Below, in pieces: positions 1 through 64,000 of a stretch of DNA of 64,000 nucleotides. Position 1 is the stretch's first letter. Each line of letters opens with the position of its first letter. Source of the DNA: Olivibacter jilunii (GTDB taxonomy: Bacteria > Bacteroidota > Bacteroidia > Sphingobacteriales > Sphingobacteriaceae); contig NZ_LR027850.1 in the NCBI RefSeq assembly GCF_900607235.1, forward strand, positions 1 to 64,000, in the 5' to 3' direction. The notes beneath the pieces were generated by a model. That model was given only the letters and a program-made list of their open reading frames with translations. It ran no database searches and was not told the DNA's origin. A program made the position numbers and the translations under genes.

Positions 1-101
1 ATACCGAAGGTATTTTCACTTATCAATAAGGCTATTCAGTAATCAAAGATTAATTAGCGGATTTGCTTATTAGTAAATAATAGTAATAAATAATTGAAAC
101 T

Positions 102-941
102 ATGAGAATGAAATTTCTTGTACTCATCTTATTGATGGGTGCTTCGGGGATATCCTATGCCCAAAATACCTTTCCCTCGACGGGGAATGTGGGGATAGGT
201 ACAAGCAGTCCAACGGCTCCTTTGGATATCAAGAAAAGTCCGGAATCCAATAGTGCAGAGCGATTTTTTAAGGCAACCGTTTCAGATGCTGTGGGTGACG
301 AGATAACTATAGAAAATGTAACGGGAATAAATGGCGTTTTCGTGCCGGGAATCAAAGGATTGAGGTCAACAGATAATCGATTCGCATTGACTTTACTGGG
401 TGTACTTGCCGGTTCAGACATTGATGCTGGAACTAATGCAGTAATGGCTTTTGATGCGCGTCTGACTACAAGCAAAATCGTTAACAGGCCTTTATTTGTT
501 TGGAAGAGCTATACAACCGATTACATGACAATGTCAAGTAATGGAAATCTGGGCATTGGCACAGCTACTCCACAGGCCAAACTAGCCGTAAACGGCAATA
601 TCCTAGCTAAAGAGATCAAAATAAAAACAGATATATCCGTTCCAGATTATGTTTTCGAACCGGATTATAAAATGCGATCACTTGCCGAAATCGAAAATTA
701 TGTAAAGGAACATAAGCACCTTCCGGAAATTCCTTCAGCGAAGGAAATTGGAGAGCAAGGGCTGGATCTGGCAACGATGAACCTGCTTTTATTGAAAAAG
801 GTGGAGGAGCTGACTTTGCATGCAATATATAATGAAAAAGCAAGGGAAGAACAGCAACTTTTGATTAAAAAACAAGAGAAGGCTATTGTTCAATTGACCA
901 AACGTATCGAATACCTGGAATCACCAGAACAAAACAAATAA
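102..941 (+). CDS. Secreted tail-fibre-like 'VGIGT' repeat protein
   Basis: 279-residue exported protein. A signal peptide ends near residue 20 (ISYA then Q). Two copies of the Bacteroidota fibre motif are visible, NVGIGTSSP at 29-37 and NLGIGTATP in the middle. The conserved tail block follows (PDYVFEPDYKMRSL, then HKHLPEIPS and a KKVEELTL helix), and the last ~50 residues look like a coiled coil. In known relatives this layout resembles phage tail-fibre or S74-type ends without the peptidase. It probably trimerises and is displayed or secreted, but its ligand is unknown. It leads an apparent operon: only 18 bases separate it from the following RHS-type gene. A paralogue at 4357-5181 sits in front of the second RHS gene, so the pairing itself looks functional. 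The ATG at 102 gives a clean signal peptide. Confidence 0.8.
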   Translation: MRMKFLVLILLMGASGISYAQNTFPSTGNVGIGTSSPTAPLDIKKSPESNSAERFFKATVSDAVGDEITIENVTGINGVFVPGIKGLRSTDNRFALTLLGVLAGSDIDAGTNAVMAFDARLTTSKIVNRPLFVWKSYTTDYMTMSSNGNLGIGTATPQAKLAVNGNILAKEIKIKTDISVPDYVFEPDYKMRSLAEIENYVKEHKHLPEIPSAKEIGEQGLDLATMNLLLLKKVEELTLHAIYNEKAREEQQLLIKKQEKAIVQLTKRIEYLESPEQNK

Positions 942-959
942 GTGCAATAAATCTTTTAT

Positions 960-3900
960 ATGAAGCATTATTATATAAGCGCAATTTTTCTTTTTATTTT
1001 TTCCGCATGTGTCTATGGGCAACAAGAAAACGGAGCAAATAGAGTTACCTTACCGTCCATCCAAAATCCGCAGGCGGCAAGTCTAGGAAAATTTGGGATG
1101 TACCCGGTGGCTGAATATACCGGTGTAATTCCAATAAATATCCCCCTTTTTGAAATTGATGTAAAAGGCTATAAAATACCTTTTTCCCTTTCTTATCATG
1201 CGTCGGGCATTAAGCTGCAGCAAATGGAAACCGAAGTGGGTTTAGGCTGGAGTTTATCGGGCATCGGCGTGATCAGCCGATCCGTTATCGGCGTTCCCGA
1301 TGAAAAAACAATGGGTAGTTATAATATTGTTCCCAAAACTGCTCCACAGCTAATCAGTGAAGCAAGTGGCGCCACATCTCAGTCTGATATTATGACCAAG
1401 AGGGTAAGGCTACGGGCGATTACCGAAGGAAAGGGCGAGGACACACATACAGATATTTATTTTTATAACCTACCTAAAGCGTCGGGCAAATTTATTGTAA
1501 ATAATAAAAACCAATATTATACGATTCCCTACGCACCTATTAAAATTGATAGGGGCACGGTTTTATCTAATCTTTATAACTCCTATCCTTTTATACTCAA
1601 AGACGATGAGGGGGCAGTGTATGAATTTAACAGTTATACTTATTCTGTTCCCGACAATTTTGAACCGTTGCAGGGAAATGCCATCATCAGCAGTTGGTAC
1701 GTAGATAAAATATCGTTGCCGCATTACAATGAAGTAGTCGATTTTCAATATAATGAGGTTTTTAATTTGGAAGAAACAATGTACCAGGAGCAGAGCATCG
1801 GTTATTCCCCCAATGCTGACGGTTCTTTAACGGCACTCGGAGGATCGATTTCTTTATCGCCCGGAAATATCAACCACAAAACCTATTTAGTCAGCCAAAT
1901 TACATATGGTAATGGTAAAGTAGTTTTTAACTATAAAGATTCTCCCAACCTGACTGTATCCCGCTCAAAATTCTTGGATGAAATCTTGATATACAATAAA
2001 GCAAATGAGCTGGTCAAAAAACTGACATTTAAATACGAAATACCGTCTTCCAGAGTGAAATTAACTGCCGTGACTACAGTCGATCTGACTAACCCGACCT
2101 TAAGTGGGGTTTATAAAATTTCATATAACAACCTGCATTTTCCAGGTAGAAATAACGGCTATGGATTTCAGAGCGATTACTGGGGGTATTATAATAGCGG
2201 TGGAAACACATCTTTCATTCCAAGCGTTCAAGTAAAAAAATCTTCCATCGGCGTATCTTCAGTAGCGCCTTGGGGTTATCAGCAAGAGCAAACCTATTCC
2301 GTTGGCAGTGCCAATAGGGCCGTGGACACCAACTTTAACCGGGCGGAGATGATTTCTAAGATCGTCTACCCGACGGGAGGTTATACGGAATTTGTTTTTG
2401 AATCCAATCGCATATTCGAGCAGGAAATCATAAGCCCTGACGTAACACATTGGTTTGGTGGGGGAACGAGTGGAAAGGGAAGTGCGACAAAAAGCGAGAA
2501 CGTTTATTTATTCTCTTATGAAGCCGGGAACGTTGCAAAATATAACACTCAACCTAAACTTAACCTCACATTTGGTCCTCCAACACCAATAAACGGTGCT
2601 GTGCGGGACTATACGCAATTGGTAACGTTAAAAGATCTGACCACCAATGCGGTATTGTTAACAAAATGGCATGATGCTAATCCATCGTTACCTCTTCAGT
2701 TTTCAAAAGATTTAAGTTTAGAGGTAGGACACAATTATGAGCTAAAGGTAACGATTTATGGTGTAAGCTCTTATACTAATGGCTATATGACATCAACGGT
2801 AGACGCCTCTGTTAGCTGGGTCAGTAATGCCAATATCCTGGGTGACGTTGAAAAAATTGTTGGGGGGCAACGAATTAAAAGTATCAAAAGCTACAATCAC
2901 GATGGTGTTCTTGTCAATAGCGAAGAATATCGGTACGGCACCAATGAAAGCGGTGTCGGAACATCACTTTTTGATCCTAAAATTTTCTATAAGAATTATC
3001 TCGATCAAAAAATGTACACCTTTTGGAGTGCGCCTGGTAATATGGCGAATCCAACAAGAAGGGTTGATTACTGGCAACGAAAATATTTTGGAATAAGCGA
3101 GTATTCCAGCGTGGGATTGAACGGGTGTCCTGCCTTTTACAGTCAGGTTACTCGATATACCCATTCAAATAATGGTACTTCGAAATTTAAGGAGGTACGA
3201 AATTATAAGCTCAATAATAGCAAAACCTATGAATCAGTTGATTACTTAAACTCCAAAAATTACGGTGCTTATTCATTTTTGCTTTTTAATCCTGTTCCCG
3301 TTAGCGAAATATCCTATAACAGCCTCAATCAGCCGGTTTTTAAAAAGGAGCGATCGTACTCATATTTCAAAGGGGCAGTTTTTACGCCTACCTTAGTGTT
3401 TGAGGATTATTATTTCGAGGTTCCCACCTATGCATTGCCGGGAGGTTATATCTTAGAACCTAATATCTCAACGGAATTTAGGTTTACAGGTTCGAATTTA
3501 CGAACCGAGGTCCAACTACCGATAAAGGAACTGGAAAAAATGTACACGTTTTCAAATGGAATAATACAGGATAGTATTATTCAAACCAAGGATTTTGAGT
3601 ATACAGCTGCCTATGTAATTCAGCCATCGTTGATAAAGCAGTCTGACTCTAGGTCAGGGGTTACTCAGATTAGAAACTATTATCCGGACGACATATCGTC
3701 TACGACCTTAAATGGGGGCAATTTGACTGCCGAACAGTTAAGTGCGATCCAGCTTTTGAAAAATAATAGCAGTCATCGGGTTGCCATGCCGATTCAGGCG
3801 GAAGTATATAACAATAGCAGCTTAGTTTCAATGCAAAGGAATCTTTATGGAAATTTTAGCGGCCAATCTCGCCTCAGTAAGGTAATTGAGAAAAAAGGTC

Positions 3901-4340
3901 TGTCTTCATCTTTTAATACATTGGCTGATTATCTGTCTTACGATACCTATGGTAATCCACTGGAAATAAAACAAAAAGAAGGAGCTAGTGCCGTCTATCT
4001 ATGGGGTTATAATGGGCAATACCCGATTGCTAAAATTGAGAATGCGACCTATGCGCAGGTACTGGCTGCTCTGGGTAGTAATAGCAGTACGATTATTTCC
4101 CAATTAAATTCTGCGACAGTGTCTGAAGCGCTTGTTCGAAGTACCGTTCAGACTCTTCGCACAGCTTTGACAAATGCACTGGTGACCACTTATACCTATA
4201 AGCCACTCGTTGGCATGACTAGCGCAACGGACCCATCGGGCAGGACCACCTATTACAATTACGACGGCTTTGGAAGGTTGAAGGAAACAAAGGATACCCA
4301 GAGCAAAACGACCGGTACCTATGAATACCATTACAGATAA
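960..4340 (+). CDS. RHS/YD-repeat family secreted protein without core or tip
   Basis: 1126 residues with a signal peptide of about 20 residues. The N-terminal region has the feature typical of Bacteroidota RHS-like proteins, a GLGWSLSGIGVISR block (about residues 95-108) after a region of beta strands. YD-type repeats appear at the far C-terminus (TYYNYDGFGRLKETKD). The reading frame stops soon after these repeats and lacks the RHS core (YLYNGKELQD / GARFYDP) and the DPxG tip junction that the downstream gene has. It may therefore be a shell half that works with the next RHS protein, or a tipless relative. Base composition is AT-rich (21 of 60 G+C at 3901-3960), in contrast to the next gene pair. 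It is co-directional and closely spaced with its neighbours. The exact role is inferred. Confidence 0.78.
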   Translation: MKHYYISAIFLFIFSACVYGQQENGANRVTLPSIQNPQAASLGKFGMYPVAEYTGVIPINIPLFEIDVKGYKIPFSLSYHASGIKLQQMETEVGLGWSLSGIGVISRSVIGVPDEKTMGSYNIVPKTAPQLISEASGATSQSDIMTKRVRLRAITEGKGEDTHTDIYFYNLPKASGKFIVNNKNQYYTIPYAPIKIDRGTVLSNLYNSYPFILKDDEGAVYEFNSYTYSVPDNFEPLQGNAIISSWYVDKISLPHYNEVVDFQYNEVFNLEETMYQEQSIGYSPNADGSLTALGGSISLSPGNINHKTYLVSQITYGNGKVVFNYKDSPNLTVSRSKFLDEILIYNKANELVKKLTFKYEIPSSRVKLTAVTTVDLTNPTLSGVYKISYNNLHFPGRNNGYGFQSDYWGYYNSGGNTSFIPSVQVKKSSIGVSSVAPWGYQQEQTYSVGSANRAVDTNFNRAEMISKIVYPTGGYTEFVFESNRIFEQEIISPDVTHWFGGGTSGKGSATKSENVYLFSYEAGNVAKYNTQPKLNLTFGPPTPINGAVRDYTQLVTLKDLTTNAVLLTKWHDANPSLPLQFSKDLSLEVGHNYELKVTIYGVSSYTNGYMTSTVDASVSWVSNANILGDVEKIVGGQRIKSIKSYNHDGVLVNSEEYRYGTNESGVGTSLFDPKIFYKNYLDQKMYTFWSAPGNMANPTRRVDYWQRKYFGISEYSSVGLNGCPAFYSQVTRYTHSNNGTSKFKEVRNYKLNNSKTYESVDYLNSKNYGAYSFLLFNPVPVSEISYNSLNQPVFKKERSYSYFKGAVFTPTLVFEDYYFEVPTYALPGGYILEPNISTEFRFTGSNLRTEVQLPIKELEKMYTFSNGIIQDSIIQTKDFEYTAAYVIQPSLIKQSDSRSGVTQIRNYYPDDISSTTLNGGNLTAEQLSAIQLLKNNSSHRVAMPIQAEVYNNSSLVSMQRNLYGNFSGQSRLSKVIEKKGLSSSFNTLADYLSYDTYGNPLEIKQKEGASAVYLWGYNGQYPIAKIENATYAQVLAALGSNSSTIISQLNSATVSEALVRSTVQTLRTALTNALVTTYTYKPLVGMTSATDPSGRTTYYNYDGFGRLKETKDTQSKTTGTYEYHYR

Positions 4341-4356
4341 AAAAGAGAATAAAATT

Positions 4357-5181
4357 ATGATCAGGTTCTTTATAAAAAGAAAAGCAATATCGCCCGATAA
4401 GATTATCGGAAGTGAAAATTCTTCAGGCCATATCCATCAATGCAGGAGGTTCCTGTTTATAGCATTCGCGCTGGGCTGTTCCTTCAGGGTTTCGGCGCAG
4501 ACCAACAGATTCCCGTCGGACGGCAATACCGGTATCGGTACGGTCAGTCCCGAGGCCAAACTGCACATCGTGGAAGGGAACAATACCTTCAGGTTCAACA
4601 GGGGGGCGCTCAATGTAACACCCAATATGTCCATCGGGACCTCGGGAGGTAAATCGCTTGCGGTGCTCTCGGGCCTGAACGGGACAGCCTCTGTTTTTGA
4701 CAATACGGGCACGTTCATGATCGCCGGCGATACCAGGGCCAATATAGATGGCGGTGGCAGCTCGGGAGGCACGCCCTACCTAACGGTCACGGGAGGCGGG
4801 TATGTGGGCATAGGTACGGTGAACCCACAGGAGCTGCTGACGGTGAACGGGATCATAAAGTCCAGGGAGGTAAAGGTGGAGAGCGGGGTATGGCCCGATT
4901 ACGTGTTCGCGGCGGGCTATAAAATGCCCGGTCTGGCGGAAGTGGAAAAATACATAAGGGAGCATGGGCACCTGCCGGGAATCCCGGGGAAGGAAGAGGT
5001 GGCAAGAGAGGGGGTCGGCCTGGCCGAAATGAACCGGAAACTGCTGGAGAAGGTGGAGGAGATTACCCTGCTGCTGATCGAAAACGAGAAGATAAGGGAA
5101 AGCCAGGCGAGGGAAATGAAGGAGCAGGCGGCACGGATAGACCGCCTGGAAGACCTGTTAACGACCGGTAAACGAAGATAA
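4357..5181 (+). CDS. Secreted tail-fibre-like 'VGIGT' protein, GC-rich paralogue
   Basis: 274 residues from the ATG at 4357. The frame is open from 4321, but that start would lie inside the preceding gene, and 4357 gives a plausible if long n-region followed by a hydrophobic stretch ending in VSAQ. It repeats the architecture of the first gene: NTGIGTVSP near the N-terminus, YVGIGTVNP in the middle, then PDYVFAAGYKMPGLAEVEKY, HGHLPGIPG and a C-terminal coiled coil. The match to the 102-941 product in the last 100 residues is obvious, but this copy uses G/C-ending codons almost throughout. The gene directly precedes the large RHS gene (12 bases between stop and start). It probably forms a surface fibre or chaperone partner for the RHS protein; that role is inferred from the repeated pairing. 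Confidence 0.75.
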   Translation: MIRFFIKRKAISPDKIIGSENSSGHIHQCRRFLFIAFALGCSFRVSAQTNRFPSDGNTGIGTVSPEAKLHIVEGNNTFRFNRGALNVTPNMSIGTSGGKSLAVLSGLNGTASVFDNTGTFMIAGDTRANIDGGGSSGGTPYLTVTGGGYVGIGTVNPQELLTVNGIIKSREVKVESGVWPDYVFAAGYKMPGLAEVEKYIREHGHLPGIPGKEEVAREGVGLAEMNRKLLEKVEEITLLLIENEKIRESQAREMKEQAARIDRLEDLLTTGKRR

Positions 5182-5193
5182 GACTTTAGCTAT

Positions 5194-8100
5194 ATGAGAT
5201 CGATCTACAAACTATACGCCGCTTCACTGCTGTTATCATTTACAGCTGTAAAGAGCCGGGCCCAGCTGGTACTGAGCAGCCCGAATACGACGGGGACCTA
5301 TACGAACGGGGTGAGCATCACGCTGCGGCCGGGTTTCAGCACGACGAGCTTCCATGCCTATATAACGAGCATATTACCGCCCGTGGCGCTGGGCAGCAGC
5401 CCCAGCGCGGACCGGAACTACATCCGGACGCGGACGTACCTGAGCCCCGCTGTGTCGGCCACACCGCAGACCAATGAGATCATGGAGGATATAAGCTATT
5501 ACGACGGGCTCGGACGACCTGTTCTAACAATCGGCACCAAGGCGGGCCCGAGCTACAAGGATATCATCAGTGCCCAGAGCTACGATGCCTTCGGGCGGGA
5601 GGACCGGAGCTACCTTCCGTATTCAAGCGGCTCGACGGCGAGCGGGAGCTATAAGGCCTCGGCGGTCACGGACCAGGCCGCCTTCTATAATACACCGCCG
5701 GCAGGGGTGGTGGCCATTGGCAGACCGGCAAGCGGTGTTACCCCTTCGTTCAGCCGTCCGGTGTACGAGGCGAGCCCGCTGAACCGGGTGCTGGAACAGG
5801 CCTTTCCGGGCGCCACCTGGCAGCCCGCCGCAACACGGGGCACCACTTCGGGGCGTACGGTGGTAACGGAATATACCACCAATAACACAACGGGCATTAC
5901 CGACCTGGTCAATACCCGGCTGGCCAGGCTGTACACGGTCACCTATGCAGCGGGTATACCCAAGCTGAACCTTGCGGGGAACTACGCAGCGAACCAGCTC
6001 TACGTAACGGTGAGGAAGGACGAGAACTGGACCGGGGGCAGCGGCTTTGCCGCCAGGCTGAATACCACGGAAGAGTATACCGACAAGCAGGGCAGAGTGG
6101 TGCTCAGACGTACCTTCAATGCCGACGGGAACAACAGCGGCACCCCCAACGAGATCCTGAGCACCTATTACGTGTACGACGATTTCGGCAACCTCTGCTT
6201 CGTACTGACGCCGATCTCGAATGCCGATGCGGCACTTCCCGCACAGGCAACGCTGGATGCCTACTGTTACCAGTACCGTTACGACAGACGGAACCGGATG
6301 ACACATAAAAAGGTGCCCGGCAAGGGGATGGAATATTTCAACTACAATCCCCTTGATCAATTGGTATTCCATATGACGGCCCGTGATTCGACGGAGGAGT
6401 ACAGCGGGTTCGGCAATGCCGATACCAGCCAGCGCTACCACCGTTTCTACAAATACGACGGCCTTGGCCGGATGATCATCACGGGGTGGGAGAAAGGGCG
6501 TGTGGGCCTGCAGTCGCAGATCGACCAGTGGATATCGGCACACCCGACGCATTGGGAGGAGCGCAGCAGTGCCACGGGGAACCTGCACGGTTACACCAAC
6601 AACGCCATGCCGCAGGATGCCTCGCTTTTCGATATATTGGAGGTTAACTATTACGACCGCTATGACGGTATCGGCCTGCCCGCCAATCTCAATAAGACCA
6701 CGGCCGCGGGCGTCTCGGCAAAGACCCAGGGTTTATTGGTCGCCAAAAAGACGAAAGTGATCGGCTCGAACAACGTCTACCTGTGGACGGTGTACTACTA
6801 TGACGAGCGGGGCGACAATATACGGACGCTGAGCCAGCACTATAAGGGCGGGGCCTATAACCTGAACAATTATGACGATGTCATCAACGAATATACCTTC
6901 ACGCACAAGCTGAGTAAAAGCATCCGCAGCCATTATGCGGGCGCTGTCACGGCAGCGTTGACGGTGACCACGGAGTACCGCTATGACCACCGCGACAGGC
7001 TGATCGATACCTGGAAGACGGTAACGGGGGGCCAGCGGACGCTGCTGGCACGCAACGAATACAACGAAATCGGCCAGTTGCGGAAGAAGAACCTGCACGG
7101 GGGCACGGACGGGAACGGCTTTGCCCAGAACGTGGCCTACAGCTACAATGCGCGGGGATGGCAGACGATCCGCGAGTCGCACCTGTTCTCGGAGAAGCTG
7201 TTCTACGATGACGGTTTTTACCCGCAGTACAACGGGAACATCAGCGCACAGGACTGGTGGCGCAACGGCGGGGTATATTCGGGCAATTATGCCTATGGCT
7301 ACGATTATACCAACAGATTGATCGAGAGCTTCCTTCCCAATGGCAAATGGCGCGAATGGGTGGTTTATGACAAGGTGGGGAACATCAAAGCGCTGAAACG
7401 TTACGACGGCGGGGGCGAGGTGGACAACCTGGCCTATGGCTACAATACATCCGGCAGGCTATCTACGGTGTCGGATGCGAACACGACAACGACGGCGGGG
7501 TTCATGCTGCCGGGAACGACCGGCTACACCTACGATGCCAACGGAAACATGACCAAGCGGGTGAACACGGCCAATACGGGGAACAACATCACGGCCACGG
7601 TGTACAATTACCTGGACCTTCCGCAGGCGGTGACGACCCCGACGGGCACGGTGAACTACACCTACGACGGTTCGGGCAGGAAACTGCGCAGGGTGACCGG
7701 CACGGAGACGGTCGACTATGTCGACGGCATCCAGTACCGGGGCACGGCCATCGACTTTATACAGACGGAGGAGGGACGGATCTACAACAGCAGCGGCACC
7801 TATGTGTACGAATATACGCTGACGGACCACCTGGGCAATGCACGGGCGAGCTTCGATATCAATAACGGCTCGGCACGGGAGATCCAGCACGATGACTACT
7901 ATCCTTTCGGACTTACTTTCAACAGTTATGTATCGGGCGTAAAAAATAACTATCTTTACAACGGAAAGGAATTGCAGGACAGGCTGAAGCAGTACGATTA
8001 CGGGGCGAGGTTCTATGATCCGATGATCGGCAGGTGGGGCAGCGTGGATCCTTTGGCTGAAAGCTTCGAATCACATTCACCGTACAATTACGGGCTGAAC

Positions 8101-8745
8101 AATCCGATTATAATGATTGACCCTACAGGTATGGCTGCGAGTCCAATTTATGATGAAGAAGGAAAGTTTTTGGGGACAGATGATCAAGGGCTTCAAGGGA
8201 AAGCTATTGTAATGAATCAAGAGAACTTCAAACAGGGAATGAGCCATGAAGATGCGCTGAAAAATAATCTGGGAGAAAAAGGCTTGAAAGATGAAGCGGC
8301 AAAATCCAATCTTTTAGAGAATTATGCCAGTTTGAAAGATCGACCCGATTATGATGGGCATGTAACCTTAGATGAGGCAAATAAATGGTTCAGAGAGGGG
8401 AATGGAGATCCTTTATTTGTCGATTTATCGAAAATCGATTTGTCCGCAATTAGTCAAAGTGATTTCAAAAGAGCTGGTAAGGTGAATTATTTTCAGACAT
8501 TGTTTAATTCTAAGGACGGGCGTGTATATGGCAATATAGGCTTGAAACTAGAGAATGGGCGTGCCAGAGGGGATTATGATACTTATGACTTCGACATAAA
8601 GAGGTTCGATTCTAAGACAACAAAAATGTCGCCAGCACAGCTGATTATCAGAAATGCTGCGACTCAAATAGGCAATGCTTATGCAGGTGAAGGTAAGGCT
8701 TATAAGATTTATTTTAATGGTACAGTATCAATCAGAAAAAAATGA
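5194..8745 (+). CDS. RHS repeat-associated core protein with variable C-terminal tip (candidate polymorphic toxin)
   Basis: 1183 residues. A signal peptide ends near residue 24. An N-terminal region of the DUF6443 type follows (DISYYDGLGRPV), then many YD repeats to about residue 890 and an RHS core with YYPFGLTFNSY, YLYNGKELQD and GARFYDPMIGRW. DPTGM lies at residues 976-980, the usual junction where RHS proteins release their tip. The last ~203 residues are the tip; it contains FLGTDDQGLQG and DYDTYDFDIK but I do not recognise a toxin family. DNA up to about 8050 is very GC-rich (39 of 60 at 7081-7140), while the tip is AT-rich (20 of 60 at 8401-8460), as expected when tips are exchanged by recombination. 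The stop overlaps the next start by 4 bases, the classic arrangement for a toxin and its immunity gene. Toxicity is inferred, not shown. Confidence 0.85.
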   Translation: MRSIYKLYAASLLLSFTAVKSRAQLVLSSPNTTGTYTNGVSITLRPGFSTTSFHAYITSILPPVALGSSPSADRNYIRTRTYLSPAVSATPQTNEIMEDISYYDGLGRPVLTIGTKAGPSYKDIISAQSYDAFGREDRSYLPYSSGSTASGSYKASAVTDQAAFYNTPPAGVVAIGRPASGVTPSFSRPVYEASPLNRVLEQAFPGATWQPAATRGTTSGRTVVTEYTTNNTTGITDLVNTRLARLYTVTYAAGIPKLNLAGNYAANQLYVTVRKDENWTGGSGFAARLNTTEEYTDKQGRVVLRRTFNADGNNSGTPNEILSTYYVYDDFGNLCFVLTPISNADAALPAQATLDAYCYQYRYDRRNRMTHKKVPGKGMEYFNYNPLDQLVFHMTARDSTEEYSGFGNADTSQRYHRFYKYDGLGRMIITGWEKGRVGLQSQIDQWISAHPTHWEERSSATGNLHGYTNNAMPQDASLFDILEVNYYDRYDGIGLPANLNKTTAAGVSAKTQGLLVAKKTKVIGSNNVYLWTVYYYDERGDNIRTLSQHYKGGAYNLNNYDDVINEYTFTHKLSKSIRSHYAGAVTAALTVTTEYRYDHRDRLIDTWKTVTGGQRTLLARNEYNEIGQLRKKNLHGGTDGNGFAQNVAYSYNARGWQTIRESHLFSEKLFYDDGFYPQYNGNISAQDWWRNGGVYSGNYAYGYDYTNRLIESFLPNGKWREWVVYDKVGNIKALKRYDGGGEVDNLAYGYNTSGRLSTVSDANTTTTAGFMLPGTTGYTYDANGNMTKRVNTANTGNNITATVYNYLDLPQAVTTPTGTVNYTYDGSGRKLRRVTGTETVDYVDGIQYRGTAIDFIQTEEGRIYNSSGTYVYEYTLTDHLGNARASFDINNGSAREIQHDDYYPFGLTFNSYVSGVKNNYLYNGKELQDRLKQYDYGARFYDPMIGRWGSVDPLAESFESHSPYNYGLNNPIIMIDPTGMAASPIYDEEGKFLGTDDQGLQGKAIVMNQENFKQGMSHEDALKNNLGEKGLKDEAAKSNLLENYASLKDRPDYDGHVTLDEANKWFREGNGDPLFVDLSKIDLSAISQSDFKRAGKVNYFQTLFNSKDGRVYGNIGLKLENGRARGDYDTYDFDIKRFDSKTTKMSPAQLIIRNAATQIGNAYAGEGKAYKIYFNGTVSIRKK

Positions 8746-9140
8746 AATTGGATAAAATAAAAGTTGTTTTAGGTCTAATGCTACCCGTTGTGGTGTGTTT
8801 GTCGTCGTGTTCTTATTCTTCGAGTGATTATACCGACGATTTAGGAGATGATTATTTGTTTGTGAGTGAGAGTAACGCTAATCAGATTATTAGCGGTCCA
8901 AATGATACTACTTTTCGCGGATTGATACCTTGTACAGTAATAGCTTATGAGTTCGATGGAAAGAACATTATTGCAAAACAGAAAAATAATCCGGAGTGTG
9001 ATGACAGGAATCTAACCGATACTTTGATAAGTTATTGGATAATAGATAAAAAGAAAAATATCAGTTATGGCCCTTTGGACTCTATGTCTTATATTCAGAA
9101 GAGGCAAGAACTATCGGTTTCCTCATCACTGAACTTTTGA
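8742..9140 (+). CDS. Small lipoprotein, candidate immunity protein for the RHS tip
   Basis: 132 residues with a lipoprotein signal (hydrophobic stretch, then LSSC with the lipid cysteine at residue 23). The mature part is acidic and has a DDLGDDYLFVSESN segment that reminds me of DUF3997-type lipoproteins; this is memory of a pattern, not a search. It starts inside the RHS stop codon (ATGA overlap), so it is translationally coupled to the tip, and it is followed by terminators. It has the same AT-rich composition as the tip. Position, coupling and composition suggest that it neutralises the tip in the periplasm or at the membrane. The alternative is an unrelated cargo lipoprotein. Confidence 0.7.
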   Translation: MKLDKIKVVLGLMLPVVVCLSSCSYSSSDYTDDLGDDYLFVSESNANQIISGPNDTTFRGLIPCTVIAYEFDGKNIIAKQKNNPECDDRNLTDTLISYWIIDKKKNISYGPLDSMSYIQKRQELSVSSSLNF

Positions 9141-9154
9141 TAAAACAAAATGTA

Positions 9155-9195
9155 CAAAAATATAGCCTCGGCAACCGTCGGGGCCATATTTTTAT
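9155..9195 (+). terminator. Intrinsic terminator after the RHS operon
   Basis: A strong hairpin, AAATATAGCCTCGGC paired with GTCGGGGCCATATTT around an AACC loop, followed by T-rich sequence. It lies 15 bases after the lipoprotein stop. Confidence 0.75.
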
Positions 9196-9216
9196 TGCGC
9201 ATAGGTCTTCCTTAGT

Positions 9217-9251
9217 AAGAAAGTCTGGCGGGCAATTGCCGGGCCTTCTTA
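9217..9251 (+). terminator. Second hairpin with T-rich tail
   Basis: AAGAAAGTCTGGC pairs with GCCGGGCCTTCTT around a GGGCAATT-type loop, followed by ATTT. It may serve as a back-up terminator for the operon on the left; it lies 69 bases beyond the stop of the minus-strand XRE gene. Confidence 0.5.
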
Positions 9252-9319
9252 TTTAAAATTGCTTGCGTTTGCTTGTTAAATTTTCACTTTTTTGCCAGGA
9301 TATGCGGCTATTGAGCGAG

Positions 9320-9727
9320 TTACTTTTGCTTATTTTTATACTCCTTGGCAAATTTCTTTAAAGCTGCAATTAGCATCGGGTTATTAACCATAACGACTTT
9401 GCCTTTCTTTTCGTCAAAATGCTCAACTTCGTAAGGTAAGCCCTCAATTTTATGGAGTCTGTTTAGCTCCTCCTCTAGTGCTTTTGCTAACCCTGTATTT
9501 ATCCGTCCTTGGGGCTCTAGAAGATCCCTATTATCCTTTTCCAGCAATTCGCCAATTTGATTCAAATTATCATCAGTTGGTTGAAAATTGTTTGAGTTCC
9601 AGCTACTAACAGTTGTATAGTCTACGTCTACCCATAGCGATATAAGTCGGGATGAAGCCCCCACATCTTTTGCTACTTGTTTGATTCTGTTACTACTTTT
9701 CTTATTTGGAGTCTTCTTCTTTGCCAT
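9320..9727 (-). CDS. XRE/Cro-like helix-turn-helix regulator
   Basis: 135 residues, very basic at the N-terminus (MAKKKTPNKKSS). A Cro/C1-type helix-turn-helix spans about residues 18-65 (SLWVDVDYTTVSSWNSN is the turn and recognition-helix area, then PTDDNLNQIGELL). A helical C-terminal extension of ~70 residues has no family that I recognise. It probably binds DNA and represses locally. Its start lies 19 bases from a near-consensus promoter (9746-9777) that points the other way into a gene-poor, structured stretch, so it may control that transcript and itself. No toxin partner is visible, but a solitary antitoxin-like repressor is possible. Confidence 0.7.
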   Translation of the reverse strand: MAKKKTPNKKSSNRIKQVAKDVGASSRLISLWVDVDYTTVSSWNSNNFQPTDDNLNQIGELLEKDNRDLLEPQGRINTGLAKALEEELNRLHKIEGLPYEVEHFDEKKGKVVMVNNPMLIAALKKFAKEYKNKQK

Positions 9728-9745
9728 AAAAATCTTCTTTTAAAG

Positions 9746-9777
9746 TTTGTGTATGACTCAAACTTTTTATATATTTG
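9746..9777 (+). promoter_or_regulatory. Near-consensus Bacteroidetes promoter
   Basis: TTTG at 9746-9749 and TATATTTG at 9770-9777, 20 bases apart, fit the TTTG / TAnnTTTG promoter of the Bacteroidota housekeeping sigma factor. Predicted start is near 9784. It reads rightward, away from the XRE gene and into the structured region. Confidence 0.65.
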
Positions 9778-9783
9778 TTTTGT

Positions 9784-10450
9784 AATTAGATTATAGCGAC
9801 AATAGGAGAGAAGTGTTTATAAGCTTCTTTACAACGATGTTACTCACAGTAGAAAACCGCTAAAATTTCCATGTGAGTTGATCGTGGGGTCGCCTTTATT
9901 GGAATTTTATATCTTTGTAGATATTATCCAATAGGGCGTTCTCCATGTTAGACTCTGTGGAACCATGATTTCGGTCGTGGGGTTCTTAGCGGTACCACTA
10001 CCAGAGCTTTGGAGTTCGTCCTATTGGTTGTTAAACCAATAGTCATATTTTCAAAGCTTCGGAGCTGACATCGTTCACATAAACTCTAAGTATTATGAGG
10101 ACGATACAAACCAAACCGACCAACTATTTAAGCCGCAAATTATTTGTGATGCCAGGCATTAACAATGGCACCTTGCGGCCACGTCCCAAATCCTTACAAA
10201 ACCACTTAAAGAACATTATCACTTCACCCGAATAAGGCTGTCAAAAGATAAACAGACTGCGGATAGCATAGGGAAGTAGCAAAGAAGCTCAACCCGAAGC
10301 AGGCTTTAAAAAGCCATATCCCCGTCTGTTGCCGACCCTATGTTATAAGTAAACCAAGTTTTGCTTAGGTTTTAAGATAGGCCGGTTCTTTTGGTTATCG
10401 CAATTAGTCATAAAGATACAGGCTTCCTCTTAAACCGGCAAATTTTTGCG
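9784..10450 (+). ncRNA. Candidate structured RNA, family not recognised
   Basis: No convincing gene fills the 790 bases between the XRE gene and the TlpA gene. What is visible is a good promoter followed by a chain of perfect or near-perfect pairings. ACTCAC (9842) pairs with GTGAGT (9873). A long stem 9928-9944 pairs with 10011-10027 and encloses nested stems (CTCTG/CAGAG, GAAC/GTTC, CATGA/TCGTG). CTATTGGTT (10021) can instead pair with AACCAATAG (10034). GCCGCAA (10132) pairs with TTGCGGC (10173). A GGCTT hairpin lies at 10302-10315. AACAGAC and CATAGGG (10250-10273) pair in interleaved order with GTCTGTT and CCCTATG (10324-10342), and GCCGGTT (10381) pairs with AACCGGC (10433), followed by TTTTT. 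It lacks the signatures of RNase P RNA, tmRNA and SRP RNA. Transcription is inferred. Confidence 0.4.
10433..10448 (+). terminator. Possible terminator of the structured transcript
   Basis: AACCGGC at 10433-10439 pairs with GCCGGTT at 10381-10387 across a 45-base loop and is followed by AAATTTTT. The long loop makes this a weak call. Confidence 0.3.
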
Positions 10451-10518
10451 TCTTCTTAAAGACATGTGGGTCGGTTTTTATAAGATTTTAACACCTAAAT
10501 CGAATTAAATCGACCGAA

Positions 10519-12168
10519 ATGAAAGCATTTTTACGCTTAGTGAGAGAGGTATGTGCTGTTGGGAAACTATCAGTTCAAGCCCTCTCTCGAACATATAAAA
10601 TAGTAGGTACGGCGCGCAAGCGTTCGCTAATGATGCCTGCCTGCCGTAGGCAGGAGTGTGAGCGATTAGTGATGAGTGCGCTCGTTTCCTTTGGTCGGAG
10701 ATTTCTCCGTTCCGCTCTGTCCACATCACTTCCCTCAGTCGAAATGACGAGAGGGAAGGTCGGGCTCGGATCTCTCGACAGGTTCGAGGTGACGTTCGGT
10801 AAACCGGCAGTGCCGCATAGTGCTAAGGCCCGGCGCGCCCTTAAACCTTACAGCTTACACCTTATACCTCTTAACTACCTTAAGCCCTACACCATATACC
10901 TTACAGCCTTAAACGTCTTGTTCTGTGTTTGTTTGGCACACGCCCGGCAGTCCTCCTCCCTGGAGGCTGCCCATGGCGTGGCTTTATCCACGGATACCAT
11001 TAAACCGCTACAAATAGGAGATACCATTCCGGAAGCGTTATGGCACATGCCCTTACAAACGGTAAAAGCAGGGCGGGCGGGAAGCACTACTATAACACTC
11101 AATGATTATAGAGGTAAGCTGATTATACTGGATTTTTGGGCGACTTGGTGTGTTCCTTGTGTTAAATCTCTAAAGAAACTTGATAGTTTAAAAACTATGC
11201 TCGGACAAGACGTAATTGTCATACCTACGGGTTATGAATCAGAGGCTAAAGTTTCCAATCTCCTTCAACGGCAACATATTGAATTGCCGTCAGTATATGG
11301 AGACACTGTGTTGAAGCGATACTTTCCACATCAGATTGTTCCGCATCAGGTGTGGATAAAAGATAATAAACTCCGTGTTATTTCCGATGCAGATTTTACG
11401 AACCTGGCGAATATTAAAAAAGTACTTATGGGTGATTCCATAGAAGGAGATGTAAAGAATGATTTTCTGTATCAGCAAGCTTTCCTGCAGCTTAACAACG
11501 CTTATGGTAAAAGATTAGGCAATGCTGTTTATTACACTGCGCTCACGGGATATGTACCTCAAATGAATGCTGTTTCCAATATTGTAACGAACACGATCAA
11601 TAAAACCCGAAGGATAACGTTTATCAACCATTCGCTTTATACACTCTGTAAGAATGCGCTTTCGCTGGATTGGTTATTGCCCAATCGCATGCTTTTCATC
11701 GGTGTAGATAAGAAATCAGCTTTTTATGATGAGAGTTGCGGTTTAACTATTGACGAATGGCGTAAACAGTATGCAGTAAGCTATGAAGGTGCTCTGATTC
11801 AAGGCATGGGAGCGAACGAACTGAAAGAGCGCCTGTTTCAAGATCTGCACACCTTTAAGGGAATTGTTGTGAGGATAGAGGAGCGCAAAGAGAATTGTTA
11901 TCTATTACAAAAATCAAAACCTTTCAACAAAACGAATATTGGTAAAGTAGCCTTCATGACGCAAAAGCGATTGCTCAATTTATTAAATCGGCAAAGTACA
12001 GTGCCCATACTGGATGCAACGGAATTGGAGGACGATGCACCCTTCCCCAAGATCAGTGTTAGTGACGTTAAAAGTTTGGAAGATTTTAATAAAGTATTGG
12101 CACCCATTGGGCTACGCTTAAAACCGGCTAAAAGGAAACTAAGCTTTCTGATTGTGGAAAAAATCTAA
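10519..12168 (+). CDS. TlpA-like thioredoxin-fold protein with repeat-filled N-terminus
   Basis: A 549-codon frame from the ATG at 10519. The thioredoxin fold spans about residues 175-290, with LIILDFWATWCVPC holding the redox pair C211-x-x-C214. The C-terminal ~250 residues match the extension usual for TlpA-type proteins next to SusC/SusD in Sphingobacteriaceae, ending in LRLKPAKRKLSFLIVEK. It probably acts in the periplasm as a thiol-disulfide reductase for proteins of the uptake system. The first ~130 residues are strange: they are translated from intergenic-type repeats, while a signal-peptide-like stretch (LNVLFCVCLAHA) appears only at about residues 132-143 with no ATG or GTG nearby. 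The true start is uncertain and the gene may be damaged. It is 15 bases from the susC start. Confidence 0.7.
   Translation: MKAFLRLVREVCAVGKLSVQALSRTYKIVGTARKRSLMMPACRRQECERLVMSALVSFGRRFLRSALSTSLPSVEMTRGKVGLGSLDRFEVTFGKPAVPHSAKARRALKPYSLHLIPLNYLKPYTIYLTALNVLFCVCLAHARQSSSLEAAHGVALSTDTIKPLQIGDTIPEALWHMPLQTVKAGRAGSTTITLNDYRGKLIILDFWATWCVPCVKSLKKLDSLKTMLGQDVIVIPTGYESEAKVSNLLQRQHIELPSVYGDTVLKRYFPHQIVPHQVWIKDNKLRVISDADFTNLANIKKVLMGDSIEGDVKNDFLYQQAFLQLNNAYGKRLGNAVYYTALTGYVPQMNAVSNIVTNTINKTRRITFINHSLYTLCKNALSLDWLLPNRMLFIGVDKKSAFYDESCGLTIDEWRKQYAVSYEGALIQGMGANELKERLFQDLHTFKGIVVRIEERKENCYLLQKSKPFNKTNIGKVAFMTQKRLLNLLNRQSTVPILDATELEDDAPFPKISVSDVKSLEDFNKVLAPIGLRLKPAKRKLSFLIVEKI
10635..10654. repeat. Palindromic CTGCC/GGCAG element, copy 1
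   Basis: CCTGCC and GGCAGG arms around a 7-base centre. Related copies are at 18545-18565, 19785-19805 and 60994-61010. This copy lies inside the open frame of the TlpA gene. Confidence 0.6.
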
Positions 12169-12183
12169 TCATACCTAAACCAA

Positions 12184-15100
12184 ATGAAATTAACCTTAAC
12201 AACTAACCTATGTGCTTTACTCTTGTTTTTTAGTGTCGTTGCGAATGCACAAGTGCTTATCAAGGGTAATGTCTTTTCGACTATGGAAAATGAGCCCCTT
12301 ATCGGAGCAACCGTAAAAGTGAACGGAAAGGCTGTTGCCGAGACGAAGAGTAGCGACGCTTTCTTTTCATTTATGAGTGATAGCTCGGAAGTCTGGGCGG
12401 AAATTTCCTATCTGGGCTACGAGACCAAACGATTAAGTCTTTATGCAAATCAACCTAATCTTGTTACACTTGATCCTATCACAGGAACTTTGGAGGAAGT
12501 AACCGTATCCACCGGTTATCAACAAATACCGAAGGAAAGGGCGACGGGCTCTTTTGAAAAATTAAACAACGAGCTCCTGAACCGATCTGTCAGCACAAAT
12601 GTGCTCGACCGGCTCGAGGGAGTAAGCAATGGCTTGGCATTTGATAACCGAAATTATAATGTGAATCAGTCCGGTGGTAATCCCGCCATACGGATTCGCG
12701 GTGTTAGCACCTTGTTTTCTTCTTTAGACCCGTTAATAATTTTGGATAACTTTCCTTATGAAGGTAATATAAGCAATATTAACCCCAATGATGTGGCATC
12801 TATTACCGTGCTAAAGGATGCTGCAGCGAGTTCCATCTGGGGAGCGCGGGCAGGTAATGGCGTTATTGTAATAACAACCAAGAAATCTTCCGCTAATCAG
12901 CCTTTGCAGGTAAACTTCAATTCGAATGTGACCATTCAGAACAAACCCGATCTTCGTCGATTGCCGCTTATGTCATCTTCGGATTACATCGATGTTGAAC
13001 AGATGCTGTTTGAAAATGGATACTATAACAATAGTGAACAGAGCCTCTCGAAGCCGGCGTTTACACCTGTAATCGAATATCTGATTGCCAGGCGTGATGG
13101 AATTTACACGGAGGAAGAAGCAAAGGTTTTAATTGACGATTTGCGGTCAAAGGATGTAAGGGACGATTTCTTGAAATATGTCTATAGAAATCAGGTAAAT
13201 CAGCAGTATGCATTGAATGTGAGCGGCGGCAGCGCAAGCTACACCTATATGTTTTCCGCTGGTTACGACCGTAATATCGGGAATCGGTATGGCTTAACCG
13301 ATACAAGAAGAACATTGCGTTTGGTAAATTCGATCAAACCGTTGAAAGGGATGGAAATCCAAACATCGTTACAGTGGACTTTACTCGACAACGAAAATAC
13401 CAGTGCATCGGGTTATGGGCAGATTCGGGCAGCGGACAAAGATCTTTACCCTTATGCCCGGTTGGCAGATGGTTTTGGAAGCCCTTTAACTATTGCTAAA
13501 GATTATCGGAAAAGTTATACGGATACAGCAGGGAGGAATAGGCTGCTCGATTGGAATTACTTCCCGCTGCTGGAAAAAGGTAGGTCAGAAACTAAAGAGC
13601 AGGACTTACTCTTTAACGTAGGGGTAAATTATGAGATTACAGAAGGCTTCAGCGCTGAACTTAAGTATCAGATGGAGCGGGGTACAAACCAGATAGACTA
13701 TTTCCGTGGACTTGATACCTACTATACGCGCGACCTGATCAATCGGTTTACGCAGATAGATAATGGCGTTATCAGTTATCCGGTGCCGATGGGCGGCATT
13801 TTGGAGAATACACAAAGTAGGCTCCAGGCACATTATGCCCGTATGCAACTGAATTACAAAAAGAACTTTGGCAGTTTGCATGAATTGGTGGCTTTGGGAG
13901 GCGCTGAGTTGAGGGAGACAAATTCAAGTAGTATGCGAAGTACCATTTATGGCTATAATGATCGCTTGCTTACTTATGCGCGTGTAGATCAGGTAACGAG
14001 ATTTCCAATCTATGATAACTTAGGCGGTCTCAGTACAATTCCCGGAGAACCCTTTCAGTTCAGCGATAACACCTATCGTTTTGTTTCGGCTTTCTTAAAT
14101 GCGTCTTATTCCTACAAGGCACGGTATATAATTTCAGCTAGCGCTAGACGGGATGCCTCGAATTTATTTGGAGTAAAGAGTAATCAGAAGGGAGTGCCTT
14201 TATGGTCGGTCGGAATGGCCTGGAACATTGCTGACGAACCGTTCTGGCGGGTGAAATGGGTAGATGGCCTGAAGCTCCGGACAACCTACGGATACAGTGG
14301 AAATGTAGACAATTCTAAGTCGGCACTCACTACTATTAGCTACGCTCCTTCCAATCCATATAACAACTTGCCTTATGCCAATGTAGTTAACCCGTCTGAC
14401 CCATCTTTACGTTGGGAGCAAGTCGGTACGTTTAATGCCGGCTTGGATTACTCCTTATTCGGAGGCAGGTTAAACGGAAGTTTTGAGTATTACGGGAAAA
14501 ATACCAAGGATCTTTTTGCATCTACACCGATAGACCAGACCACCGGTTTTCTCAACTTCGTTCGGAACAGTGCAACAACCCACGGTAAAGGCTTTGATGC
14601 CCAAATGAATGGATACGGGAATATAGGCGCCTTTAAGCTAGCGGCAAACTTGTTGTTAAGCTATAACCGAACAAAGGTACTCGAATATTTTTCGGAAAGC
14701 GCCCGCGCGAGCTCTTATATTAATAATGGGGTCTTCATTTCGCCTAAGAAAAATGAACCGATCTATATGTTATACAGTTACCGATGGGGAGGTTTGGATA
14801 GCGATGGCAATCCGCAAGGGTATGTGGGTGATGAATTAACAACAGATTATCGCAGGATCAGCCGGGAAACTACTTTCGAGGATCTTGTCACAAACGGTTC
14901 ATCGGTGCCTCTCTATTTTGGTTCTTTCCGACCCAGCATTTCTTGGAGGGCAACTACCTTGTCGGCAAATATTTTATTCAGATGGTCTTATTACTTTCGG
15001 AGACAATCGATCAATTACAGTGAGCTCTTTACCAACGGAAAAACGCATGCTGATTACAGTTTGCGGTGGCAACATCCTGGCGATGAGCAGCACACGAATG

Positions 15101-15381
15101 TGCCCGGCCTGTCTTATCCCGCCAATTCGGCACGCGATGATTTCTACGCCAAATCGGAAATCCTGGTTGATAAAGCCGATCATATCCGTTTAAGGGATAT
15201 TAGGTTGTCGCAAGACTTTGGCAATCTCCGAAAATGGCATATCCGAAATATCCAGGTTTTTATCTACGCAAATAATCTTGGGATTATTTGGAAAGCTACC
15301 AAATCGACGGAAGATCCTGAATATGGTACGGCTCTTGGGCCGCCCAAAAGTCTTGCGTTCGGTATTAATGTCTCTTTGTAA
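12184..15381 (+). CDS. SusC/RagA-type TonB-dependent outer membrane transporter
   Basis: 1065 residues. Signal peptide to about residue 22 (VANA-Q), a carboxypeptidase-regulatory-like beta domain at ~24-100, a TonB-contact-like EEVTVSTGY near 105-113, the plug at ~115-225 (VTVLKDAAASSIWGARAGNGVIVITTKK region), then the beta barrel to the C-terminus. No STN domain, so it is not built to signal to a FecR. It forms the barrel under the SusD lid encoded 11 bases downstream and takes up an oligomer in a TonB-dependent way. The substrate is unknown: no glycosidase lies nearby, and a TlpA-type protein precedes it. Confidence 0.93.
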   Translation: MKLTLTTNLCALLLFFSVVANAQVLIKGNVFSTMENEPLIGATVKVNGKAVAETKSSDAFFSFMSDSSEVWAEISYLGYETKRLSLYANQPNLVTLDPITGTLEEVTVSTGYQQIPKERATGSFEKLNNELLNRSVSTNVLDRLEGVSNGLAFDNRNYNVNQSGGNPAIRIRGVSTLFSSLDPLIILDNFPYEGNISNINPNDVASITVLKDAAASSIWGARAGNGVIVITTKKSSANQPLQVNFNSNVTIQNKPDLRRLPLMSSSDYIDVEQMLFENGYYNNSEQSLSKPAFTPVIEYLIARRDGIYTEEEAKVLIDDLRSKDVRDDFLKYVYRNQVNQQYALNVSGGSASYTYMFSAGYDRNIGNRYGLTDTRRTLRLVNSIKPLKGMEIQTSLQWTLLDNENTSASGYGQIRAADKDLYPYARLADGFGSPLTIAKDYRKSYTDTAGRNRLLDWNYFPLLEKGRSETKEQDLLFNVGVNYEITEGFSAELKYQMERGTNQIDYFRGLDTYYTRDLINRFTQIDNGVISYPVPMGGILENTQSRLQAHYARMQLNYKKNFGSLHELVALGGAELRETNSSSMRSTIYGYNDRLLTYARVDQVTRFPIYDNLGGLSTIPGEPFQFSDNTYRFVSAFLNASYSYKARYIISASARRDASNLFGVKSNQKGVPLWSVGMAWNIADEPFWRVKWVDGLKLRTTYGYSGNVDNSKSALTTISYAPSNPYNNLPYANVVNPSDPSLRWEQVGTFNAGLDYSLFGGRLNGSFEYYGKNTKDLFASTPIDQTTGFLNFVRNSATTHGKGFDAQMNGYGNIGAFKLAANLLLSYNRTKVLEYFSESARASSYINNGVFISPKKNEPIYMLYSYRWGGLDSDGNPQGYVGDELTTDYRRISRETTFEDLVTNGSSVPLYFGSFRPSISWRATTLSANILFRWSYYFRRQSINYSELFTNGKTHADYSLRWQHPGDEQHTNVPGLSYPANSARDDFYAKSEILVDKADHIRLRDIRLSQDFGNLRKWHIRNIQVFIYANNLGIIWKATKSTEDPEYGTALGPPKSLAFGINVSL

Positions 15382-15392
15382 ACTTAACGACT

Positions 15393-16730
15393 ATGATAAA
15401 AATCAAGCTATTACTCCTTGTTGCTTCTTTTTCAATTTGTGCCTGCAATAAATATCTTGAACTGAAGCCTGATAAAACGATGGTATTGCCTGAGACAGAA
15501 CAGGATATGCAGGCACTGCTCGATAATGTCAATTTTATGAATGCCGCTGAAAGCTCGCTGGGCGAAATGGCTGCTGACAACTACTACTTGACGGATAATG
15601 ATTGGCAATCGCTCGACATTAATGATAGGGAACTGTATATATGGGGCAAAGATGTTTTTGGAACGGGATGGGGAAGCAACTATCGGACTATTATGTATGC
15701 CAATACGGTACTGGAAACATTGGAAAAGAATCCCTTAATAGATATTACAGCAAGAAATCGGTTAAGAGGTAGTGCGTTGTTTTTTCGCGGTAACACCTTG
15801 TTTCAGCTGGCGCAGTTATATATGTTGCCTTACGATAAGCAGATCGCTGCTACAGCACCGGGGCTACCGCTTAAGTTCACCGCGGCAATCGATGATCCTT
15901 CGGTTAGATCGAGTATGGAAAAAACCTATGCGCAAATCGAAATGGATTTGAGGGAGGCAGCTGCTTTGTTACCCAAGGAGAAACCACTTTTTCCAACCCG
16001 TCCAGGCAAAGCTGCTGCATTTGCCGGGCTTGCTCGTCTCCATCTTGTTATGGCCGATTTTGAGCAGGCAGAGCGTTTTGCTGATTCTAGCTTGATGCTT
16101 CATGCAACGTTGATCGATTACAATCAGGTCATGAATTCTGAAACTCCTTTCGCTCCCTTTAATGGGGAAACGATTTTTTATTCACGGTTTTCGGGCGGAG
16201 GTACCCTGAGCCAATCTTACCGCAAAGTAGATACAACCTTATATACCATGTATGCAGACGATGATTTGCGCAGGACTTTGTTTTTTCGTGAACAGGATGG
16301 CCATGTCTACTTCAAGGGTAATTACGATGGACAAAATACCTCCGCACTTTTTAATGGTATCACATCTGCTGAAATGCTATTGACGAAAGCAGAGTGTTTG
16401 GCTAGAAAGGGTAAATCCTCAGAAGCATGGAATGTGTTATCCGAACTCCTTCGCTATCGCTATTCAAATAATAATTTTAACGAATTTATGCCAATTGGAG
16501 CCACCAATGTATTAAACTTTGTTTTGAATGAGCGAAGAAAAGAGCTGCTGTTTCGGGGAATTAGGTGGGTTGATCTGCGGCGGTTAAATAAGGAAGAAGA
16601 TTTAGCAACTGTGTTGACCCGGAACGTTCTTGGCAAAGAATATATAATGTTACCAAACAGTAGCAGATATGTTTTCCTTATACCGGACGATGTAATCCAG
16701 CAAAGCGGAATGGAGCAAAACGTACGGTAA
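15393..16730 (+). CDS. SusD/RagB-type surface lipoprotein
   Basis: 445 residues, short for the family. Lipoprotein signal with the lipid cysteine at residue 18 (SICAC), then the usual LELKPDKTMVLPETEQDMQ entry. A TPR-like helical middle (FFRGNTLFQLAQLYMLPYD) and the C-terminal block RKELLFRGIRWVDLRRLN, which is diagnostic of SusD_RagB proteins, are visible. It acts as the ligand-binding lid of the preceding SusC. It closes the TlpA-SusC-SusD operon and is followed by a convergent terminator. Confidence 0.92.
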   Translation: MIKIKLLLLVASFSICACNKYLELKPDKTMVLPETEQDMQALLDNVNFMNAAESSLGEMAADNYYLTDNDWQSLDINDRELYIWGKDVFGTGWGSNYRTIMYANTVLETLEKNPLIDITARNRLRGSALFFRGNTLFQLAQLYMLPYDKQIAATAPGLPLKFTAAIDDPSVRSSMEKTYAQIEMDLREAAALLPKEKPLFPTRPGKAAAFAGLARLHLVMADFEQAERFADSSLMLHATLIDYNQVMNSETPFAPFNGETIFYSRFSGGGTLSQSYRKVDTTLYTMYADDDLRRTLFFREQDGHVYFKGNYDGQNTSALFNGITSAEMLLTKAECLARKGKSSEAWNVLSELLRYRYSNNNFNEFMPIGATNVLNFVLNERRKELLFRGIRWVDLRRLNKEEDLATVLTRNVLGKEYIMLPNSSRYVFLIPDDVIQQSGMEQNVR

Positions 16731-16734
16731 GGTT

Positions 16735-16758
16735 ATGCCGGGAAATTTTTCCCGGCAT
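16735..16758. terminator. Bidirectional terminator between convergent genes
   Basis: ATGCCGGG and CCCGGCAT arms with an A/T-rich centre (AAATTTTT), between the susD stop and the stop of the minus-strand small protein. Confidence 0.75.
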
Positions 16759-16764
16759 TGATCG

Positions 16765-17127
16765 CTACTCACGTAATGATACATGAGAAGTTTCCTGTTT
16801 GCTTTGGATCGCCTCGTCGATTTCATCCAGTAAAGTAGATGTAATGTCTGGCTGTTTTTGATTGTCCGGAGCATTTGGATTACTGACGTCTGCCTGAACC
16901 GCACAAAGGTTGTTTTGACCCGGGCAATTTGGCGCGGATGAACCGATATAAGAATAATTCGTTGGATCATCCATATCCCCGCCGTTGAAGGAAAACCAAG
17001 CGGTTACACGGACTTTCTTATCCGCTGTCGGTTTTTCCTTTGCATTTAAACTGAAATATAAGAACAATGCTAAAATAGCTCCGAAGAATGCGACGACAAG
17101 TAGTCGCGCGTTAAATATACGTGCCAT
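16765..17127 (-). CDS. Small membrane-anchored or secreted protein, DUF6520-like
   Basis: 120 residues. One hydrophobic segment at ~9-27 (VVAFFGAILALFLYF) acts as a signal or anchor. The exported part has WFSFNG, a cysteine-bearing CPGQNNLCAVQA segment, and an acidic C-terminus. The two spaced cysteines and overall size resemble the small DUF6520-type proteins of Bacteroidota, which is only a likeness. It stands alone and faces the AraC gene's downstream end. Function unknown. Confidence 0.6.
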   Translation of the reverse strand: MARIFNARLLVVAFFGAILALFLYFSLNAKEKPTADKKVRVTAWFSFNGGDMDDPTNYSYIGSSAPNCPGQNNLCAVQADVSNPNAPDNQKQPDITSTLLDEIDEAIQSKQETSHVSLRE

Positions 17128-17416
17128 ATGTATACATGCATTTAAGGAAAATGCTACCTTTATTTTATACTTTTATGTTTTAGAATCGGGGCATCTTCAG
17201 GTCAGCCAAACCTTTCGGCCTGTTTACTGCAAACGAAGGTCGAAATTATATGAAGTACCGGCCTACCCGGAAATACTGCAAATTTTCTGTTGTGGATGGT
17301 TAAGTAGTTCTTCATAATGAATAGTTTTCATTTTTAGGGATAAAATTAGCTTATATCGATACCGGCTGTTTGCGGAAAGCGGCTTTATGAGTTGCGGAAA
17401 GTGGCTTCGCGGCTGT

Positions 17417-18412
17417 CTATCCTTTCTGTATACGGTATGCGCTCGGACTAAGCCCGTAATAGGATTTGAAGGCATTTGTGAAGCTTGCTATACCGGAATA
17501 ACCTAATAGATGCGCTACTTCCGAAATGGTGTAACGGCTATCGTCAAGAAGTTCCGTCGCGCGCTTCAGCTTTGTTTGCTGAATGTACTGCCCCAACGAG
17601 TTACCGTAAATTTCGCAGTGGATTTTTCGTAACCATCTTTCTGATATCTTGTAATGATGTGCCAACTGTTTTATGGTTTGCACCTGTCCATGCTGTATCT
17701 GTAGTTCAATAACGCTGCGGATAGCTTCTACTTTTTGATTACTGTATGTTGAGTCGGTCACTATGGACTGCATATCTTCTTGGCTTAGAATGAGCAAATT
17801 GAAACAGAGTTCGTATACTTTTAAATCCATAGCCAACCGTTTTAGGGGCGGTAAAGCAAAGAAGTTGAGTAACCGCAGCATAATATGTTCGCTTATGGGG
17901 AACTGTTTGTTGTACCTAACATTTCCAGCTTTTTCTTTCCAGTTTCCCAACAGTTTTTCGAAACCGCGCCACTCTTTTTTCCCATGCCGTAGAAGCCAAT
18001 TTGGCTTAATCACAAAATAGAACAGCTGGTGTTTTCCCTTATCAAAATGGGTAAGGTACCGGCCTTGAGGTACGTATACCTGTGTATAGTGCGCTTCTTG
18101 GCTTTGCAGTACTTTTTGTGCCTTATTGGATGTGTGGATGCTGTACGTGCCCTTTAATTGGTAAAGCCAATACAAATCGGATAGCTTGCAATGTATGGGT
18201 ACTTCTACCGGTGCCTCTGCATGCACATCAGCTAGGCAGATAAGCGCGTCGGGTGCGTCGTAATATTGCTCAAGTACGGAAAATTGATCGCTTTGCCAGT
18301 AGTTTACATCGGCTAATGTTAAACGGTACGGGGTGGTGGCGGGCACGCGCTCGCTGTAGAGTAAATATCCTTGGTTGTTGGTTGGTAAATCAATATGTAC
18401 GGCTTTGAGCAT
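17417..18412 (-). CDS. AraC-family transcriptional regulator
   Basis: 331 residues. The C-terminal ~100 residues form the double helix-turn-helix of AraC proteins: IKQLAHHYKISERWLRKIHCEIYG, then ATELLDDSRYTISEVAHLLGYSG and SFTNAFKSYYGLSPSAYR. The N-terminal ~200 residues are a sensor domain of cupin-like size that I cannot assign. It is a single gene with no operon partner; nearby targets could include the small secreted protein or itself. Confidence 0.88.
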   Translation of the reverse strand: MLKAVHIDLPTNNQGYLLYSERVPATTPYRLTLADVNYWQSDQFSVLEQYYDAPDALICLADVHAEAPVEVPIHCKLSDLYWLYQLKGTYSIHTSNKAQKVLQSQEAHYTQVYVPQGRYLTHFDKGKHQLFYFVIKPNWLLRHGKKEWRGFEKLLGNWKEKAGNVRYNKQFPISEHIMLRLLNFFALPPLKRLAMDLKVYELCFNLLILSQEDMQSIVTDSTYSNQKVEAIRSVIELQIQHGQVQTIKQLAHHYKISERWLRKIHCEIYGNSLGQYIQQTKLKRATELLDDSRYTISEVAHLLGYSGIASFTNAFKSYYGLSPSAYRIQKG

Positions 18413-18531
18413 AGGCCTAACGGGTTCTTTTTGATAGGCTTAAGTTCTGAATTATGAATGCTTTTTGGAGAATTAGATATTACTATGCAGAATTTGGGGT
18501 TTGGATGGCAACTTTTTTGGGATGGAAGTGT

Positions 18532-18730
18532 GTTTTTTAGTGATGCCCGCCTGCCGGTAGGCCGGAATGATGAATTATGAACGATGAATTTTCTTAGTTG
18601 TGAGTTGCCGGTTGTGAGTTGTGAGAAAGGTTCTTGCGACTGAAAGCTGAAAAGGAGTGATGGATAATGAATAGCTTAAAGCCTAAAGCTGACAGTCTTA
18701 TTAGTAACAGTGGCCTATGTTTGTAAATGA
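18532..18730. repeat. Left copy of ~200-bp direct repeat flanking the toxin-antitoxin pair
   Basis: Runs from GTTTTTTAG through the CTGCC palindrome, GATGAATTTTCTTAGTTGTG and GACTGAAAGCTGAAAAGGAG to GTGGCCTATGTTTGTAAATGA. The same text with few changes is at 19772-19966. Confidence 0.8.
18545..18565. repeat. Palindromic CTGCC/GGCNG element, copy 2
   Basis: GCCCGCCTGCCGGTAGGCCG; lies at the start of the left direct repeat. Confidence 0.6.
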
Positions 18731-18854
18731 ATGAGCCGATTATTCGTAAGTGGTTGCTTTTTTCGGCACTCATGAGCTCCCTGCGGTCGGTTAGCTAATG
18801 TGATAATATAGGTTCTAACGCACAGGTTCACTTTTCACGGATTATACGTTTTTT

Positions 18855-19268
18855 CTAATTGATTAATAGAAACCCATTCGCATTTATAATCAATATATCG
18901 TGATAGGGGTTTAATGTAAGCAGATCTTTATCTCCGGTAATAATTGCTTTCGCCTTTACCGTCAAAGCTAATTCAAGAAATTTATTGTCTTTCTCGTCCC
19001 TACAATCGGTTATGGTGTATTTAGGGCTAATATGTTTTACCACAGATTCGAACTCCTCAATAATTTCCAGTCGTAAATCCAAGGGTATATATTTGTCAAA
19101 CTTTGGCCGTACTAGAACCCCATTAAGTTCGTCTAATGTCTCTTTTGAAACAATAATCTGACCTGATTTTCTAGCTTTATCAAATGCTTTCCGAGCAACG
19201 GAATTAGGAAGTATAATGGCACTAATTAATGTATTTGTGTCTAGAATATAAAAATCAGTCTTCTTCAT
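18855..19268 (-). CDS. PIN-domain toxin of a type II toxin-antitoxin pair
   Basis: 137 residues, a whole PIN domain of the COG1569 type. The acidic metal-binding positions are visible: D10 in ILDTNTLISA, an acidic residue in KETLDEL, and TDCRDEKDNKFLELA followed by ITGDKDLL. Such proteins are Mg-dependent RNases. The gene starts inside the antitoxin gene (14-base overlap), the standard order antitoxin then toxin. It sits between two 200-bp direct repeats, which suggests a gained or mobile module. Confidence 0.85.
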   Translation of the reverse strand: MKKTDFYILDTNTLISAIILPNSVARKAFDKARKSGQIIVSKETLDELNGVLVRPKFDKYIPLDLRLEIIEEFESVVKHISPKYTITDCRDEKDNKFLELALTVKAKAIITGDKDLLTLNPYHDILIINANGFLLIN

Positions 19269-19473
19269 TCAATAAATTGTTCAACTCATCTTCTGTGAGT
19301 CCGTTTTTTGCTGCAATTTTTCCAACCTTATTTAAAAGTCTTTCGAACTCAACTTCTTTCATTTCCTTCAATATTGACGCAATCTTTTTTTCATATTTGG
19401 CCTTTAAGGATGGAGTAGTGTTTCTCCAAACTTTAGCTAAAGATGAGTCGACTTCTAATACTATCCTATCCAT
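19255..19473 (-). CDS. Antitoxin of the PIN pair
   Basis: 72 residues, charged and helical, without an obvious N-terminal DNA-binding fold. It carries a LLNKVGKIAAKNGLTEDELNNLLNEE tail typical of small antitoxins that wrap the partner PIN protein. It is encoded first and overlaps the toxin start. A 19-bp inverted repeat 35 bases upstream is a plausible operator. The assignment rests mainly on position and size. Confidence 0.8.
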   Translation of the reverse strand: MDRIVLEVDSSLAKVWRNTTPSLKAKYEKKIASILKEMKEVEFERLLNKVGKIAAKNGLTEDELNNLLNEED

Positions 19474-19507
19474 AATCTTCTACTTTTAATATAAACAAAC
19501 TTAGATA

Positions 19508-19555
19508 AATTTCCTATTATATGCAATATAATCGTGTTGCATATAATAGGAAATT
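19508..19555. promoter_or_regulatory. Perfect 19-bp inverted repeat upstream of the antitoxin
   Basis: Left arm 19508-19526, right arm 19537-19555, 10-base centre, no mismatches; the core is CCTATTATATGCAA / TTGCATATAATAGG. It lies 35 bases before the antitoxin start and fits an autoregulation operator for the toxin-antitoxin operon. As RNA it could also fold into a long hairpin. Confidence 0.6.
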
Positions 19556-19692
19556 ATCGATCTCTCCTCTGCCATCAAGAACTTCTTTTTATAGAGGAAA
19601 TATACTCAATTCTTTTTAATAGGTAATAGTTATTCGGGAGTAGTTAATAGTGTCTTGTTCCCAGCTCCCAGGCTCCTATATTCACTGAGGAG

Positions 19693-19742
19693 TTGTGAGT
19701 AGGGAATAGGGAGTAGTGAGTATGACAGGTTCCCATGCTCAC
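19693..19742. repeat. 50-bp repeat, copy 1
   Basis: Begins TTGTGAGTAGGGAATAGGGA and ends GGTTCCCATGCTCAC. An identical-looking copy is at 20020-20069. Confidence 0.75.
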
Positions 19743-19771
19743 AATTTCCCTTGTTCACTATTTAGGGAGTA

Positions 19772-19966
19772 GTTTTTTAGCGATGCCCGCCTGCCTGTAG
19801 GCCGGAATTAGGAATTATGAGCGATGAATTTTCTTAGTTGTGAGTTGCCGGTTGTAGGTTGTGAGAAAGGTTCTTGCGACTGAAAGCTGAAAAGGAGTAA
19901 TGGGTAATAGCTTAAAGCCTAAAGCTTATGGCCTTATTAGTAGCAGTGGCCTATGTTTGTAAATGA
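19772..19966. repeat. Right copy of ~200-bp direct repeat flanking the toxin-antitoxin pair
   Basis: Same order of segments as 18532-18730, with a few substitutions and small indels, starting at GTTTTTTAG and ending GTTTGTAAATGA. Confidence 0.8.
19785..19805. repeat. Palindromic CTGCC/GGCNG element, copy 3
   Basis: GCCCGCCTGCCTGTAGGCCG; at the start of the right direct repeat. Confidence 0.6.
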
Positions 19967-20019
19967 TCTAGCTAATGCGATAATGGGGTTCCCAGCTCAC
20001 AAGTTTCCATGTTCACTAT

Positions 20020-20069
20020 TTGTGAGTAGGGAATAGGGAGTAGTGAGTATGACAGGTTCCCATGCTCAC
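20020..20069. repeat. 50-bp repeat, copy 2
   Basis: Same 50 bases as 19693-19742, located 327 bases further on. Confidence 0.75.
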
Positions 20070-20305
20070 CTGTTCCCCTTTCACTAATTAGTTGACGGTT
20101 TTTGCCGATTAGATGGGAGAATTTTGGCCTTTTATGTCAATTGGCTTGCAACAACGGTAAGGTAAAAAAATTCTTTTCGTTTCTTTCTCCGAAGCCTCAC
20201 TTTTGGATTGTGATCACCAGAAAAACCTTCTGCTTGGCCAGACAAGAGGTCGGAAGTACCCTCATCCGTAAATAGGGTTATGTTTAAAATTTAATGGTAG
20301 TTAAC

Positions 20306-20437
20306 ATGTCACAGTTACAAATTGAACTGATCAGTCGGGTATTGCCTATTCTAGGAGCACCACTTTCATTAAACCAGCTCATCGAGCGGAATGAGTTGAA
20401 CGATGATGAAAATAAATGCCCGTTTGAAATTTTTTAA
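20306..20437 (+). CDS. 43-residue peptide, candidate signal or modified-peptide precursor
   Basis: ATG at 20306, stop TAA at 20435-20437. The product starts MSQLQIELIS, has a central proline-containing hydrophobic stretch (RVLPILGAPLSL), an acidic hinge (NELNDDEN) and a short end KCPFEIF with the only cysteine. There is no signal peptide. This leader-hinge-short-core shape resembles a ribosomal peptide precursor, but I do not recognise the family. A 9-bp GC-rich hairpin lies between it and the acyltransferase-like gene, as is common where a precursor must be made in excess. Followed in the same direction by an acyltransferase-like gene and a LytS/LytTR pair. The alternative is a leader peptide or a chance frame. 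Confidence 0.5.
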   Translation: MSQLQIELISRVLPILGAPLSLNQLIERNELNDDENKCPFEIF

Positions 20438-20444
20438 CTAAACC

Positions 20445-20466
20445 GGAGGATGCCCACGCATCCTCC
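20445..20466 (+). terminator. Hairpin between peptide and acyltransferase-like gene
   Basis: GGAGGATGC pairs perfectly with GCATCCTCC around CCAC. The T-rich stretch that follows (CTGTTTCAATTTTT) is not immediate, so termination is probably partial. Confidence 0.6.
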
Positions 20467-20494
20467 TCTGTTTCAATTTTTAAGAACTAAAATT

Positions 20495-21514
20495 ATGAAT
20501 ACTTATCTGGAAAAAATTCAACCTCTTGTTGCTAAATATGCAAATGAAGAACTATTCAATAATGACGCCATCATTCGTTCTTTTGCTTTCTTCGGTGCGC
20601 AATTGCAGGCTTTTGAAGCGGGTGTGGAGCCGAAAAAATTGCTTCAACTGTTCCGTTGTGCACGCCTCCATCAGGCCCTGAATTTGTTTGATCAGGAGAA
20701 ACGGGAAGCCTTAGCGCTATTTGATCAGCCTGCTTGGCATAAACTGCGTAAGTACCTAGCCAAACCGGGTATTGTAGCAACGTATCATGTTGGTTCTTAT
20801 CGTTTAATAGGCCGGTGGTTGATGCAACAAAAGCTTCCCTTTGTTTTGCTTGTAGCAACGCGCGTGACTAAGCAAACGGCTTTTTCAACTTACCTGCAAA
20901 GGAACAAACGACAGGGTTTTCAATTGCCGCCTATTTTACTGGCGGAAGATCCTCACGTAATCCGTAAAATGTGTAACTATATTAAGCAGGGTTTTTACAT
21001 ACTGACTTATGTGGACGGTGGGCGTGGATGTTTTACGGATATTGACTTGGATAGGCTGGCCCCCGTTCCCTTCTTCAGCGGAAAACTTTATATTCATCGC
21101 GGCATCCCCTTGCTGGCCAGACTGGCCGAATGCCCTGTTTATCCCATCGTTGTCCCTAGGACGACGGCACATGTACCAAAACTGATCGCGCATGATCCGA
21201 TATATGTGGCATGGGATGAGAATACATTGGATCATTTGAATGCCGTTTTATGTAAACTTTTCGGCATATTGCAAGATACGTTAACACAAAGTGTTTATTT
21301 ACATCAATGGGAGCATTGGCTCTCGGGGCAACCGACGGGAAGATATCGGAGAAATAAGAAATTGAGGATCGAGGAAGGCAACGCCTACCGGTATTTCCCT
21401 TATCGCAGCACGAAACAATGTTATATGTTATGCGCCGACACCTTGATGAGCTACCGAATTAGTGAAGATCTGTACCGCGATTTTGTAAATCTCCTCAAAT
21501 ACTTATATATTTAA
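20495..21514 (+). CDS. LpxL/HtrB-like acyltransferase-fold protein
   Basis: 339 residues from the ATG at 20495. A longer frame from 20450 would begin inside the hairpin and is less likely. The order of motifs follows the LpxL/HtrB lysophospholipid-acyltransferase fold: ATYHVGSYRLIGRW (~95-108) at the catalytic HxxxxD/E position, GFYILTYVDGGRG in place of the 'mlvDqd' strand, then VPFFSGKLYIHRGIPLLARLAECPVYPIVVPR, which matches the 'FFG...G...lA...g.PvyP' block. The acidic residue of the HxxxxD/E dyad is R103 here, so normal catalysis is doubtful. There is no N-terminal membrane anchor. The neighbours are a small peptide and a LytS/LytTR pair rather than lipid A genes. A role in acylating or handling the peptide is an inference. 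Confidence 0.65.
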   Translation: MNTYLEKIQPLVAKYANEELFNNDAIIRSFAFFGAQLQAFEAGVEPKKLLQLFRCARLHQALNLFDQEKREALALFDQPAWHKLRKYLAKPGIVATYHVGSYRLIGRWLMQQKLPFVLLVATRVTKQTAFSTYLQRNKRQGFQLPPILLAEDPHVIRKMCNYIKQGFYILTYVDGGRGCFTDIDLDRLAPVPFFSGKLYIHRGIPLLARLAECPVYPIVVPRTTAHVPKLIAHDPIYVAWDENTLDHLNAVLCKLFGILQDTLTQSVYLHQWEHWLSGQPTGRYRRNKKLRIEEGNAYRYFPYRSTKQCYMLCADTLMSYRISEDLYRDFVNLLKYLYI

Positions 21515-21582
21515 AGTCCATACTACCTAAATAATTATAGAAGGTTACTGACCTGGGAGCTTAAATCTAACAAACACAGCTT

Positions 21583-22644
21583 ATGATGAAATGGTTACCC
21601 AAAGTAAGCGCTAAGACTGTTTATGCTCATATAGCAGCATGGCTCGTTTACGTTCCGATTATGTACCGATATAACCTGAAGGCATATCCTGATCCGTCTA
21701 TCGGCCGTATCATTGCATTGGTGATTTTGTTGGCGTTCACGTTTTACCTGATCTTGGCGCTGCTCTTTTGGTTGTTTCAACGAACGCGCAAGCGTCTCTT
21801 GCTTATGCCGTTGCTGGGTGCTGTTGGCCTGTTTATCTTATTTGCATGGGGCTATATTTATGTATTGGCCCCTGCTTTCGGCTGGAAAATTTATCGTGAG
21901 GATATTCCCTACTCACACAAACAGTTTGTGGCTAATGCTGGGCGCGTATTGAAAGAAATGGGTAAGTATGCGGCCATCTACTTTCTGTTTTATCATAATG
22001 TGCTAAAGAAAAGAAGATTGACTGCTTTGATGTTGCGGTTACGCAACTTACGTCGTGGTCTGCATCGTTATCGGTTAAAGGGAGAGGTTTCTAGGCTTTC
22101 GCCTCATTTTTTAATGAATGCTTTTAACCACTGCTACTCGCTCGTTTGTGATTTGAGTGAGGCCTTGGGCCGTCGGATTTTCTACTTGGCAGAGATTCTT
22201 AAATATGGCATGAGCGAACAAAATAGCCGAGTGCTGCAAACGGTTACCTTAGAACGGGAAGTATCGGAGACGGCGAAATTATTGAAGGCTTATTACGGTG
22301 ATGATAGCAGGAATGCACCAATCCGTTTGCTCTGCGCGGGCAATTATCGTGCTTTTCGCTTGCCTGCTTTTACGTTGATAAACTGTGTGGAGAATTTGCT
22401 GAAATATGCCGTACTTGATCACAGCCGACAGCAAGCGGTTCTTCGGGTGGTAACAGCAGGCGATACCTTACTGGTGACGGCAGTCAACGCAGTTAAGCAG
22501 GTCGAATCAAAAACGGTATCCAGCGGTTCGGGGCTAATTGACTTGAGAAATCGGTTACGGTACTTGTTGGGGGTGCATTTTACGCTAAGCTATTGGCGCG
22601 AAGGTGATCTTTTTATTTTATTTCTTGTTATTGAACGTCATTGA
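21583..22644 (+). CDS. LytS-type sensor histidine kinase
   Basis: 353 residues. Four or so hydrophobic segments in the first ~150 residues (for example IIALVILLAFTFYLILALLF), then a His_kinase domain with SPHFLMNAFN, placing the phosphorylated histidine at H175, and an ATPase domain with NCVENLLKYA and GSGLIDLRNRL. The family normally has N-S-L-N after PHF; here it is N-A-F-N. The membrane part has no extracellular sensor domain, so it may detect a small or hydrophobic ligand. Twenty-four bases before its LytTR partner. Confidence 0.9.
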   Translation: MMKWLPKVSAKTVYAHIAAWLVYVPIMYRYNLKAYPDPSIGRIIALVILLAFTFYLILALLFWLFQRTRKRLLLMPLLGAVGLFILFAWGYIYVLAPAFGWKIYREDIPYSHKQFVANAGRVLKEMGKYAAIYFLFYHNVLKKRRLTALMLRLRNLRRGLHRYRLKGEVSRLSPHFLMNAFNHCYSLVCDLSEALGRRIFYLAEILKYGMSEQNSRVLQTVTLEREVSETAKLLKAYYGDDSRNAPIRLLCAGNYRAFRLPAFTLINCVENLLKYAVLDHSRQQAVLRVVTAGDTLLVTAVNAVKQVESKTVSSGSGLIDLRNRLRYLLGVHFTLSYWREGDLFILFLVIERH

Positions 22645-22668
22645 TACTAAAGCAAATACAGAACAAAC

Positions 22669-23394
22669 ATGGACATCTTAACATGCGGTATTGTGGACGA
22701 TGATCCCCAAGCGGTACACCTGCTAAATACATACCTCAGCAAAATGCAGAACGTTCGGCTGCTTTTTAAAACGAATGATGCTACGGAAGCTCTTGCTAAA
22801 CTACGGAAATACCAACCGGATATCTTATTTCTGGATGTGGAAATGCCTGAGTTAACTGCTTTTGATCTGATTAAATGGGTAAATCCGGGTACAAAAGTGG
22901 TGCTTTGCACGGCTCATCGACAGTATGCTTACGATGGCTTCGAGCATCGGGTAGCGGACTTTCTGCTTAAGCCGGTCGATTTTGCGCGATTCTTCGACGT
23001 GGTTACCCGCTTACGTGAGTCGCAATTTCATGCCATTCTAAACGGTACACGGATTGCACAGGATTATTTTCTCGTGAATGCGAAAGATAAGCTAAAAAAC
23101 TATAAAATCCTTTTTGAAGATATCCTTTATATGGAAGCCGTTGAGGGTGGGGTAAAACTTGTACTGCGGGAAGAGGAGATTATGGTGAGCGAATCCTTGA
23201 CGCGGGTTTATCGCGCTTTGCCCAAGAACCTTTTTGTCCGTATTTCCAATGCTTTTGTTATTGGTACGGAATATTATAAAAACTATGCAAATGCTAAGGT
23301 TTATTTATATCACGTAGCTGAACCTTTTCCGATTTCTCGGATGAAACATCTTGCAAAAGATTTTTTTGACTGGCTAAATGAGCATAAGCTCTAG
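22669..23394 (+). CDS. LytTR-family response regulator
   Basis: 241 residues. Receiver domain with VDDDPQAV at the start and the phosphoacceptor D56 in LFLDVEMPE. A LytTR DNA-binding domain fills the C-terminal ~110 residues (DILYMEAVEGGVKLVL, then LPKNLFVRISNAFVIG). It is phosphorylated by the kinase encoded just upstream. The peptide/acyltransferase genes in the same run are the obvious candidate targets. Confidence 0.93.
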   Translation: MDILTCGIVDDDPQAVHLLNTYLSKMQNVRLLFKTNDATEALAKLRKYQPDILFLDVEMPELTAFDLIKWVNPGTKVVLCTAHRQYAYDGFEHRVADFLLKPVDFARFFDVVTRLRESQFHAILNGTRIAQDYFLVNAKDKLKNYKILFEDILYMEAVEGGVKLVLREEEIMVSESLTRVYRALPKNLFVRISNAFVIGTEYYKNYANAKVYLYHVAEPFPISRMKHLAKDFFDWLNEHKL

Positions 23395-23434
23395 CTCCTG
23401 GGTTTTGCCTTTCTAATTTTAACCTTAAAACCAT

Positions 23435-23710
23435 ATGAATAAGATAGACCTATTGATTCAAAGCGTTGTGCAAATTCATAAGTTTCTGGAAAGCCTCACT
23501 GAGCAGTGTTTATCGCCTCGTCAACATTTGCCCGAACGTTTGTTAAGTGCACAGGATGTAATGAATAAATTGAATATCAGTGAAGCTACTTATTATCGCT
23601 TTGTGAAGAAGGGGGCGCTTAAACCAAGGATGAAGGGGAGCCGACATTACTTCTATGAAGCCGATTTGGTGGAAGCGTTGGAAGAAAGCAAAAGACGCGG
23701 TAGAATTTAG
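23435..23710 (+). CDS. Excisionase/MerR-like helix-turn-helix protein
   Basis: 91 residues. The C-terminal half is a HTH_17 domain (LLSAQDVMNKLNISEATYYRFVKKG, then the wing GSRHYFYEADLVEAL). The N-terminal ~35 residues are helical. Proteins like this accompany mobile elements in Bacteroidota, but no integrase or relaxase is visible here. It follows the response regulator by 40 bases and may be the last gene of the run. Confidence 0.8.
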   Translation: MNKIDLLIQSVVQIHKFLESLTEQCLSPRQHLPERLLSAQDVMNKLNISEATYYRFVKKGALKPRMKGSRHYFYEADLVEALEESKRRGRI

Positions 23711-24163
23711 TTCACGGTTCTTCGAGTTGCCGTCGACAGATGGTCGGGACTGCCTCGACACTGGCTTGAGACTGCTTCGGCAATCCGTTGCTTAGGCTTC
23801 GGCTACACTTCGCTTTTCCGTTGAATTTGTTCCTTGTGCTGTTCGGCAATTTATTGAGTTTTCTTCGAGCGGTTTCGACAAGGCTTCGGGAGCCTTCGAA
23901 GACCTTCGATTTTTTGCCGAACTTGCTTGGTTCCCGTCTGCTCCAAGACCGCCGTTTCTTTGCTTAAAATAAAAAATAAATCCCATTATTAAATGATTGT
24001 ATGTTGTCATCTACGATCACCTGCTATCAATTCCTGTCATCTCCAATCATTAATTGCCGAGGCTGTTCTGTCGACCTATGTTTGCGTCAAGGATACAGAA
24101 ATACCGGTATATACATGTGTCTGAATGAGTTGAAAATTTGTAAAACGTTTAAAAAGAAAACAA
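23711..24163. other. Gene-free stretch rich in TTCG/TCGA words
   Basis: 453 bases. 23711-23930 is a dense run of CTTCGGC, TTCGAG, TCGACA and similar words, more G/C-rich than the flanks and resembling the dispersed intergenic repeats elsewhere in the window. The rest is A/T-rich leader to the DUF6266 gene. I see no convincing gene on either strand. Confidence 0.5.
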
Positions 24164-24805
24164 ATGGGAAAATTTTTAAAGGGAATCAATGGTGCTTTTT
24201 CAGGTAAGGTAGGTAACAACATCGGCGCGAGATGGCGTTCGGTTGATTACATGCGAAGTTTGCCACGACCTTCGAATAAACCGGCAACGGATGCGCAGTT
24301 ATCGCAACGAGCGAAATTTGGGATGGCGGTCGCTTTCTTAAGTCCGATTAAGGACCTGCTGAACATCGGCTTCAGCGATTTGCAGCAGACGAAGGCGACC
24401 GGTTACAACGTTGCCCTTAGGCAAATGTTGCAACACGGGGTAGTAGGAGATTATCCGAATTTGGAAATTGCCTATGAGCAAGTGAATTTGAGTCGTGGAC
24501 GTCTGGCACCTCTTTTTGGTCTGGAACTCGCGGAAACAAGCCCTGGCGAAGCTACCTTAACCTGGCAACCTAAAATGAACAGATTCACGGCCTTTGCCGA
24601 TGATGAGGTGATTGTACTGGTATACAACAAAAACAAAGCTTTTTTTGATATCATGGAGCAGTCCACACGGGCCGATGGCAACCTAAGCATCGAACTGCCA
24701 ACGGTCTTTTCCGGCGATGAACTCGCTGTGTGGGTAATTATGGCACACCGTGAAGGTATTGTAACGTCCAACAGTCAATACGCAGGATCGATCACTGTGT
24801 CCTAA
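24164..24805 (+). CDS. DUF6266 family protein
   Basis: 213 residues. The N-terminus MGKFLKGINGAFSGKVGNNIGARWRS and the RSLPRPSNKPATDAQLSQRAKF block are typical of this Bacteroidota family, whose N-terminal half is conserved and C-terminal half is a beta-rich domain. There is no signal peptide. Function unknown; the family is often found alone or beside tiny hydrophobic proteins, as here. A strong terminator follows. Confidence 0.88.
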   Translation: MGKFLKGINGAFSGKVGNNIGARWRSVDYMRSLPRPSNKPATDAQLSQRAKFGMAVAFLSPIKDLLNIGFSDLQQTKATGYNVALRQMLQHGVVGDYPNLEIAYEQVNLSRGRLAPLFGLELAETSPGEATLTWQPKMNRFTAFADDEVIVLVYNKNKAFFDIMEQSTRADGNLSIELPTVFSGDELAVWVIMAHREGIVTSNSQYAGSITVS

Positions 24806-24813
24806 ACTGCGCA

Positions 24814-24843
24814 TAAGCGAACCGACCTCGGTCGGTTTGCTTT
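24814..24843 (+). terminator. Terminator after the DUF6266 gene
   Basis: AAGCGAACCGACC pairs with GGTCGGTTTGCTT around TC, then TTTCGCT. Confidence 0.8.
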
Positions 24844-25123
24844 CGCTGACGAGTTTAGTTGTGCTTTGCGAGCGCCTACCGCTTATAGCCTACCGCATAA
24901 GGCTGATAGCTGACATCCGAAAGCCTGAAATAATTAGCCAATGTGATGATGAGCCAATGTGATGGCTGGATAGTAGCAGTGGCAGTAGCAGCAGTGCTTA
25001 ATAGCGTCTAACGCTTATAGCCTACAGCGTAAAGCCGACAGCTGACATCCGAAAGCCAACAACCAATAACCAACAACCAATAACCAACAACGAACAACCA
25101 ATAACGAATAACCAATAACGAAA
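24844..25123. repeat. Word-like intergenic repeats
   Basis: Two copies of a CTTATAGCCTACxGCxTAA ... GCTGATAGCTGACATCCGAAAG theme (24890 and 25013), then a run built from AACCAATAACCAACAAC units (25057-25122) that ends at the start of the next gene. No gene seen. Confidence 0.6.
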
Positions 25124-25336
25124 ATGGACGAAATAACAAAAAGAATCAAATCCCCAACACCGAAGTTCTTTAAAAAAATTAGAACGATCGGATTAACTTT
25201 AGGAGCGATAGGGGGGGCACTATTGGCTGCTCCGATCGCTTTACCGGCAACGGTAACTACCATTGCGGGTTACCTCGCTACGGCCGGTATTGTGGCTTCG
25301 GCGGTATCAAGCGTTACAAAAGAAGATAGGCCTTAG
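25124..25336 (+). CDS. Small hydrophobic protein, holin-like
   Basis: 70 residues. A charged N-terminus (MDEITKRIKSPTPKFFKK) precedes two hydrophobic, Gly/Ala-rich segments (TLGAIGGALLAAPIAL and TIAGYLATAGIVASAV) separated by a short turn. Size and layout are those of small holin-like membrane proteins that often sit next to DUF6266 genes. A perfect terminator follows. Function not known. Confidence 0.7.
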   Translation: MDEITKRIKSPTPKFFKKIRTIGLTLGAIGGALLAAPIALPATVTTIAGYLATAGIVASAVSSVTKEDRP

Positions 25337-25341
25337 AAGTG

Positions 25342-25375
25342 AACACCCGGTTGCACAACCGGGTGTTTATTTTCT
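25342..25375 (+). terminator. Terminator after the small hydrophobic protein
   Basis: AACACCCGGTT pairs with AACCGGGTGTT around GCAC, followed by TATTTT. Confidence 0.85.
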
Positions 25376-25400
25376 GTCTGGTGGTTATGGTTATATGCCC

Positions 25401-25862
25401 GCTTTTTAGTTATAAGTTCTAAGTGATACGTTTTAAGTAGGAGCTTGTGCTACTGCAACTGCTTGTGCCACTGTAATAATACATTATTAAAGCTGATAGC
25501 TGACTGCTGATAGCTTTTTAGTTATAAGTTTTAAGTGATAGGTTTTAAGTAGGAGCTTGTGCTATTGCGATTGCCCGTGCCACTGTAATAATACATTATT
25601 AAAGCTGATGGCTGAAAGCTGACTGCTGATAGCTTTTTAGTTCTAAGTTCTAAGTGATACGTTTTAAGTAGGAGCTTGTGCTATTGCGATTACCCGTGCC
25701 ACTGTAATAATACATTATTAAAGCTGATGACTGAAAGCTGACTGCTGATAGCTTTTTAGTTATAAGTTTTAAGTGATAGGTTTTAAGTAGGAACTCGTGC
25801 TAGTGCAACTGGCGCGTACCACTGTAATGGCTTGTCTTGATGGCTGAATACTGACTGCTGAT
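25401..25862. repeat. Four imperfect tandem copies of a ~119-bp unit
   Basis: Copies begin at 25401, 25513, 25632 and 25751, each with GCTTTTTAGTT. Each contains AAGTTCTAAGTGATACGTTT-like text, TTAAGTAGGAGCTTGTGCTA, GTGCCACTGTAATAATACAT and GCTGACTGCTGATAGC. The last copy is the most diverged. The array fills most of the space before the ECF sigma gene, whose -7 box lies 45 bases beyond the array. Confidence 0.85.
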
Positions 25863-25906
25863 CGTAACTTAATCTGGAACGAGCGTGATTTTTTCATCAT
25901 AAAGTG

Positions 25907-25914
25907 TATCTTTG
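25907..25914 (+). promoter_or_regulatory. -7 box for the ECF sigma gene
   Basis: TATCTTTG fits TAnnTTTG and lies 17 bases before the ATG at 25932. No clear -33 TTTG is seen. Confidence 0.45.
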
Positions 25915-25931
25915 ACGTTCGAGAAGGATGT

Positions 25932-26567
25932 ATGACTGACCAACCTAACGTGCAACTAAAATACTTGTGGGATCAAGTATGCTTTTCGAATGATATTAAA
26001 TCGTTCGAACTCCTCTTTCATCAGTTGAACCGTAACCTCATCAATTTTTGTCATACCATCATCCATCATGAACATGCTGCGGAAGAAATTGTTTCTGATG
26101 TATTTGTTGCCTGCTGGAATAAACGGGCCGAATTGCAGCATGTCACAAACCCGAAAGCCTACCTCTTTATGGCAGTAAAAAACCGGGCGCTGAATCATGT
26201 GAAACAATACTCTCATTTGCAATTACAAACCAGTCTAACAGATGAAGTGATATTGGTAGACGCGAGTAATCCGAACAGCGAACTCGAAAAAAAAGAGTTC
26301 TTTATGAAAATGGATGGTATCATTGCCCGTTTACCTACACAGACCTTGCTCGTTTTTCGTTTGATTAAGGAAGATGGTATGAAATACCAGGAAGTGGCTG
26401 ATCTGTTAGATATCTCTCCAAGAACGGTGCAAACTCACATGCGTCGGGCAATTCAAAAATTACGAGAATGGCTACAAGCTTATAATAAACGGGATTACTT
26501 TGCTACAAAGAATAAGCTTTTTACATTGCTTTTTTTATTTCTTGCCTCTTGGGGTATTAGGGGTTAG
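25932..26567 (+). CDS. ECF RNA polymerase sigma factor (FecI-like)
   Basis: 211 residues. Region 2 includes HAAEEIVSDVFVACWNKR and the following KAYLFMAVKNRALN. Region 4 holds YQEVADLLDISPRTVQTHMRRAIQKL. A hydrophobic C-terminal tail (LFLFLASWGI) is present. Upstream of a FecR anti-sigma gene and an STN-bearing SusC, it should direct transcription of the uptake pair when FecR is signalled. This is the standard cell-surface signalling arrangement. Confidence 0.93.
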   Translation: MTDQPNVQLKYLWDQVCFSNDIKSFELLFHQLNRNLINFCHTIIHHEHAAEEIVSDVFVACWNKRAELQHVTNPKAYLFMAVKNRALNHVKQYSHLQLQTSLTDEVILVDASNPNSELEKKEFFMKMDGIIARLPTQTLLVFRLIKEDGMKYQEVADLLDISPRTVQTHMRRAIQKLREWLQAYNKRDYFATKNKLFTLLFLFLASWGIRG

Positions 26568-26815
26568 CTGTGAGTAGTTAAATAGTTGGGTCGTTGAATA
26601 GTTGAGTCGTTAAATAGTTGAATAGTTGAGTAGTTGAATAGTTGAGTCGTTAAGAAGTATTAAATAGTTGCAGTAGCAGAAATCCTACCTTAGACCTATA
26701 ACCTATAACATAAAACTTATAACTTTTTTTTTCTTTCTTGTACGCATTTCCTGTCAAAAAACTGTCTGTTAAAATACGGACCGATTTTTTATTTGAATCT
26801 CTTCCATTTAATTTT
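26568..26815. repeat. Low-complexity GTTGAATAGTTGAG-type repeat
   Basis: 26571-26660 is built from variants of GTTGAATAGTTGAGTCGTTA; 26690-26725 from CCTATAACATAAAACTTATA words. The same themes recur at 38292-38413 and 45098-45157. No gene seen. Confidence 0.6.
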
Positions 26816-27823
26816 ATGCTGCATCAACGATTTGAGTATTTATTAGCAAAGGAACTGAGTGATCAACTGACTGTGGAAGAAGCAGCTGAGCTTAAGGGTT
26901 TATTGGAAAGTAGCAGCGAGCTGAAGGCGGAATATCAACTGCTACATCAGTATTGGAATCGTAAGGAAACGTCTAGTGATCGCGATAAAGACTTGTTTAA
27001 TAAAGTACTGAGTAAGATAGAGTTGCCAGCTGCTCCTAAAAAGCTAATCCCGAGTTTTTTATGGCGTTTAACGGCAGCGGCAGCCGTGCTCGTTCTGGTT
27101 TCTTTAGCCTTTTGGTTCTATCAGATGGGGCGGAATCCGGATCAGGAGGTTTCTACAGCGAATCAGCAACGGACCTGGGTGTTGGAAGATGGCACGAGCG
27201 TTACCTTGAATGCGGCGAGCAGCTTAACTTATCCAAAGACTTTCGATTCGCTCACGCGCGAAGTTTACTTAGTAGGTGAAGCTTTCTTCAAAGTGGCGAA
27301 AGATGAGAAACGTCCCTTTATTGTGCGTACACACCATGCATATTTGAAAGTTTTGGGCACTTCCTTCAATCTGCGGGCTTATCCCGATGAAAATAAAACG
27401 GAAACCAGCTTGATTGAAGGGGTTGTAGAAGTGTCCTTGAAAGGTGAGGCAGAGAAAACGGTTCGTCTACAACCGTCGGAAAAGTTAACGATCTATAACC
27501 CGGTAGCCAAGGAGGCTGCTCCCTCCAAGCAGAAAATCGAACGGTCGAGCATCTCTTTTTTTCATCCAAAAGACACGCTTTCTGTGGAGACCAGTTGGCT
27601 GGATAATAAATTGGTGTTCAAGGATACGCCCTTTGAAGAGCTGGCCCGTACATTGGAAAGAAAATATGGTGTCGAAATTGAATTTCAGGGAAAGCGGGCG
27701 CCTGCCTTGCGCTTTAATGCCGTCTTTGAGAAAGAAGATATTGGCCAGATCTTAAGAGCGCTGAAAATGGCCAGTAATTTTAGCTATCAACAAGCATCGG
27801 ATAAAATAATGATATATGACTAA
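26816..27823 (+). CDS. FecR-type anti-sigma factor
   Basis: 335 residues from the ATG at 26816 (MLHQRFEYLLAKEL). The frame is open from a TTG at 26738, but that would add an untypical stretch. Cytoplasmic helical N-terminus, one membrane helix near residues 85-105 (AAAAVLVLVSLAFWFY), FecR periplasmic domain (TWVLEDGTSVTLNAASSL; GEAFFKVAKDEKRPFIV), and a C-terminal DUF4974 domain (FEELARTLERKYGVEI). It holds the upstream sigma factor until contacted by the STN domain of the SusC encoded next. Confidence 0.92.
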   Translation: MLHQRFEYLLAKELSDQLTVEEAAELKGLLESSSELKAEYQLLHQYWNRKETSSDRDKDLFNKVLSKIELPAAPKKLIPSFLWRLTAAAAVLVLVSLAFWFYQMGRNPDQEVSTANQQRTWVLEDGTSVTLNAASSLTYPKTFDSLTREVYLVGEAFFKVAKDEKRPFIVRTHHAYLKVLGTSFNLRAYPDENKTETSLIEGVVEVSLKGEAEKTVRLQPSEKLTIYNPVAKEAAPSKQKIERSSISFFHPKDTLSVETSWLDNKLVFKDTPFEELARTLERKYGVEIEFQGKRAPALRFNAVFEKEDIGQILRALKMASNFSYQQASDKIMIYD

Positions 27824-27876
27824 TTTTTAACAACCACCTAAGTATGAACGGAACGATACCCCCAACCTAAAAGTGA

Positions 27877-27895
27877 AAGCTGCCCCAGGCAGCTT
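27877..27895 (+). promoter_or_regulatory. Hairpin 1 in the fecR-susC gap
   Basis: AAGCTGCC pairs with GGCAGCTT around CCA. Part of a double-hairpin leader before susC that may attenuate or stabilise the transcript. Confidence 0.5.
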
Positions 27896-27925
27896 CCACA
27901 AGATGTACAATTAAATCAAAATCGC

Positions 27926-27952
27926 GCCAGCTTTTTGGCGAAAGCTGGCTTT
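27926..27952 (+). promoter_or_regulatory. Hairpin 2 in the fecR-susC gap, attenuator-like
   Basis: GCCAGCTTT pairs with AAAGCTGGC around TTGGCG, followed by TTT. Lies 21 bases before the susC start. Confidence 0.5.
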
Positions 27953-27972
27953 AACTTAATTCTAGTAAAAAT

Positions 27973-30900
27973 ATGATTTTTTTTTCGCACCTAAGCGGTG
28001 TTATTAGAAAGCGTATGCTTTTTCAAATCCTAATAACCATGAAACTTACTTTGATCCTGTTGCTGCTGGTGCAGCTTCAGGCATACTCAGCGGTGAAAGC
28101 GCAAAGCAGGGTATCGCTGAAGCTGAAATCGGTCAGTATTGCCGATCTGCTGAATGAACTGGAAACGAAAACGGATTTTCGTTTTGTCTTTAACCAACAG
28201 GCGATCTTCACCAAAAATGATATCAATATAACAGCCGAACAAGAGTCGGTTTTGAAAATATTGGATCGGGTGCTAGCTAAGAAGGGGATTTCTTATACCT
28301 TGTTGGAGAATAATCTGATCGTTATTAACGATCCCATGCAGCAACAAACGGTAAGCGGTGTGGTGGTAGATGAAGCGGGGAACCCGTTGCCGGGCGTGAG
28401 CGTACGTGTTAAGGGGATAAACAGGGGAGCGGTGACGGACGCTAATGGCCGTTATCAGGTCAACATAGCGAATGGTGAGGTGTTGGTGTTTTCGTATGTG
28501 GGCTATGAAACGACTGAATTGGCTTATACCGGGCAAAAGGAACTGAGAACAGGGCTGCAACTGGCAGCCGAGGGCTTAGATGAGGTAGTAGTTGTTGGCT
28601 ATGGCACGCAGAAGAAAGTGAATCTGACGGGTTCGGTTGCAACCATTAAACAAGAGGATATCAGCAGACAACCCGTTGGGCAAGCATCTCAAGCCTTGCA
28701 AGGTTTGTCGGCTGGTTTAACAGTTACCACCAGTAGCGGGCAACCGGGGCGCGACCAAGGTGCATTGCGTATACGTGGCTTGGGAACCTTAAATGATAAT
28801 AGTCCTTTGGTGTTAATCGATGGAGTCCGTTATGATAATACCATCAGCTTGAATGACATTGATGCCAACGATATTGAGTCGGTATCTGTTTTGAAAGACG
28901 CCGCCGCAGCTTCTATCTATGGCGTACGTGCAGCAAATGGGGTGATTTTGGTGACGACTAAAAGAGGAGCTGCGAACAAGCCTCAAGTTAGTTATGGTAA
29001 TTATTTTGGATGGCAAGAGGCCATTCGCACGCCGGATTTTGTAGGTGCGCAGGATTATATGCGGTTGGTGAATCTTATGTATACAAATTCCGGTGGCTCC
29101 GAACAGTTTACGCAAGACCGTATTAATGCCTATAATGATCCTAATCGGGATCCGATTGTTTATCCGGACAATAATTGGTACCGAGATGTCTTGTCGGGCT
29201 CAGGCTTTCAACAACAACATAATGTATCGCTCAGCGGGGGAAGCGAAAAAACGAAATATCGATTTTCGGGGAATTATTTTGACCAAGCCGGGTTGGTGAA
29301 AAGCATGAATTTCGATCGCCTTACCTTGCGCCTGAATACCGATTTTCAAATTTCGGATAAGCTCGACTTCAATGCAGATCTTTCTGCCCGTATTGCCAAT
29401 AGGGATGAACCGCAGGCACCTAGCGGAGATGCTGCTTGGTTTCAGTTTGGCCAGGCTTATTTAGTGACGCCGATCCAATCGAGTAAAGACGAAAATGGAA
29501 ATTGGCGGGCTTTGCGGGGCGAAAATAATATGCTGCGTCTACAGGAAGAGGGTGGTTTGTATAGTTTAAAAGACCAACTTTATACCAGTAATCTTCGGCT
29601 TAACTATCGTCCCATTGAAGGCATGACGCTAAGTGCTATTGCATCGAATAATATGCAGACGATGTATAATAGCCAACATACAAAGCAGTTTACCTATGTT
29701 AATTTGGATGCACCGATCGGTCGGAACGACATCCGTAAGATTTATACGGGATACCGCAACGAGAACTACCAGGCTTTGGCCAATTATGAAAGAACCTTCT
29801 CTAAACATTATATCAAATTACTCGGTGGAGCTTCATATTTAAATCAATATACGGACAATTTGAGTGGTATGCGACTCAATTTACCGAATGGCAACTTAAG
29901 TCAGATTGATGCCGGTGCCGCCGATGGTCAGGTAGCTACCGGTAGTGCGGAGCAATATACCTTGATCTCTTATTTCGGTAGGGTCAATTATACGTTTAAC
30001 GATAAGTATCTTTTTGAGGCAAACATTCGTCGGGATGGTTCTTCGCGCTTTTCGGATGGTGAACGCTGGGGATGGTTCCCTTCTGCTTCTGCCGGTTGGC
30101 GGATATCGCAGGAGAATTTCATGAAAAATGTTTCTTTTGTGCAGGATCTCAAGCTGAGAGCGTCGTATGGTATCTTGGGTAATGATGCACTCGGCGGTGG
30201 AGCCTTAGGAAGCAATATTGATGGTAATTATCCGTATCAATCCAACTACTTTTTAAATAGTTATCCGATAGGTGGTGTGCTTTATCAAACCGCGGGTTTG
30301 CGGAATTATCCGAACAGTGGGCTTACCTGGGAAACCACCAATATTGCCAACTTTGGATTGGACTTTACCTTGTTCAAAAAACTGAATGTTACCTTCGATT
30401 ACTTCGATAAGAGAACAAAGGACATTTTGTTCAACTTGCCCATTCCTTCGTCGGTAGGCTTGGAGCCAACGGTACAAAACGCAGTTTCTGTCAAGAATTC
30501 GGGATGGGAGCTTGCTATGAATTATCAAGACCAGTTGGGTGATGAATTTAAATACAGCATCGGTTTGAACGTTTCGGATGTGCGTAATGAGATTACGGAT
30601 CTGAAAGGGGCTGACCAAGTGACAATCAATAGCAATAATATTGCGACAGGTAATTTCGTCGGTAGGCCTATCAGTGCCTTTTACGGATATCAGGTGGCTG
30701 GCATTTACCAAACGGCTGAACAGGTCGCGCAGCATGCGGTTATTTCTCCGTCCGTTGGGCCGGGCGATTTGATCTACGAGGACCTGAATAATGATGGAGT
30801 TTTTGATATTGTGAATGACTTTACTTATTTGGGTAGCAATATTCCTCGTTATAATTACGGAATTAACTTGGGCGCGTCGTATAAGAATTTTGATTTCAGT

Positions 30901-31308
30901 GCCTTTCTACAAGGGGTAGGAAAGGTAGACGTCAATACCTTGAATATTGAGAAAGCCCGAGAAAACCTGGACGGTAATATTCGCAGTAATTGGTTAGATA
31001 GCTGGACACCGGAAAATACGGATGCGGCCTTCCCCCGGTTGATTACCTCTGCGGTAAACTATCAACCTTCGTCGTTCTGGGTTAAAAGTGGCGCCTATCT
31101 GCGGCTTAAGAATGTGTCGATTGGCTATCGGTTGCCTAAATCCATTTTAGCAAAAACATTTATCAGCAACTTGCGGATTTTCGCTACCGGCCAGAACCTG
31201 TTAACTTTTTCTTCTTTACCGAAAGATGTGGATCCGGAAGCACCGAATGATATTCGGTACTATCCGCAGGTACGAACAATCACTTTTGGTTTAAACGCAA
31301 ACTTTTAA
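27973..31308 (+). CDS. SusC-type TonB-dependent transporter with STN signalling domain
   Basis: 1111 residues. A long n-region then a hydrophobic signal ending AVKAQ (~43). STN domain at ~45-115 (VSIADLLNELETKTDFRFVF; LLENNLIVIND). Carboxypeptidase-regulatory-like domain at ~120-195, contact box DEVVVVGYGTQKK, plug with VSVLKDAAAASIYGVRAANGVI, then the barrel ending in FGLNANF. The STN domain is what a surface-signalling transducer needs to reach FecR. The gene pairs with the SusD gene 14 bases on. Substrate unknown: no degrading enzyme lies beside it. Confidence 0.95.
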   Translation: MIFFSHLSGVIRKRMLFQILITMKLTLILLLLVQLQAYSAVKAQSRVSLKLKSVSIADLLNELETKTDFRFVFNQQAIFTKNDINITAEQESVLKILDRVLAKKGISYTLLENNLIVINDPMQQQTVSGVVVDEAGNPLPGVSVRVKGINRGAVTDANGRYQVNIANGEVLVFSYVGYETTELAYTGQKELRTGLQLAAEGLDEVVVVGYGTQKKVNLTGSVATIKQEDISRQPVGQASQALQGLSAGLTVTTSSGQPGRDQGALRIRGLGTLNDNSPLVLIDGVRYDNTISLNDIDANDIESVSVLKDAAAASIYGVRAANGVILVTTKRGAANKPQVSYGNYFGWQEAIRTPDFVGAQDYMRLVNLMYTNSGGSEQFTQDRINAYNDPNRDPIVYPDNNWYRDVLSGSGFQQQHNVSLSGGSEKTKYRFSGNYFDQAGLVKSMNFDRLTLRLNTDFQISDKLDFNADLSARIANRDEPQAPSGDAAWFQFGQAYLVTPIQSSKDENGNWRALRGENNMLRLQEEGGLYSLKDQLYTSNLRLNYRPIEGMTLSAIASNNMQTMYNSQHTKQFTYVNLDAPIGRNDIRKIYTGYRNENYQALANYERTFSKHYIKLLGGASYLNQYTDNLSGMRLNLPNGNLSQIDAGAADGQVATGSAEQYTLISYFGRVNYTFNDKYLFEANIRRDGSSRFSDGERWGWFPSASAGWRISQENFMKNVSFVQDLKLRASYGILGNDALGGGALGSNIDGNYPYQSNYFLNSYPIGGVLYQTAGLRNYPNSGLTWETTNIANFGLDFTLFKKLNVTFDYFDKRTKDILFNLPIPSSVGLEPTVQNAVSVKNSGWELAMNYQDQLGDEFKYSIGLNVSDVRNEITDLKGADQVTINSNNIATGNFVGRPISAFYGYQVAGIYQTAEQVAQHAVISPSVGPGDLIYEDLNNDGVFDIVNDFTYLGSNIPRYNYGINLGASYKNFDFSAFLQGVGKVDVNTLNIEKARENLDGNIRSNWLDSWTPENTDAAFPRLITSAVNYQPSSFWVKSGAYLRLKNVSIGYRLPKSILAKTFISNLRIFATGQNLLTFSSLPKDVDPEAPNDIRYYPQVRTITFGLNANF

Positions 31309-31322
31309 TATCCAGCAATAAC

Positions 31323-32903
31323 ATGATACATAAAAGCTATATAAAAATACTGACAGCGGCCATTTTGTTTTGCATGGCCGGCTGTTCGAAAGACTTGGAC
31401 AGACAGCCCCTGGATAACCTGGGGAATACAACCTATTGGTCGTCACAAGAAGACGCGGAACGCGCGGTAACCGAAATTTATCGCTATTTAGGTTCGAACG
31501 AACGTTTTTTTATTTCTTGTGCCACTGATGACAGTTACTCGTGGAGTAATTGGCCGGTGGATATTCAGTTTGTTGCCAATGGCAGCGCCACGCCGGGTAC
31601 CGGTACCTTCGGCAATTTCTGGAAAAATCTGTATCAACAGGTGGCCCGGGCTAATGATGTGACCGACAATATTGACCGTGTACCGAATCTCGATCCGGCC
31701 ATCAAGGCACGTCTGCTGGGCGAAGCAAGATTTTTACGAGCCTACGCGTATCAACAGCTGACGGGTTTATTTGGAGATGTACCCTTGATAACCCACATCC
31801 AAGCACCGGAGGAGTTTGATATCGAAAAAACACCGAAGGCTGAAGTTGTTCAATTTATATTGGATGAACTCAGTGCTATTAGTAATGATTTACCGGAAAC
31901 TTATGCAGCGAGCGAGTACGGACGGATTACCAAGGGCGCGGCATTGGCCTTAAAAGCACGGGTGGAGCTTTATAACGAACGTTGGCAGGAGGCGGCTGAA
32001 ACGGCCAAGCAGGTGATGGATTTAAGTGTCTATCAAATCGACAATAATTACCTAAGTTTGTTTAACGGTGATAATAAGCAAAGTAGAGAAATTATTGTCT
32101 CTGCACAGTACCTACCCAATGTGTACCCTAACCCCAATGCCACTTGGATCGGTGCACCTAGTCTTGCCGGCTGGGGGCAGATTGTGCCGTTAAAATCACT
32201 GGTAGATGCTTATGAGTGTGTGGATGGGTTGCCGATTGATGAATCACCCTTGTATGATGCCAACCGTCCTTTTGCAAATCGCGATCCTCGTTTAACGTTA
32301 ACCATTGTGGTCCCCGGTACACAGGTTAACAATACGGTAATTGATATTACCAAACGGGGATCGCCGGACGCACTCGGACAGTCCAATGCTTCTTTCTCAG
32401 GCTACTACTATAAAAAATACGTGCCTACCACCATCAGTGGGGGATGGGAAACAAGCTCAGCGGCAGACGTCATGATCTTGCGCTATGCGGAAGTGCTGCT
32501 AACCTATGCGGAAGCAAAAATCGAAAGCGGCCAGATCGATCAATCGGTTTATGACGCAATTAACCAGGTAAGGCAACGGAATGGCGTTAACATGCCAGCG
32601 GCTACAACCGCTACGCATCCCGATCAAAACGCGTTAAGGGAGCTTGTTAGGAGGGAACGCCATGTAGAATTCCCTGTCGAGGATAACCGGCTATTTGACA
32701 TTCGCAGGTGGCGGATTGCGGAGCAAGTTATGCCAGGTAGGGCTTTAGGAATCTTCAATAACTTCGATAGCAGTCGCAGTGATTATAATAATTATGTGTT
32801 GGTCGAAACAAGAAATTTCAACCCTTCCCGAGATTATTTATGGCCTATTCCAGCTAACGAAATTTCGTTGAATAGTGGCATCACGCAAAATCCGGGGTGG
32901 TAG
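31323..32903 (+). CDS. SusD/RagB-type surface lipoprotein
   Basis: 526 residues. Lipid cysteine at residue 21 (MAGCSKD). N-terminal SusD-like part (LGNTTYWSSQEDAERAVTEIYRYL), TPR helices (EARFLRAYAYQQLTGLFGDVPL), and the C-terminal block RRERHVEFPVEDNRLFDIRRWR ending in LNSGITQNPGW. It caps the preceding SusC. The stop is followed by a symmetric hairpin that separates it from a convergent gene. Confidence 0.95.
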   Translation: MIHKSYIKILTAAILFCMAGCSKDLDRQPLDNLGNTTYWSSQEDAERAVTEIYRYLGSNERFFISCATDDSYSWSNWPVDIQFVANGSATPGTGTFGNFWKNLYQQVARANDVTDNIDRVPNLDPAIKARLLGEARFLRAYAYQQLTGLFGDVPLITHIQAPEEFDIEKTPKAEVVQFILDELSAISNDLPETYAASEYGRITKGAALALKARVELYNERWQEAAETAKQVMDLSVYQIDNNYLSLFNGDNKQSREIIVSAQYLPNVYPNPNATWIGAPSLAGWGQIVPLKSLVDAYECVDGLPIDESPLYDANRPFANRDPRLTLTIVVPGTQVNNTVIDITKRGSPDALGQSNASFSGYYYKKYVPTTISGGWETSSAADVMILRYAEVLLTYAEAKIESGQIDQSVYDAINQVRQRNGVNMPAATTATHPDQNALRELVRRERHVEFPVEDNRLFDIRRWRIAEQVMPGRALGIFNNFDSSRSDYNNYVLVETRNFNPSRDYLWPIPANEISLNSGITQNPGW

Positions 32904-32927
32904 TTAATTGCTATAAATTAATGTTTT

Positions 32928-32955
32928 TGGTGGGGTGTCTAGTAATGCCCCACCA
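32928..32955. terminator. Hairpin between convergent genes
   Basis: TGGTGGGG pairs with CCCCACCA across a 12-base loop. T-runs are weak on both sides, so termination is likely but not certain. Confidence 0.55.
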
Positions 32956-32969
32956 GTTTAACTTGAGCG

Positions 32970-33971
32970 CTAAAATTCTTGTCTTACCGTTTCTGCCCAA
33001 ACTGAATCAGCAGTGATTATAGTAAATTCACCACCTTGCGAAGCATAGCCCCCACCGGTAAGGATTACCTTAACATTGGGCTTTATCGTCACATCACCCA
33101 GGTCAGGTTCGGTGATGTCCCCCGAACGACTGGCTGGTATCTCCATTACCGGATCGCAATTAAATTGCCCACTTCTGTTTGGCAATATAAAACCGCGATA
33201 AACAACATCAACGGGACGCCCAAATTCAAGTTCTCCGGAAATTTTCGGCAATAAATAGCCAGGGTAGTTCATTCCATCAGCTGGAAATTCACTATACAGA
33301 TATTGATAGCTGCCATTCGGATCAAAGGGAAAGCGACTTACGGAGTTTGCGAAAATATAAGGGAGACCAGCTTGGACATTCCTTATTGGATAGGTCCTAT
33401 ACCTGACTTCCAGACTGCCCACTATTCGCTCTAAATTAATCATGTTTGTGTTTACATCCGTTTCGTTCACAGTGAATTTATATTCTTTATAAAAAACATC
33501 TTCGATTTCCTGCTTGGGCTGTAAGTAAGCTGTTGCATACTTCGTAGTATCTCCATAGGTCAGTCCTCCCATTGATCCAACAACAATCATCGTATAGCTG
33601 CCTGCCTCCAGCTCGAAATAACGTTCATTGTATTTGCCTGTTAATGAGTATTCATTTGGGCTGATTAATCGCTCAACTAATTCACCTTGGCTATTATAAA
33701 TAAAAAAATCTAACCGTCGGATATAGTTTTCAATCGCGTCGTCGAGCTCAGGGTTATCGGAAGCAGCCGCTACTTTGTTTTTTTTTGTTGATGCAACCTT
33801 TGGTGGTAATGGTTCTTCCTCTTGTGTGAAAGCCGTTACTTTAAACGATATTTCGTACTTTTTACCCTCTGCTTCAGGCAAGACCTCGTCTCTTCCTGAA
33901 TTTTTTTCACAGCTGCTCCAAAGAACTATTAAGGACAGCGTGACTAAAAATAGTAGACTTTTTTTGTTCAT
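32970..33971 (-). CDS. Surface lipoprotein, possibly fimbrial anchor (Mfa2/FimB-like)
   Basis: 333 residues. Lipoprotein signal with lipid cysteine C21 (LWSSC). The mature protein has YIRRLDFFIYNSQGELVERL, a pattern seen in fimbrillin-associated Mfa1/Mfa2 proteins, then LEAGSYTMIVVGS and beta-rich sequence. No fimbrillin gene lies beside it. A solitary anchor or an unrelated surface lipoprotein are both possible; the family call is from memory of the pattern. Confidence 0.55.
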   Translation of the reverse strand: MNKKSLLFLVTLSLIVLWSSCEKNSGRDEVLPEAEGKKYEISFKVTAFTQEEEPLPPKVASTKKNKVAAASDNPELDDAIENYIRRLDFFIYNSQGELVERLISPNEYSLTGKYNERYFELEAGSYTMIVVGSMGGLTYGDTTKYATAYLQPKQEIEDVFYKEYKFTVNETDVNTNMINLERIVGSLEVRYRTYPIRNVQAGLPYIFANSVSRFPFDPNGSYQYLYSEFPADGMNYPGYLLPKISGELEFGRPVDVVYRGFILPNRSGQFNCDPVMEIPASRSGDITEPDLGDVTIKPNVKVILTGGGYASQGGEFTIITADSVWAETVRQEF

Positions 33972-34180
33972 AATTTTTGTTTTAGTTTCTTCTGCAATTT
34001 AATTATAGCTAAAGTTGTTTTGGTGAACAATTATATATGCATAATTGGTTATTAATGGGAAATTTAATTGCTGTTGTAAGTTATACGCAATAAGTATGGG
34101 TGCCTGCTACTGCTCCTGTAATCATTTGCGCTGATATCTGAAAGCTGACTGCTGATAGCTAATAGCTAACCGTAATATGC

Positions 34181-34188
34181 TATCTTTG
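34181..34188 (+). promoter_or_regulatory. -7 box of the HTCS gene
   Basis: TATCTTTG fits TAnnTTTG. It overlaps the first codons of the longer possible frame (ATG at 34177), which argues that translation starts at 34237. Confidence 0.5.
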
Positions 34189-34236
34189 CTTTACGTAGTC
34201 GCTACGTTTGCTAAAATAAACCTAATTGTTTCGTTT

Positions 34237-37200
34237 ATGAGGTTGTTGATCTTCCTATTCTTCTTCTTACTGCCGTGGACCGGTTTTGCCGTTTCTCTTT
34301 CGGATTATCGATTTCATGCCATGCCGGAGACTTCTTACTACGGAGGTATCCATAGCATTACCAAAGACAGTATAGGTAGAATATGGTTTAGCGGATATGA
34401 CGCCTTGTTTGTATATAATGGTCATTCTTTTATACAGATGAATGACCTCGTTACAAGCTATTCGCCTGGCGAATACTGGAACTACGGGCAAGTAATTACC
34501 GATCAGGCTAAAAGATTATACGTGGCTACAAACCACGGACTGCTACGCTTCAATTACCGAAGCCAACGGTTTGACCGCATATTGGAAGGTAATATCGGTA
34601 CCTTGCTGGTTGCTGAAGATGGGATGATCTGGTTGGTCAGAAATAATAAAATCGAATCGTTCCATCCGGATCGTTTAGCTGAAATAACCGAATATCCGCT
34701 CGTATCAAAGCTCGCCATATCGGCTTTAATAAACACCGAAAATAACACCTATGTTGCTTCAAAAGGAAAAGTGTACCGGGTAAATAAAGAGACTAAACGA
34801 TACCATTTATTTGCTGATCTGGGAAACACAGAGTATGTAATAAGGGATTTAATCGTGCATCAGGGGCAGACGTATATACTGACGCATAGCCACGGATTAT
34901 TTGAGTGCGACCGGGAAGGGAAGGTAAAAAAACAGTACACACTCGCTCTCGGTGACGGAAAGTCAGCCACAACTAAGAGCCTTTACTTGGATGCATCAAA
35001 TATTGTATGGGTCGCCACGCAATCCGGTCTCTTCTTGGTAGACCCGCTTAAAAAAGAGACACGTTTGCTTCGATCCAACTTGCATTATCCGCACTCGCTT
35101 CCAAATAATTCGGTTTGGTCTATTTATCCGGATCCGGATGGGGGTATATGGATCGGTATGTATGGAGGGAAATTGGCTTACATGACTTTTTTCGATAATG
35201 ATCTCAATTATTTCAAACCGACTTTAGGAGGTTTAAATCATCCGATCGTCAGCTGCTTTGAAGAAGATACGCAGGGTAATTTATGGATCGGTACAGAAGG
35301 TGGGGGCGTAAATTACTGGAATAGAAAAACAGACCATTTTTCATATTACACGCAGGAAAATAAAAGTGGTATACGATCGAATATGATTAAAAGCCTGCAC
35401 TACGACAAAAATAGTATGAGCTTGCAAAGCTCAGCATTTAACGGGGGAGTGGCCCATTTTGATGAGCACCGACATCGTTTTGTGGAATTGCCGATTAATC
35501 ATCCGATAAGCTCACAACCTCTTAATGTCTACGATTTCGCCATGGAAGCTGATTCGGGTATTTGGATGACGGATCCGGATGCGGAATTGATATACAAGAA
35601 TACAAAAAATGGAAAGATAGAAGTCGTCTCGCTCGTTGATGCCAAGGGGAAGGCGATGCGATTGCGGATTGAAACTCTTTTTCGGGATAAAGGTGATCAG
35701 CTATGGCTCATAACACATAGCGGATTGTATATTGTACATGTTCGCACCAGACGCATTTTAAAACACTACTATATAGCTAACGCACCTTATGCTGTAAATA
35801 ATCTTTGTTCTTATGCCGTTACATCAGATTCGGTTATTTGGCTTGGAACACGTGGGGGAGGGGTTAACCGGTTGGACAGCAACGGAAGCTATGTCAATTT
35901 TGGCGAAAAGGAAGGCTTATCGGCAAAAACCGTTTTTGGCATACTGGAAGATAGCGATTCAAAGGATGTCTGGTTCGGTACCAATGACGGATTATACTGT
36001 TATGAAGACGGTAACAAACGGATTAGCAAATTTCCGGTTGATATTACAAATCTTTGCGGTACATTTTATGCACGTTCGTGTTTTAAAACCTCGACAGGCG
36101 AAATGTTATTTGGTGGAACCAATGGGTTCATTATGTTTACACCCCGCAAGATCACACGAAATAACCAAAAACCGAAAGTCTTTTTTACCGATCTATTGAT
36201 TAATAACAAAAAGGCAGTTCCGGGAGACAAAAATGCACTGCTAAAGCAAGACATTGCTACCCTTTCTTATGCAGATGATAGGGACAACAAAATCGTGCTT
36301 TCTCATAAACAGTCGAATATAGAAATACGGGTTTCCACTAATAGTTACCTGCAAGCCGAAAAAAACCGATATGCTTATCGGATGTTGGGTCTTTCGGATA
36401 AATGGTTCACGCTCGCCCGAGGTCAGAAGTCGGTTCAATTTTTTAATTTACCTTCGGGAAGCTATATTTTCCAAATAAAAGCTGCCAATAACGACGGTTT
36501 ATGGGGCGATGATGTGGCTGTTTTGTATTTCCGGATAAAGCCGTCTCCATTTTTGTCTGTCTGGGCGTACATCGCCTATATGTTACTCGTACTATTCATT
36601 ATCTATTTTATCTGGAGGTATTTCACCAATAAAAAGATATTCGAGCATCGGCTTGAAATGGAGCAACTCAAAGAACAAAATATGAAAGAACTGACGCAGG
36701 CGCGGATTAATTTCTTTACCCATATTTCGCATGATCTGAAAACACCGCTCACCTTAGTAGTCGACCCCTTGAAACAATTGAAAGAAACCTTACAAGAAAA
36801 TCGATCTGCGGCGACTTATGTACAGCTTATCGAAAAGAACGTAAATCGCATTCAACGAATGATCAGCCAATTGCTCCAGTTCAGAGAAATAGAAAGTCAA
36901 AAAATTACGGTTAATCAGCAACTGGGCGATATTATCCGGTACATTGGCGATATTTTCTCGTTGTTCGAACTTTATGCCAATAAAAAGGGAATCGAAACAG
37001 ATTTGAAATCCGAAATGGAGAGTTTCTATACGAAATTTGACTACGATGTAATCGAAAAGATATTCACTAATTTATTCTCTAACGCTATAAAATACACAAC
37101 CGAAAATGGCTTTGTTGGTGTAAAAATAAAGAGAGCGGGACGGGAAGAACTTGCAGCGTACGGACTAACTCCGCCATTGCACGGCGATTATATTTCAGTT

Positions 37201-38292
37201 GCTATTACCAATACCGGCGCGACGATTCCGGACGATAAGAAAGACGTGATATTTGAATCTTTCAACCGGTTGTCTATCGGAAGGCCGGCTTTTGAAAAAA
37301 GTACCGGATTAGGTCTGTCCATTGTAAAAGAATTGGTTAGCTATTTAGCGGGGAAAGTCAGCTTATACTCGGCCGATTCTACCGTTACTTTTACGGTGAT
37401 TTTGCCATTTACTGCTAATACCGAGGAAACGGGAGATAAGCCGGGATCATATGAATATACGATAGCAGAAATAGACAATATGTTGGTTGAATCGGCAGAG
37501 ACACAAGCGGTTGATAAATCAAGGCGTAAAGCGAATAGTATCGTTGTCATTGAAGATGACCCCAGCCTACGCTCTTATATGGAGCAACGATTATCGGAGC
37601 ATTATAATGTATATGCTACCTGCAATGGTTATGAGGGCATCGCAAAAACCGAACGGATATTTCCGCAAATGGTGATTACCGATTTGATGATGCCCGAAGC
37701 CGATGGCTTTGCTGTCTGCCGAAAACTCCGTTCCAACATCAAAACGAGTCATATCCCGATCATTGTACTATCGGCGTTGGGTAAGCATGCGGAAAACAAA
37801 ATTAAAGCACTGGAAAGTGGAGCGAATGTATTTATAGATAAACCCTTTGATATGGATTATCTGCTTAAGCAGGTAGATAACCTGATAAAAAACCAAAATG
37901 AACTGAAGGCGTCCTATAGTAAAAAATATATTGCCGAACCTGCAAACATTACCATTTCTTCAGCCGACGAAGACTTGCTTCGACGGGCGATGGAACACAT
38001 CGAAAAAAATATGAGTAACATGGATTATCATGTCGAATCCTTTGTGTCTGATATGGGAATCGGACGCACGCTCTTATACCAAAAAATAAACGACATACTC
38101 GGCATGTCGATTAAGGAGTTTATTTTGGATATACGACTTAAACGCAGCGCGCAATTATTAGAACAATCCGATCTTACCATATCCGAAATTTCTTATTTGA
38201 CAGGTTTTAATAGTCCCAAGTATTTCAGCATCTGCTTTAAAAAGCAATTTGAAGTGACCCCAACGGAGTTTAGGAAGAAAGTTGAGTTGTGA
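34237..38292 (+). CDS. Hybrid two-component system regulator (HTCS)
   Basis: 1351 residues from the ATG at 34237, which gives a signal peptide (LLIFLFFFLLPWTGFA). A periplasmic two-blade propeller of Reg_prop repeats (IWIGMYGG, LWIGTEGGG, IWLGTRGGG and others) runs to ~670, then a Y_Y_Y domain. The membrane helix is at ~770-795. The kinase core has HISHDLKTP (H832), the ATP-binding part NLFSNAIKYT and GLGLSIVKEL. The receiver has D1149 in VITDLMMPE. A C-terminal AraC domain ends it (TISEISYLTGFNSPKYFSICF). HTCS proteins sense an oligosaccharide in the periplasm and switch on an adjacent uptake operon. Here the target is most likely the SusC-SusD-DUF4832 operon 380 bases downstream. Confidence 0.95.
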   Translation: MRLLIFLFFFLLPWTGFAVSLSDYRFHAMPETSYYGGIHSITKDSIGRIWFSGYDALFVYNGHSFIQMNDLVTSYSPGEYWNYGQVITDQAKRLYVATNHGLLRFNYRSQRFDRILEGNIGTLLVAEDGMIWLVRNNKIESFHPDRLAEITEYPLVSKLAISALINTENNTYVASKGKVYRVNKETKRYHLFADLGNTEYVIRDLIVHQGQTYILTHSHGLFECDREGKVKKQYTLALGDGKSATTKSLYLDASNIVWVATQSGLFLVDPLKKETRLLRSNLHYPHSLPNNSVWSIYPDPDGGIWIGMYGGKLAYMTFFDNDLNYFKPTLGGLNHPIVSCFEEDTQGNLWIGTEGGGVNYWNRKTDHFSYYTQENKSGIRSNMIKSLHYDKNSMSLQSSAFNGGVAHFDEHRHRFVELPINHPISSQPLNVYDFAMEADSGIWMTDPDAELIYKNTKNGKIEVVSLVDAKGKAMRLRIETLFRDKGDQLWLITHSGLYIVHVRTRRILKHYYIANAPYAVNNLCSYAVTSDSVIWLGTRGGGVNRLDSNGSYVNFGEKEGLSAKTVFGILEDSDSKDVWFGTNDGLYCYEDGNKRISKFPVDITNLCGTFYARSCFKTSTGEMLFGGTNGFIMFTPRKITRNNQKPKVFFTDLLINNKKAVPGDKNALLKQDIATLSYADDRDNKIVLSHKQSNIEIRVSTNSYLQAEKNRYAYRMLGLSDKWFTLARGQKSVQFFNLPSGSYIFQIKAANNDGLWGDDVAVLYFRIKPSPFLSVWAYIAYMLLVLFIIYFIWRYFTNKKIFEHRLEMEQLKEQNMKELTQARINFFTHISHDLKTPLTLVVDPLKQLKETLQENRSAATYVQLIEKNVNRIQRMISQLLQFREIESQKITVNQQLGDIIRYIGDIFSLFELYANKKGIETDLKSEMESFYTKFDYDVIEKIFTNLFSNAIKYTTENGFVGVKIKRAGREELAAYGLTPPLHGDYISVAITNTGATIPDDKKDVIFESFNRLSIGRPAFEKSTGLGLSIVKELVSYLAGKVSLYSADSTVTFTVILPFTANTEETGDKPGSYEYTIAEIDNMLVESAETQAVDKSRRKANSIVVIEDDPSLRSYMEQRLSEHYNVYATCNGYEGIAKTERIFPQMVITDLMMPEADGFAVCRKLRSNIKTSHIPIIVLSALGKHAENKIKALESGANVFIDKPFDMDYLLKQVDNLIKNQNELKASYSKKYIAEPANITISSADEDLLRRAMEHIEKNMSNMDYHVESFVSDMGIGRTLLYQKINDILGMSIKEFILDIRLKRSAQLLEQSDLTISEISYLTGFNSPKYFSICFKKQFEVTPTEFRKKVEL

Positions 38293-38419
38293 GATTAGTT
38301 GATTAGTTGAATCGTTGAGTAGGGGAATAGTGATGAATGATGGGTGATGAGTGATGAATTTTGTGGAGAATGTAGCACAAGCCCCACTTAAAACCTAAAA
38401 CTTAAAACTTAAAACTGCC

Positions 38420-38458
38420 CCGTACAAAATAGAACCATTTCCGTACAAATCAATACCA
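38420..38458 (+). promoter_or_regulatory. 21-bp-spaced direct repeat, candidate HTCS operator
   Basis: CCGTACAAAATAGAACCAT at 38420-38438 and CCGTACAAATCAATACCAT at 38441-38459 share CCGTACAAA and ACCAT in register, 21 bases apart (two helix turns). It ends 20 bases before the -7 box, where an AraC-type activator would sit. Confidence 0.6.
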
Positions 38459-38478
38459 TCCCTATTAAGGGCTTCGCT

Positions 38479-38486
38479 TAGTTTTG
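38479..38486 (+). promoter_or_regulatory. -7 box of the susC operon
   Basis: TAGTTTTG fits TAnnTTTG. There is no -33 TTTG at the proper distance, consistent with activator dependence. Confidence 0.5.
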
Positions 38487-38672
38487 CAGCGTAAGCCAAT
38501 TATCGTAGTACCTAAACAGGTGCCGATAGTAAATTAAGTTTAACCATAAAATCTATTTGCCTATAGAAAATAATATCCAACAAAATAAACGGTCATCACG
38601 TACCTAAATATATAGGATGACATAAGAAGTAACTGCTTTTTTAACGTTAACCTTTTCTAAATCTAAATTTAC

Positions 38673-41600
38673 ATGATTAAAAAAAATCGCATCAAGCTGA
38701 AAGGCTTCTGGGCGATACTTGCTCTCTTTTTGCTGTCAGGTACGCCTCTCTATTCGCAACAACAACTGATTAAAATTACAGGACAAGTGGTTGATGAAAG
38801 CGGTGAAGCCCTTGTAGGTGTTTCCGTTCGGGTTAAAGACCAGCGTACAGGCACCGTAACGGATACAGATGGAAACTATAGGCTTCAAGCTTCGCCATCC
38901 TCCACGCTGATTTTCTCTTATATCGGCTATATCAACCAAGAAGTGGCAGTAAATCCGTCCGGCATAATGAATATAACGATGGCGGGCGAGCAGCAACTTA
39001 ATGAAGTGGTGGTGGTGGGCTATGGCAGCATGAAGAAGAAAGACGTGACGGGCGGTCTTTCAGTGGTTGGCAAGGAACAATTGGAAATGGTTTCTACCAA
39101 CAATTTAATGGACCGATTGGTGGGGCAGGTAGCCGGGTTTAGCATTACCACCACCAATGCTGCACCGGGGCAAGACCAAACGCTGCTCATCCGCGGAGAG
39201 AATTCACTATCAGCAAGTAATTCGCCTTTAATTGTACTGGATGGAATTCCCTATAGTGGCTCCTTAACGGATCTCGATCCCAATAACATTGAAAACCTGA
39301 CGGTATTAAAGGATGCCTCGGCGGTGGCAATTTATGGGTCGAGGGGCTCTAATGGAGTTATACTGATTCAGACTAAAAGAGGTATGGAAGGAAAGCCGCA
39401 AGTGGCTTACCGAGCGCAGCTTGGAATGGCCGAACCGATGCAACGGATTGACGTGATGGGGCCGGAGGAATACATCAAACTGCAACAGGATATCGGTCGT
39501 TTAAGAGAGGGTTATACCGGCGAGCTGCTCGATCCGGTGAGCGGAAATATCATCAGTCTTACGGAGCGGGAGAACTACATCAAAGGCATTACTCACGATT
39601 GGCAGGATTACATTTTCCGGAAGGCACTGACCACTGATCACCAGCTCAGCATATCGGGTGGAACAGAAAAAACGAAGTACATGGCCGCGGCAGCTTACCT
39701 GAGTCAGGAAGGTGTAGTTTATAATTCAAAACTTACGCGCTATAACCTCTCTACAAATATCGACCAAACGTTCAACGATTGGTTGACAACCGGCATAGGT
39801 GTTCAGTTTGTACAAAGAGAGGATGGTGGTGTTACGCCGAATATCGAACATGCTATCAAGCAGAGCCCTTACGGAAAATACAAAGATGACGCGGGTAATT
39901 ATGTGTACGAGCCGATGGAGTATTCACTGATCACCAACCCCATGCTCAACGTAAATGCGGATCAAGACCGAACGAATCGGAATTTTTTCCTCAGTGCCTA
40001 TGCGAATATTCGTTTACCGATAGAGGGTTTGTCATTCCGTTCCAATTACGGATACAATTACCGAAGCAATTTTACAGGCACCTATTATGGACGTAATACC
40101 TTTATCGGGAGGGAGCAAGCGGGACAAGTGGGTGGAAGCGCCCGTATTAGCAATGGGCATACAACCAATTATACTTGGGAGAATCTGCTCAAATATGAAC
40201 GCGAAATCAATAATCATCGTTTTGACGCAACCGCGCTGTTTAGTATACAGGAGAATAAAAGCATCAGCGCTGCCCAGAGTGGGGATGGATTCGTGACTGA
40301 CAATACGAGCTATTATATGATGAATACCGCCGAACGCAATATAACCATGTCGTCCGGGTTGTCTGAAACAGCAATGTTGTCGTATATGTTCCGACTGAAT
40401 TACGCCTATAAAGGTAAATATATGGCCACCTTAACGGGCCGCTCCGATGGTGCCTCGGTCTTCGGCGTGAATAATAAATACGCTTTTTTTCCTTCTGCTG
40501 CCCTGGCATGGCATATGGGCGAAGAGCATTTCATAAAGGACAATCTTGATTGGGTGAGCATGTTAAAATTGCGGGCTTCTTATGGAGCTAATGGGAATCA
40601 GGCAATCACGGCTTATCGAACGCTGGATCGCCTTTATTCGAACGTGAAATACATCTGGGGCGATGGTGGTACGGCGGTGAATACGGCGTATCTGGCGGGT
40701 GATGGGGTTGGTAACCCGAACCTGAAATGGGAAACGACTTATACGGCTAATATCGGTCTGGATTTTCAGTTATTTAACAATCGCCTAGGGGGCACTATTA
40801 ACCTCTACCGATCTAAAACCAAAGACTTGCTGATGATGCGGACGGTGCCAATTATGAATGGTTATAACCGAATCTGGGACAATGTAGGGGAAACCCGCAA
40901 TAAAGGAATTGAAATAGCTTTGAACTCGGTGAATATCGAAAAAAAAGATTTTCAATGGAGTTCTAATGTTAATTTTTCGCTAAACCGCGATAAAATCGTT
41001 GAACTACGGGGCGACCATTTAGATGATATTGCCAATAACTGGTTTATCGATAAACCTTTACGGGTTTTTTATGATTACAACATGGTGGGAATCTGGCAAG
41101 CAGGTGATACGTATTCTTTCACCGACGCGAACGGAAAGGAGCGCGAAATCCAGACGGGTGCGGAGCCGGGATCTGCCAGGTTGGAGGACGTAGATGGTAA
41201 TGGATACATTGACGCGAATGATCGGAAAATTATCGGATCCAAAATGCCAAGCTTCACCGGTTCAATAGGTAATCGGATAAACTACAAGAATTTTTACTTT
41301 TCATGTCTGATAAACGGTGTGTTTGGTGTTTGGCGCGATGATAACCTGGCTAATTTTGGCTCGTGGACTTTTGGAATAACCAATTATGTACATGGTGCCA
41401 ATTATTGGACACCTGAAAACCCAACAGCCGGCATCGTTTCTCCGGGCTATACCAATAGCTTTGGGCATGGCTATTATAAAAAGGTTTCCTATGTAGAGAT
41501 TAAGAACATGACGTTCGGTTACCGGATCGGGCAAAAAACCGCTCGTAAGGTGGGCTTAAACGCCATTGATGTGAATGTGAGTGTCAATAACCTACATACC

Positions 41601-41699
41601 TTCTCGAATATCAGACAGGTGCTCAATTACGATAACAGTTGGATGGCCTCTTTTCCGATGGCTCGGTCGTATATGCTCGGACTGAATTTAACTTTCTAA
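38673..41699 (+). CDS. SusC-type TonB-dependent transporter
   Basis: 1008 residues. Signal peptide ending near LYSQ (~28), carboxypeptidase-regulatory-like domain at ~33-110 (ITGQVVDESGEALVGVSVRV), contact box NEVVVVGYGSMKKKD, plug with LTVLKDASAVAIYGSRGSNGVILIQTKR, barrel to MLGLNLTF. No STN domain, which fits control by an HTCS rather than by a sigma/FecR pair. First gene of a SusC-SusD-DUF4832 run. Confidence 0.95.
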   Translation: MIKKNRIKLKGFWAILALFLLSGTPLYSQQQLIKITGQVVDESGEALVGVSVRVKDQRTGTVTDTDGNYRLQASPSSTLIFSYIGYINQEVAVNPSGIMNITMAGEQQLNEVVVVGYGSMKKKDVTGGLSVVGKEQLEMVSTNNLMDRLVGQVAGFSITTTNAAPGQDQTLLIRGENSLSASNSPLIVLDGIPYSGSLTDLDPNNIENLTVLKDASAVAIYGSRGSNGVILIQTKRGMEGKPQVAYRAQLGMAEPMQRIDVMGPEEYIKLQQDIGRLREGYTGELLDPVSGNIISLTERENYIKGITHDWQDYIFRKALTTDHQLSISGGTEKTKYMAAAAYLSQEGVVYNSKLTRYNLSTNIDQTFNDWLTTGIGVQFVQREDGGVTPNIEHAIKQSPYGKYKDDAGNYVYEPMEYSLITNPMLNVNADQDRTNRNFFLSAYANIRLPIEGLSFRSNYGYNYRSNFTGTYYGRNTFIGREQAGQVGGSARISNGHTTNYTWENLLKYEREINNHRFDATALFSIQENKSISAAQSGDGFVTDNTSYYMMNTAERNITMSSGLSETAMLSYMFRLNYAYKGKYMATLTGRSDGASVFGVNNKYAFFPSAALAWHMGEEHFIKDNLDWVSMLKLRASYGANGNQAITAYRTLDRLYSNVKYIWGDGGTAVNTAYLAGDGVGNPNLKWETTYTANIGLDFQLFNNRLGGTINLYRSKTKDLLMMRTVPIMNGYNRIWDNVGETRNKGIEIALNSVNIEKKDFQWSSNVNFSLNRDKIVELRGDHLDDIANNWFIDKPLRVFYDYNMVGIWQAGDTYSFTDANGKEREIQTGAEPGSARLEDVDGNGYIDANDRKIIGSKMPSFTGSIGNRINYKNFYFSCLINGVFGVWRDDNLANFGSWTFGITNYVHGANYWTPENPTAGIVSPGYTNSFGHGYYKKVSYVEIKNMTFGYRIGQKTARKVGLNAIDVNVSVNNLHTFSNIRQVLNYDNSWMASFPMARSYMLGLNLTF

Positions 41700-41724
41700 T
41701 CAATAGGAATACGGAATTAAACAT

Positions 41725-43377
41725 ATGCAAATGAAGACTTTTATAAAAATAAGCTTAGCTTTTATAACACTCATTTCCCTGAATGGGTGTAAAGATTTTC
41801 TTGAAGAAGACTTGAAGACAGAGCTGGCACCTACTAACACCTTTACCGGTACGTATGGCTTTGAGGTGGGCAGTGCGGGACTATATGCATTGACCCGTTC
41901 GGAGTATAATACCTATGGAGAAGGGGGCGCTTATATCCACAATGGTGCTTGTCCGTATGAAGCCTTGCAGGCGGCAACGGATATTGTGGATGTCATCAAC
42001 AGCGACGCTTCGTTGATGCCTTTTGCTAACCTGACCTTGACGCCCTCCCAGCAGTTTGTAACAACCTATTGGAATTGGGCTTATCACCTGATCTCTTCGG
42101 CAAATGAAATACTGGTATATGCGGATCAAAACACAAACTGGGATGCGCCGACGGATAAAGCACGTTTTCAGGCTGAGGCCCGATTCTTTCGCGCTTACGC
42201 TTACCGTACGCTGGTGTACCTCTATGGAGATGTACCGTATGTAGAAACTATTTTATATGATTTTCAGCTGAATTTTACCCGGACACCCAAAGCTGAAGTG
42301 CTGGAGCATATTGTGGCTGACCTGCAATTTGCAGCGGAACATCTTCCGGAAAATCCGGATCAGGTTAAAGATGGTAAATTGACGAAATGGGCGGCTTATC
42401 ACTTATTGAGTGAAATGTACCTATTACAGGGCGAATACCAACTGGCTGAACAAGCTGCCTTAGCCGTTATTAATAGCGGACGCTATGAGTTGATGAAAAA
42501 TCGTTTCGGAGCCAAACAAAATACGGCCGGGGATGTATTTAGCGACCTGTTTATCGAAAATAATCAAAATAGGCAATCAAGTGGCAACCGGGAAAGCATC
42601 TGGGTATTGCAGTTTGAATTTAACACGGTAGGTGGGGGCACCAACTCGGATGATTGGACACGCAGGGCGTGGAATCCCAAGTATCAGGATGTGTTAGGTT
42701 TTGTGCTGGCCGACACCTTAGGTGGACGTGGCCTGGCGCAAATCGTTCCGATGAAATGGTGGGTAGGCACTCAAGGAACCAATGCTACAGGTAATGTTGC
42801 CGGTATTTTTGATGCAACAGACATACGCAACTCGAACTATAATATTAAACGCAATTGGTATTATAACAACGTAAATGAGGCCTCCTTGTACGGTAAAAAA
42901 GCGACTATCACGGAACAAACCTGGTTCACAACCAAGTCCTTATTCCCTGCGGTAACGAAGTTTTTCTATGGCCGGGCTGAGAACCTAAGCCTCACCGGCA
43001 GTTATAAAGACCGCATGAAATTTCGTTTAGCGGAAACCTACTTGTTGCTTGCAGAAGCTTACCTAGGGCAAAATAACCCGGCCAAAGCAGCCGAGGCGGT
43101 CAATGTAATACGGGCACGTGCGGGGGCGTCTTTAATCGACGCCGGTGCGATGACGATGGACTTTCTGTTGGATGAGCGTATCCGGGAATTAGTAGGAGAG
43201 GAAAGTAGACGATTTACCTTGGTGCGTACCAAGAAGCTGGTTGACCGCGTAAGGATGTACAACAATGCCATCAAAGGTAAAATACAGGATTATCATGCGC
43301 TGTGGCCGATACCACAGGTGATTATCGATGCGAACCGTGATGCTGAATTCCCACAGAATCCCGGATATGGCCAATAG
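41725..43377 (+). CDS. SusD/RagB-type surface lipoprotein
   Basis: 550 residues. Lipid cysteine at residue 22 (SLNGCKDF). TPR-type helices (EARFFRAYAYRTLVYLYGDVP) and C-terminal LLDERIRELVGEESRRFTLVR, then LWPIPQVIIDANRDAEFPQN, the usual SusD ending. It starts 25 bases after SusC. Partner lid for the HTCS-controlled transporter. Confidence 0.94.
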   Translation: MQMKTFIKISLAFITLISLNGCKDFLEEDLKTELAPTNTFTGTYGFEVGSAGLYALTRSEYNTYGEGGAYIHNGACPYEALQAATDIVDVINSDASLMPFANLTLTPSQQFVTTYWNWAYHLISSANEILVYADQNTNWDAPTDKARFQAEARFFRAYAYRTLVYLYGDVPYVETILYDFQLNFTRTPKAEVLEHIVADLQFAAEHLPENPDQVKDGKLTKWAAYHLLSEMYLLQGEYQLAEQAALAVINSGRYELMKNRFGAKQNTAGDVFSDLFIENNQNRQSSGNRESIWVLQFEFNTVGGGTNSDDWTRRAWNPKYQDVLGFVLADTLGGRGLAQIVPMKWWVGTQGTNATGNVAGIFDATDIRNSNYNIKRNWYYNNVNEASLYGKKATITEQTWFTTKSLFPAVTKFFYGRAENLSLTGSYKDRMKFRLAETYLLLAEAYLGQNNPAKAAEAVNVIRARAGASLIDAGAMTMDFLLDERIRELVGEESRRFTLVRTKKLVDRVRMYNNAIKGKIQDYHALWPIPQVIIDANRDAEFPQNPGYGQ

Positions 43378-43466
43378 ACGCGGATAGCGAATGATACACA
43401 CTTATGACGATTCGTAAATATGCTATTTCCATAAATCAATTTAATATAAATCTTTAAGTAAAAATT

Positions 43467-45038
43467 ATGACAAAATTAGATGGTAAGACGGTCATCAAAT
43501 CTGCGTTGATGCTGATTCTCGGTTTTCAGTCATTTGGCTGCTCGAAAGAAATTACTAATTATGCAACAAGCGATCATGGAGACAATACGCTTGTACAACC
43601 TAGCTATAACGACAGTTCGGTGTTGCGCAATCCCTTAAATGGTTGGGTGATGTACGCGGCGCGTACCGCCGATGAATCGTATTGGGATACGGAATTTTAT
43701 GTACCGGACTTAGGTAAAAAAGTAAAGGCCATCGACTACGCCTCGGCCTGTTATGTCCGTACCAGCTGGGCATCCCTGAACCCGAGCGACGGAGTTTATG
43801 CCTGGAATGATTCTACTTCCAGAATTGCAAAATTAATCAAAGGAGCGGAAAAGCGGGGTGTGCCCATCGCTTTCCGTATTGTAGTAGATGGACGTGATCA
43901 GGGCGCCAATACACCACAGTTTGTCTTCGACGCCGGTGCGAAATATTATTTAGAGAACGCACGATTTCCTGATCGGAAAACCCCCATACCTCAGGATCCT
44001 GTTTTCCAACGATATTATGCCAAGTTTATCGAAGCTTTAGCCACCGAATTTAACGATCCGGATCGTACGGCATTTATTGATGCTTATGGTTTAGGCAAAT
44101 GGGGAGAGGCGCATAATGTGATCTATGAAGATCCTGCGACTTCTACGGGTGAAAATACAGAAAGACTTAAAGAGGAGGTTTTTAATTGGGTGACCGACTT
44201 GTACGCGCGAACCTTTACCAAGGTTCCCTTGGTGATTAATTACCACCGATTGGTTGGGCATCCGGCGAGTTGGGGAGCCCCCAATGCGAATAGCGACAAA
44301 TTATTAGCGAGTGCGATTAACAAAGGATACAGCTTGCGGCACGATGCTTTCGGTATGACTGATTATTATCAAAGCTGGGAAAAGCAGTTTGCTAAAACAT
44401 GGAATTATAAACGACCAATTATTATGGAGGGCGGTTGGATTACCACGGGCACACACCGCTATTGGATTGACCCAAGTGGTAAATACCGCGAGGGGCATCC
44501 CGAAGATGTAAGACAGGGAGAGTTTGACGCATCGGCCGAAGCACATGTCAACATGATGGATTTTCGTGTTGGTGGGGAAACCGCTTCCTGGTTTGAGAAA
44601 GCCTTCACATTGGTCCGGCGTTTTGTGTCTGAAGGTGGTTACCGATTATATCCCGATGAGCTATACCTACCTGAAAATGTCAATCGTGGAGCGGAGGTAA
44701 CTATTAGCCATCGTTGGAAAAATATGGGCTGGGGTTATTTTCCCAATAATATCCCGCAATGGAACTACAAGTATAAGGTTGCTTTTGCACTTTTGGACGG
44801 GAATAACCAGGTGAAAAAGGTGTTTGTAGATACCAACAGCGAACCTTCCAATTGGTTAATCGGAAATCCGGTGTCTTATGATTTCAAACCAACGGTAGAT
44901 TTGCCCGCCGGCACTTATGCCTGGGCTGTAGCGATAGTGGATACGTCCAAAGGGAATAAACCGGCCATAGAGCTTCCGGTTGACGATGAGGTGACAACGG
45001 AGGGATGGTTAAAGTTACTGGATGTACGGGTGAATTAG
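43467..45038 (+). CDS. DUF4832-type lipoprotein, glycosidase-like barrel
   Basis: 523 residues. Lipid cysteine C25 (SFGCSKE). The N-terminal two-thirds look like a glycoside-hydrolase-style barrel: NPLNGWVMY, then RTSWASLNPSDGVYAW and FRIVVDG, an acidic strand end in FIDAYGLGKWGEAHN, and PIIMEGGWITTG. The C-terminal ~130 residues form a beta-sandwich (ITISHRWKNMGWGYFPNN-like) of the DUF4832 type. It probably acts on or binds glycan at the cell surface for the SusC/SusD pair upstream. Candidate catalytic acids are the E in KWGEAHN and the E in IIMEGGW. The exact substrate is unknown. Confidence 0.82.
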   Translation: MTKLDGKTVIKSALMLILGFQSFGCSKEITNYATSDHGDNTLVQPSYNDSSVLRNPLNGWVMYAARTADESYWDTEFYVPDLGKKVKAIDYASACYVRTSWASLNPSDGVYAWNDSTSRIAKLIKGAEKRGVPIAFRIVVDGRDQGANTPQFVFDAGAKYYLENARFPDRKTPIPQDPVFQRYYAKFIEALATEFNDPDRTAFIDAYGLGKWGEAHNVIYEDPATSTGENTERLKEEVFNWVTDLYARTFTKVPLVINYHRLVGHPASWGAPNANSDKLLASAINKGYSLRHDAFGMTDYYQSWEKQFAKTWNYKRPIIMEGGWITTGTHRYWIDPSGKYREGHPEDVRQGEFDASAEAHVNMMDFRVGGETASWFEKAFTLVRRFVSEGGYRLYPDELYLPENVNRGAEVTISHRWKNMGWGYFPNNIPQWNYKYKVAFALLDGNNQVKKVFVDTNSEPSNWLIGNPVSYDFKPTVDLPAGTYAWAVAIVDTSKGNKPAIELPVDDEVTTEGWLKLLDVRVN

Positions 45039-45076
45039 CCAATTAACCAATTAGCCAATTGGTTAATTGGCTAATT
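45033..45076. repeat. Perfect 20-bp-arm palindrome over the stop codon
   Basis: Arms 45033-45052 and 45057-45076 around AGCC, built from alternating AATTAGCC and AATTAACC units. It contains the TAG stop of the DUF4832 gene at 45036-45038. It may act as an A/T-rich terminator. Confidence 0.75.
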
Positions 45077-45276
45077 GGTTAACGGCTACCGTTAATCCGT
45101 TAAGTTGTTAAATCGTTGAGACGTTGAGTTGTTAAGTAGTTGAAACGTTAAGTAGGTTTTTTTCTATGAGCGTTTCTTCTCAAAACCCACAACCGGCAAC
45201 TCATAACCAATAACCAACAACTAACAACCGGTAACTAATAACCAACAACTAACAACCGGTAACTAAAAACCAACAA
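45077..45276. repeat. Word-like repeats before the convergent gene
   Basis: 45098-45157 is built of GTTAAGTTGTTAAATCGTTGAG-like units, and 45186-45270 of CAACAACTAACAACCGGTAACT units. These are the same themes as at 26571 and 25057. No gene. Confidence 0.6.
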
Positions 45277-46191
45277 CTAATTTCCGGTAGCCACAATAGC
45301 CCATCCATTGGCAACTGCCCGCGGCGTTCCGTCCGATGGGCGGTTTCTGATCTCGTATGATGTACTTGATGGATTGTTTATGAGAAAGGTGGACGAACCG
45401 CCACCATCGAGGTTGATCGACTCCTTGACGCCTAAGGCATGCATGAGCTTGCCTAGATCGGTGAAATTGATGCCGTAAGAATAGTCGTATTTCCTTCCGT
45501 CTACCACCATAAAGTATAACTTATTGTCTGCCGTAAATCCTACAGCGGTACGAGGTTCTACGGAAGCGTCGGTGTGGCTTACCGGTTCACCGTCTTTTAC
45601 TACGCGTTGATGACCACCAAGTGCATGGAAGATCTCGGCTTTTTGTGCTTTATAATCGCTGTCATCCCCCAGCATTAATTGACCTGATTTGCTGACACCG
45701 AAAAAGGTCCAGCCCGCCGGGATGGTGCTACGAATGGCTTGCCCCGATAAGTATACAATGCCACGCGGCTCGCCTGTTGTGGCGTTGAAGAAGTCGGCAT
45801 TGGAAGCAAAAAGCACCTTGGATGTCGAATCTACATGTTTTACCATTTCTGGAACGGATTGACGGCCATAGGCGGTTGCGCCGTTGGGTGTTAAGGGATG
45901 TAATTGAATAGTGGACTGATTCATGTCGGCCTCTACTATAAATATCCGCATGGTATGGCCGTTTATATCTTGGTAGTGAATGTCCGTCTCCTGCACGCCC
46001 GGGTATAATTCTAAGGTCGTATCGCTATATACGCGATGAATCAGCGTGCTGTTTTCTTGCAGGCGAAGGGTCAGTTCGCTTCGTGTGTGATCCAACACCC
46101 GGATGGTGCCCTTTTCGTCTTTTTCGCAACTTGCGAGGGAGCTAAGGGCGAGAATAAACCATAGTGCCTGTTGCTTTATGTTCAATTTCAT
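45277..46191 (-). CDS. NAGPA-type phosphodiester glycosidase family lipoprotein
   Basis: 304 residues. Lipid cysteine C22 (SLASCEK). The NAGPA (PF09992-type) domain covers most of the protein: VLFASNADFFNATTGEPRG, PRTAVGFTADNKLYFMVVDG, and the hallmark NLDGGGSSTF with DGGGSST at 262-268. In animals the family's 'uncovering enzyme' removes GlcNAc from GlcNAc-1-phosphodiesters; bacterial relatives are thought to cleave similar sugar-phosphodiesters. Last gene of the sigma-to-SusD run, 19 bases after susD. It probably degrades ligand at the cell surface. Confidence 0.88.
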   Translation of the reverse strand: MKLNIKQQALWFILALSSLASCEKDEKGTIRVLDHTRSELTLRLQENSTLIHRVYSDTTLELYPGVQETDIHYQDINGHTMRIFIVEADMNQSTIQLHPLTPNGATAYGRQSVPEMVKHVDSTSKVLFASNADFFNATTGEPRGIVYLSGQAIRSTIPAGWTFFGVSKSGQLMLGDDSDYKAQKAEIFHALGGHQRVVKDGEPVSHTDASVEPRTAVGFTADNKLYFMVVDGRKYDYSYGINFTDLGKLMHALGVKESINLDGGGSSTFLINNPSSTSYEIRNRPSDGTPRAVANGWAIVATGN

Positions 46192-46210
46192 GTTTGATGC
46201 TGTTAATGGG

Positions 46211-47509
46211 TTAGTAACCTTCGTTCTGTGTGAGATTCGGATTCACCTCACGCTCGTAATCGGGTATCGGAAATTTGGTTCGATAATCTTCAATACCCAA
46301 CACCTCCACGGCTTTACCCGTGCGGACCAAATCGAACCAACGAAAACCTTCTGCGAGTAGCTCCCGTCGCCGCTCGAGGGCTACGGCTGCTTGGTATTCG
46401 GCCTCGTTGGAAGGATTGATGGCCGAGAGGTTTCTTGCGGCTCTCAATGCGTTTAACTGCGGCAGTCCTGCCAAACCTTTCCCCTCGGCTGCAATTAAAT
46501 ACATTTCGCCTAGGCGGATAACCGGAATGGGGTCGGTTCCTGTTTGGCCGCTGGGGTATTTATTGATTACATTCAGTGAACTCACCGTTGCGATGCTCAT
46601 GTCTTTGCGGTTGTCGCCCTCCTCAAATAGGTTCATCACTTCATCGGTTGGTTTATAAACGTATGAGCCGCTTACGTCATGCGCATAAGTATAAAATAAA
46701 GTGCTTAGGGTAATGCTCGATTCTTCGGTTAGATTTTTAAAGGAGAATATTTCTTCGGTGTTTTCCGTATGCCTGAATATTTTGTCGAACCGATCCAATG
46801 AAAAGCTCCCGGAGGCAATCAACTCTTCTGCCACTTGGGCCGCTTCTGCCAGTTTGTTTTGTCCGAGCAGGACGCGAGCTAGCAAAGCCTTTGCTGCTTG
46901 CTGCGATACGTAGTAATAGTCACCTTCGAAAGCCGGTGCTTTTTCCAGGGCTATCGCTAAGTCGGCCTCGATCTGGCTCCACACAGCGCTCGAAGGATCG
47001 CGCGATACGCGTTCAGTGGTGTTTTCCAAGATCAAGGGCACGTCGCCCCATCGGCTTACCAAATTATAATAGATATAAGCACGGAAGAAGTGGGCGGTAC
47101 CTTCAATCCGCGTGCGTTTGTCAGATTGCGGCAAACCGGCCATGATATGGAGGACGTTGTTGACCTGGTACAGCGATTGGTATAGGCCACTCCAGTTGTT
47201 GTTGACCAAATTATAGTCGGTACGCAGGATGTTACGGATAAAAGCGAGCTCGCTTCCGCCCGAAGCATTAATCAGGTTGCCGCCTACTAAATCGAACATA
47301 ATGTAGGATTCTCTTCCTTGATTGTTTTGCACGGCATTATACATACCGTTTAACAAGGCATCCATGTCGCGCTCGTTTACCGTTTCAGGTGCTACTGAAG
47401 TTTGCGGATAGAAGTCGAGTTTTGTACAGGAAGAGAAGGATACCAGCATCAAGACTGCCAGGATGTTGGTAATTGCTGTTGTTTTATACATGCTTAATTT
47501 TTTCTTCAT
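46211..47509 (-). CDS. SusD/RagB-type surface lipoprotein
   Basis: 432 residues, short. Lipid cysteine C28 (SFSSCTKL). SusD N-terminal part (RDMDALLNGMYNAVQN), TPR segment (GTAHFFRAYIYYNLVSRWGDVPL) and C-terminal ERRRELLAEGFRWFDLVRTG with YEREVNPNLTQNEGY. Its start overlaps the susC stop by one base, so the two are translationally coupled. Confidence 0.94.
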   Translation of the reverse strand: MKKKLSMYKTTAITNILAVLMLVSFSSCTKLDFYPQTSVAPETVNERDMDALLNGMYNAVQNNQGRESYIMFDLVGGNLINASGGSELAFIRNILRTDYNLVNNNWSGLYQSLYQVNNVLHIMAGLPQSDKRTRIEGTAHFFRAYIYYNLVSRWGDVPLILENTTERVSRDPSSAVWSQIEADLAIALEKAPAFEGDYYYVSQQAAKALLARVLLGQNKLAEAAQVAEELIASGSFSLDRFDKIFRHTENTEEIFSFKNLTEESSITLSTLFYTYAHDVSGSYVYKPTDEVMNLFEEGDNRKDMSIATVSSLNVINKYPSGQTGTDPIPVIRLGEMYLIAAEGKGLAGLPQLNALRAARNLSAINPSNEAEYQAAVALERRRELLAEGFRWFDLVRTGKAVEVLGIEDYRTKFPIPDYEREVNPNLTQNEGY

Positions 47510-50500
47510 TAAAATCCAATATTAACACCAACATTGAAGCTGCGCAGTTGCGGTAAGATCAAGTTATCCTGTCCGATAAACTGCGGATCGAAGTCATTGG
47601 TTACTTCCGGATCGAAGCCGCGGTATTTGGTCCACAGGTGCAGGTTATCACCCTGTACATATACCCGTAGTCGTTTCATGCCGATTTTATTTGCAACCTG
47701 TGTTGGCAAGGTGTAACCAAAATTTAATGCCCGTAAGCGGATGTATGAACCATCCTCTAAGAAGCGGGAAGAATTTTGGGTATTCCAACTATTGCCGTAA
47801 ATGGCACGCGGGGTTGTATTGCTGGTTCCAGGTCCGGTCCAACGCTCATTAGCTACTCGCTCGGTCATGTTCATGAAACCGCTACCCAAGCGGTCGGTGT
47901 TGACCCGATAACTTGCATACACCTTGTTACCGTAAGAATAGGTGAAAAAGATGTTGAAGTCGAAGTTCTTAAAGCGGAAACTGTTGTTCCATCCACCGTA
48001 GAAATCCGGGTTGGCAGTGCCCACAATTTGTCGGTCAGACACATTGATGGCTCCGTTACCATCCAAATCTTCATACATCACATCGCCCGCACGTACCCCA
48101 TTTTTATAGAGTGATTCCGGCACTTCCTGGTCCGACTGGTAAATTCCGAGCTGTTTATACATATAGAAGCTACCTACTTCCTGCCCGACCTGCAGGGTCA
48201 TGTTAGCGCCGATTAACAGCGCTTCGTCACCAATCAGGGAGGTCAGCTTGTTTTTGATAAAGGAGATGTTGAAGTCGGATGACCATTGGACGGGTCCTAG
48301 CGGGACCTGTGCGTTCAGCAAAAACTCCCAACCCTTGTTTTCCATTGAGCCGATATTGCTGATGATCGAAGTAAACCCGGAAGTGGAAGGCTCGGGTTTG
48401 CTGTATAATAAGTTATCTGTTTTCTTGATAAAATAATCGGCCGTCAGATTCAGTTTGCCACCGAGCAAACCAAGGTCAAAGCCAGCTCCATATTGTCGGG
48501 CCGTTTCCCATGTCAGATCGCGGTTACCATTAGTGCTGACACCGATACCGCTTTGATTATTGTAATTGCGTCCTCCGCTCATTTGGGCATGGTAAGCGTA
48601 GCTGCTGATACCATCTTGATTACCCGTTTCACCATAACTGCCGCGAATTTTGGCTGTTGTACCGGCAAGCGACCAGAACGGTTCGCTGGAGATATTCCAG
48701 CCGGCGGATACCGATGGGAAGTAGCCCCAACGCTTATCCGGATGGAACTTGGACGAACCGTCCGCACGTAAGGATAGGCTCAGTAAGTATTTATCATCCC
48801 AAGATAGATTGGAACGACCGAATATCGACATCAAAGCACTTTCCGTCAAGCTAGTCCCTGCCGAAAGAATGGAGGCAGCTACCGAAAGCTGTTGGAAGGA
48901 AGGAGAAGGAAAACCGCTACCTTCTATGTTGGAGCTGGACAGGTTGAGGCGCTGATAGGAGTAACCCAATAATCCTTCCACACTAAGTTTATCGAAGGTT
49001 TTATTGTAATTCAAGGTGTTCTCCCATAAGATATTGGGTGTAAAGCGACGATTGTCGTATTTTACGCCGATGCCCGTTCCATAAGGATGGTCTTCGGCAT
49101 AGTAAATATTGTCGAGGGTATAAGTTAGATCGGTACCCAGCATGGTCTTGAATTTCAGTCCATCCGTAATGGTGGCCGTACCGAAGAAAGATCCCAAAAA
49201 TCGGTAATTATCCAGCGATACGTTTTGCTCATTGATAATCTGGAAAGGATTGTGATAGATCAATTCGTCGGTACCGCCTAAATAATATTCGCCATTTGGC
49301 TTAAAAGGACGATCGAAGGGACGTTGGAGCAAAGAACGCCCCATCATGGTGGTTCCTAGGTTCGATCCCGGCACGCGTTTATTCTTGGAATAACTATAGC
49401 TGGTGTTTGCCCCGAATTCGAGCCAGTTATAAAGCTTATGCGTTAAATTGAGTTTACCGGTATAACGCGTAAACTTTTGGTCGATAAAGGCTCCTTCCTG
49501 ACTGAGGTAATTGCCGGATAAGTATACGCTGGTTTTATCGGTACCACCGGTAAAGGATAAGGACAAACTGGTGGTATGGGCCGGACGTGTAATCAGATCA
49601 AACCAATCGGTGCCCGGTTCGCCCGGAAAGGGGTTTTCCTTGCGCTCCATGTAATTTTTAGCACCGGGGGTGTAATCGTACTGTGTATTAAAATTGTCGA
49701 TCGCCTCATTGATGACCGACAGGTATAGATCCGGATCGGCCATTTTCATTTTATCCGTATTGGGCACTACCGATACACCGGTAAAAGCGTCAACGCCAAA
49801 CTTGGTTTGATTGGCCTTGCCTGATTTGGTGGTAATGAGGATGACGCCGTTGGTGGCGCGACTTCCGTAGATGGCTGCCGAGGCTGCATCCTTCAGCACT
49901 TCCACCGATTCGATGTCGCTCGGATTCAACAGCGCGAGCGGATTCATGTTTTCACCAAAATTCAGTAAAGCAGCATTTTGGTTCACGACGGGTATTCCGT
50001 CGATTACATAGAGCGGCTCGTTCGTTGCACTCAAAGAGCCGATACCACGGATGGATACCCGATTTACCGTACCCGGGCTACCGGAACCGGCGCTCACCTG
50101 GACGCCGGGCATGCGCCCTTGTATCAGTTGGTCCGGACTTAATGCAGGTCTCGCATTTTCTTCGGTCGGTTTGAAAGATGATACTGCCGCTGTGAGGTCG
50201 CGCTTTTTCTGCTGACCATAACCAATAACAACCACTTCCTCTAAATCCGACAAATCGATTTTCAAGACTACCTGCAGCTGGTTTTGGCCTGTCATCTTAA
50301 GCTCCTGCTTTTGATAGCCGATCAAACTAAAAACCAGCACATCGCCTGTGCTTACCGGTAACTGAAAACGTCCTTGTGTATCACTTGTTACGCCGCGTGT
50401 GCTTCCTTTTACGATAATGCTGACCCCCGTCAGTGGATTGCCTGTCGTATCCCTTACCTGTCCGCTAACTGGCTGCGGTTGGAGGCTTGGCTTCCTGGGT

Positions 50501-50886
50501 TCGACTTGCCTTTCATCTCGTTTAAAGAGAATATTGCGATCGACAATTTTATAAGAGATGGGTAAGTTCTTTAAGCAGGCTTCCAATACTTCTTCTATGG
50601 GTCTTTGCTGCAGGTTTAAACTCACCTTCTCGGTAGTGAAACTCGGATCATCGTAAAGGAATACATATTCCGTTTGATTTTCGACCAATTTGAATACTTG
50701 GTCTAAGGGCATGTTCGTTACTTTCAACGACACATTTTGTGCATAAGTCGATGCACTCACTTGGATAAATACCGAAAGTAGTAAACCGACAATTAGTTGA
50801 AATCTCATGATGAATTTCAGTTGATTAAATGTTCGTGGAGGCGGCCACCGTAATGACGTAGCCGTTGCATGAAATACTAATTTCAT
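47509..50886 (-). CDS. SusC-type TonB-dependent transporter with STN signalling domain
   Basis: 1125 residues. A long basic n-region before the signal segment is usual for STN-bearing SusC proteins, so the ATG at 50886 is kept; a second ATG 27 codons on is possible. STN domain at ~50-120 (NMPLDQVFKLVENQTEYVFL), carboxypeptidase-regulatory-like domain ~140-215, contact box EEVVVIGYGQQKKRD, plug with VEVLKDAASAAIYGSRATNGVILITTKS, barrel ending SFNVGVNIGF. Sits behind its own FecR and sigma genes. Confidence 0.95.
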   Translation of the reverse strand: MKLVFHATATSLRWPPPRTFNQLKFIMRFQLIVGLLLSVFIQVSASTYAQNVSLKVTNMPLDQVFKLVENQTEYVFLYDDPSFTTEKVSLNLQQRPIEEVLEACLKNLPISYKIVDRNILFKRDERQVEPRKPSLQPQPVSGQVRDTTGNPLTGVSIIVKGSTRGVTSDTQGRFQLPVSTGDVLVFSLIGYQKQELKMTGQNQLQVVLKIDLSDLEEVVVIGYGQQKKRDLTAAVSSFKPTEENARPALSPDQLIQGRMPGVQVSAGSGSPGTVNRVSIRGIGSLSATNEPLYVIDGIPVVNQNAALLNFGENMNPLALLNPSDIESVEVLKDAASAAIYGSRATNGVILITTKSGKANQTKFGVDAFTGVSVVPNTDKMKMADPDLYLSVINEAIDNFNTQYDYTPGAKNYMERKENPFPGEPGTDWFDLITRPAHTTSLSLSFTGGTDKTSVYLSGNYLSQEGAFIDQKFTRYTGKLNLTHKLYNWLEFGANTSYSYSKNKRVPGSNLGTTMMGRSLLQRPFDRPFKPNGEYYLGGTDELIYHNPFQIINEQNVSLDNYRFLGSFFGTATITDGLKFKTMLGTDLTYTLDNIYYAEDHPYGTGIGVKYDNRRFTPNILWENTLNYNKTFDKLSVEGLLGYSYQRLNLSSSNIEGSGFPSPSFQQLSVAASILSAGTSLTESALMSIFGRSNLSWDDKYLLSLSLRADGSSKFHPDKRWGYFPSVSAGWNISSEPFWSLAGTTAKIRGSYGETGNQDGISSYAYHAQMSGGRNYNNQSGIGVSTNGNRDLTWETARQYGAGFDLGLLGGKLNLTADYFIKKTDNLLYSKPEPSTSGFTSIISNIGSMENKGWEFLLNAQVPLGPVQWSSDFNISFIKNKLTSLIGDEALLIGANMTLQVGQEVGSFYMYKQLGIYQSDQEVPESLYKNGVRAGDVMYEDLDGNGAINVSDRQIVGTANPDFYGGWNNSFRFKNFDFNIFFTYSYGNKVYASYRVNTDRLGSGFMNMTERVANERWTGPGTSNTTPRAIYGNSWNTQNSSRFLEDGSYIRLRALNFGYTLPTQVANKIGMKRLRVYVQGDNLHLWTKYRGFDPEVTNDFDPQFIGQDNLILPQLRSFNVGVNIGF

Positions 50887-51057
50887 TAACTTTGTAAGGT
50901 TTGAGTTTAATTTAATTTGTTTAAGTTCTTCGAATCATTGGCTCAAGCATGTGCGTCTTCTGACTGCCATCAGAAGACGCTTTTTTATGAAGCCTTTCTA
51001 GGTAATCTTTACGGTTTCATCGTGTTCATTTTTTTGTTTAACATCGGTTTCTTTGTT

Positions 51058-52206
51058 TTATTGAATGATAATTTGTTTGACACCGTTAACAGTCTCGATC
51101 CGGCAATTGAGCTTATAGAAGGATAGAATCTCCAAAACCTTGGACGCATGTGTATTGCGGTATACCTCGCCTGATAAGGTAATTTCCGGCTTTTTGCCTT
51201 TAAAGACGACTTCTACATCATACCAACGGGATAGCTGCCGCATCACCATGCCGATATCTGCCCGGTTAAAGCTGAATTTGCCGTTCTTCCAAGCTACCGC
51301 ATCCGAAACATCTGCTTGTTTTACGGATAAGTGGCTTTGGCGGTCGAGCGCTGCCTGTTGCCCGGGCCGGAGCATGACAGTCTTGTGCTCGGCGGTTTCG
51401 GCTACGCGAACAGAACCTTCTATTAATGTGGTTTTCACCACCGGTTCATCCAGGTAGCTGTTGATATTAAATTGCGTACCTAAGACTTCGACGATTTGCC
51501 CTTTGGATTCGACGCGAAAGGGACGTGTCGCATCTTTCGCCACCTCAAAATAGGCTTCGCCTTCTAACTTTACCAGTCGCTCTCCCAAGTTGCCGTTAAT
51601 GGCGTAGGTTATGCTGGAAGCCGCATTTAGCCACACCTTGGTACCATCAGGCAGCACTAAATGATATTGCCCGCCCCGTGGGGTACGCATGGTATTGAAC
51701 CGGGGTATGGTTGCGTCGCTTGTATTGGCTCCGCCGAGTTGATAAACCAATTCCCCATCCACATTTTTGAAGATGGCATGTGTACCCTCTTGCGCAATTT
51801 CCCCATTCGGACTGCCGTCTAATATGATTTCTTTGCCATTGGCTAGCTTAAGGATGGCCCGGTTTCTGCCCGGTGCGATATCGGGTTGACTTGCTATGGT
51901 AGCGGTTTTGCTACTACTTTTAAATCGGTCAGATGGCTTAAATTGATAATACATACCCACTGTTAGTAGCAGCACAGCGGCAACGGCTGCGGCATAGCGA
52001 TACCAAGGGGCTATTCGCCGAATCGGGGATCTCCTCAAGCGATTTCTTATGTCGATTATATCTTCTTCTACCTGCTCTTTAGCAGGTTCTTCTGCTTGGA
52101 TATCCAATTGCCCATACCATTGTTCCACCCGCATACGCTCCTCCGGCGTGCATTCGCCGGCGAGGTAGCGTTTCAACAGTTTCTTAATGTCTTCGTGTTC
52201 CTCCAT
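51058..52206 (-). CDS. FecR-type anti-sigma factor
   Basis: 382 residues. Cytoplasmic start with KKLLKRYLAGECTPEERMRVEQWY, membrane helix near residues 68-88 (YAAAVAAVLLLTVGMYY), FecR domain with RTPRGGQYHLVLPDGTKVWLNAASS and EGEAYFEVAKDATRPF, and a DUF4974 C-terminal part (GMVMRQLSRWYDVEVVF). Pairs with the sigma factor at 53344-53928, from which it is separated by a phosphodiester glycosidase gene. Confidence 0.94.
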   Translation of the reverse strand: MEEHEDIKKLLKRYLAGECTPEERMRVEQWYGQLDIQAEEPAKEQVEEDIIDIRNRLRRSPIRRIAPWYRYAAAVAAVLLLTVGMYYQFKPSDRFKSSSKTATIASQPDIAPGRNRAILKLANGKEIILDGSPNGEIAQEGTHAIFKNVDGELVYQLGGANTSDATIPRFNTMRTPRGGQYHLVLPDGTKVWLNAASSITYAINGNLGERLVKLEGEAYFEVAKDATRPFRVESKGQIVEVLGTQFNINSYLDEPVVKTTLIEGSVRVAETAEHKTVMLRPGQQAALDRQSHLSVKQADVSDAVAWKNGKFSFNRADIGMVMRQLSRWYDVEVVFKGKKPEITLSGEVYRNTHASKVLEILSFYKLNCRIETVNGVKQIIIQ

Positions 52207-52275
52207 GTGTACTGCGGGGTTGCTTTTAGGGGATAGTACCTTAAGTCTTCCCTTGGGCGTAAGAGAAAATTAATT

Positions 52276-53118
52276 TTATTCTTTCAAGTAAATAATGTTG
52301 GCTACGGGGCGTTGCCCCTCATGGTCGAACTGCTTGTTATCACTGGGATGATTGACGACACCATTTGCCGTTGCTCCTTTCACGTAGAGCGTGCTGCTTC
52401 CTCCGCCATCTACGTTCATCGCATGTTTTGCGCCTAACCAGCGTAGCGTTTGGGTTAATTCGCTCAAATTCATGCCCGCGGCTTGGTTGTTTCGACCGTC
52501 TACTACCAGAAAGATTAGTTTGTTCTTGCGGGTAATGGCTACCGCGCTACGGGGATGACGGTTGGTGTTAAAGGGATTGTTGGCAAGTGCCGCATCCTGT
52601 CCGCGGTGGATTAATAGAGGTCCGGATAGGAGGATATTCGGTTTACTGCTCTGTTCATAGTTTACGGCTGAATCTGGTTGTATTTCAATGGCTTTTTTAT
52701 CGATCAATAGGATCGCATTGGCACGGTCCGTTTTCTTTTTGGTGGTATTTACCACGTGGTTATCCACCTTTACATAATCCCAGGAACCGCCATTTTTCAT
52801 ATCAAAAAAACCACCATTGATAGCCACCAAAGCGCCCGCTTCCGTGGCAAATTCGGAGGTTTTTTTCAGCTCTTTTGGATCAGCTGCGAGGTGGATGTTC
52901 TTTCGGTGTTTTTTCAGGTCGATCTCCACGAGGTTGATTTCCTGCTGGCTTCCAAAGAGTTTTTCAAAATGGCCCTGTTTCCAGGTGACGCCTTTTTTGA
53001 TGGGAATAATTTTCCATTCTTTATTAAGTACGGCAACGGAATCTGCGGATTGTCCGAAGACGAGAAGTTGGCTAAGGAGCAGGAAGCTGAGTAGGATAGG
53101 TGCTGTTTTTTTGTTCAT
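52276..53118 (-). CDS. NAGPA-type phosphodiester glycosidase family protein, second copy
   Basis: 280 residues with a cleavable signal peptide (LLSFLLLSQLLVFGQ), not a lipoprotein. NAGPA domain with LVAINGGFFDM, HPRSAVAITRKNKLIFLVVDG and NVDGGGSSTLY (DGGGSST at 237-243). It shares the fold of the protein at 45277-46191 but is clearly diverged and probably periplasmic. Unusually it lies between the ECF sigma gene and its FecR gene. Together the two enzymes suggest a sugar-phosphodiester substrate for this locus. Confidence 0.88.
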   Translation of the reverse strand: MNKKTAPILLSFLLLSQLLVFGQSADSVAVLNKEWKIIPIKKGVTWKQGHFEKLFGSQQEINLVEIDLKKHRKNIHLAADPKELKKTSEFATEAGALVAINGGFFDMKNGGSWDYVKVDNHVVNTTKKKTDRANAILLIDKKAIEIQPDSAVNYEQSSKPNILLSGPLLIHRGQDAALANNPFNTNRHPRSAVAITRKNKLIFLVVDGRNNQAAGMNLSELTQTLRWLGAKHAMNVDGGGSSTLYVKGATANGVVNHPSDNKQFDHEGQRPVANIIYLKE

Positions 53119-53184
53119 ATCGCGTTTTTATAGAGATAGTACTGCAACAGCGCCTTAGGGCGTAAAAGAAAATAAAAAATTTAA

Positions 53185-53344
53185 GAGCCTGTTTAAATTT
53201 GTATTATAAAATTTGTTATAGGCTATTTTTGAGTGAACCAAGGCAAATTTAGCAGGGATAGCAGGAAGCCTATCTCGATAAATTTAACGCAGGTGCAGCC
53301 AAAAAGGGCATAAGAAAATGATTAGATAAATTCTAAACGGGCTC
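53185..53344. mobile_element. 160-bp MITE with IS5/IS1031-like ends
   Basis: Ends GAGCCTGTTTAAATTT and, reversed, GAGCCCGTTTAGAATTT: 13 of the first 16 bases agree. A direct TAA flanks both sides (53182-53184 and 53345-53347), the 3-bp TNA duplication typical of the IS1031-like group of IS5. It has no coding capacity. The right end sits on the stop codon of the sigma gene: its last base plus the duplicated TA now spell TAG on the minus strand, while the empty site would have read TAA. Confidence 0.75.
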
Positions 53345-53928
53345 TAAGGAAGGAGGAAATAGGCGAGGGAGAGCAGGGTTCCAAATTTGGGTCGGAGTAC
53401 CTTTAGCGCATTGTTCACATGTTTTTTTACGGTGGTTTCTGAAAGGCCGAGTTCCTGGGCAATTTCCTTGTGGGAGAGATGGGATTGACGGCTCATACGA
53501 AAGACTTCCTGCATTTTTTCGGGTAAGCGTACGATTTCGTTTTCGATCAATTGGCCGAGTTCTTTCTCCCGTACCAGGTAGTCTGCCGTGGTATTGTCGT
53601 GTGTATTCACCGCTGCGAGGGATTCAAAATAAACCGATTCCACTTTTTTATGAGCGATTAATTTAATAACGCGGTATCGCAGGGTGGCATAGAGATAGCC
53701 GGCTAAGGGGCTCTGGGGGCTTAGTGAGCTGCGGTTTTGCCAGAGTGCCGCGAAGACCTCTTGCAGCAGATCTTTGACTTCGTCCCGATTGTTCAATTTT
53801 TTACAGGCATGTGCATAAAGTGGCCGGGAGTAGCGTTCATAGATTTCTAAATAAGCCGCGTAGTCGTCTCGCAGCATGAGCCGTATCAATTCATGTTCAT
53901 CATACGATTTATAAGACAGCTTCGCCAT
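53344..53928 (-). CDS. ECF RNA polymerase sigma factor (FecI-like)
   Basis: 194 residues. Region 2 includes LNNRDEVKDLLQEVFAALWQNR and the following SPLAGYLYATLRYRVIKLI. Region 4 holds MSRQSHLSHKEIAQELGLSE then TTVKKHVNNALKVL. It is the first gene of the minus-strand operon that ends at 45277, and it presumably reads the promoters of the SusC/SusD genes after release by FecR. The 3' end abuts a MITE. Confidence 0.94.
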   Translation of the reverse strand: MAKLSYKSYDEHELIRLMLRDDYAAYLEIYERYSRPLYAHACKKLNNRDEVKDLLQEVFAALWQNRSSLSPQSPLAGYLYATLRYRVIKLIAHKKVESVYFESLAAVNTHDNTTADYLVREKELGQLIENEIVRLPEKMQEVFRMSRQSHLSHKEIAQELGLSETTVKKHVNNALKVLRPKFGTLLSLAYFLLP

Positions 53929-54243
53929 AGCAAGACTATAGATAACGGAGCCAAAATTATCAAAAGGCTATCAAGTTTATAGTTATGGCAATATTAATAA
54001 AACTTTAAAGTTTTTTAAATTTTCTTTTCAAGATGTAGGAAAGTATTAGCTATACAGTTGGGTCGTTTTTGCCATGGCTTCGTGTAAAGTGTGTCTTATG
54101 ACGATTGACAATGTGTATTTTTAATATGAAAAATCGTGCGTGCGATTGTTCTTTTGTTGCCTATTTACAGTAGGACTAAACAAGCTATATTTATAACATG
54201 ATACAGAATTAAAAGTCACTCTAAATTATAAACCGTTTAAATT
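53929..54243. other. Divergent intergenic region
   Basis: 315 A/T-rich bases between the divergent sigma and TupA-like genes. They must hold both promoters, but I see no full TTTG / TAnnTTTG pair. No gene or repeat stands out. Confidence 0.4.
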
Positions 54244-55095
54244 ATGTTAGGTCGCATTAAACTTCATTTGTATAGCGGTGAATTCTCAAACCGACTCAGA
54301 CGTAGACATCAAGTTTTATGGCAGGAGGCGGAGCCGCTCAAAAAATTATGGTTAACAAAGAACAATTCTATTGATGATTGGCGTGATGAGAACTTGTGGC
54401 AAAGACGACTAAGTAATAAACTCAATGCTAAAGAATTTGCACAACTACATGGAGCTAAGACATCAGCTCTTTATTGGAAAGGCCGTGATGTTGAACGCAT
54501 AGACTTTGCTTCACTTCCTGCTCAATATGTGATCCGTCCTACTTTCGGGAGTGGGTGCACGGGAGTCTTTTTAATGGATAATGGATTCAATTTATTTGAT
54601 AACAAGTATTATTCTGAACAGGAAATTGTTGCTATACTGAGGAAAAATGTAAAAGAGCTACCCAATCAATGCATTTTAGTTGAAGAGTTTTTAACGAACG
54701 AAGCAGGAAAACATGTCATCCCGACCGATTATAAATTTTTTTGCTTTAATGGAAAAATTGCTGGCTTGAGCGTTATCAATCGGCAAGGGCCTCACGATGG
54801 AACAAGTGCTTTTTTTAACGAACATTGGATTCCGATGGAGCCACTAACTATATCTTACCCATATCCTTATAAGTTCGGACAAAGCAAACCAAAATGCTTC
54901 GAAGAAATGGTTGAGCAAGTGAAAAAACTGAGTAAGCTCTACGGAATATTTGTACGGATAGACTTTTACGCGACTTCAAATGGCCCTGTATTCGGTGAGT
55001 TTACGCCGACACCGGGCTTAGGGAGGGGATTCACCAAATATGCCGAAAAATTGTTCACGTTATATTGGGACGAGCACTGCCCAGGTCAAATTTAA
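54244..55095 (+). CDS. TupA-like ATP-grasp protein
   Basis: 283 residues. The layout is that of ATPgrasp_TupA proteins: LNAKEFAQLHGAKTSALYWKG, the substrate strand YVIRPTFGSGCTGVFLM, the acid pair in ILVEEFLTNE, PTDYKFFCFNGKIAGL, then the metal/ATP end VRIDFYATSNGPVFGEFTPTPGLG. The family is named after teichuronopeptide synthesis and joins an amino acid to a carboxyl of a sugar polymer. Here it stands alone, with no glycosyltransferases nearby, so the acceptor is unknown. Cytoplasmic. Confidence 0.8.
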   Translation: MLGRIKLHLYSGEFSNRLRRRHQVLWQEAEPLKKLWLTKNNSIDDWRDENLWQRRLSNKLNAKEFAQLHGAKTSALYWKGRDVERIDFASLPAQYVIRPTFGSGCTGVFLMDNGFNLFDNKYYSEQEIVAILRKNVKELPNQCILVEEFLTNEAGKHVIPTDYKFFCFNGKIAGLSVINRQGPHDGTSAFFNEHWIPMEPLTISYPYPYKFGQSKPKCFEEMVEQVKKLSKLYGIFVRIDFYATSNGPVFGEFTPTPGLGRGFTKYAEKLFTLYWDEHCPGQI

Positions 55096-55165
55096 TATAG
55101 GCGATTGATAAGTACCGGCTCTTTTGCACCGGGCATCGTAGATATTAAGTGTGGAGTTAGAAAGT

Positions 55166-55423
55166 TTATGACACTTTTTCATGAAACTCCGGTGCTCCCT
55201 TTCCCATTGATAGAGGCTCCCCATGAAAGATACCTTTTAAATGCTTCAGCGACAAGGATTCCCATTCGTATACTTGTAAGTTGTTGACTTCAAGTTCCTT
55301 TGTGATGGGATTTTCGGAAATAATATGATCGTTTTCTAATGCAATATATCTAAAAGTTCCTGTACAGTCAGTCTGCACATCGGTTTCCAGTAGGAAACCT
55401 AATGATTCTAACGTTAAACACAT
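55166..55423 (-). CDS. Hypothetical small protein
   Basis: 85 residues with no signal peptide or recognisable motif. Composition is protein-like (acidic, balanced; TDCTGTFRYIALENDHIISE, then LQVYEWESLSLKHLKGIFHG). It fills the gap between the TupA-like gene and the SusD terminators, facing the TupA gene. It may be real or a remnant. Confidence 0.4.
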   Translation of the reverse strand: MCLTLESLGFLLETDVQTDCTGTFRYIALENDHIISENPITKELEVNNLQVYEWESLSLKHLKGIFHGEPLSMGKGAPEFHEKVS

Positions 55424-55541
55424 AAGGGGCGGTATTGATAACTAGTTAGTTACAAAAGCTATACCAAGCTTCGCTCTTTCCTATGGATTTAACAATTTTT
55501 ATGTTTTTAAAAGAACGTTTTTGGTTTGTTCGAAAGAAAAA

Positions 55542-55563
55542 AGCTCCAGTTTTCACTAGAGCT
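55542..55563 (-). terminator. Secondary minus-strand hairpin
   Basis: AGCTC and GAGCT arms, followed on the minus strand by TTTTTT. A back-up for the one next to the susD stop. Confidence 0.5.
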
Positions 55564-55680
55564 CTGAACAATTAGACTAATATGAAGTATGTACATTAAA
55601 GTGAACACTTGTACACGATGAATGTTTGGAAAAATAATTGTTTTTTTTACGTTTTTATCGGTCTGCTGATAACGAGAAAA

Positions 55681-55716
55681 AACCTTGAAGAAAGGCTATG
55701 TAGCCTCTTCAAGGTT
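55681..55716 (-). terminator. Terminator of the minus-strand SusC-SusD operon
   Basis: AACCTTGAAGA pairs with TCTTCAAGGTT with an inner GGC/GCC pair, followed on the minus strand by TTTTTT. It lies just past the susD stop at 55733. Confidence 0.85.
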
Positions 55717-55732
55717 TTCGAAATCTGAAATA

Positions 55733-57418
55733 TTAATATCCCGGATTTTGGGTTAAATTATTGTTTCCGGAAATAGCCTGTGTGGGTACCGGGAACCGTT
55801 TCAGGTGATCAGATTGCGAGGCTTGATGATCCCACCAGTTTTCGGTGGTGAACATATTCCAACGGATCAGATCTGTACGTCTGCGACCTTCGCCCAGAAA
55901 CTCGATACTCCACTCATCTAAAAAGCGGTATTTATCGAAATTATCGACACGTACCGGATTGGGATCCACCCCGTTCTCGAAGTTGCGCCTCCGTACGGTA
56001 TTGATGAGTTCGGCAGCACCGGCCAGATCTCCGCTGCGCCATTTGCATTCGGCCAGTATATAATACACTTCGGTCAGTCGCAAAACCGGATTATCCGCTC
56101 CCCAACGCAAGGTGTTTTCGGCTAAAGTGGGAATGGGCACTTTTACTAATCGAATACCGGTATTCTCCTCGCCCTCCGACATTTTAGAAGGAAGCTGAGA
56201 AATACCGCTGTACTTTTTGCCTGGACCAACCTCGCTGAAACGCCCCACTTGGTCGCGTAGCACCAGTGCTTTATCTTTATACTCCTGGGTACCGACAATT
56301 ACACCGCCATCAGGTTTCAGTTGCGGCCCGTTCAGAAACATTCCTTCGTAATTGCCGCTCCCTAAGTAATGGTAGGGTCTTTTGCGAAGATCAGCTGCAT
56401 CAAATTTTTCAAATGGTGAACCCAGTTTCCACTCATTTTTATATAAGCTGGAATCGGGGCGCCGGGACGGGCTTAAATGCGTGCCGTTGTCGGCCCCCAT
56501 ATCCTGATCAAAATATTGTCGGCTGTTATAATGATAGAAATTGCCGTAAAACCAATCGTACTGTAGCTTGTTGAACTCGGAAGGGATGGACCAGATGATT
56601 TCAGGCGATTCATTGTTTTTAAAGCTGTGTGGGCCATACCAGGTCGGATCGAGCTGGTAAGAGCCGTATTGACCATCGATAATAGCCTGTGCTAGTTGCT
56701 GGGCTTCGGCGTACATAGGTTTACCAATGTAGGCCTCGGCGTTAAAATAGAGTTGGGTTAGCATCATGGCTGCGGCCGCTTGCTTCAACTCACCTGCTTC
56801 CTTCTGTCCGGCTTCCTTCTTGGGCAAAGTCTCCATAGCCGTTTTTAATAATTGTTCAATGTGATTGAAGACCTCCTGATCGGTATTGCGCGGTAAACTC
56901 TCTCCTTCCAGGTTATTGAAGATAGGCATTCCTCCAAAATAGTCTAGGCCGCGTAAGTAGAAATAGGCAATCAGCGTATTAAGCTGGTTTACGTGGGATG
57001 TCTGATCTTCCGGTGTCAAAGCAAATTTGGTATAGTCCAACTTCTCCAAATCGCTGCGTGCATCCAACGCCAAGGCGATGCCCATCAATGTACCACGCCA
57101 GGTTCCCCAGATCCATCCTTCATCAGGCGTCCACGTGTGGTAATGAAAACGTTCATTCGTACCGCCATTGTACCAGTGGGGTCCTTTCGTTGTAATGGCA
57201 AAATTGTCAGCTGTTTGTTCCTGTAACTGCCAGCGGTCTTCACCCATATACCAGCGGGCGTGGGTAAACGGACGGTTGAGGGCGGCCAGAATGTCCTTTT
57301 CACTCTTGAAAAAGGTTTCAGGAGTGACCTGGCTATAAAATTCCTGATCGAGCTTGGTGCAACTGCCTAGCAGTACCAACAGCGATAATAAGGTATATGT
57401 GAAAAGCTTGTTCATCAT
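55733..57418 (-). CDS. SusD/RagB-type surface lipoprotein
   Basis: 561 residues, the longest SusD here. Lipid cysteine C20 (LLGSCTKL). SusD-like N-terminus (FFKSEKDILAALNRPFTHAR), TPR segments, and C-terminal LDEWSIEFLGEGRRRTDLIRWN, then FPVPTQAISGNNNLTQNPGY. Partner of the SusC 15 bases upstream. Confidence 0.94.
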   Translation of the reverse strand: MMNKLFTYTLLSLLVLLGSCTKLDQEFYSQVTPETFFKSEKDILAALNRPFTHARWYMGEDRWQLQEQTADNFAITTKGPHWYNGGTNERFHYHTWTPDEGWIWGTWRGTLMGIALALDARSDLEKLDYTKFALTPEDQTSHVNQLNTLIAYFYLRGLDYFGGMPIFNNLEGESLPRNTDQEVFNHIEQLLKTAMETLPKKEAGQKEAGELKQAAAAMMLTQLYFNAEAYIGKPMYAEAQQLAQAIIDGQYGSYQLDPTWYGPHSFKNNESPEIIWSIPSEFNKLQYDWFYGNFYHYNSRQYFDQDMGADNGTHLSPSRRPDSSLYKNEWKLGSPFEKFDAADLRKRPYHYLGSGNYEGMFLNGPQLKPDGGVIVGTQEYKDKALVLRDQVGRFSEVGPGKKYSGISQLPSKMSEGEENTGIRLVKVPIPTLAENTLRWGADNPVLRLTEVYYILAECKWRSGDLAGAAELINTVRRRNFENGVDPNPVRVDNFDKYRFLDEWSIEFLGEGRRRTDLIRWNMFTTENWWDHQASQSDHLKRFPVPTQAISGNNNLTQNPGY

Positions 57419-57433
57419 TGCATTTGTTAAAGG

Positions 57434-60400
57434 TTAAAAACTCGCCTGTAAACCGAACATAAAGGTGCGCGTGCGTGGGTACACATCGAGCTCCTCAAAT
57501 CCGGGTGCTAAGCCGTTGATATTGATTTCGGGATCAAGACCGCTGTATTTGGTGAAAACGAAGAGATCTCGTCCGGTTGCATACACACGGATATTTTTAA
57601 ATGGGCCGATCCATTTTTTATTAAAAGTATAACCCAAACTAATGGCATCTACCTTTAGGAAGTTTCCGTTTTCGAGCCAGTAATCGCTCAATTGTTTTTC
57701 ACCTTTTACATTGGCAAGTTCATCATAAGCGCTTTTCAATACATTCCTACCGGTCACATTAGCTATGCCATAGTACATTTTGGTCATGTTAAACACATCA
57801 TAGCCTAACCAACTGCGGAGATAGATGCTGGCGTCCCAATTTTTATAGGATATGGCATGATTCCAAGATAACTGTAATTTCGGGATACCATTGCCGATGA
57901 AGCGTTTATCATCGAGTTTTTTATCACTTGCCGGAATGACTTCGTTGTTTTTGTTATATAACAGCCATTGACCATCGTCGGTGAAGCCTGCAAATTGCCA
58001 GATATAGAATTGGCCAATCGCTTCACCGGGATAAAGGCGTACTGCAGTACCCGGAGATCCAGGTGCGGGGAAGTTTTTATCGTCCATAAAGGTCTGGCTG
58101 CCCCAGAGTGTGCGCAAGTTACTTTTATTATGAGAGGCCACAAGGGAAGTAGTGTAAGTCCAATCGTTCTTGTTTACTACATTGTAATTTAATTCAAACT
58201 CGAAACCTTGGTTTTCCATGCTGCCCACGTTCATGGTTGTTTTATCATGGATGGCGGGCGGTTGTGATACACTGATTTCATAAATCAGATTGTCTATAAC
58301 CCGCTTATAGTAGTCGAACCGACCACTTAATTTATTATTCAGAATGGTGAAATCCATTCCGACATTATATTCTTTTTTGATTTCCCAACGGATATTCGGG
58401 TTTTGGTTGTGTTTAACACCAAAAGTACGGTTCCAGTTTCCGGCGAACGGCCACCAGGTGTCGGCCGAATACATCCGGGTTGATACCTCGGCACCGAAAC
58501 CTTCGTTGCCGGTTTCACCGTAACCAGCGCGGATCTTGATGTCGTCAATAAAAGAAAGCTTACGCATGAAAGGTTCCTCGCTGAGTCGCCAACCTGCCGA
58601 TACACCGGGGAAGGTGCCCCAGCGATTTCCGGGAGCGAATTTGGAAGAGCCCTCGTGACGGAGATTGGCTGTGATGATATAACGATCTTTGAACGAATAA
58701 TTAACGCGTCCGAAGAAAGCGGCCAGTTTAACCCATGGGTCCTTCCAAGAGCCTAAACCCGCACGGCCATCAGCCAGCCAGGTACCTGAACCCATATCGT
58801 GTTCTTCCAGCCCATCAACCGGAAAGTTGGAGTTTTCCGCCCAGAACCCCTGTCCGTTGAAGTCCTGATAACTGTAACCGGCTACCGCGGTGATCTGATG
58901 GTTTTCGAAACGCTTGCTATAGTTTACTGTCCACTCGACTATACGGTCTTGCCAACGTTTGTATTCTTGTTTGGCATAGCCATCCACATTTTGTTCACGC
59001 GAGACACGGTGCTGCGCCGAACGGAAGAAGCTGGGATGTTCGCTGTTGTTTTTGATACCCACCATAGCGGTTGTATAAAGGTCTTCCGTCAGGTTTACTT
59101 TTAAGGTGGCATTGGCCAGTAGGTAGCGATATTGATTTTGTTTTTTACGTAACATCACTTCTGCCAAGGGATTCCAGGTATTATAGCCTCCGGTTAAGAC
59201 ATTATAGCCAGAGGGATCCGATGGGTCGTATGGTGAGATAGTGGGGTCTAAGCCAATGGCGATATTATAGAGGCTGTTGTTTTCATCACGGAAGTTGCCT
59301 GGCGCACTGTTCCCGGGGAAATCGGCATCTACTTGATTGTAACTGGCATTGGTGCTCAATTCCGCACGTCCATCGAAGAATTTGAAATTGGTATTGACCC
59401 TTCCACCAATTTCCCCGCGTTGCGAACCAATTGATATACCTTTGGCGTCGCGTTTGAAAAAGGTGGTGTATACATTGGCGTTTTCGGAACCACCACTTAC
59501 ATTTACCACTTGGCGGTGACTGAAGGGATTTTTATTTGTGATGACGTCATACCAGTCGGTACGAGCGCCATTGTCTTCTCCAAGGCCATGGGCAAGGTAT
59601 TCTTCTGCTGAAAGGACATCGGGTCGTTTACGAACACTTTCAATAAAATACTCCGATGTAAAGTTAACGGTTGCCTTACCGGGTTGTGGTCGCTTGGTAG
59701 TAACCAAAATCACGCCACCGGAGGCTCGTGTACCGTAGATTGCAGCAGCCGATGCATCTCGAAGTACGTTAATGGATTCAATATCTTCTTTGGCAACGGA
59801 ATTGATATCGCCCCCGGGAACACCGTCAATAACGACTAAAGGTCCTTGTGAGGCCTTGACCGAATTGACACCACGGAGCTGAATGGAAACGCTGGCGTTC
59901 GGATCAGAGCCATTATTGGAAGCGATGTTTAGACCTGGAACCTTTCCCTGAATGGCCAGTAGTGGCGATACCGTACCGGCAACCAAATCACGCTGCTTTA
60001 AGTTGGATACTGCGCTGGTAAGCTCACGTTTATCCAACGAGCCATAACCAACCACCACCACTTCTTCCAAGTTGTTTGCATCTTCTTGTAATTGAATGTT
60101 TAGATTTTGCTGATCGGTAACAGCAACTTCTTTGGTAATGTAACCAAGCGATGAAATAACGAGGGTTACCGGTACCTGGGGTAAGGCGAGCTCAAAGAGC
60201 CCATCTTGATTGGTTGATGTACCTCCCTGCATGCCTTTAATTTTAATACTGGCACCGATCAGTGGCATTGTTCCGTTTACATTCGTGATCTTTCCACGGA
60301 TCGTCCGCTGCTGAAGCGATGTTTCATAAGCTGACCGAATAACCGGTCGGGCAGCTGCATAAAGGCTTTCCCTAGCCACTGCGCAGCTGAGAATGGGAAT

Positions 60401-60436
60401 GCTGCATAGCGCAATCCATTTGCTGTGTTTTGTCAT
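57434..60436 (-). CDS. SusC-type TonB-dependent transporter
   Basis: 1000 residues. Hydrophobic signal near the N-terminus (IALCSIPILSCAVA), then a short spacer, carboxypeptidase-regulatory-like domain ~48-125 (TIRGKITNVNGTMPLIGASI), contact box EEVVVVGYGSLDKRE, plug with INVLRDASAAAIYGTRASGGVILVTTKR, barrel to MFGLQASF. No STN. Probably expressed with the SusD gene and perhaps with the sialidase-like genes further upstream, though a terminator intervenes. Confidence 0.95.
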   Translation of the reverse strand: MTKHSKWIALCSIPILSCAVARESLYAAARPVIRSAYETSLQQRTIRGKITNVNGTMPLIGASIKIKGMQGGTSTNQDGLFELALPQVPVTLVISSLGYITKEVAVTDQQNLNIQLQEDANNLEEVVVVGYGSLDKRELTSAVSNLKQRDLVAGTVSPLLAIQGKVPGLNIASNNGSDPNASVSIQLRGVNSVKASQGPLVVIDGVPGGDINSVAKEDIESINVLRDASAAAIYGTRASGGVILVTTKRPQPGKATVNFTSEYFIESVRKRPDVLSAEEYLAHGLGEDNGARTDWYDVITNKNPFSHRQVVNVSGGSENANVYTTFFKRDAKGISIGSQRGEIGGRVNTNFKFFDGRAELSTNASYNQVDADFPGNSAPGNFRDENNSLYNIAIGLDPTISPYDPSDPSGYNVLTGGYNTWNPLAEVMLRKKQNQYRYLLANATLKVNLTEDLYTTAMVGIKNNSEHPSFFRSAQHRVSREQNVDGYAKQEYKRWQDRIVEWTVNYSKRFENHQITAVAGYSYQDFNGQGFWAENSNFPVDGLEEHDMGSGTWLADGRAGLGSWKDPWVKLAAFFGRVNYSFKDRYIITANLRHEGSSKFAPGNRWGTFPGVSAGWRLSEEPFMRKLSFIDDIKIRAGYGETGNEGFGAEVSTRMYSADTWWPFAGNWNRTFGVKHNQNPNIRWEIKKEYNVGMDFTILNNKLSGRFDYYKRVIDNLIYEISVSQPPAIHDKTTMNVGSMENQGFEFELNYNVVNKNDWTYTTSLVASHNKSNLRTLWGSQTFMDDKNFPAPGSPGTAVRLYPGEAIGQFYIWQFAGFTDDGQWLLYNKNNEVIPASDKKLDDKRFIGNGIPKLQLSWNHAISYKNWDASIYLRSWLGYDVFNMTKMYYGIANVTGRNVLKSAYDELANVKGEKQLSDYWLENGNFLKVDAISLGYTFNKKWIGPFKNIRVYATGRDLFVFTKYSGLDPEININGLAPGFEELDVYPRTRTFMFGLQASF

Positions 60437-60819
60437 AAATTTAAGATTTGTTTTGTGTTTATAATGATGTTTAACTAATGGGCACCAAGTTGTTATTCTT
60501 CGTAATATGCAATAGAAAATGCTTGAAATCGGTTAAAGGGTCGGTTACAAATGAGGTAATTCGTCGGTTTTTCATTTCGTTCTAAAAAGCTTGGTTAGCT
60601 AGCTTACATATGTTGATTCGCTACGAATAGTTTCTTTTTGTTCCTAATTCGATTTAGCAAATGTTTTGCAATATTACGAATTATTTCTTTTTGCCGAGGA
60701 TAAGGTGTGCCTCTAATCAAATTCCCATATCATTTTTACATTAGCGATCAGTATGAGAAGAGGTTAGGACCTTATGTATATCGATTGGTTAATGCCTCCG
60801 GATCCGCTGCCTTAAAATG

Positions 60820-60856
60820 AAAAACGCCCAGCTTTTGGGGATGCTTGGACGTTTTT
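60820..60856 (-). terminator. Terminator downstream of the propeller/toroid gene
   Basis: AAAACGCCCAGC pairs with GCTTGGACGTTTT with minor mismatches around a G-rich loop; T-run on the minus strand. Confidence 0.65.
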
Positions 60857-60993
60857 CTATTTTTAATCAACCTAAACCTTACTAATAACTAATCAAAGCT
60901 TGTGCCAAAAGAAGAATCGCTTTTGTAACAGATTTGTAGCAATCTGCTGTCGGCGATCAGCCATCGGCAGTCAGCTTTGGTTTATGTTAGTCT

Positions 60994-61010
60994 ACTTGCC
61001 AGTAGGCAGG
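60994..61010. repeat. CTGCC/GGCAG element, copy 4
   Basis: ACTTGCCAGTAGGCAGG; a shorter relative of the copies at 10635, 18545 and 19785. Confidence 0.45.
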
Positions 61011-61027
61011 TGTCACTGTCACTGCTA

Positions 61028-63256
61028 CTACTTCACTACTTCCAAATACCGTCCGAGCCAGTACGGGAGTAACCAAATATCACCCGCACTAAACTCTTCC
61101 GTTCCGTTGCTATCTTCATCCAAAATAAAGGTTGTTCGATTATGTCGGTGGACGGGGCGCTCTTTGGGCGAAAGAACGGCATCCGTGCTTTGATTCATAA
61201 AATTCTCCTCCAAGTGCCTGATATCTTTTCGGACACTGTTCGTCACTTGCCAGTTGATCAGATCCAAGGGGAATTCGCGCAAAAACCATAGGGATGCATC
61301 CCTGTCAAAGTTCTTTTCGCCAACCATAGCAGCGAAGAAATTCCACAGCGCATCTTTTTCCGGTCGTTCGAATTCCCAGTGATCCAGAATTGCTTTTCGA
61401 AAATTATTCTTTAATGTATCATTTAAGGCATAGCGATACAAGCCCCAATAGCCTAAAAAATACATCTCATCGTCGGAGTGATTCCACCTTTCAGAAAGCA
61501 TCTTGCTATAATCATCAGCTTTTTCATCGGCTTGTCCAATACCTTTCATCGGCCGCATCAGGTTTTCATAGTATCCGTGCCTGTCCATTAATTCCCACGC
61601 CTTATCTCGGTATTTTTCTTTTTTAGTGAAGTAATAGGCTGATTGTAACATGGATATGATGTTGGACGAGTTTAATTTTCGATCGCCTATGTTTGTCGGA
61701 AATTGATTGACATAAGCGGGGTTCCACTTCCCCCACAACGTCGGCTTTCCGTCATGGTCGACAAGATAAAGATCGTTAGCCACAATATGCGACATCAGGG
61801 AATCCATCAGTGTAACGGCTTTTTCTTTCACCCAAGGGTCGTTTACCACCTCGGCCAGCACCGAAAAAACAAAAAGATGACCAATTGCCTCATCACTACT
61901 GGTAGTGGATTTCCAGCTCCACCGACCATCAGGCGCATCCAACCAAACCTTGCTATCGGCAAGATCTGTCTTGTGACCGATTCGTTCGAATGATCGTGAT
62001 GGAAAGCCTTTTAAAGGATTCACGCTATAAAGGCGCTCCATGGCCAATAAAGATTCGCGGCAATTCAGCAAGGCATCGGAATCTTTGGTCGTAGCGTAAC
62101 GGAAGGCCTCCGCTGCCAGATACATAGACGTCCATAAACCGTCATTATCAGAATCGGACAAAATGCCTGTTCGTAAATTTCCTTCCTTCAAGCCTTTCAG
62201 TGTTGCATTCAAACCGTATCGAATATGCCGCTCGCGCACTTGTTTGTCATAATAGGCGGCTTTCTCTTCCAAGCTCATTGCTTTATGGTGCAAGCGGGCC
62301 AAACCTTTGTTCGTAGCTATTAACACCGTTGATTCCGGCCCTTTGGCAAGCGAATATACCGTGTCGCCGGGCAACCAGCGGCCACTTTGATAATAATCAA
62401 AAGCCCCATTCTCCTGTTGCCTAAAGGCCCCGTGCATCGATCCAAACCAAAGCGTTCCATCGACATACTGAACTGTGTTCACCGGTTGCGCCGGCAGCCG
62501 ATCATCCCAGTTGCGTTGCTGTATCATCCTCACTTGTCCATCCGTTGACTTTTCTATACTGAATAGGCTATACCGATCTGATTTGGCAAGGACCAGTAGT
62601 TTTCCGGTTTCATTAAGCGTAAAGCAGCTAAAATCACTCCCCCGATAAACGGTGTGTACCTGCTTGTTTTGTAAACTATAATTATATAGGGCCTGATTAC
62701 TGAGCATCCAAAAAAGCTGATTTCGCGTGTCATAGTGTACGGCTTTAATTTTATCATCTACGCGAGCATTTGCGAGCACTTTTCCATCCATCGCATAACA
62801 TCTGATCTGTTGCCCATCGGTCAGAAAAACGTTTCCCGTTTCGTCCATTTCCAAAAATTTTGCCTTTGGCAAGTGATGTTTAAATAAACAGGTTCCTGCC
62901 CAGGCATTGCTATAAACCAGTTGGTTGGTCAGGTACACAAAATTGTTTTGATATAGGATGATATCTCTAAAAGTTTCCAAGGAGTCGTAACGATACGTGA
63001 TGTCGGCCGATAGCCTGCCTGGAAAGAGCAATTTGCCATCAAAAGGTTTTAATAAACGACCTGCCTGCAAAAATTGAATCCGCCCATTTCGATCACTCAA
63101 AACTTTCGCATTATTCGTTTTTCGATCATGGGTGTAATATTTTATGGCATATTCCTGTTTGAACCGATCCTGGGCAATAGCCGTTCGCCATCCAAAAGGT
63201 TGAAGAGCCAAACATAGAAGCAACACTTGGTAAATCTTCTTTTTATTTAATATCAT
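61028..63256 (-). CDS. Secreted propeller plus alpha-toroid protein, unassigned
   Basis: 742 residues with a signal peptide (LLCLALQPFGWRTAIAQ). The first ~300 residues show repeated beta-blade text (NVFLTDGQQIRCYAMDG, LWFGSMHGAFRQ, TVLIATNKGLARL), like a propeller. From ~340 on, the sequence is helical with paired motifs of six-hairpin glycosidase or epimerase toroids (SDSDNDGLWTSMYLAAEAFRYA, SSDEAIGHLFVFSVLAEVV, EMYFLGYWGLYRYALND). I do not recognise a family. It overlaps the 3' end of the sialidase-like gene by 14 bases, so it is coupled to it and likely acts on the same glycan. Confidence 0.75.
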   Translation of the reverse strand: MILNKKKIYQVLLLCLALQPFGWRTAIAQDRFKQEYAIKYYTHDRKTNNAKVLSDRNGRIQFLQAGRLLKPFDGKLLFPGRLSADITYRYDSLETFRDIILYQNNFVYLTNQLVYSNAWAGTCLFKHHLPKAKFLEMDETGNVFLTDGQQIRCYAMDGKVLANARVDDKIKAVHYDTRNQLFWMLSNQALYNYSLQNKQVHTVYRGSDFSCFTLNETGKLLVLAKSDRYSLFSIEKSTDGQVRMIQQRNWDDRLPAQPVNTVQYVDGTLWFGSMHGAFRQQENGAFDYYQSGRWLPGDTVYSLAKGPESTVLIATNKGLARLHHKAMSLEEKAAYYDKQVRERHIRYGLNATLKGLKEGNLRTGILSDSDNDGLWTSMYLAAEAFRYATTKDSDALLNCRESLLAMERLYSVNPLKGFPSRSFERIGHKTDLADSKVWLDAPDGRWSWKSTTSSDEAIGHLFVFSVLAEVVNDPWVKEKAVTLMDSLMSHIVANDLYLVDHDGKPTLWGKWNPAYVNQFPTNIGDRKLNSSNIISMLQSAYYFTKKEKYRDKAWELMDRHGYYENLMRPMKGIGQADEKADDYSKMLSERWNHSDDEMYFLGYWGLYRYALNDTLKNNFRKAILDHWEFERPEKDALWNFFAAMVGEKNFDRDASLWFLREFPLDLINWQVTNSVRKDIRHLEENFMNQSTDAVLSPKERPVHRHNRTTFILDEDSNGTEEFSAGDIWLLPYWLGRYLEVVK

Positions 63257-64000
63257 CGGGAGAAATTTTTAAATACTTTATTGATTTTTTATCGCTTGTC
63301 ACATGGTAAGAATAGCTGAGGTGGATAAAGCCATCGGTCGATTGGACGATTGACGGGTAAGAACAGGAAAGTTTTTTCTTGTCGTCTGCTTCAAGCGGGG
63401 TGCTGAGTTTCCAGGAAGTGCCTTCGTCCTCGGATAAATACAAACTGAGTTGATAGCGTCCATCATCCACATCGTTACCTACCAATAGCCACCGCCCATC
63501 GAGCAAGCGAATGACCTCCACACTGGCGGTATTGGGAATCTCCGTTTTTCTTGCTACCGTCCATGTTTCACCGCCATCCATCGAGATGCTTTGTTGAATT
63601 CGTGCGGGTGCATCCCCGCTGTCGCGCATATAAGCTATAATATCGCCCTGTTTCCGTCTTATTAATGCGGGTTGGATGTTTCCCCGGCCCGCGATAGGTT
63701 TACTTGGTCGCCAACTTTTTCCATCGTCTTCGGATATGGCGATGAGAGAGCAGTTAAAGCCATCGGAATATAAAGGCAACAATATTTTATGGTCGGCCAA
63801 TAGCAGGGGTTTAATGCGTGTCATCCAACCGAAGCTACGTTTGGCGGGATCTTGTGCATTGGTTACGATCATTTCATCATAACGTGGTGCGTAGGCTGCC
63901 CAGCCATGTTGTTGATCGGACAACATCGATAACTTCTCCTTAAGTTCCTGCACAAAACTGCTATCGGGTTTTAAGAGTATATTGTCCTGCCAGCCCCAGT
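63243..64000 (-). CDS. Sialidase-like BNR-repeat protein, truncated by window edge
   Basis: The frame is open to the last base of the window, so only the C-terminal ~252 residues are present. Three Asp-box-type motifs are visible, SEDDGKSW, SMDGGETW and SEDEGTSW, in the spacing of a sialidase propeller, plus LYSDGFNCSLIAIS and GNIQPALIRRKQGDIIAYMRDSG. The GTG at 63951 is only an internal codon; the real start lies outside. It could be an exo-alpha-sialidase or another propeller glycosidase. It is translationally coupled to the following propeller/toroid gene. Confidence 0.8.
   Translation of the reverse strand, partial: WGWQDNILLKPDSSFVQELKEKLSMLSDQQHGWAAYAPRYDEMIVTNAQDPAKRSFGWMTRIKPLLLADHKILLPLYSDGFNCSLIAISEDDGKSWRPSKPIAGRGNIQPALIRRKQGDIIAYMRDSGDAPARIQQSISMDGGETWTVARKTEIPNTASVEVIRLLDGRWLLVGNDVDDGRYQLSLYLSEDEGTSWKLSTPLEADDKKKLSCSYPSIVQSTDGFIHLSYSYHVTSDKKSIKYLKISPDDIK

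Follow-up and report, generated by a model that had tools for sequence, protein, structure and literature searches.

That Gram-positive bacteria signal with peptides through membrane kinases is textbook biology; to our knowledge, such signalling has hardly been described in Bacteroidota. The ComQXPA locus of Bacillus combines a small precursor that has no signal sequence with a lipid-transferring enzyme, a membrane kinase, and a response regulator, and it encodes no exporter. In Bacteroides, the RteA/RteB-RteC system of CTnDOT places a two-component system ahead of rteC and the tra genes. Ribosomal peptides can also be lipidated, and some lipidated RiPPs rely on GNAT acyltransferases. Others are made by prenyltransferases or through the lipoprotein pathway (PMC12636315). 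Among the papers found, none described an LpxL-fold enzyme in a lipidated RiPP pathway, and the open-access papers searched contained no description of the gene set discussed here, of DUF6520, or of related peptide pheromones in Bacteroidota.

The sequence under study, referred to below as the window, comprises positions 1 to 64,000 of contig NZ_LR027850.1 of Olivibacter jilunii. It contains what appears to be a cell-to-cell signalling system of an undescribed kind. On balance, it is probable that four genes of this locus form a peptide-signalling unit similar to ComQXPA and Agr, in which the Cys core of the precursor is modified, probably acylated, by an LpxL-like enzyme.

The four-gene unit and its neighbours

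A preliminary description of this DNA had listed five same-strand genes between 20306 and 23710. All five ORFs lie on the + strand at these coordinates, and the intergenic gaps of 57, 68, 24, and 40 bases were exact when re-measured. The genes encode a precursor peptide of 43 aa (20306..20437), a predicted LpxL/LpxM/PatA-fold acyltransferase-like protein of 339 aa (20495..21514), a LytS-type membrane histidine kinase of 353 aa (21583..22644), a LytTR response regulator of 241 aa (22669..23394), and an HTH_17 excisionase-like protein of 91 aa (23435..23710). Pfam agreed with the earlier naming of the last three (His_kinase PF06580, Response_reg plus LytTR, and HTH_17). The five-gene cluster therefore stood as far as its genes are concerned, but it is embedded in a larger SusCD/AraC/DUF6266 island.

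Of 301 genomes searched within the order, 66 carry homologues of the LpxL-like gene; this Olivibacter genome has four paralogues, and the four-gene unit occurs across soil Bacteroidota; plasmid and phage collections yielded no homologues. Locus counts are based on 94 non-redundant loci. The preliminary description had named co-occurrence of the LpxL-like gene with an upstream peptide and with LytS/LytTR as support for its reading, and this co-occurrence was seen: a peptide ORF lies upstream in 87/94 loci, and LytS and LytTR lie downstream in 90/94 and 84/94, respectively. The excisionase-like HTH gene, counted earlier as a cluster member, proved to be accessory only, with an HTH gene downstream in 29/94 loci. 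Also accessory are the DUF6266 protein (24164..24805, + strand; downstream in 23/94 loci), for which structure prediction reached a pLDDT of only 53, and a divergent AraC-family regulator (17417..18412, - strand), whose place is taken by an AraC or Crp-like gene in ~60/94 loci. A further accessory gene (16765..17127, - strand) encodes a small, apparently secreted protein that contains the stretch CPGQNNLC; it had no Pfam match above the cut-off, and its cluster is one that we take to be DUF6520-like.

To this co-occurrence, the gene trees of 50 loci add a second line of evidence. Mapped onto the enzyme tree, the class of the peptide core shows 6 changes, and it shows 8 on each of the trees of LytS, the LytS membrane half, and LytTR, compared with 28 on SusC, 28 on SusD, and 26.8 in shuffles. 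Because of the co-occurrence, and because core class tracks the enzyme, kinase, and regulator trees and not those of SusC/SusD, the core unit is taken to consist of the peptide, the LpxL-like enzyme, LytS, and LytTR. These four are inherited jointly, further backing the association of peptide, enzyme, and kinase proposed earlier, and the neighbouring SusCD, AraC/Crp, HTH, and DUF6266 genes are exchangeable. The core-kinase concordance exists at class level only, continuous distances between the core and the LytS membrane half being uncorrelated (rho 0.01), and physical linkage alone could yield part of it.

The same trees bear on the accessory SusC (12184-15381, + strand) and SusD (15393-16730, + strand) pair upstream, which is not co-inherited with the unit. 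Since SusC/SusD lie upstream on the same strand in 57/94 loci, in consistent order, the SusC/SusD-TlpA-MauE set might be the true partner, with the unit serving uptake of a peptide or nutrient via the transporter. We regard this as highly improbable, given that the core-class changes on both trees are about as many as in shuffles, that distances are uncorrelated (rho between -0.1 and 0.1), and that SusCD is absent near most Chitinophagaceae, conjugative-element, and CFFRT units. A specific SusCD pairing is thus contradicted by the tree data; general use of any SusCD is possible. SusC/SusD as a specific peptide receptor or importer was rejected on the same counts and distances.

Downstream neighbours vary. 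In several loci, the unit is followed by rteC and tra genes of conjugative elements; one gene family (f10) matched neither RteC nor any other Pfam model. In the CFFRT group, the unit adjoins a putative pair of genes for a solute symporter and a small membrane protein. Many islands have CHAP, DUF5675, and small membrane proteins downstream, and one copy of the unit is part of a graspetide-type cluster that also encodes grasp-with-SPASM-like peptide maturases. The last two observations, together with the RiPP-like arrangement of a peptide beside a modifying enzyme, would suit a ribosomal antimicrobial lipopeptide, whose Cys peptide is lipidated by the LpxL-like enzyme and whose production or immunity is merely regulated by LytS/LytTR. 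Such a role is unlikely, as the kinase and regulator are the only constant partners, core class tracks the kinase tree, and no conserved immunity or export gene was found near the Chitinophagaceae and CFFRT units. Upstream of the enzyme gene, a repeated element, GTGACA-n-GGGTGACA, is present at 215-480 bp in 7 loci, or in 9 loci with looser spacing, and is almost absent elsewhere. It occurs mainly in the CDVILPG class and is consistent with autoregulation; no palindromic site shared by all loci was found upstream.

The precursor peptide and its core

The 43-aa peptide has no signal sequence and divides into a leader of ~37 aa and a C-terminal core, CPFEIF (Cys-Pro-Phe-Glu-Ile-Phe, codons 20417..20434, + strand); an alternative start at 20294 gives 47 aa. 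In a second Olivibacter genome, the corresponding peptide shares 87% identity with this one over 47 codons; the two differ by 19.5 synonymous versus 6.5 non-synonymous changes (dN/dS 0.04), whereas the enzyme is only 68% identical between the two loci. The ORF is therefore not a chance one. The selection on peptide frames for which the preliminary description had asked was also seen more widely: of 23 pairs, most showed purifying selection, and dN/dS values were mostly 0.04-0.4.

The upstream peptide ORFs at the 87 loci are mostly 41-57 aa long, and the core is usually the end of the ORF. A Cys lies near the C-terminus in 86/87 peptides, 5-6 residues from the end in 56/86 of them; the peptide of locus L127 has no Cys and ends in KKNDLVWL. 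No recognisable peptide was found in the other 7/94 loci, two of which have truncated enzymes. Among held-out loci, 43/75 had an ORF of 35-60 aa with a Cys 5-7 residues from the end, compared with 3.9% of random windows and 10/75 on the opposite strand. It is this Cys that is conserved, and not the Cys-Pro-Phe-like core originally proposed. Cores at other loci include CDFVVP, CNIVFPF, CPIRTF, CFFRTF, CIPYEGL, and CCFDTQPPMPPG; the core varies among classes and is fixed within each class. A leader/core layout, a conserved core residue, and, in one copy, a graspetide-type neighbour are observed; a RiPP would also have its core modified by an enzyme.

Several cores, namely, CDFVVP and the further examples CDIFII and CDFVIL, resemble the rings of staphylococcal AIPs, in which Cys is followed by four residues (PMC3673130). 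This likeness and the position of the Cys in 56/86 peptides would fit a thiolactone pheromone, with the core Cys cyclised with the C-terminal carboxylate and the LpxL-fold enzyme acting as the cyclising acyltransferase. We consider this very unlikely: the precursors have no C-terminal recognition tail and the loci no AgrB, carboxylate activation is not known for the LpxL fold, and some cores run on for 10-15 residues (CDVILPGLDLL and CCFDTQPPMPPGNQQ).

The acyltransferase-like enzyme and the two-component pair

The LpxL-like protein of the window matched no Pfam model at E<=1, and PF03279 matched 21/24 aligned sequences comprising this protein and its relatives (best, 2.9e-11). The AlphaFold2 model of the window's protein (pLDDT 85) had LpxM and PatA as its sole PDB matches at E<1e-3, the matched PatA structure having been solved with palmitate and S-hexadecyl-CoA. 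Model and profile agree with the earlier LpxL-fold call and predict an acyltransferase fold. Across aligned homologues, the catalytic His (92/92), Asp174 (93/93), and Trp272 (93/93) are invariant. In the window's protein, HX4D/E is replaced by HxGSYR; among the homologues, position 103 is R in 58 sequences, Q in 12, L in 6, and A in 5. HX4E is kept by the three other proteins of this genome that match PF03279 strongly. Because the acid is mostly replaced by Arg or Gln, acyl transfer is not assured; the enzyme probably acylates the peptide. An N-terminal transmembrane helix is absent, and hhalign detected no RRE/PqqD similarity in the C-terminal part.

LytS has a hydrophobic N-terminal half and no sensor domain. 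Its phospho-acceptor His is conserved in 89/89 aligned homologues and its N-box Asn in 88/89, and the regulator retains the receiver Asp (Asp56) and Lys in 82/82. With PF06580, its His and N-box, a receiver Asp, and a LytTR DNA-binding domain, the pair has the makeup of a LytS/LytTR two-component system, and the kinase may sense the peptide product.

Loss of the classical catalytic acid, together with the absence of an exporter, a protease, and a signal sequence, could also mean that the peptide is never released and that it and the LpxL-like protein co-sense acyl-lipid or nutrient state for the kinase, inside the cell or tethered to the membrane; the symporter pair beside the CFFRT units recalls nutrient-sensing LytS/LytTR systems. 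This arrangement is rather unlikely, as a C-terminal Cys core that varies between classes yet is fixed within each suits a ligand more than a scaffold. ComX likewise has neither an exporter nor a signal sequence.

For the favoured peptide-signalling unit, we infer acylation, cleavage, export, sensing, and target genes as follows. The precursor would be synthesised in the cytoplasm, where the LpxL/PatA-fold enzyme would recognise the leader and most likely acylate the core Cys or a site next to it. Since the unit encodes neither an exporter nor a leader peptidase, leader removal and export are proposed to fall to housekeeping factors. The membrane half of LytS may then sense the mature C-terminal peptide of ~6-10 residues, and LytS would phosphorylate the LytTR regulator. 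The regulator would in turn switch the operon that encodes it together with genes attached locally, namely, the HTH/DUF6266 island in the window and rteC/tra genes in conjugative elements elsewhere.

More tentatively, and with somewhat less than even confidence, the unit may produce an acylated pheromone of ribosomal origin that belongs to a new class. Its enzyme would then be the first of the LpxL/PatA fold known to act on a peptide, and the unit a widespread form of peptide quorum sensing in Gram-negative Bacteroidota that controls excision and transfer in some conjugative elements. It would offer Bacteroidota a testable signalling language, add a new peptide family and a new ribosomal-peptide modification by a lipid A-type enzyme, and give a handle on the control of gene-spreading conjugative elements. 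Where one genome carries several paralogues that differ in their cores, signal specificity could be tested directly.

Comparison with described systems

Like Agr/Fsr, the unit has a Cys core close to AIP sequences and encodes its membrane kinase and its LytTR regulator within a single operon. However, no AgrB protease or AgrD-type tail was found among its conserved neighbours, placing it outside Agr; the precursor has no C-terminal tail, the kinase is of the PF06580 and not the AgrC type, and an acyltransferase-like enzyme is added. With LpxL/LpxM and mycobacterial PatA, the enzyme shares the fold, the catalytic His, the D/G segment conserved among them, and some of the C-terminal W motif. It differs in that HX4E has become HX4R/Q/other, in that the W motif lacks its RRWK end and the protein an N-terminal transmembrane helix, and in that its gene adjoins a Cys peptide and a kinase instead of lipid genes. 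A ribosomal peptide with proposed lipid attachment recalls the lipidated RiPPs (selidamides/nostolysamides, prenylated RiPPs, and ChrH-type lipopeptides). As in CTnDOT, a two-component system precedes rteC/tra genes, in this case only in some copies of the unit and with RteA/RteB replaced by LytS/LytTR together with a peptide and an enzyme.

Lastly, at the level of gene content, the likeness to ComQXPA lies in the four-gene layout and in one invariant reactive residue among the C-terminal residues of the precursor. Under a strict definition, which calls for a ComQ-like enzyme and a Trp-containing ComX, the unit falls outside ComQXPA: the core residue is Cys here and Trp in ComX, an LpxL/PatA-fold protein stands in place of the isoprenyl-diphosphate-synthase-like prenyltransferase ComQ, and LytS/LytTR, in Bacteroidota, takes the place of ComP/ComA.

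Prevalence of the gene cluster and its precursor peptide

The preliminary description had claimed five forward-strand genes in the window with spacings of 57, 68, 24 and 40 bases, and exactly this arrangement was found: a precursor peptide (20306-20437), an LpxL-like enzyme (20495-21514), LytS (21583-22644), LytTR (22669-23394) and an HTH gene (23435-23710). The assigned LytS, LytTR and HTH identities agreed with Pfam (PF06580, Response_reg plus LytTR, and HTH_17, respectively). The source genome, 6.7 Mb in size, contains four paralogues of the LpxL-like gene. Within the order, 66 of 301 genomes gave homologous matches, a few of them fragments; outside it, homologues are rare (6 of 396 phylum-wide genomes at E<=1e-10, including that of the window). 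Chitinophagaceae carriers include Terrimonas, Ferruginibacter and Agriterribacter.

A sample of 94 non-redundant loci was analyzed. In line with the check suggested earlier for LpxL-like homologues, a same-strand ORF, mostly of 41 to 57 amino acids, lies directly 5' of the enzyme gene in 87 of them (the 87th being locus L027), with a median gap of about 70 bases. A Cys near the C-terminus is present in 86 of the 87 peptides, at 5 residues from the end in 38 and at 6 residues in 18 of the 86 measured; the peptide of locus L127 lacks this otherwise universal Cys and ends in KKNDLVWL. The core starting at the Cys is CPFEIF in the window, and further classes are CDFVVP, CDIFII, CNIVFPF, CPIRTF, CFFRTF, CIPYEGL, CDVILPGLDLL and CCFDTQPPMPPGNQQ. 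The window peptide has no Pfam or NCBIfam match.

Because the Cys motif was first noticed in the initial 18 loci and the window, its enrichment was assessed in 75 held-out loci. An ORF of 35 to 60 amino acids with a Cys 5 to 7 residues from the end was found in 43/75 loci, compared with 111/2871 random windows and 10/75 on the opposite strand; the rate 5' of LytS, LytTR, SusC and SusD was 4 to 7%. Protein-level selection on the peptide, whose absence would have counted against the earlier proposal, was evident from dN/dS values of 0.04 to 0.4 for most related-locus pairs, and the window pair differs by 6.5 non-synonymous versus 19.5 synonymous changes. The peptide is a real gene under selection.

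Co-inheritance of peptide, enzyme, kinase and regulator

LytS lies 3' of the enzyme in 90/94 loci and LytTR in 84/94. The phospho-acceptor His of LytS is intact in 89/89 proteins and the N-box Asn in 88/89, while both the receiver Asp and the Lys of LytTR are intact in 82/82. LytS has no separate sensor domain; its N-terminal half is hydrophobic, and a simple hydropathy scan predicted 2 to 6 segments, depending on the family member.

Trees were compared for the 50 loci containing all parts, using core classes assigned by the analyst from the sequences. The number of core-class changes was 6 on the enzyme tree and 8 each on the LytS, LytS membrane-half and LytTR trees, versus 28 each on the SusC and SusD trees and 26.8 (minimum, 21) for shuffled labels. 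The core unit therefore consists of the peptide, the enzyme, LytS and LytTR. Part of this concordance may simply reflect linkage, since the peptide adjoins the enzyme whereas SusC is about 5 kb distant; no correlation was seen between continuous core and kinase distances. Recombining or varying neighbors of the unit are the SusC/SusD, MauE-like, AraC/Crp and HTH/DUF6266 genes.

In seven loci (L022, L029, L036, L070, L074, L078 and L082), a tandem GTGACA-n-GGGTGACA repeat is located 215 to 480 bp 5' of the enzyme gene, and hardly any copies occur at other places in the loci. This element, which precedes the unit in one class, gives a lead towards autoregulation rather than a demonstration of it.

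The LpxL-like enzyme

An AlphaFold2 model of the enzyme built from 24 sequences (pLDDT, 85) matched only LpxM and mycobacterial PatA in the PDB below 1e-3; the predicted structure thus confirms the LpxL fold assigned previously. His98 is invariant in 92/92 sequences, and Asp174 and Trp272 in 93/93, with Arg, Gln or another residue at the dyad acid position. Unlike this enzyme, the genome's three other proteins with strong PF03279 matches possess HX4E, as well as an N-terminal transmembrane helix that the enzyme lacks. The simplest reading is a changed acceptor on a putatively still-active enzyme. For a thiol acceptor, a base weaker than that required by a hydroxyl would be expected to suffice.

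Genomic settings and comparison with known systems

In window-type islands, TlpA-SusC-SusD genes precede the unit, and HTH, DUF6266, CHAP or DUF5675 genes follow it. The adjoining module (window 12184-18412 and TlpA-SusC-SusD loci), composed of TlpA-SusC-SusD, a small secreted Cys protein, MauE and AraC or Crp, is recurrent and is not co-inherited with the unit. The AraC gene and the peptide are separated by a reverse-strand gene pair (18855-19473) coding for a 137-aa protein, which by eye resembles a PIN-domain toxin, and a 72-aa partner. DUF6266 with CHAP/DUF5675 lies 3' of the unit in the window (24164-25336) and in loci such as L098, L104, L106 and L123; these islands also hold a small membrane protein and a lipoprotein-like small protein with a C-terminal hydrophobic segment. 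The downstream genes look like lysis or bacteriocin-type cargo. A structure model of DUF6266 was too poor in quality for interpretation.

Elsewhere, the unit lies 5' of conjugative-element rteC and/or tra genes (L020, L021, L031, L034 and L165-L168). Same-strand rteC and then tra genes follow it in L021 (rteC PF09357, 198 bits) and L034; L020 keeps the order, but additional genes set its tra genes (TraG, TraJ, TraK, TraM) apart from rteC, and a different gene separates unit and tra (TraG, TraK) in L031. The L034 copy has a truncated enzyme and no recognisable peptide. Placement of the unit 5' of such genes suggests that conjugation is under peptide control. A CFFRT-peptide locus is conserved in the family's largest genus group, probably Pedobacter. 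Little else is shared around Chitinophagaceae units. Locus L037 (4312-9580) carries a grasp-with-SPASM-like cluster of the graspetide type, containing the LpxL-like enzyme, LytS/LytTR and a peptide ending in PSCCFDY; its ATP-grasp (TIGR04192, 170 bits) and SPASM (TIGR04193, 74 bits) maturases score under the curated cut-offs.

For the unit as a whole, we infer acylation, processing, export, sensing and targets. No paper describing this system was found among the open-access literature, an absence that is no proof of novelty. In gene layout, the unit resembles ComQXPA; however, ComQXPA has a Trp and a prenyltransferase, whereas the unit has a Cys and an LpxL/PatA-fold enzyme instead. LytTR control and Cys cores are common to the unit and Agr. 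Since ComQ, AgrB and AgrD features are absent, the unit belongs to neither system.
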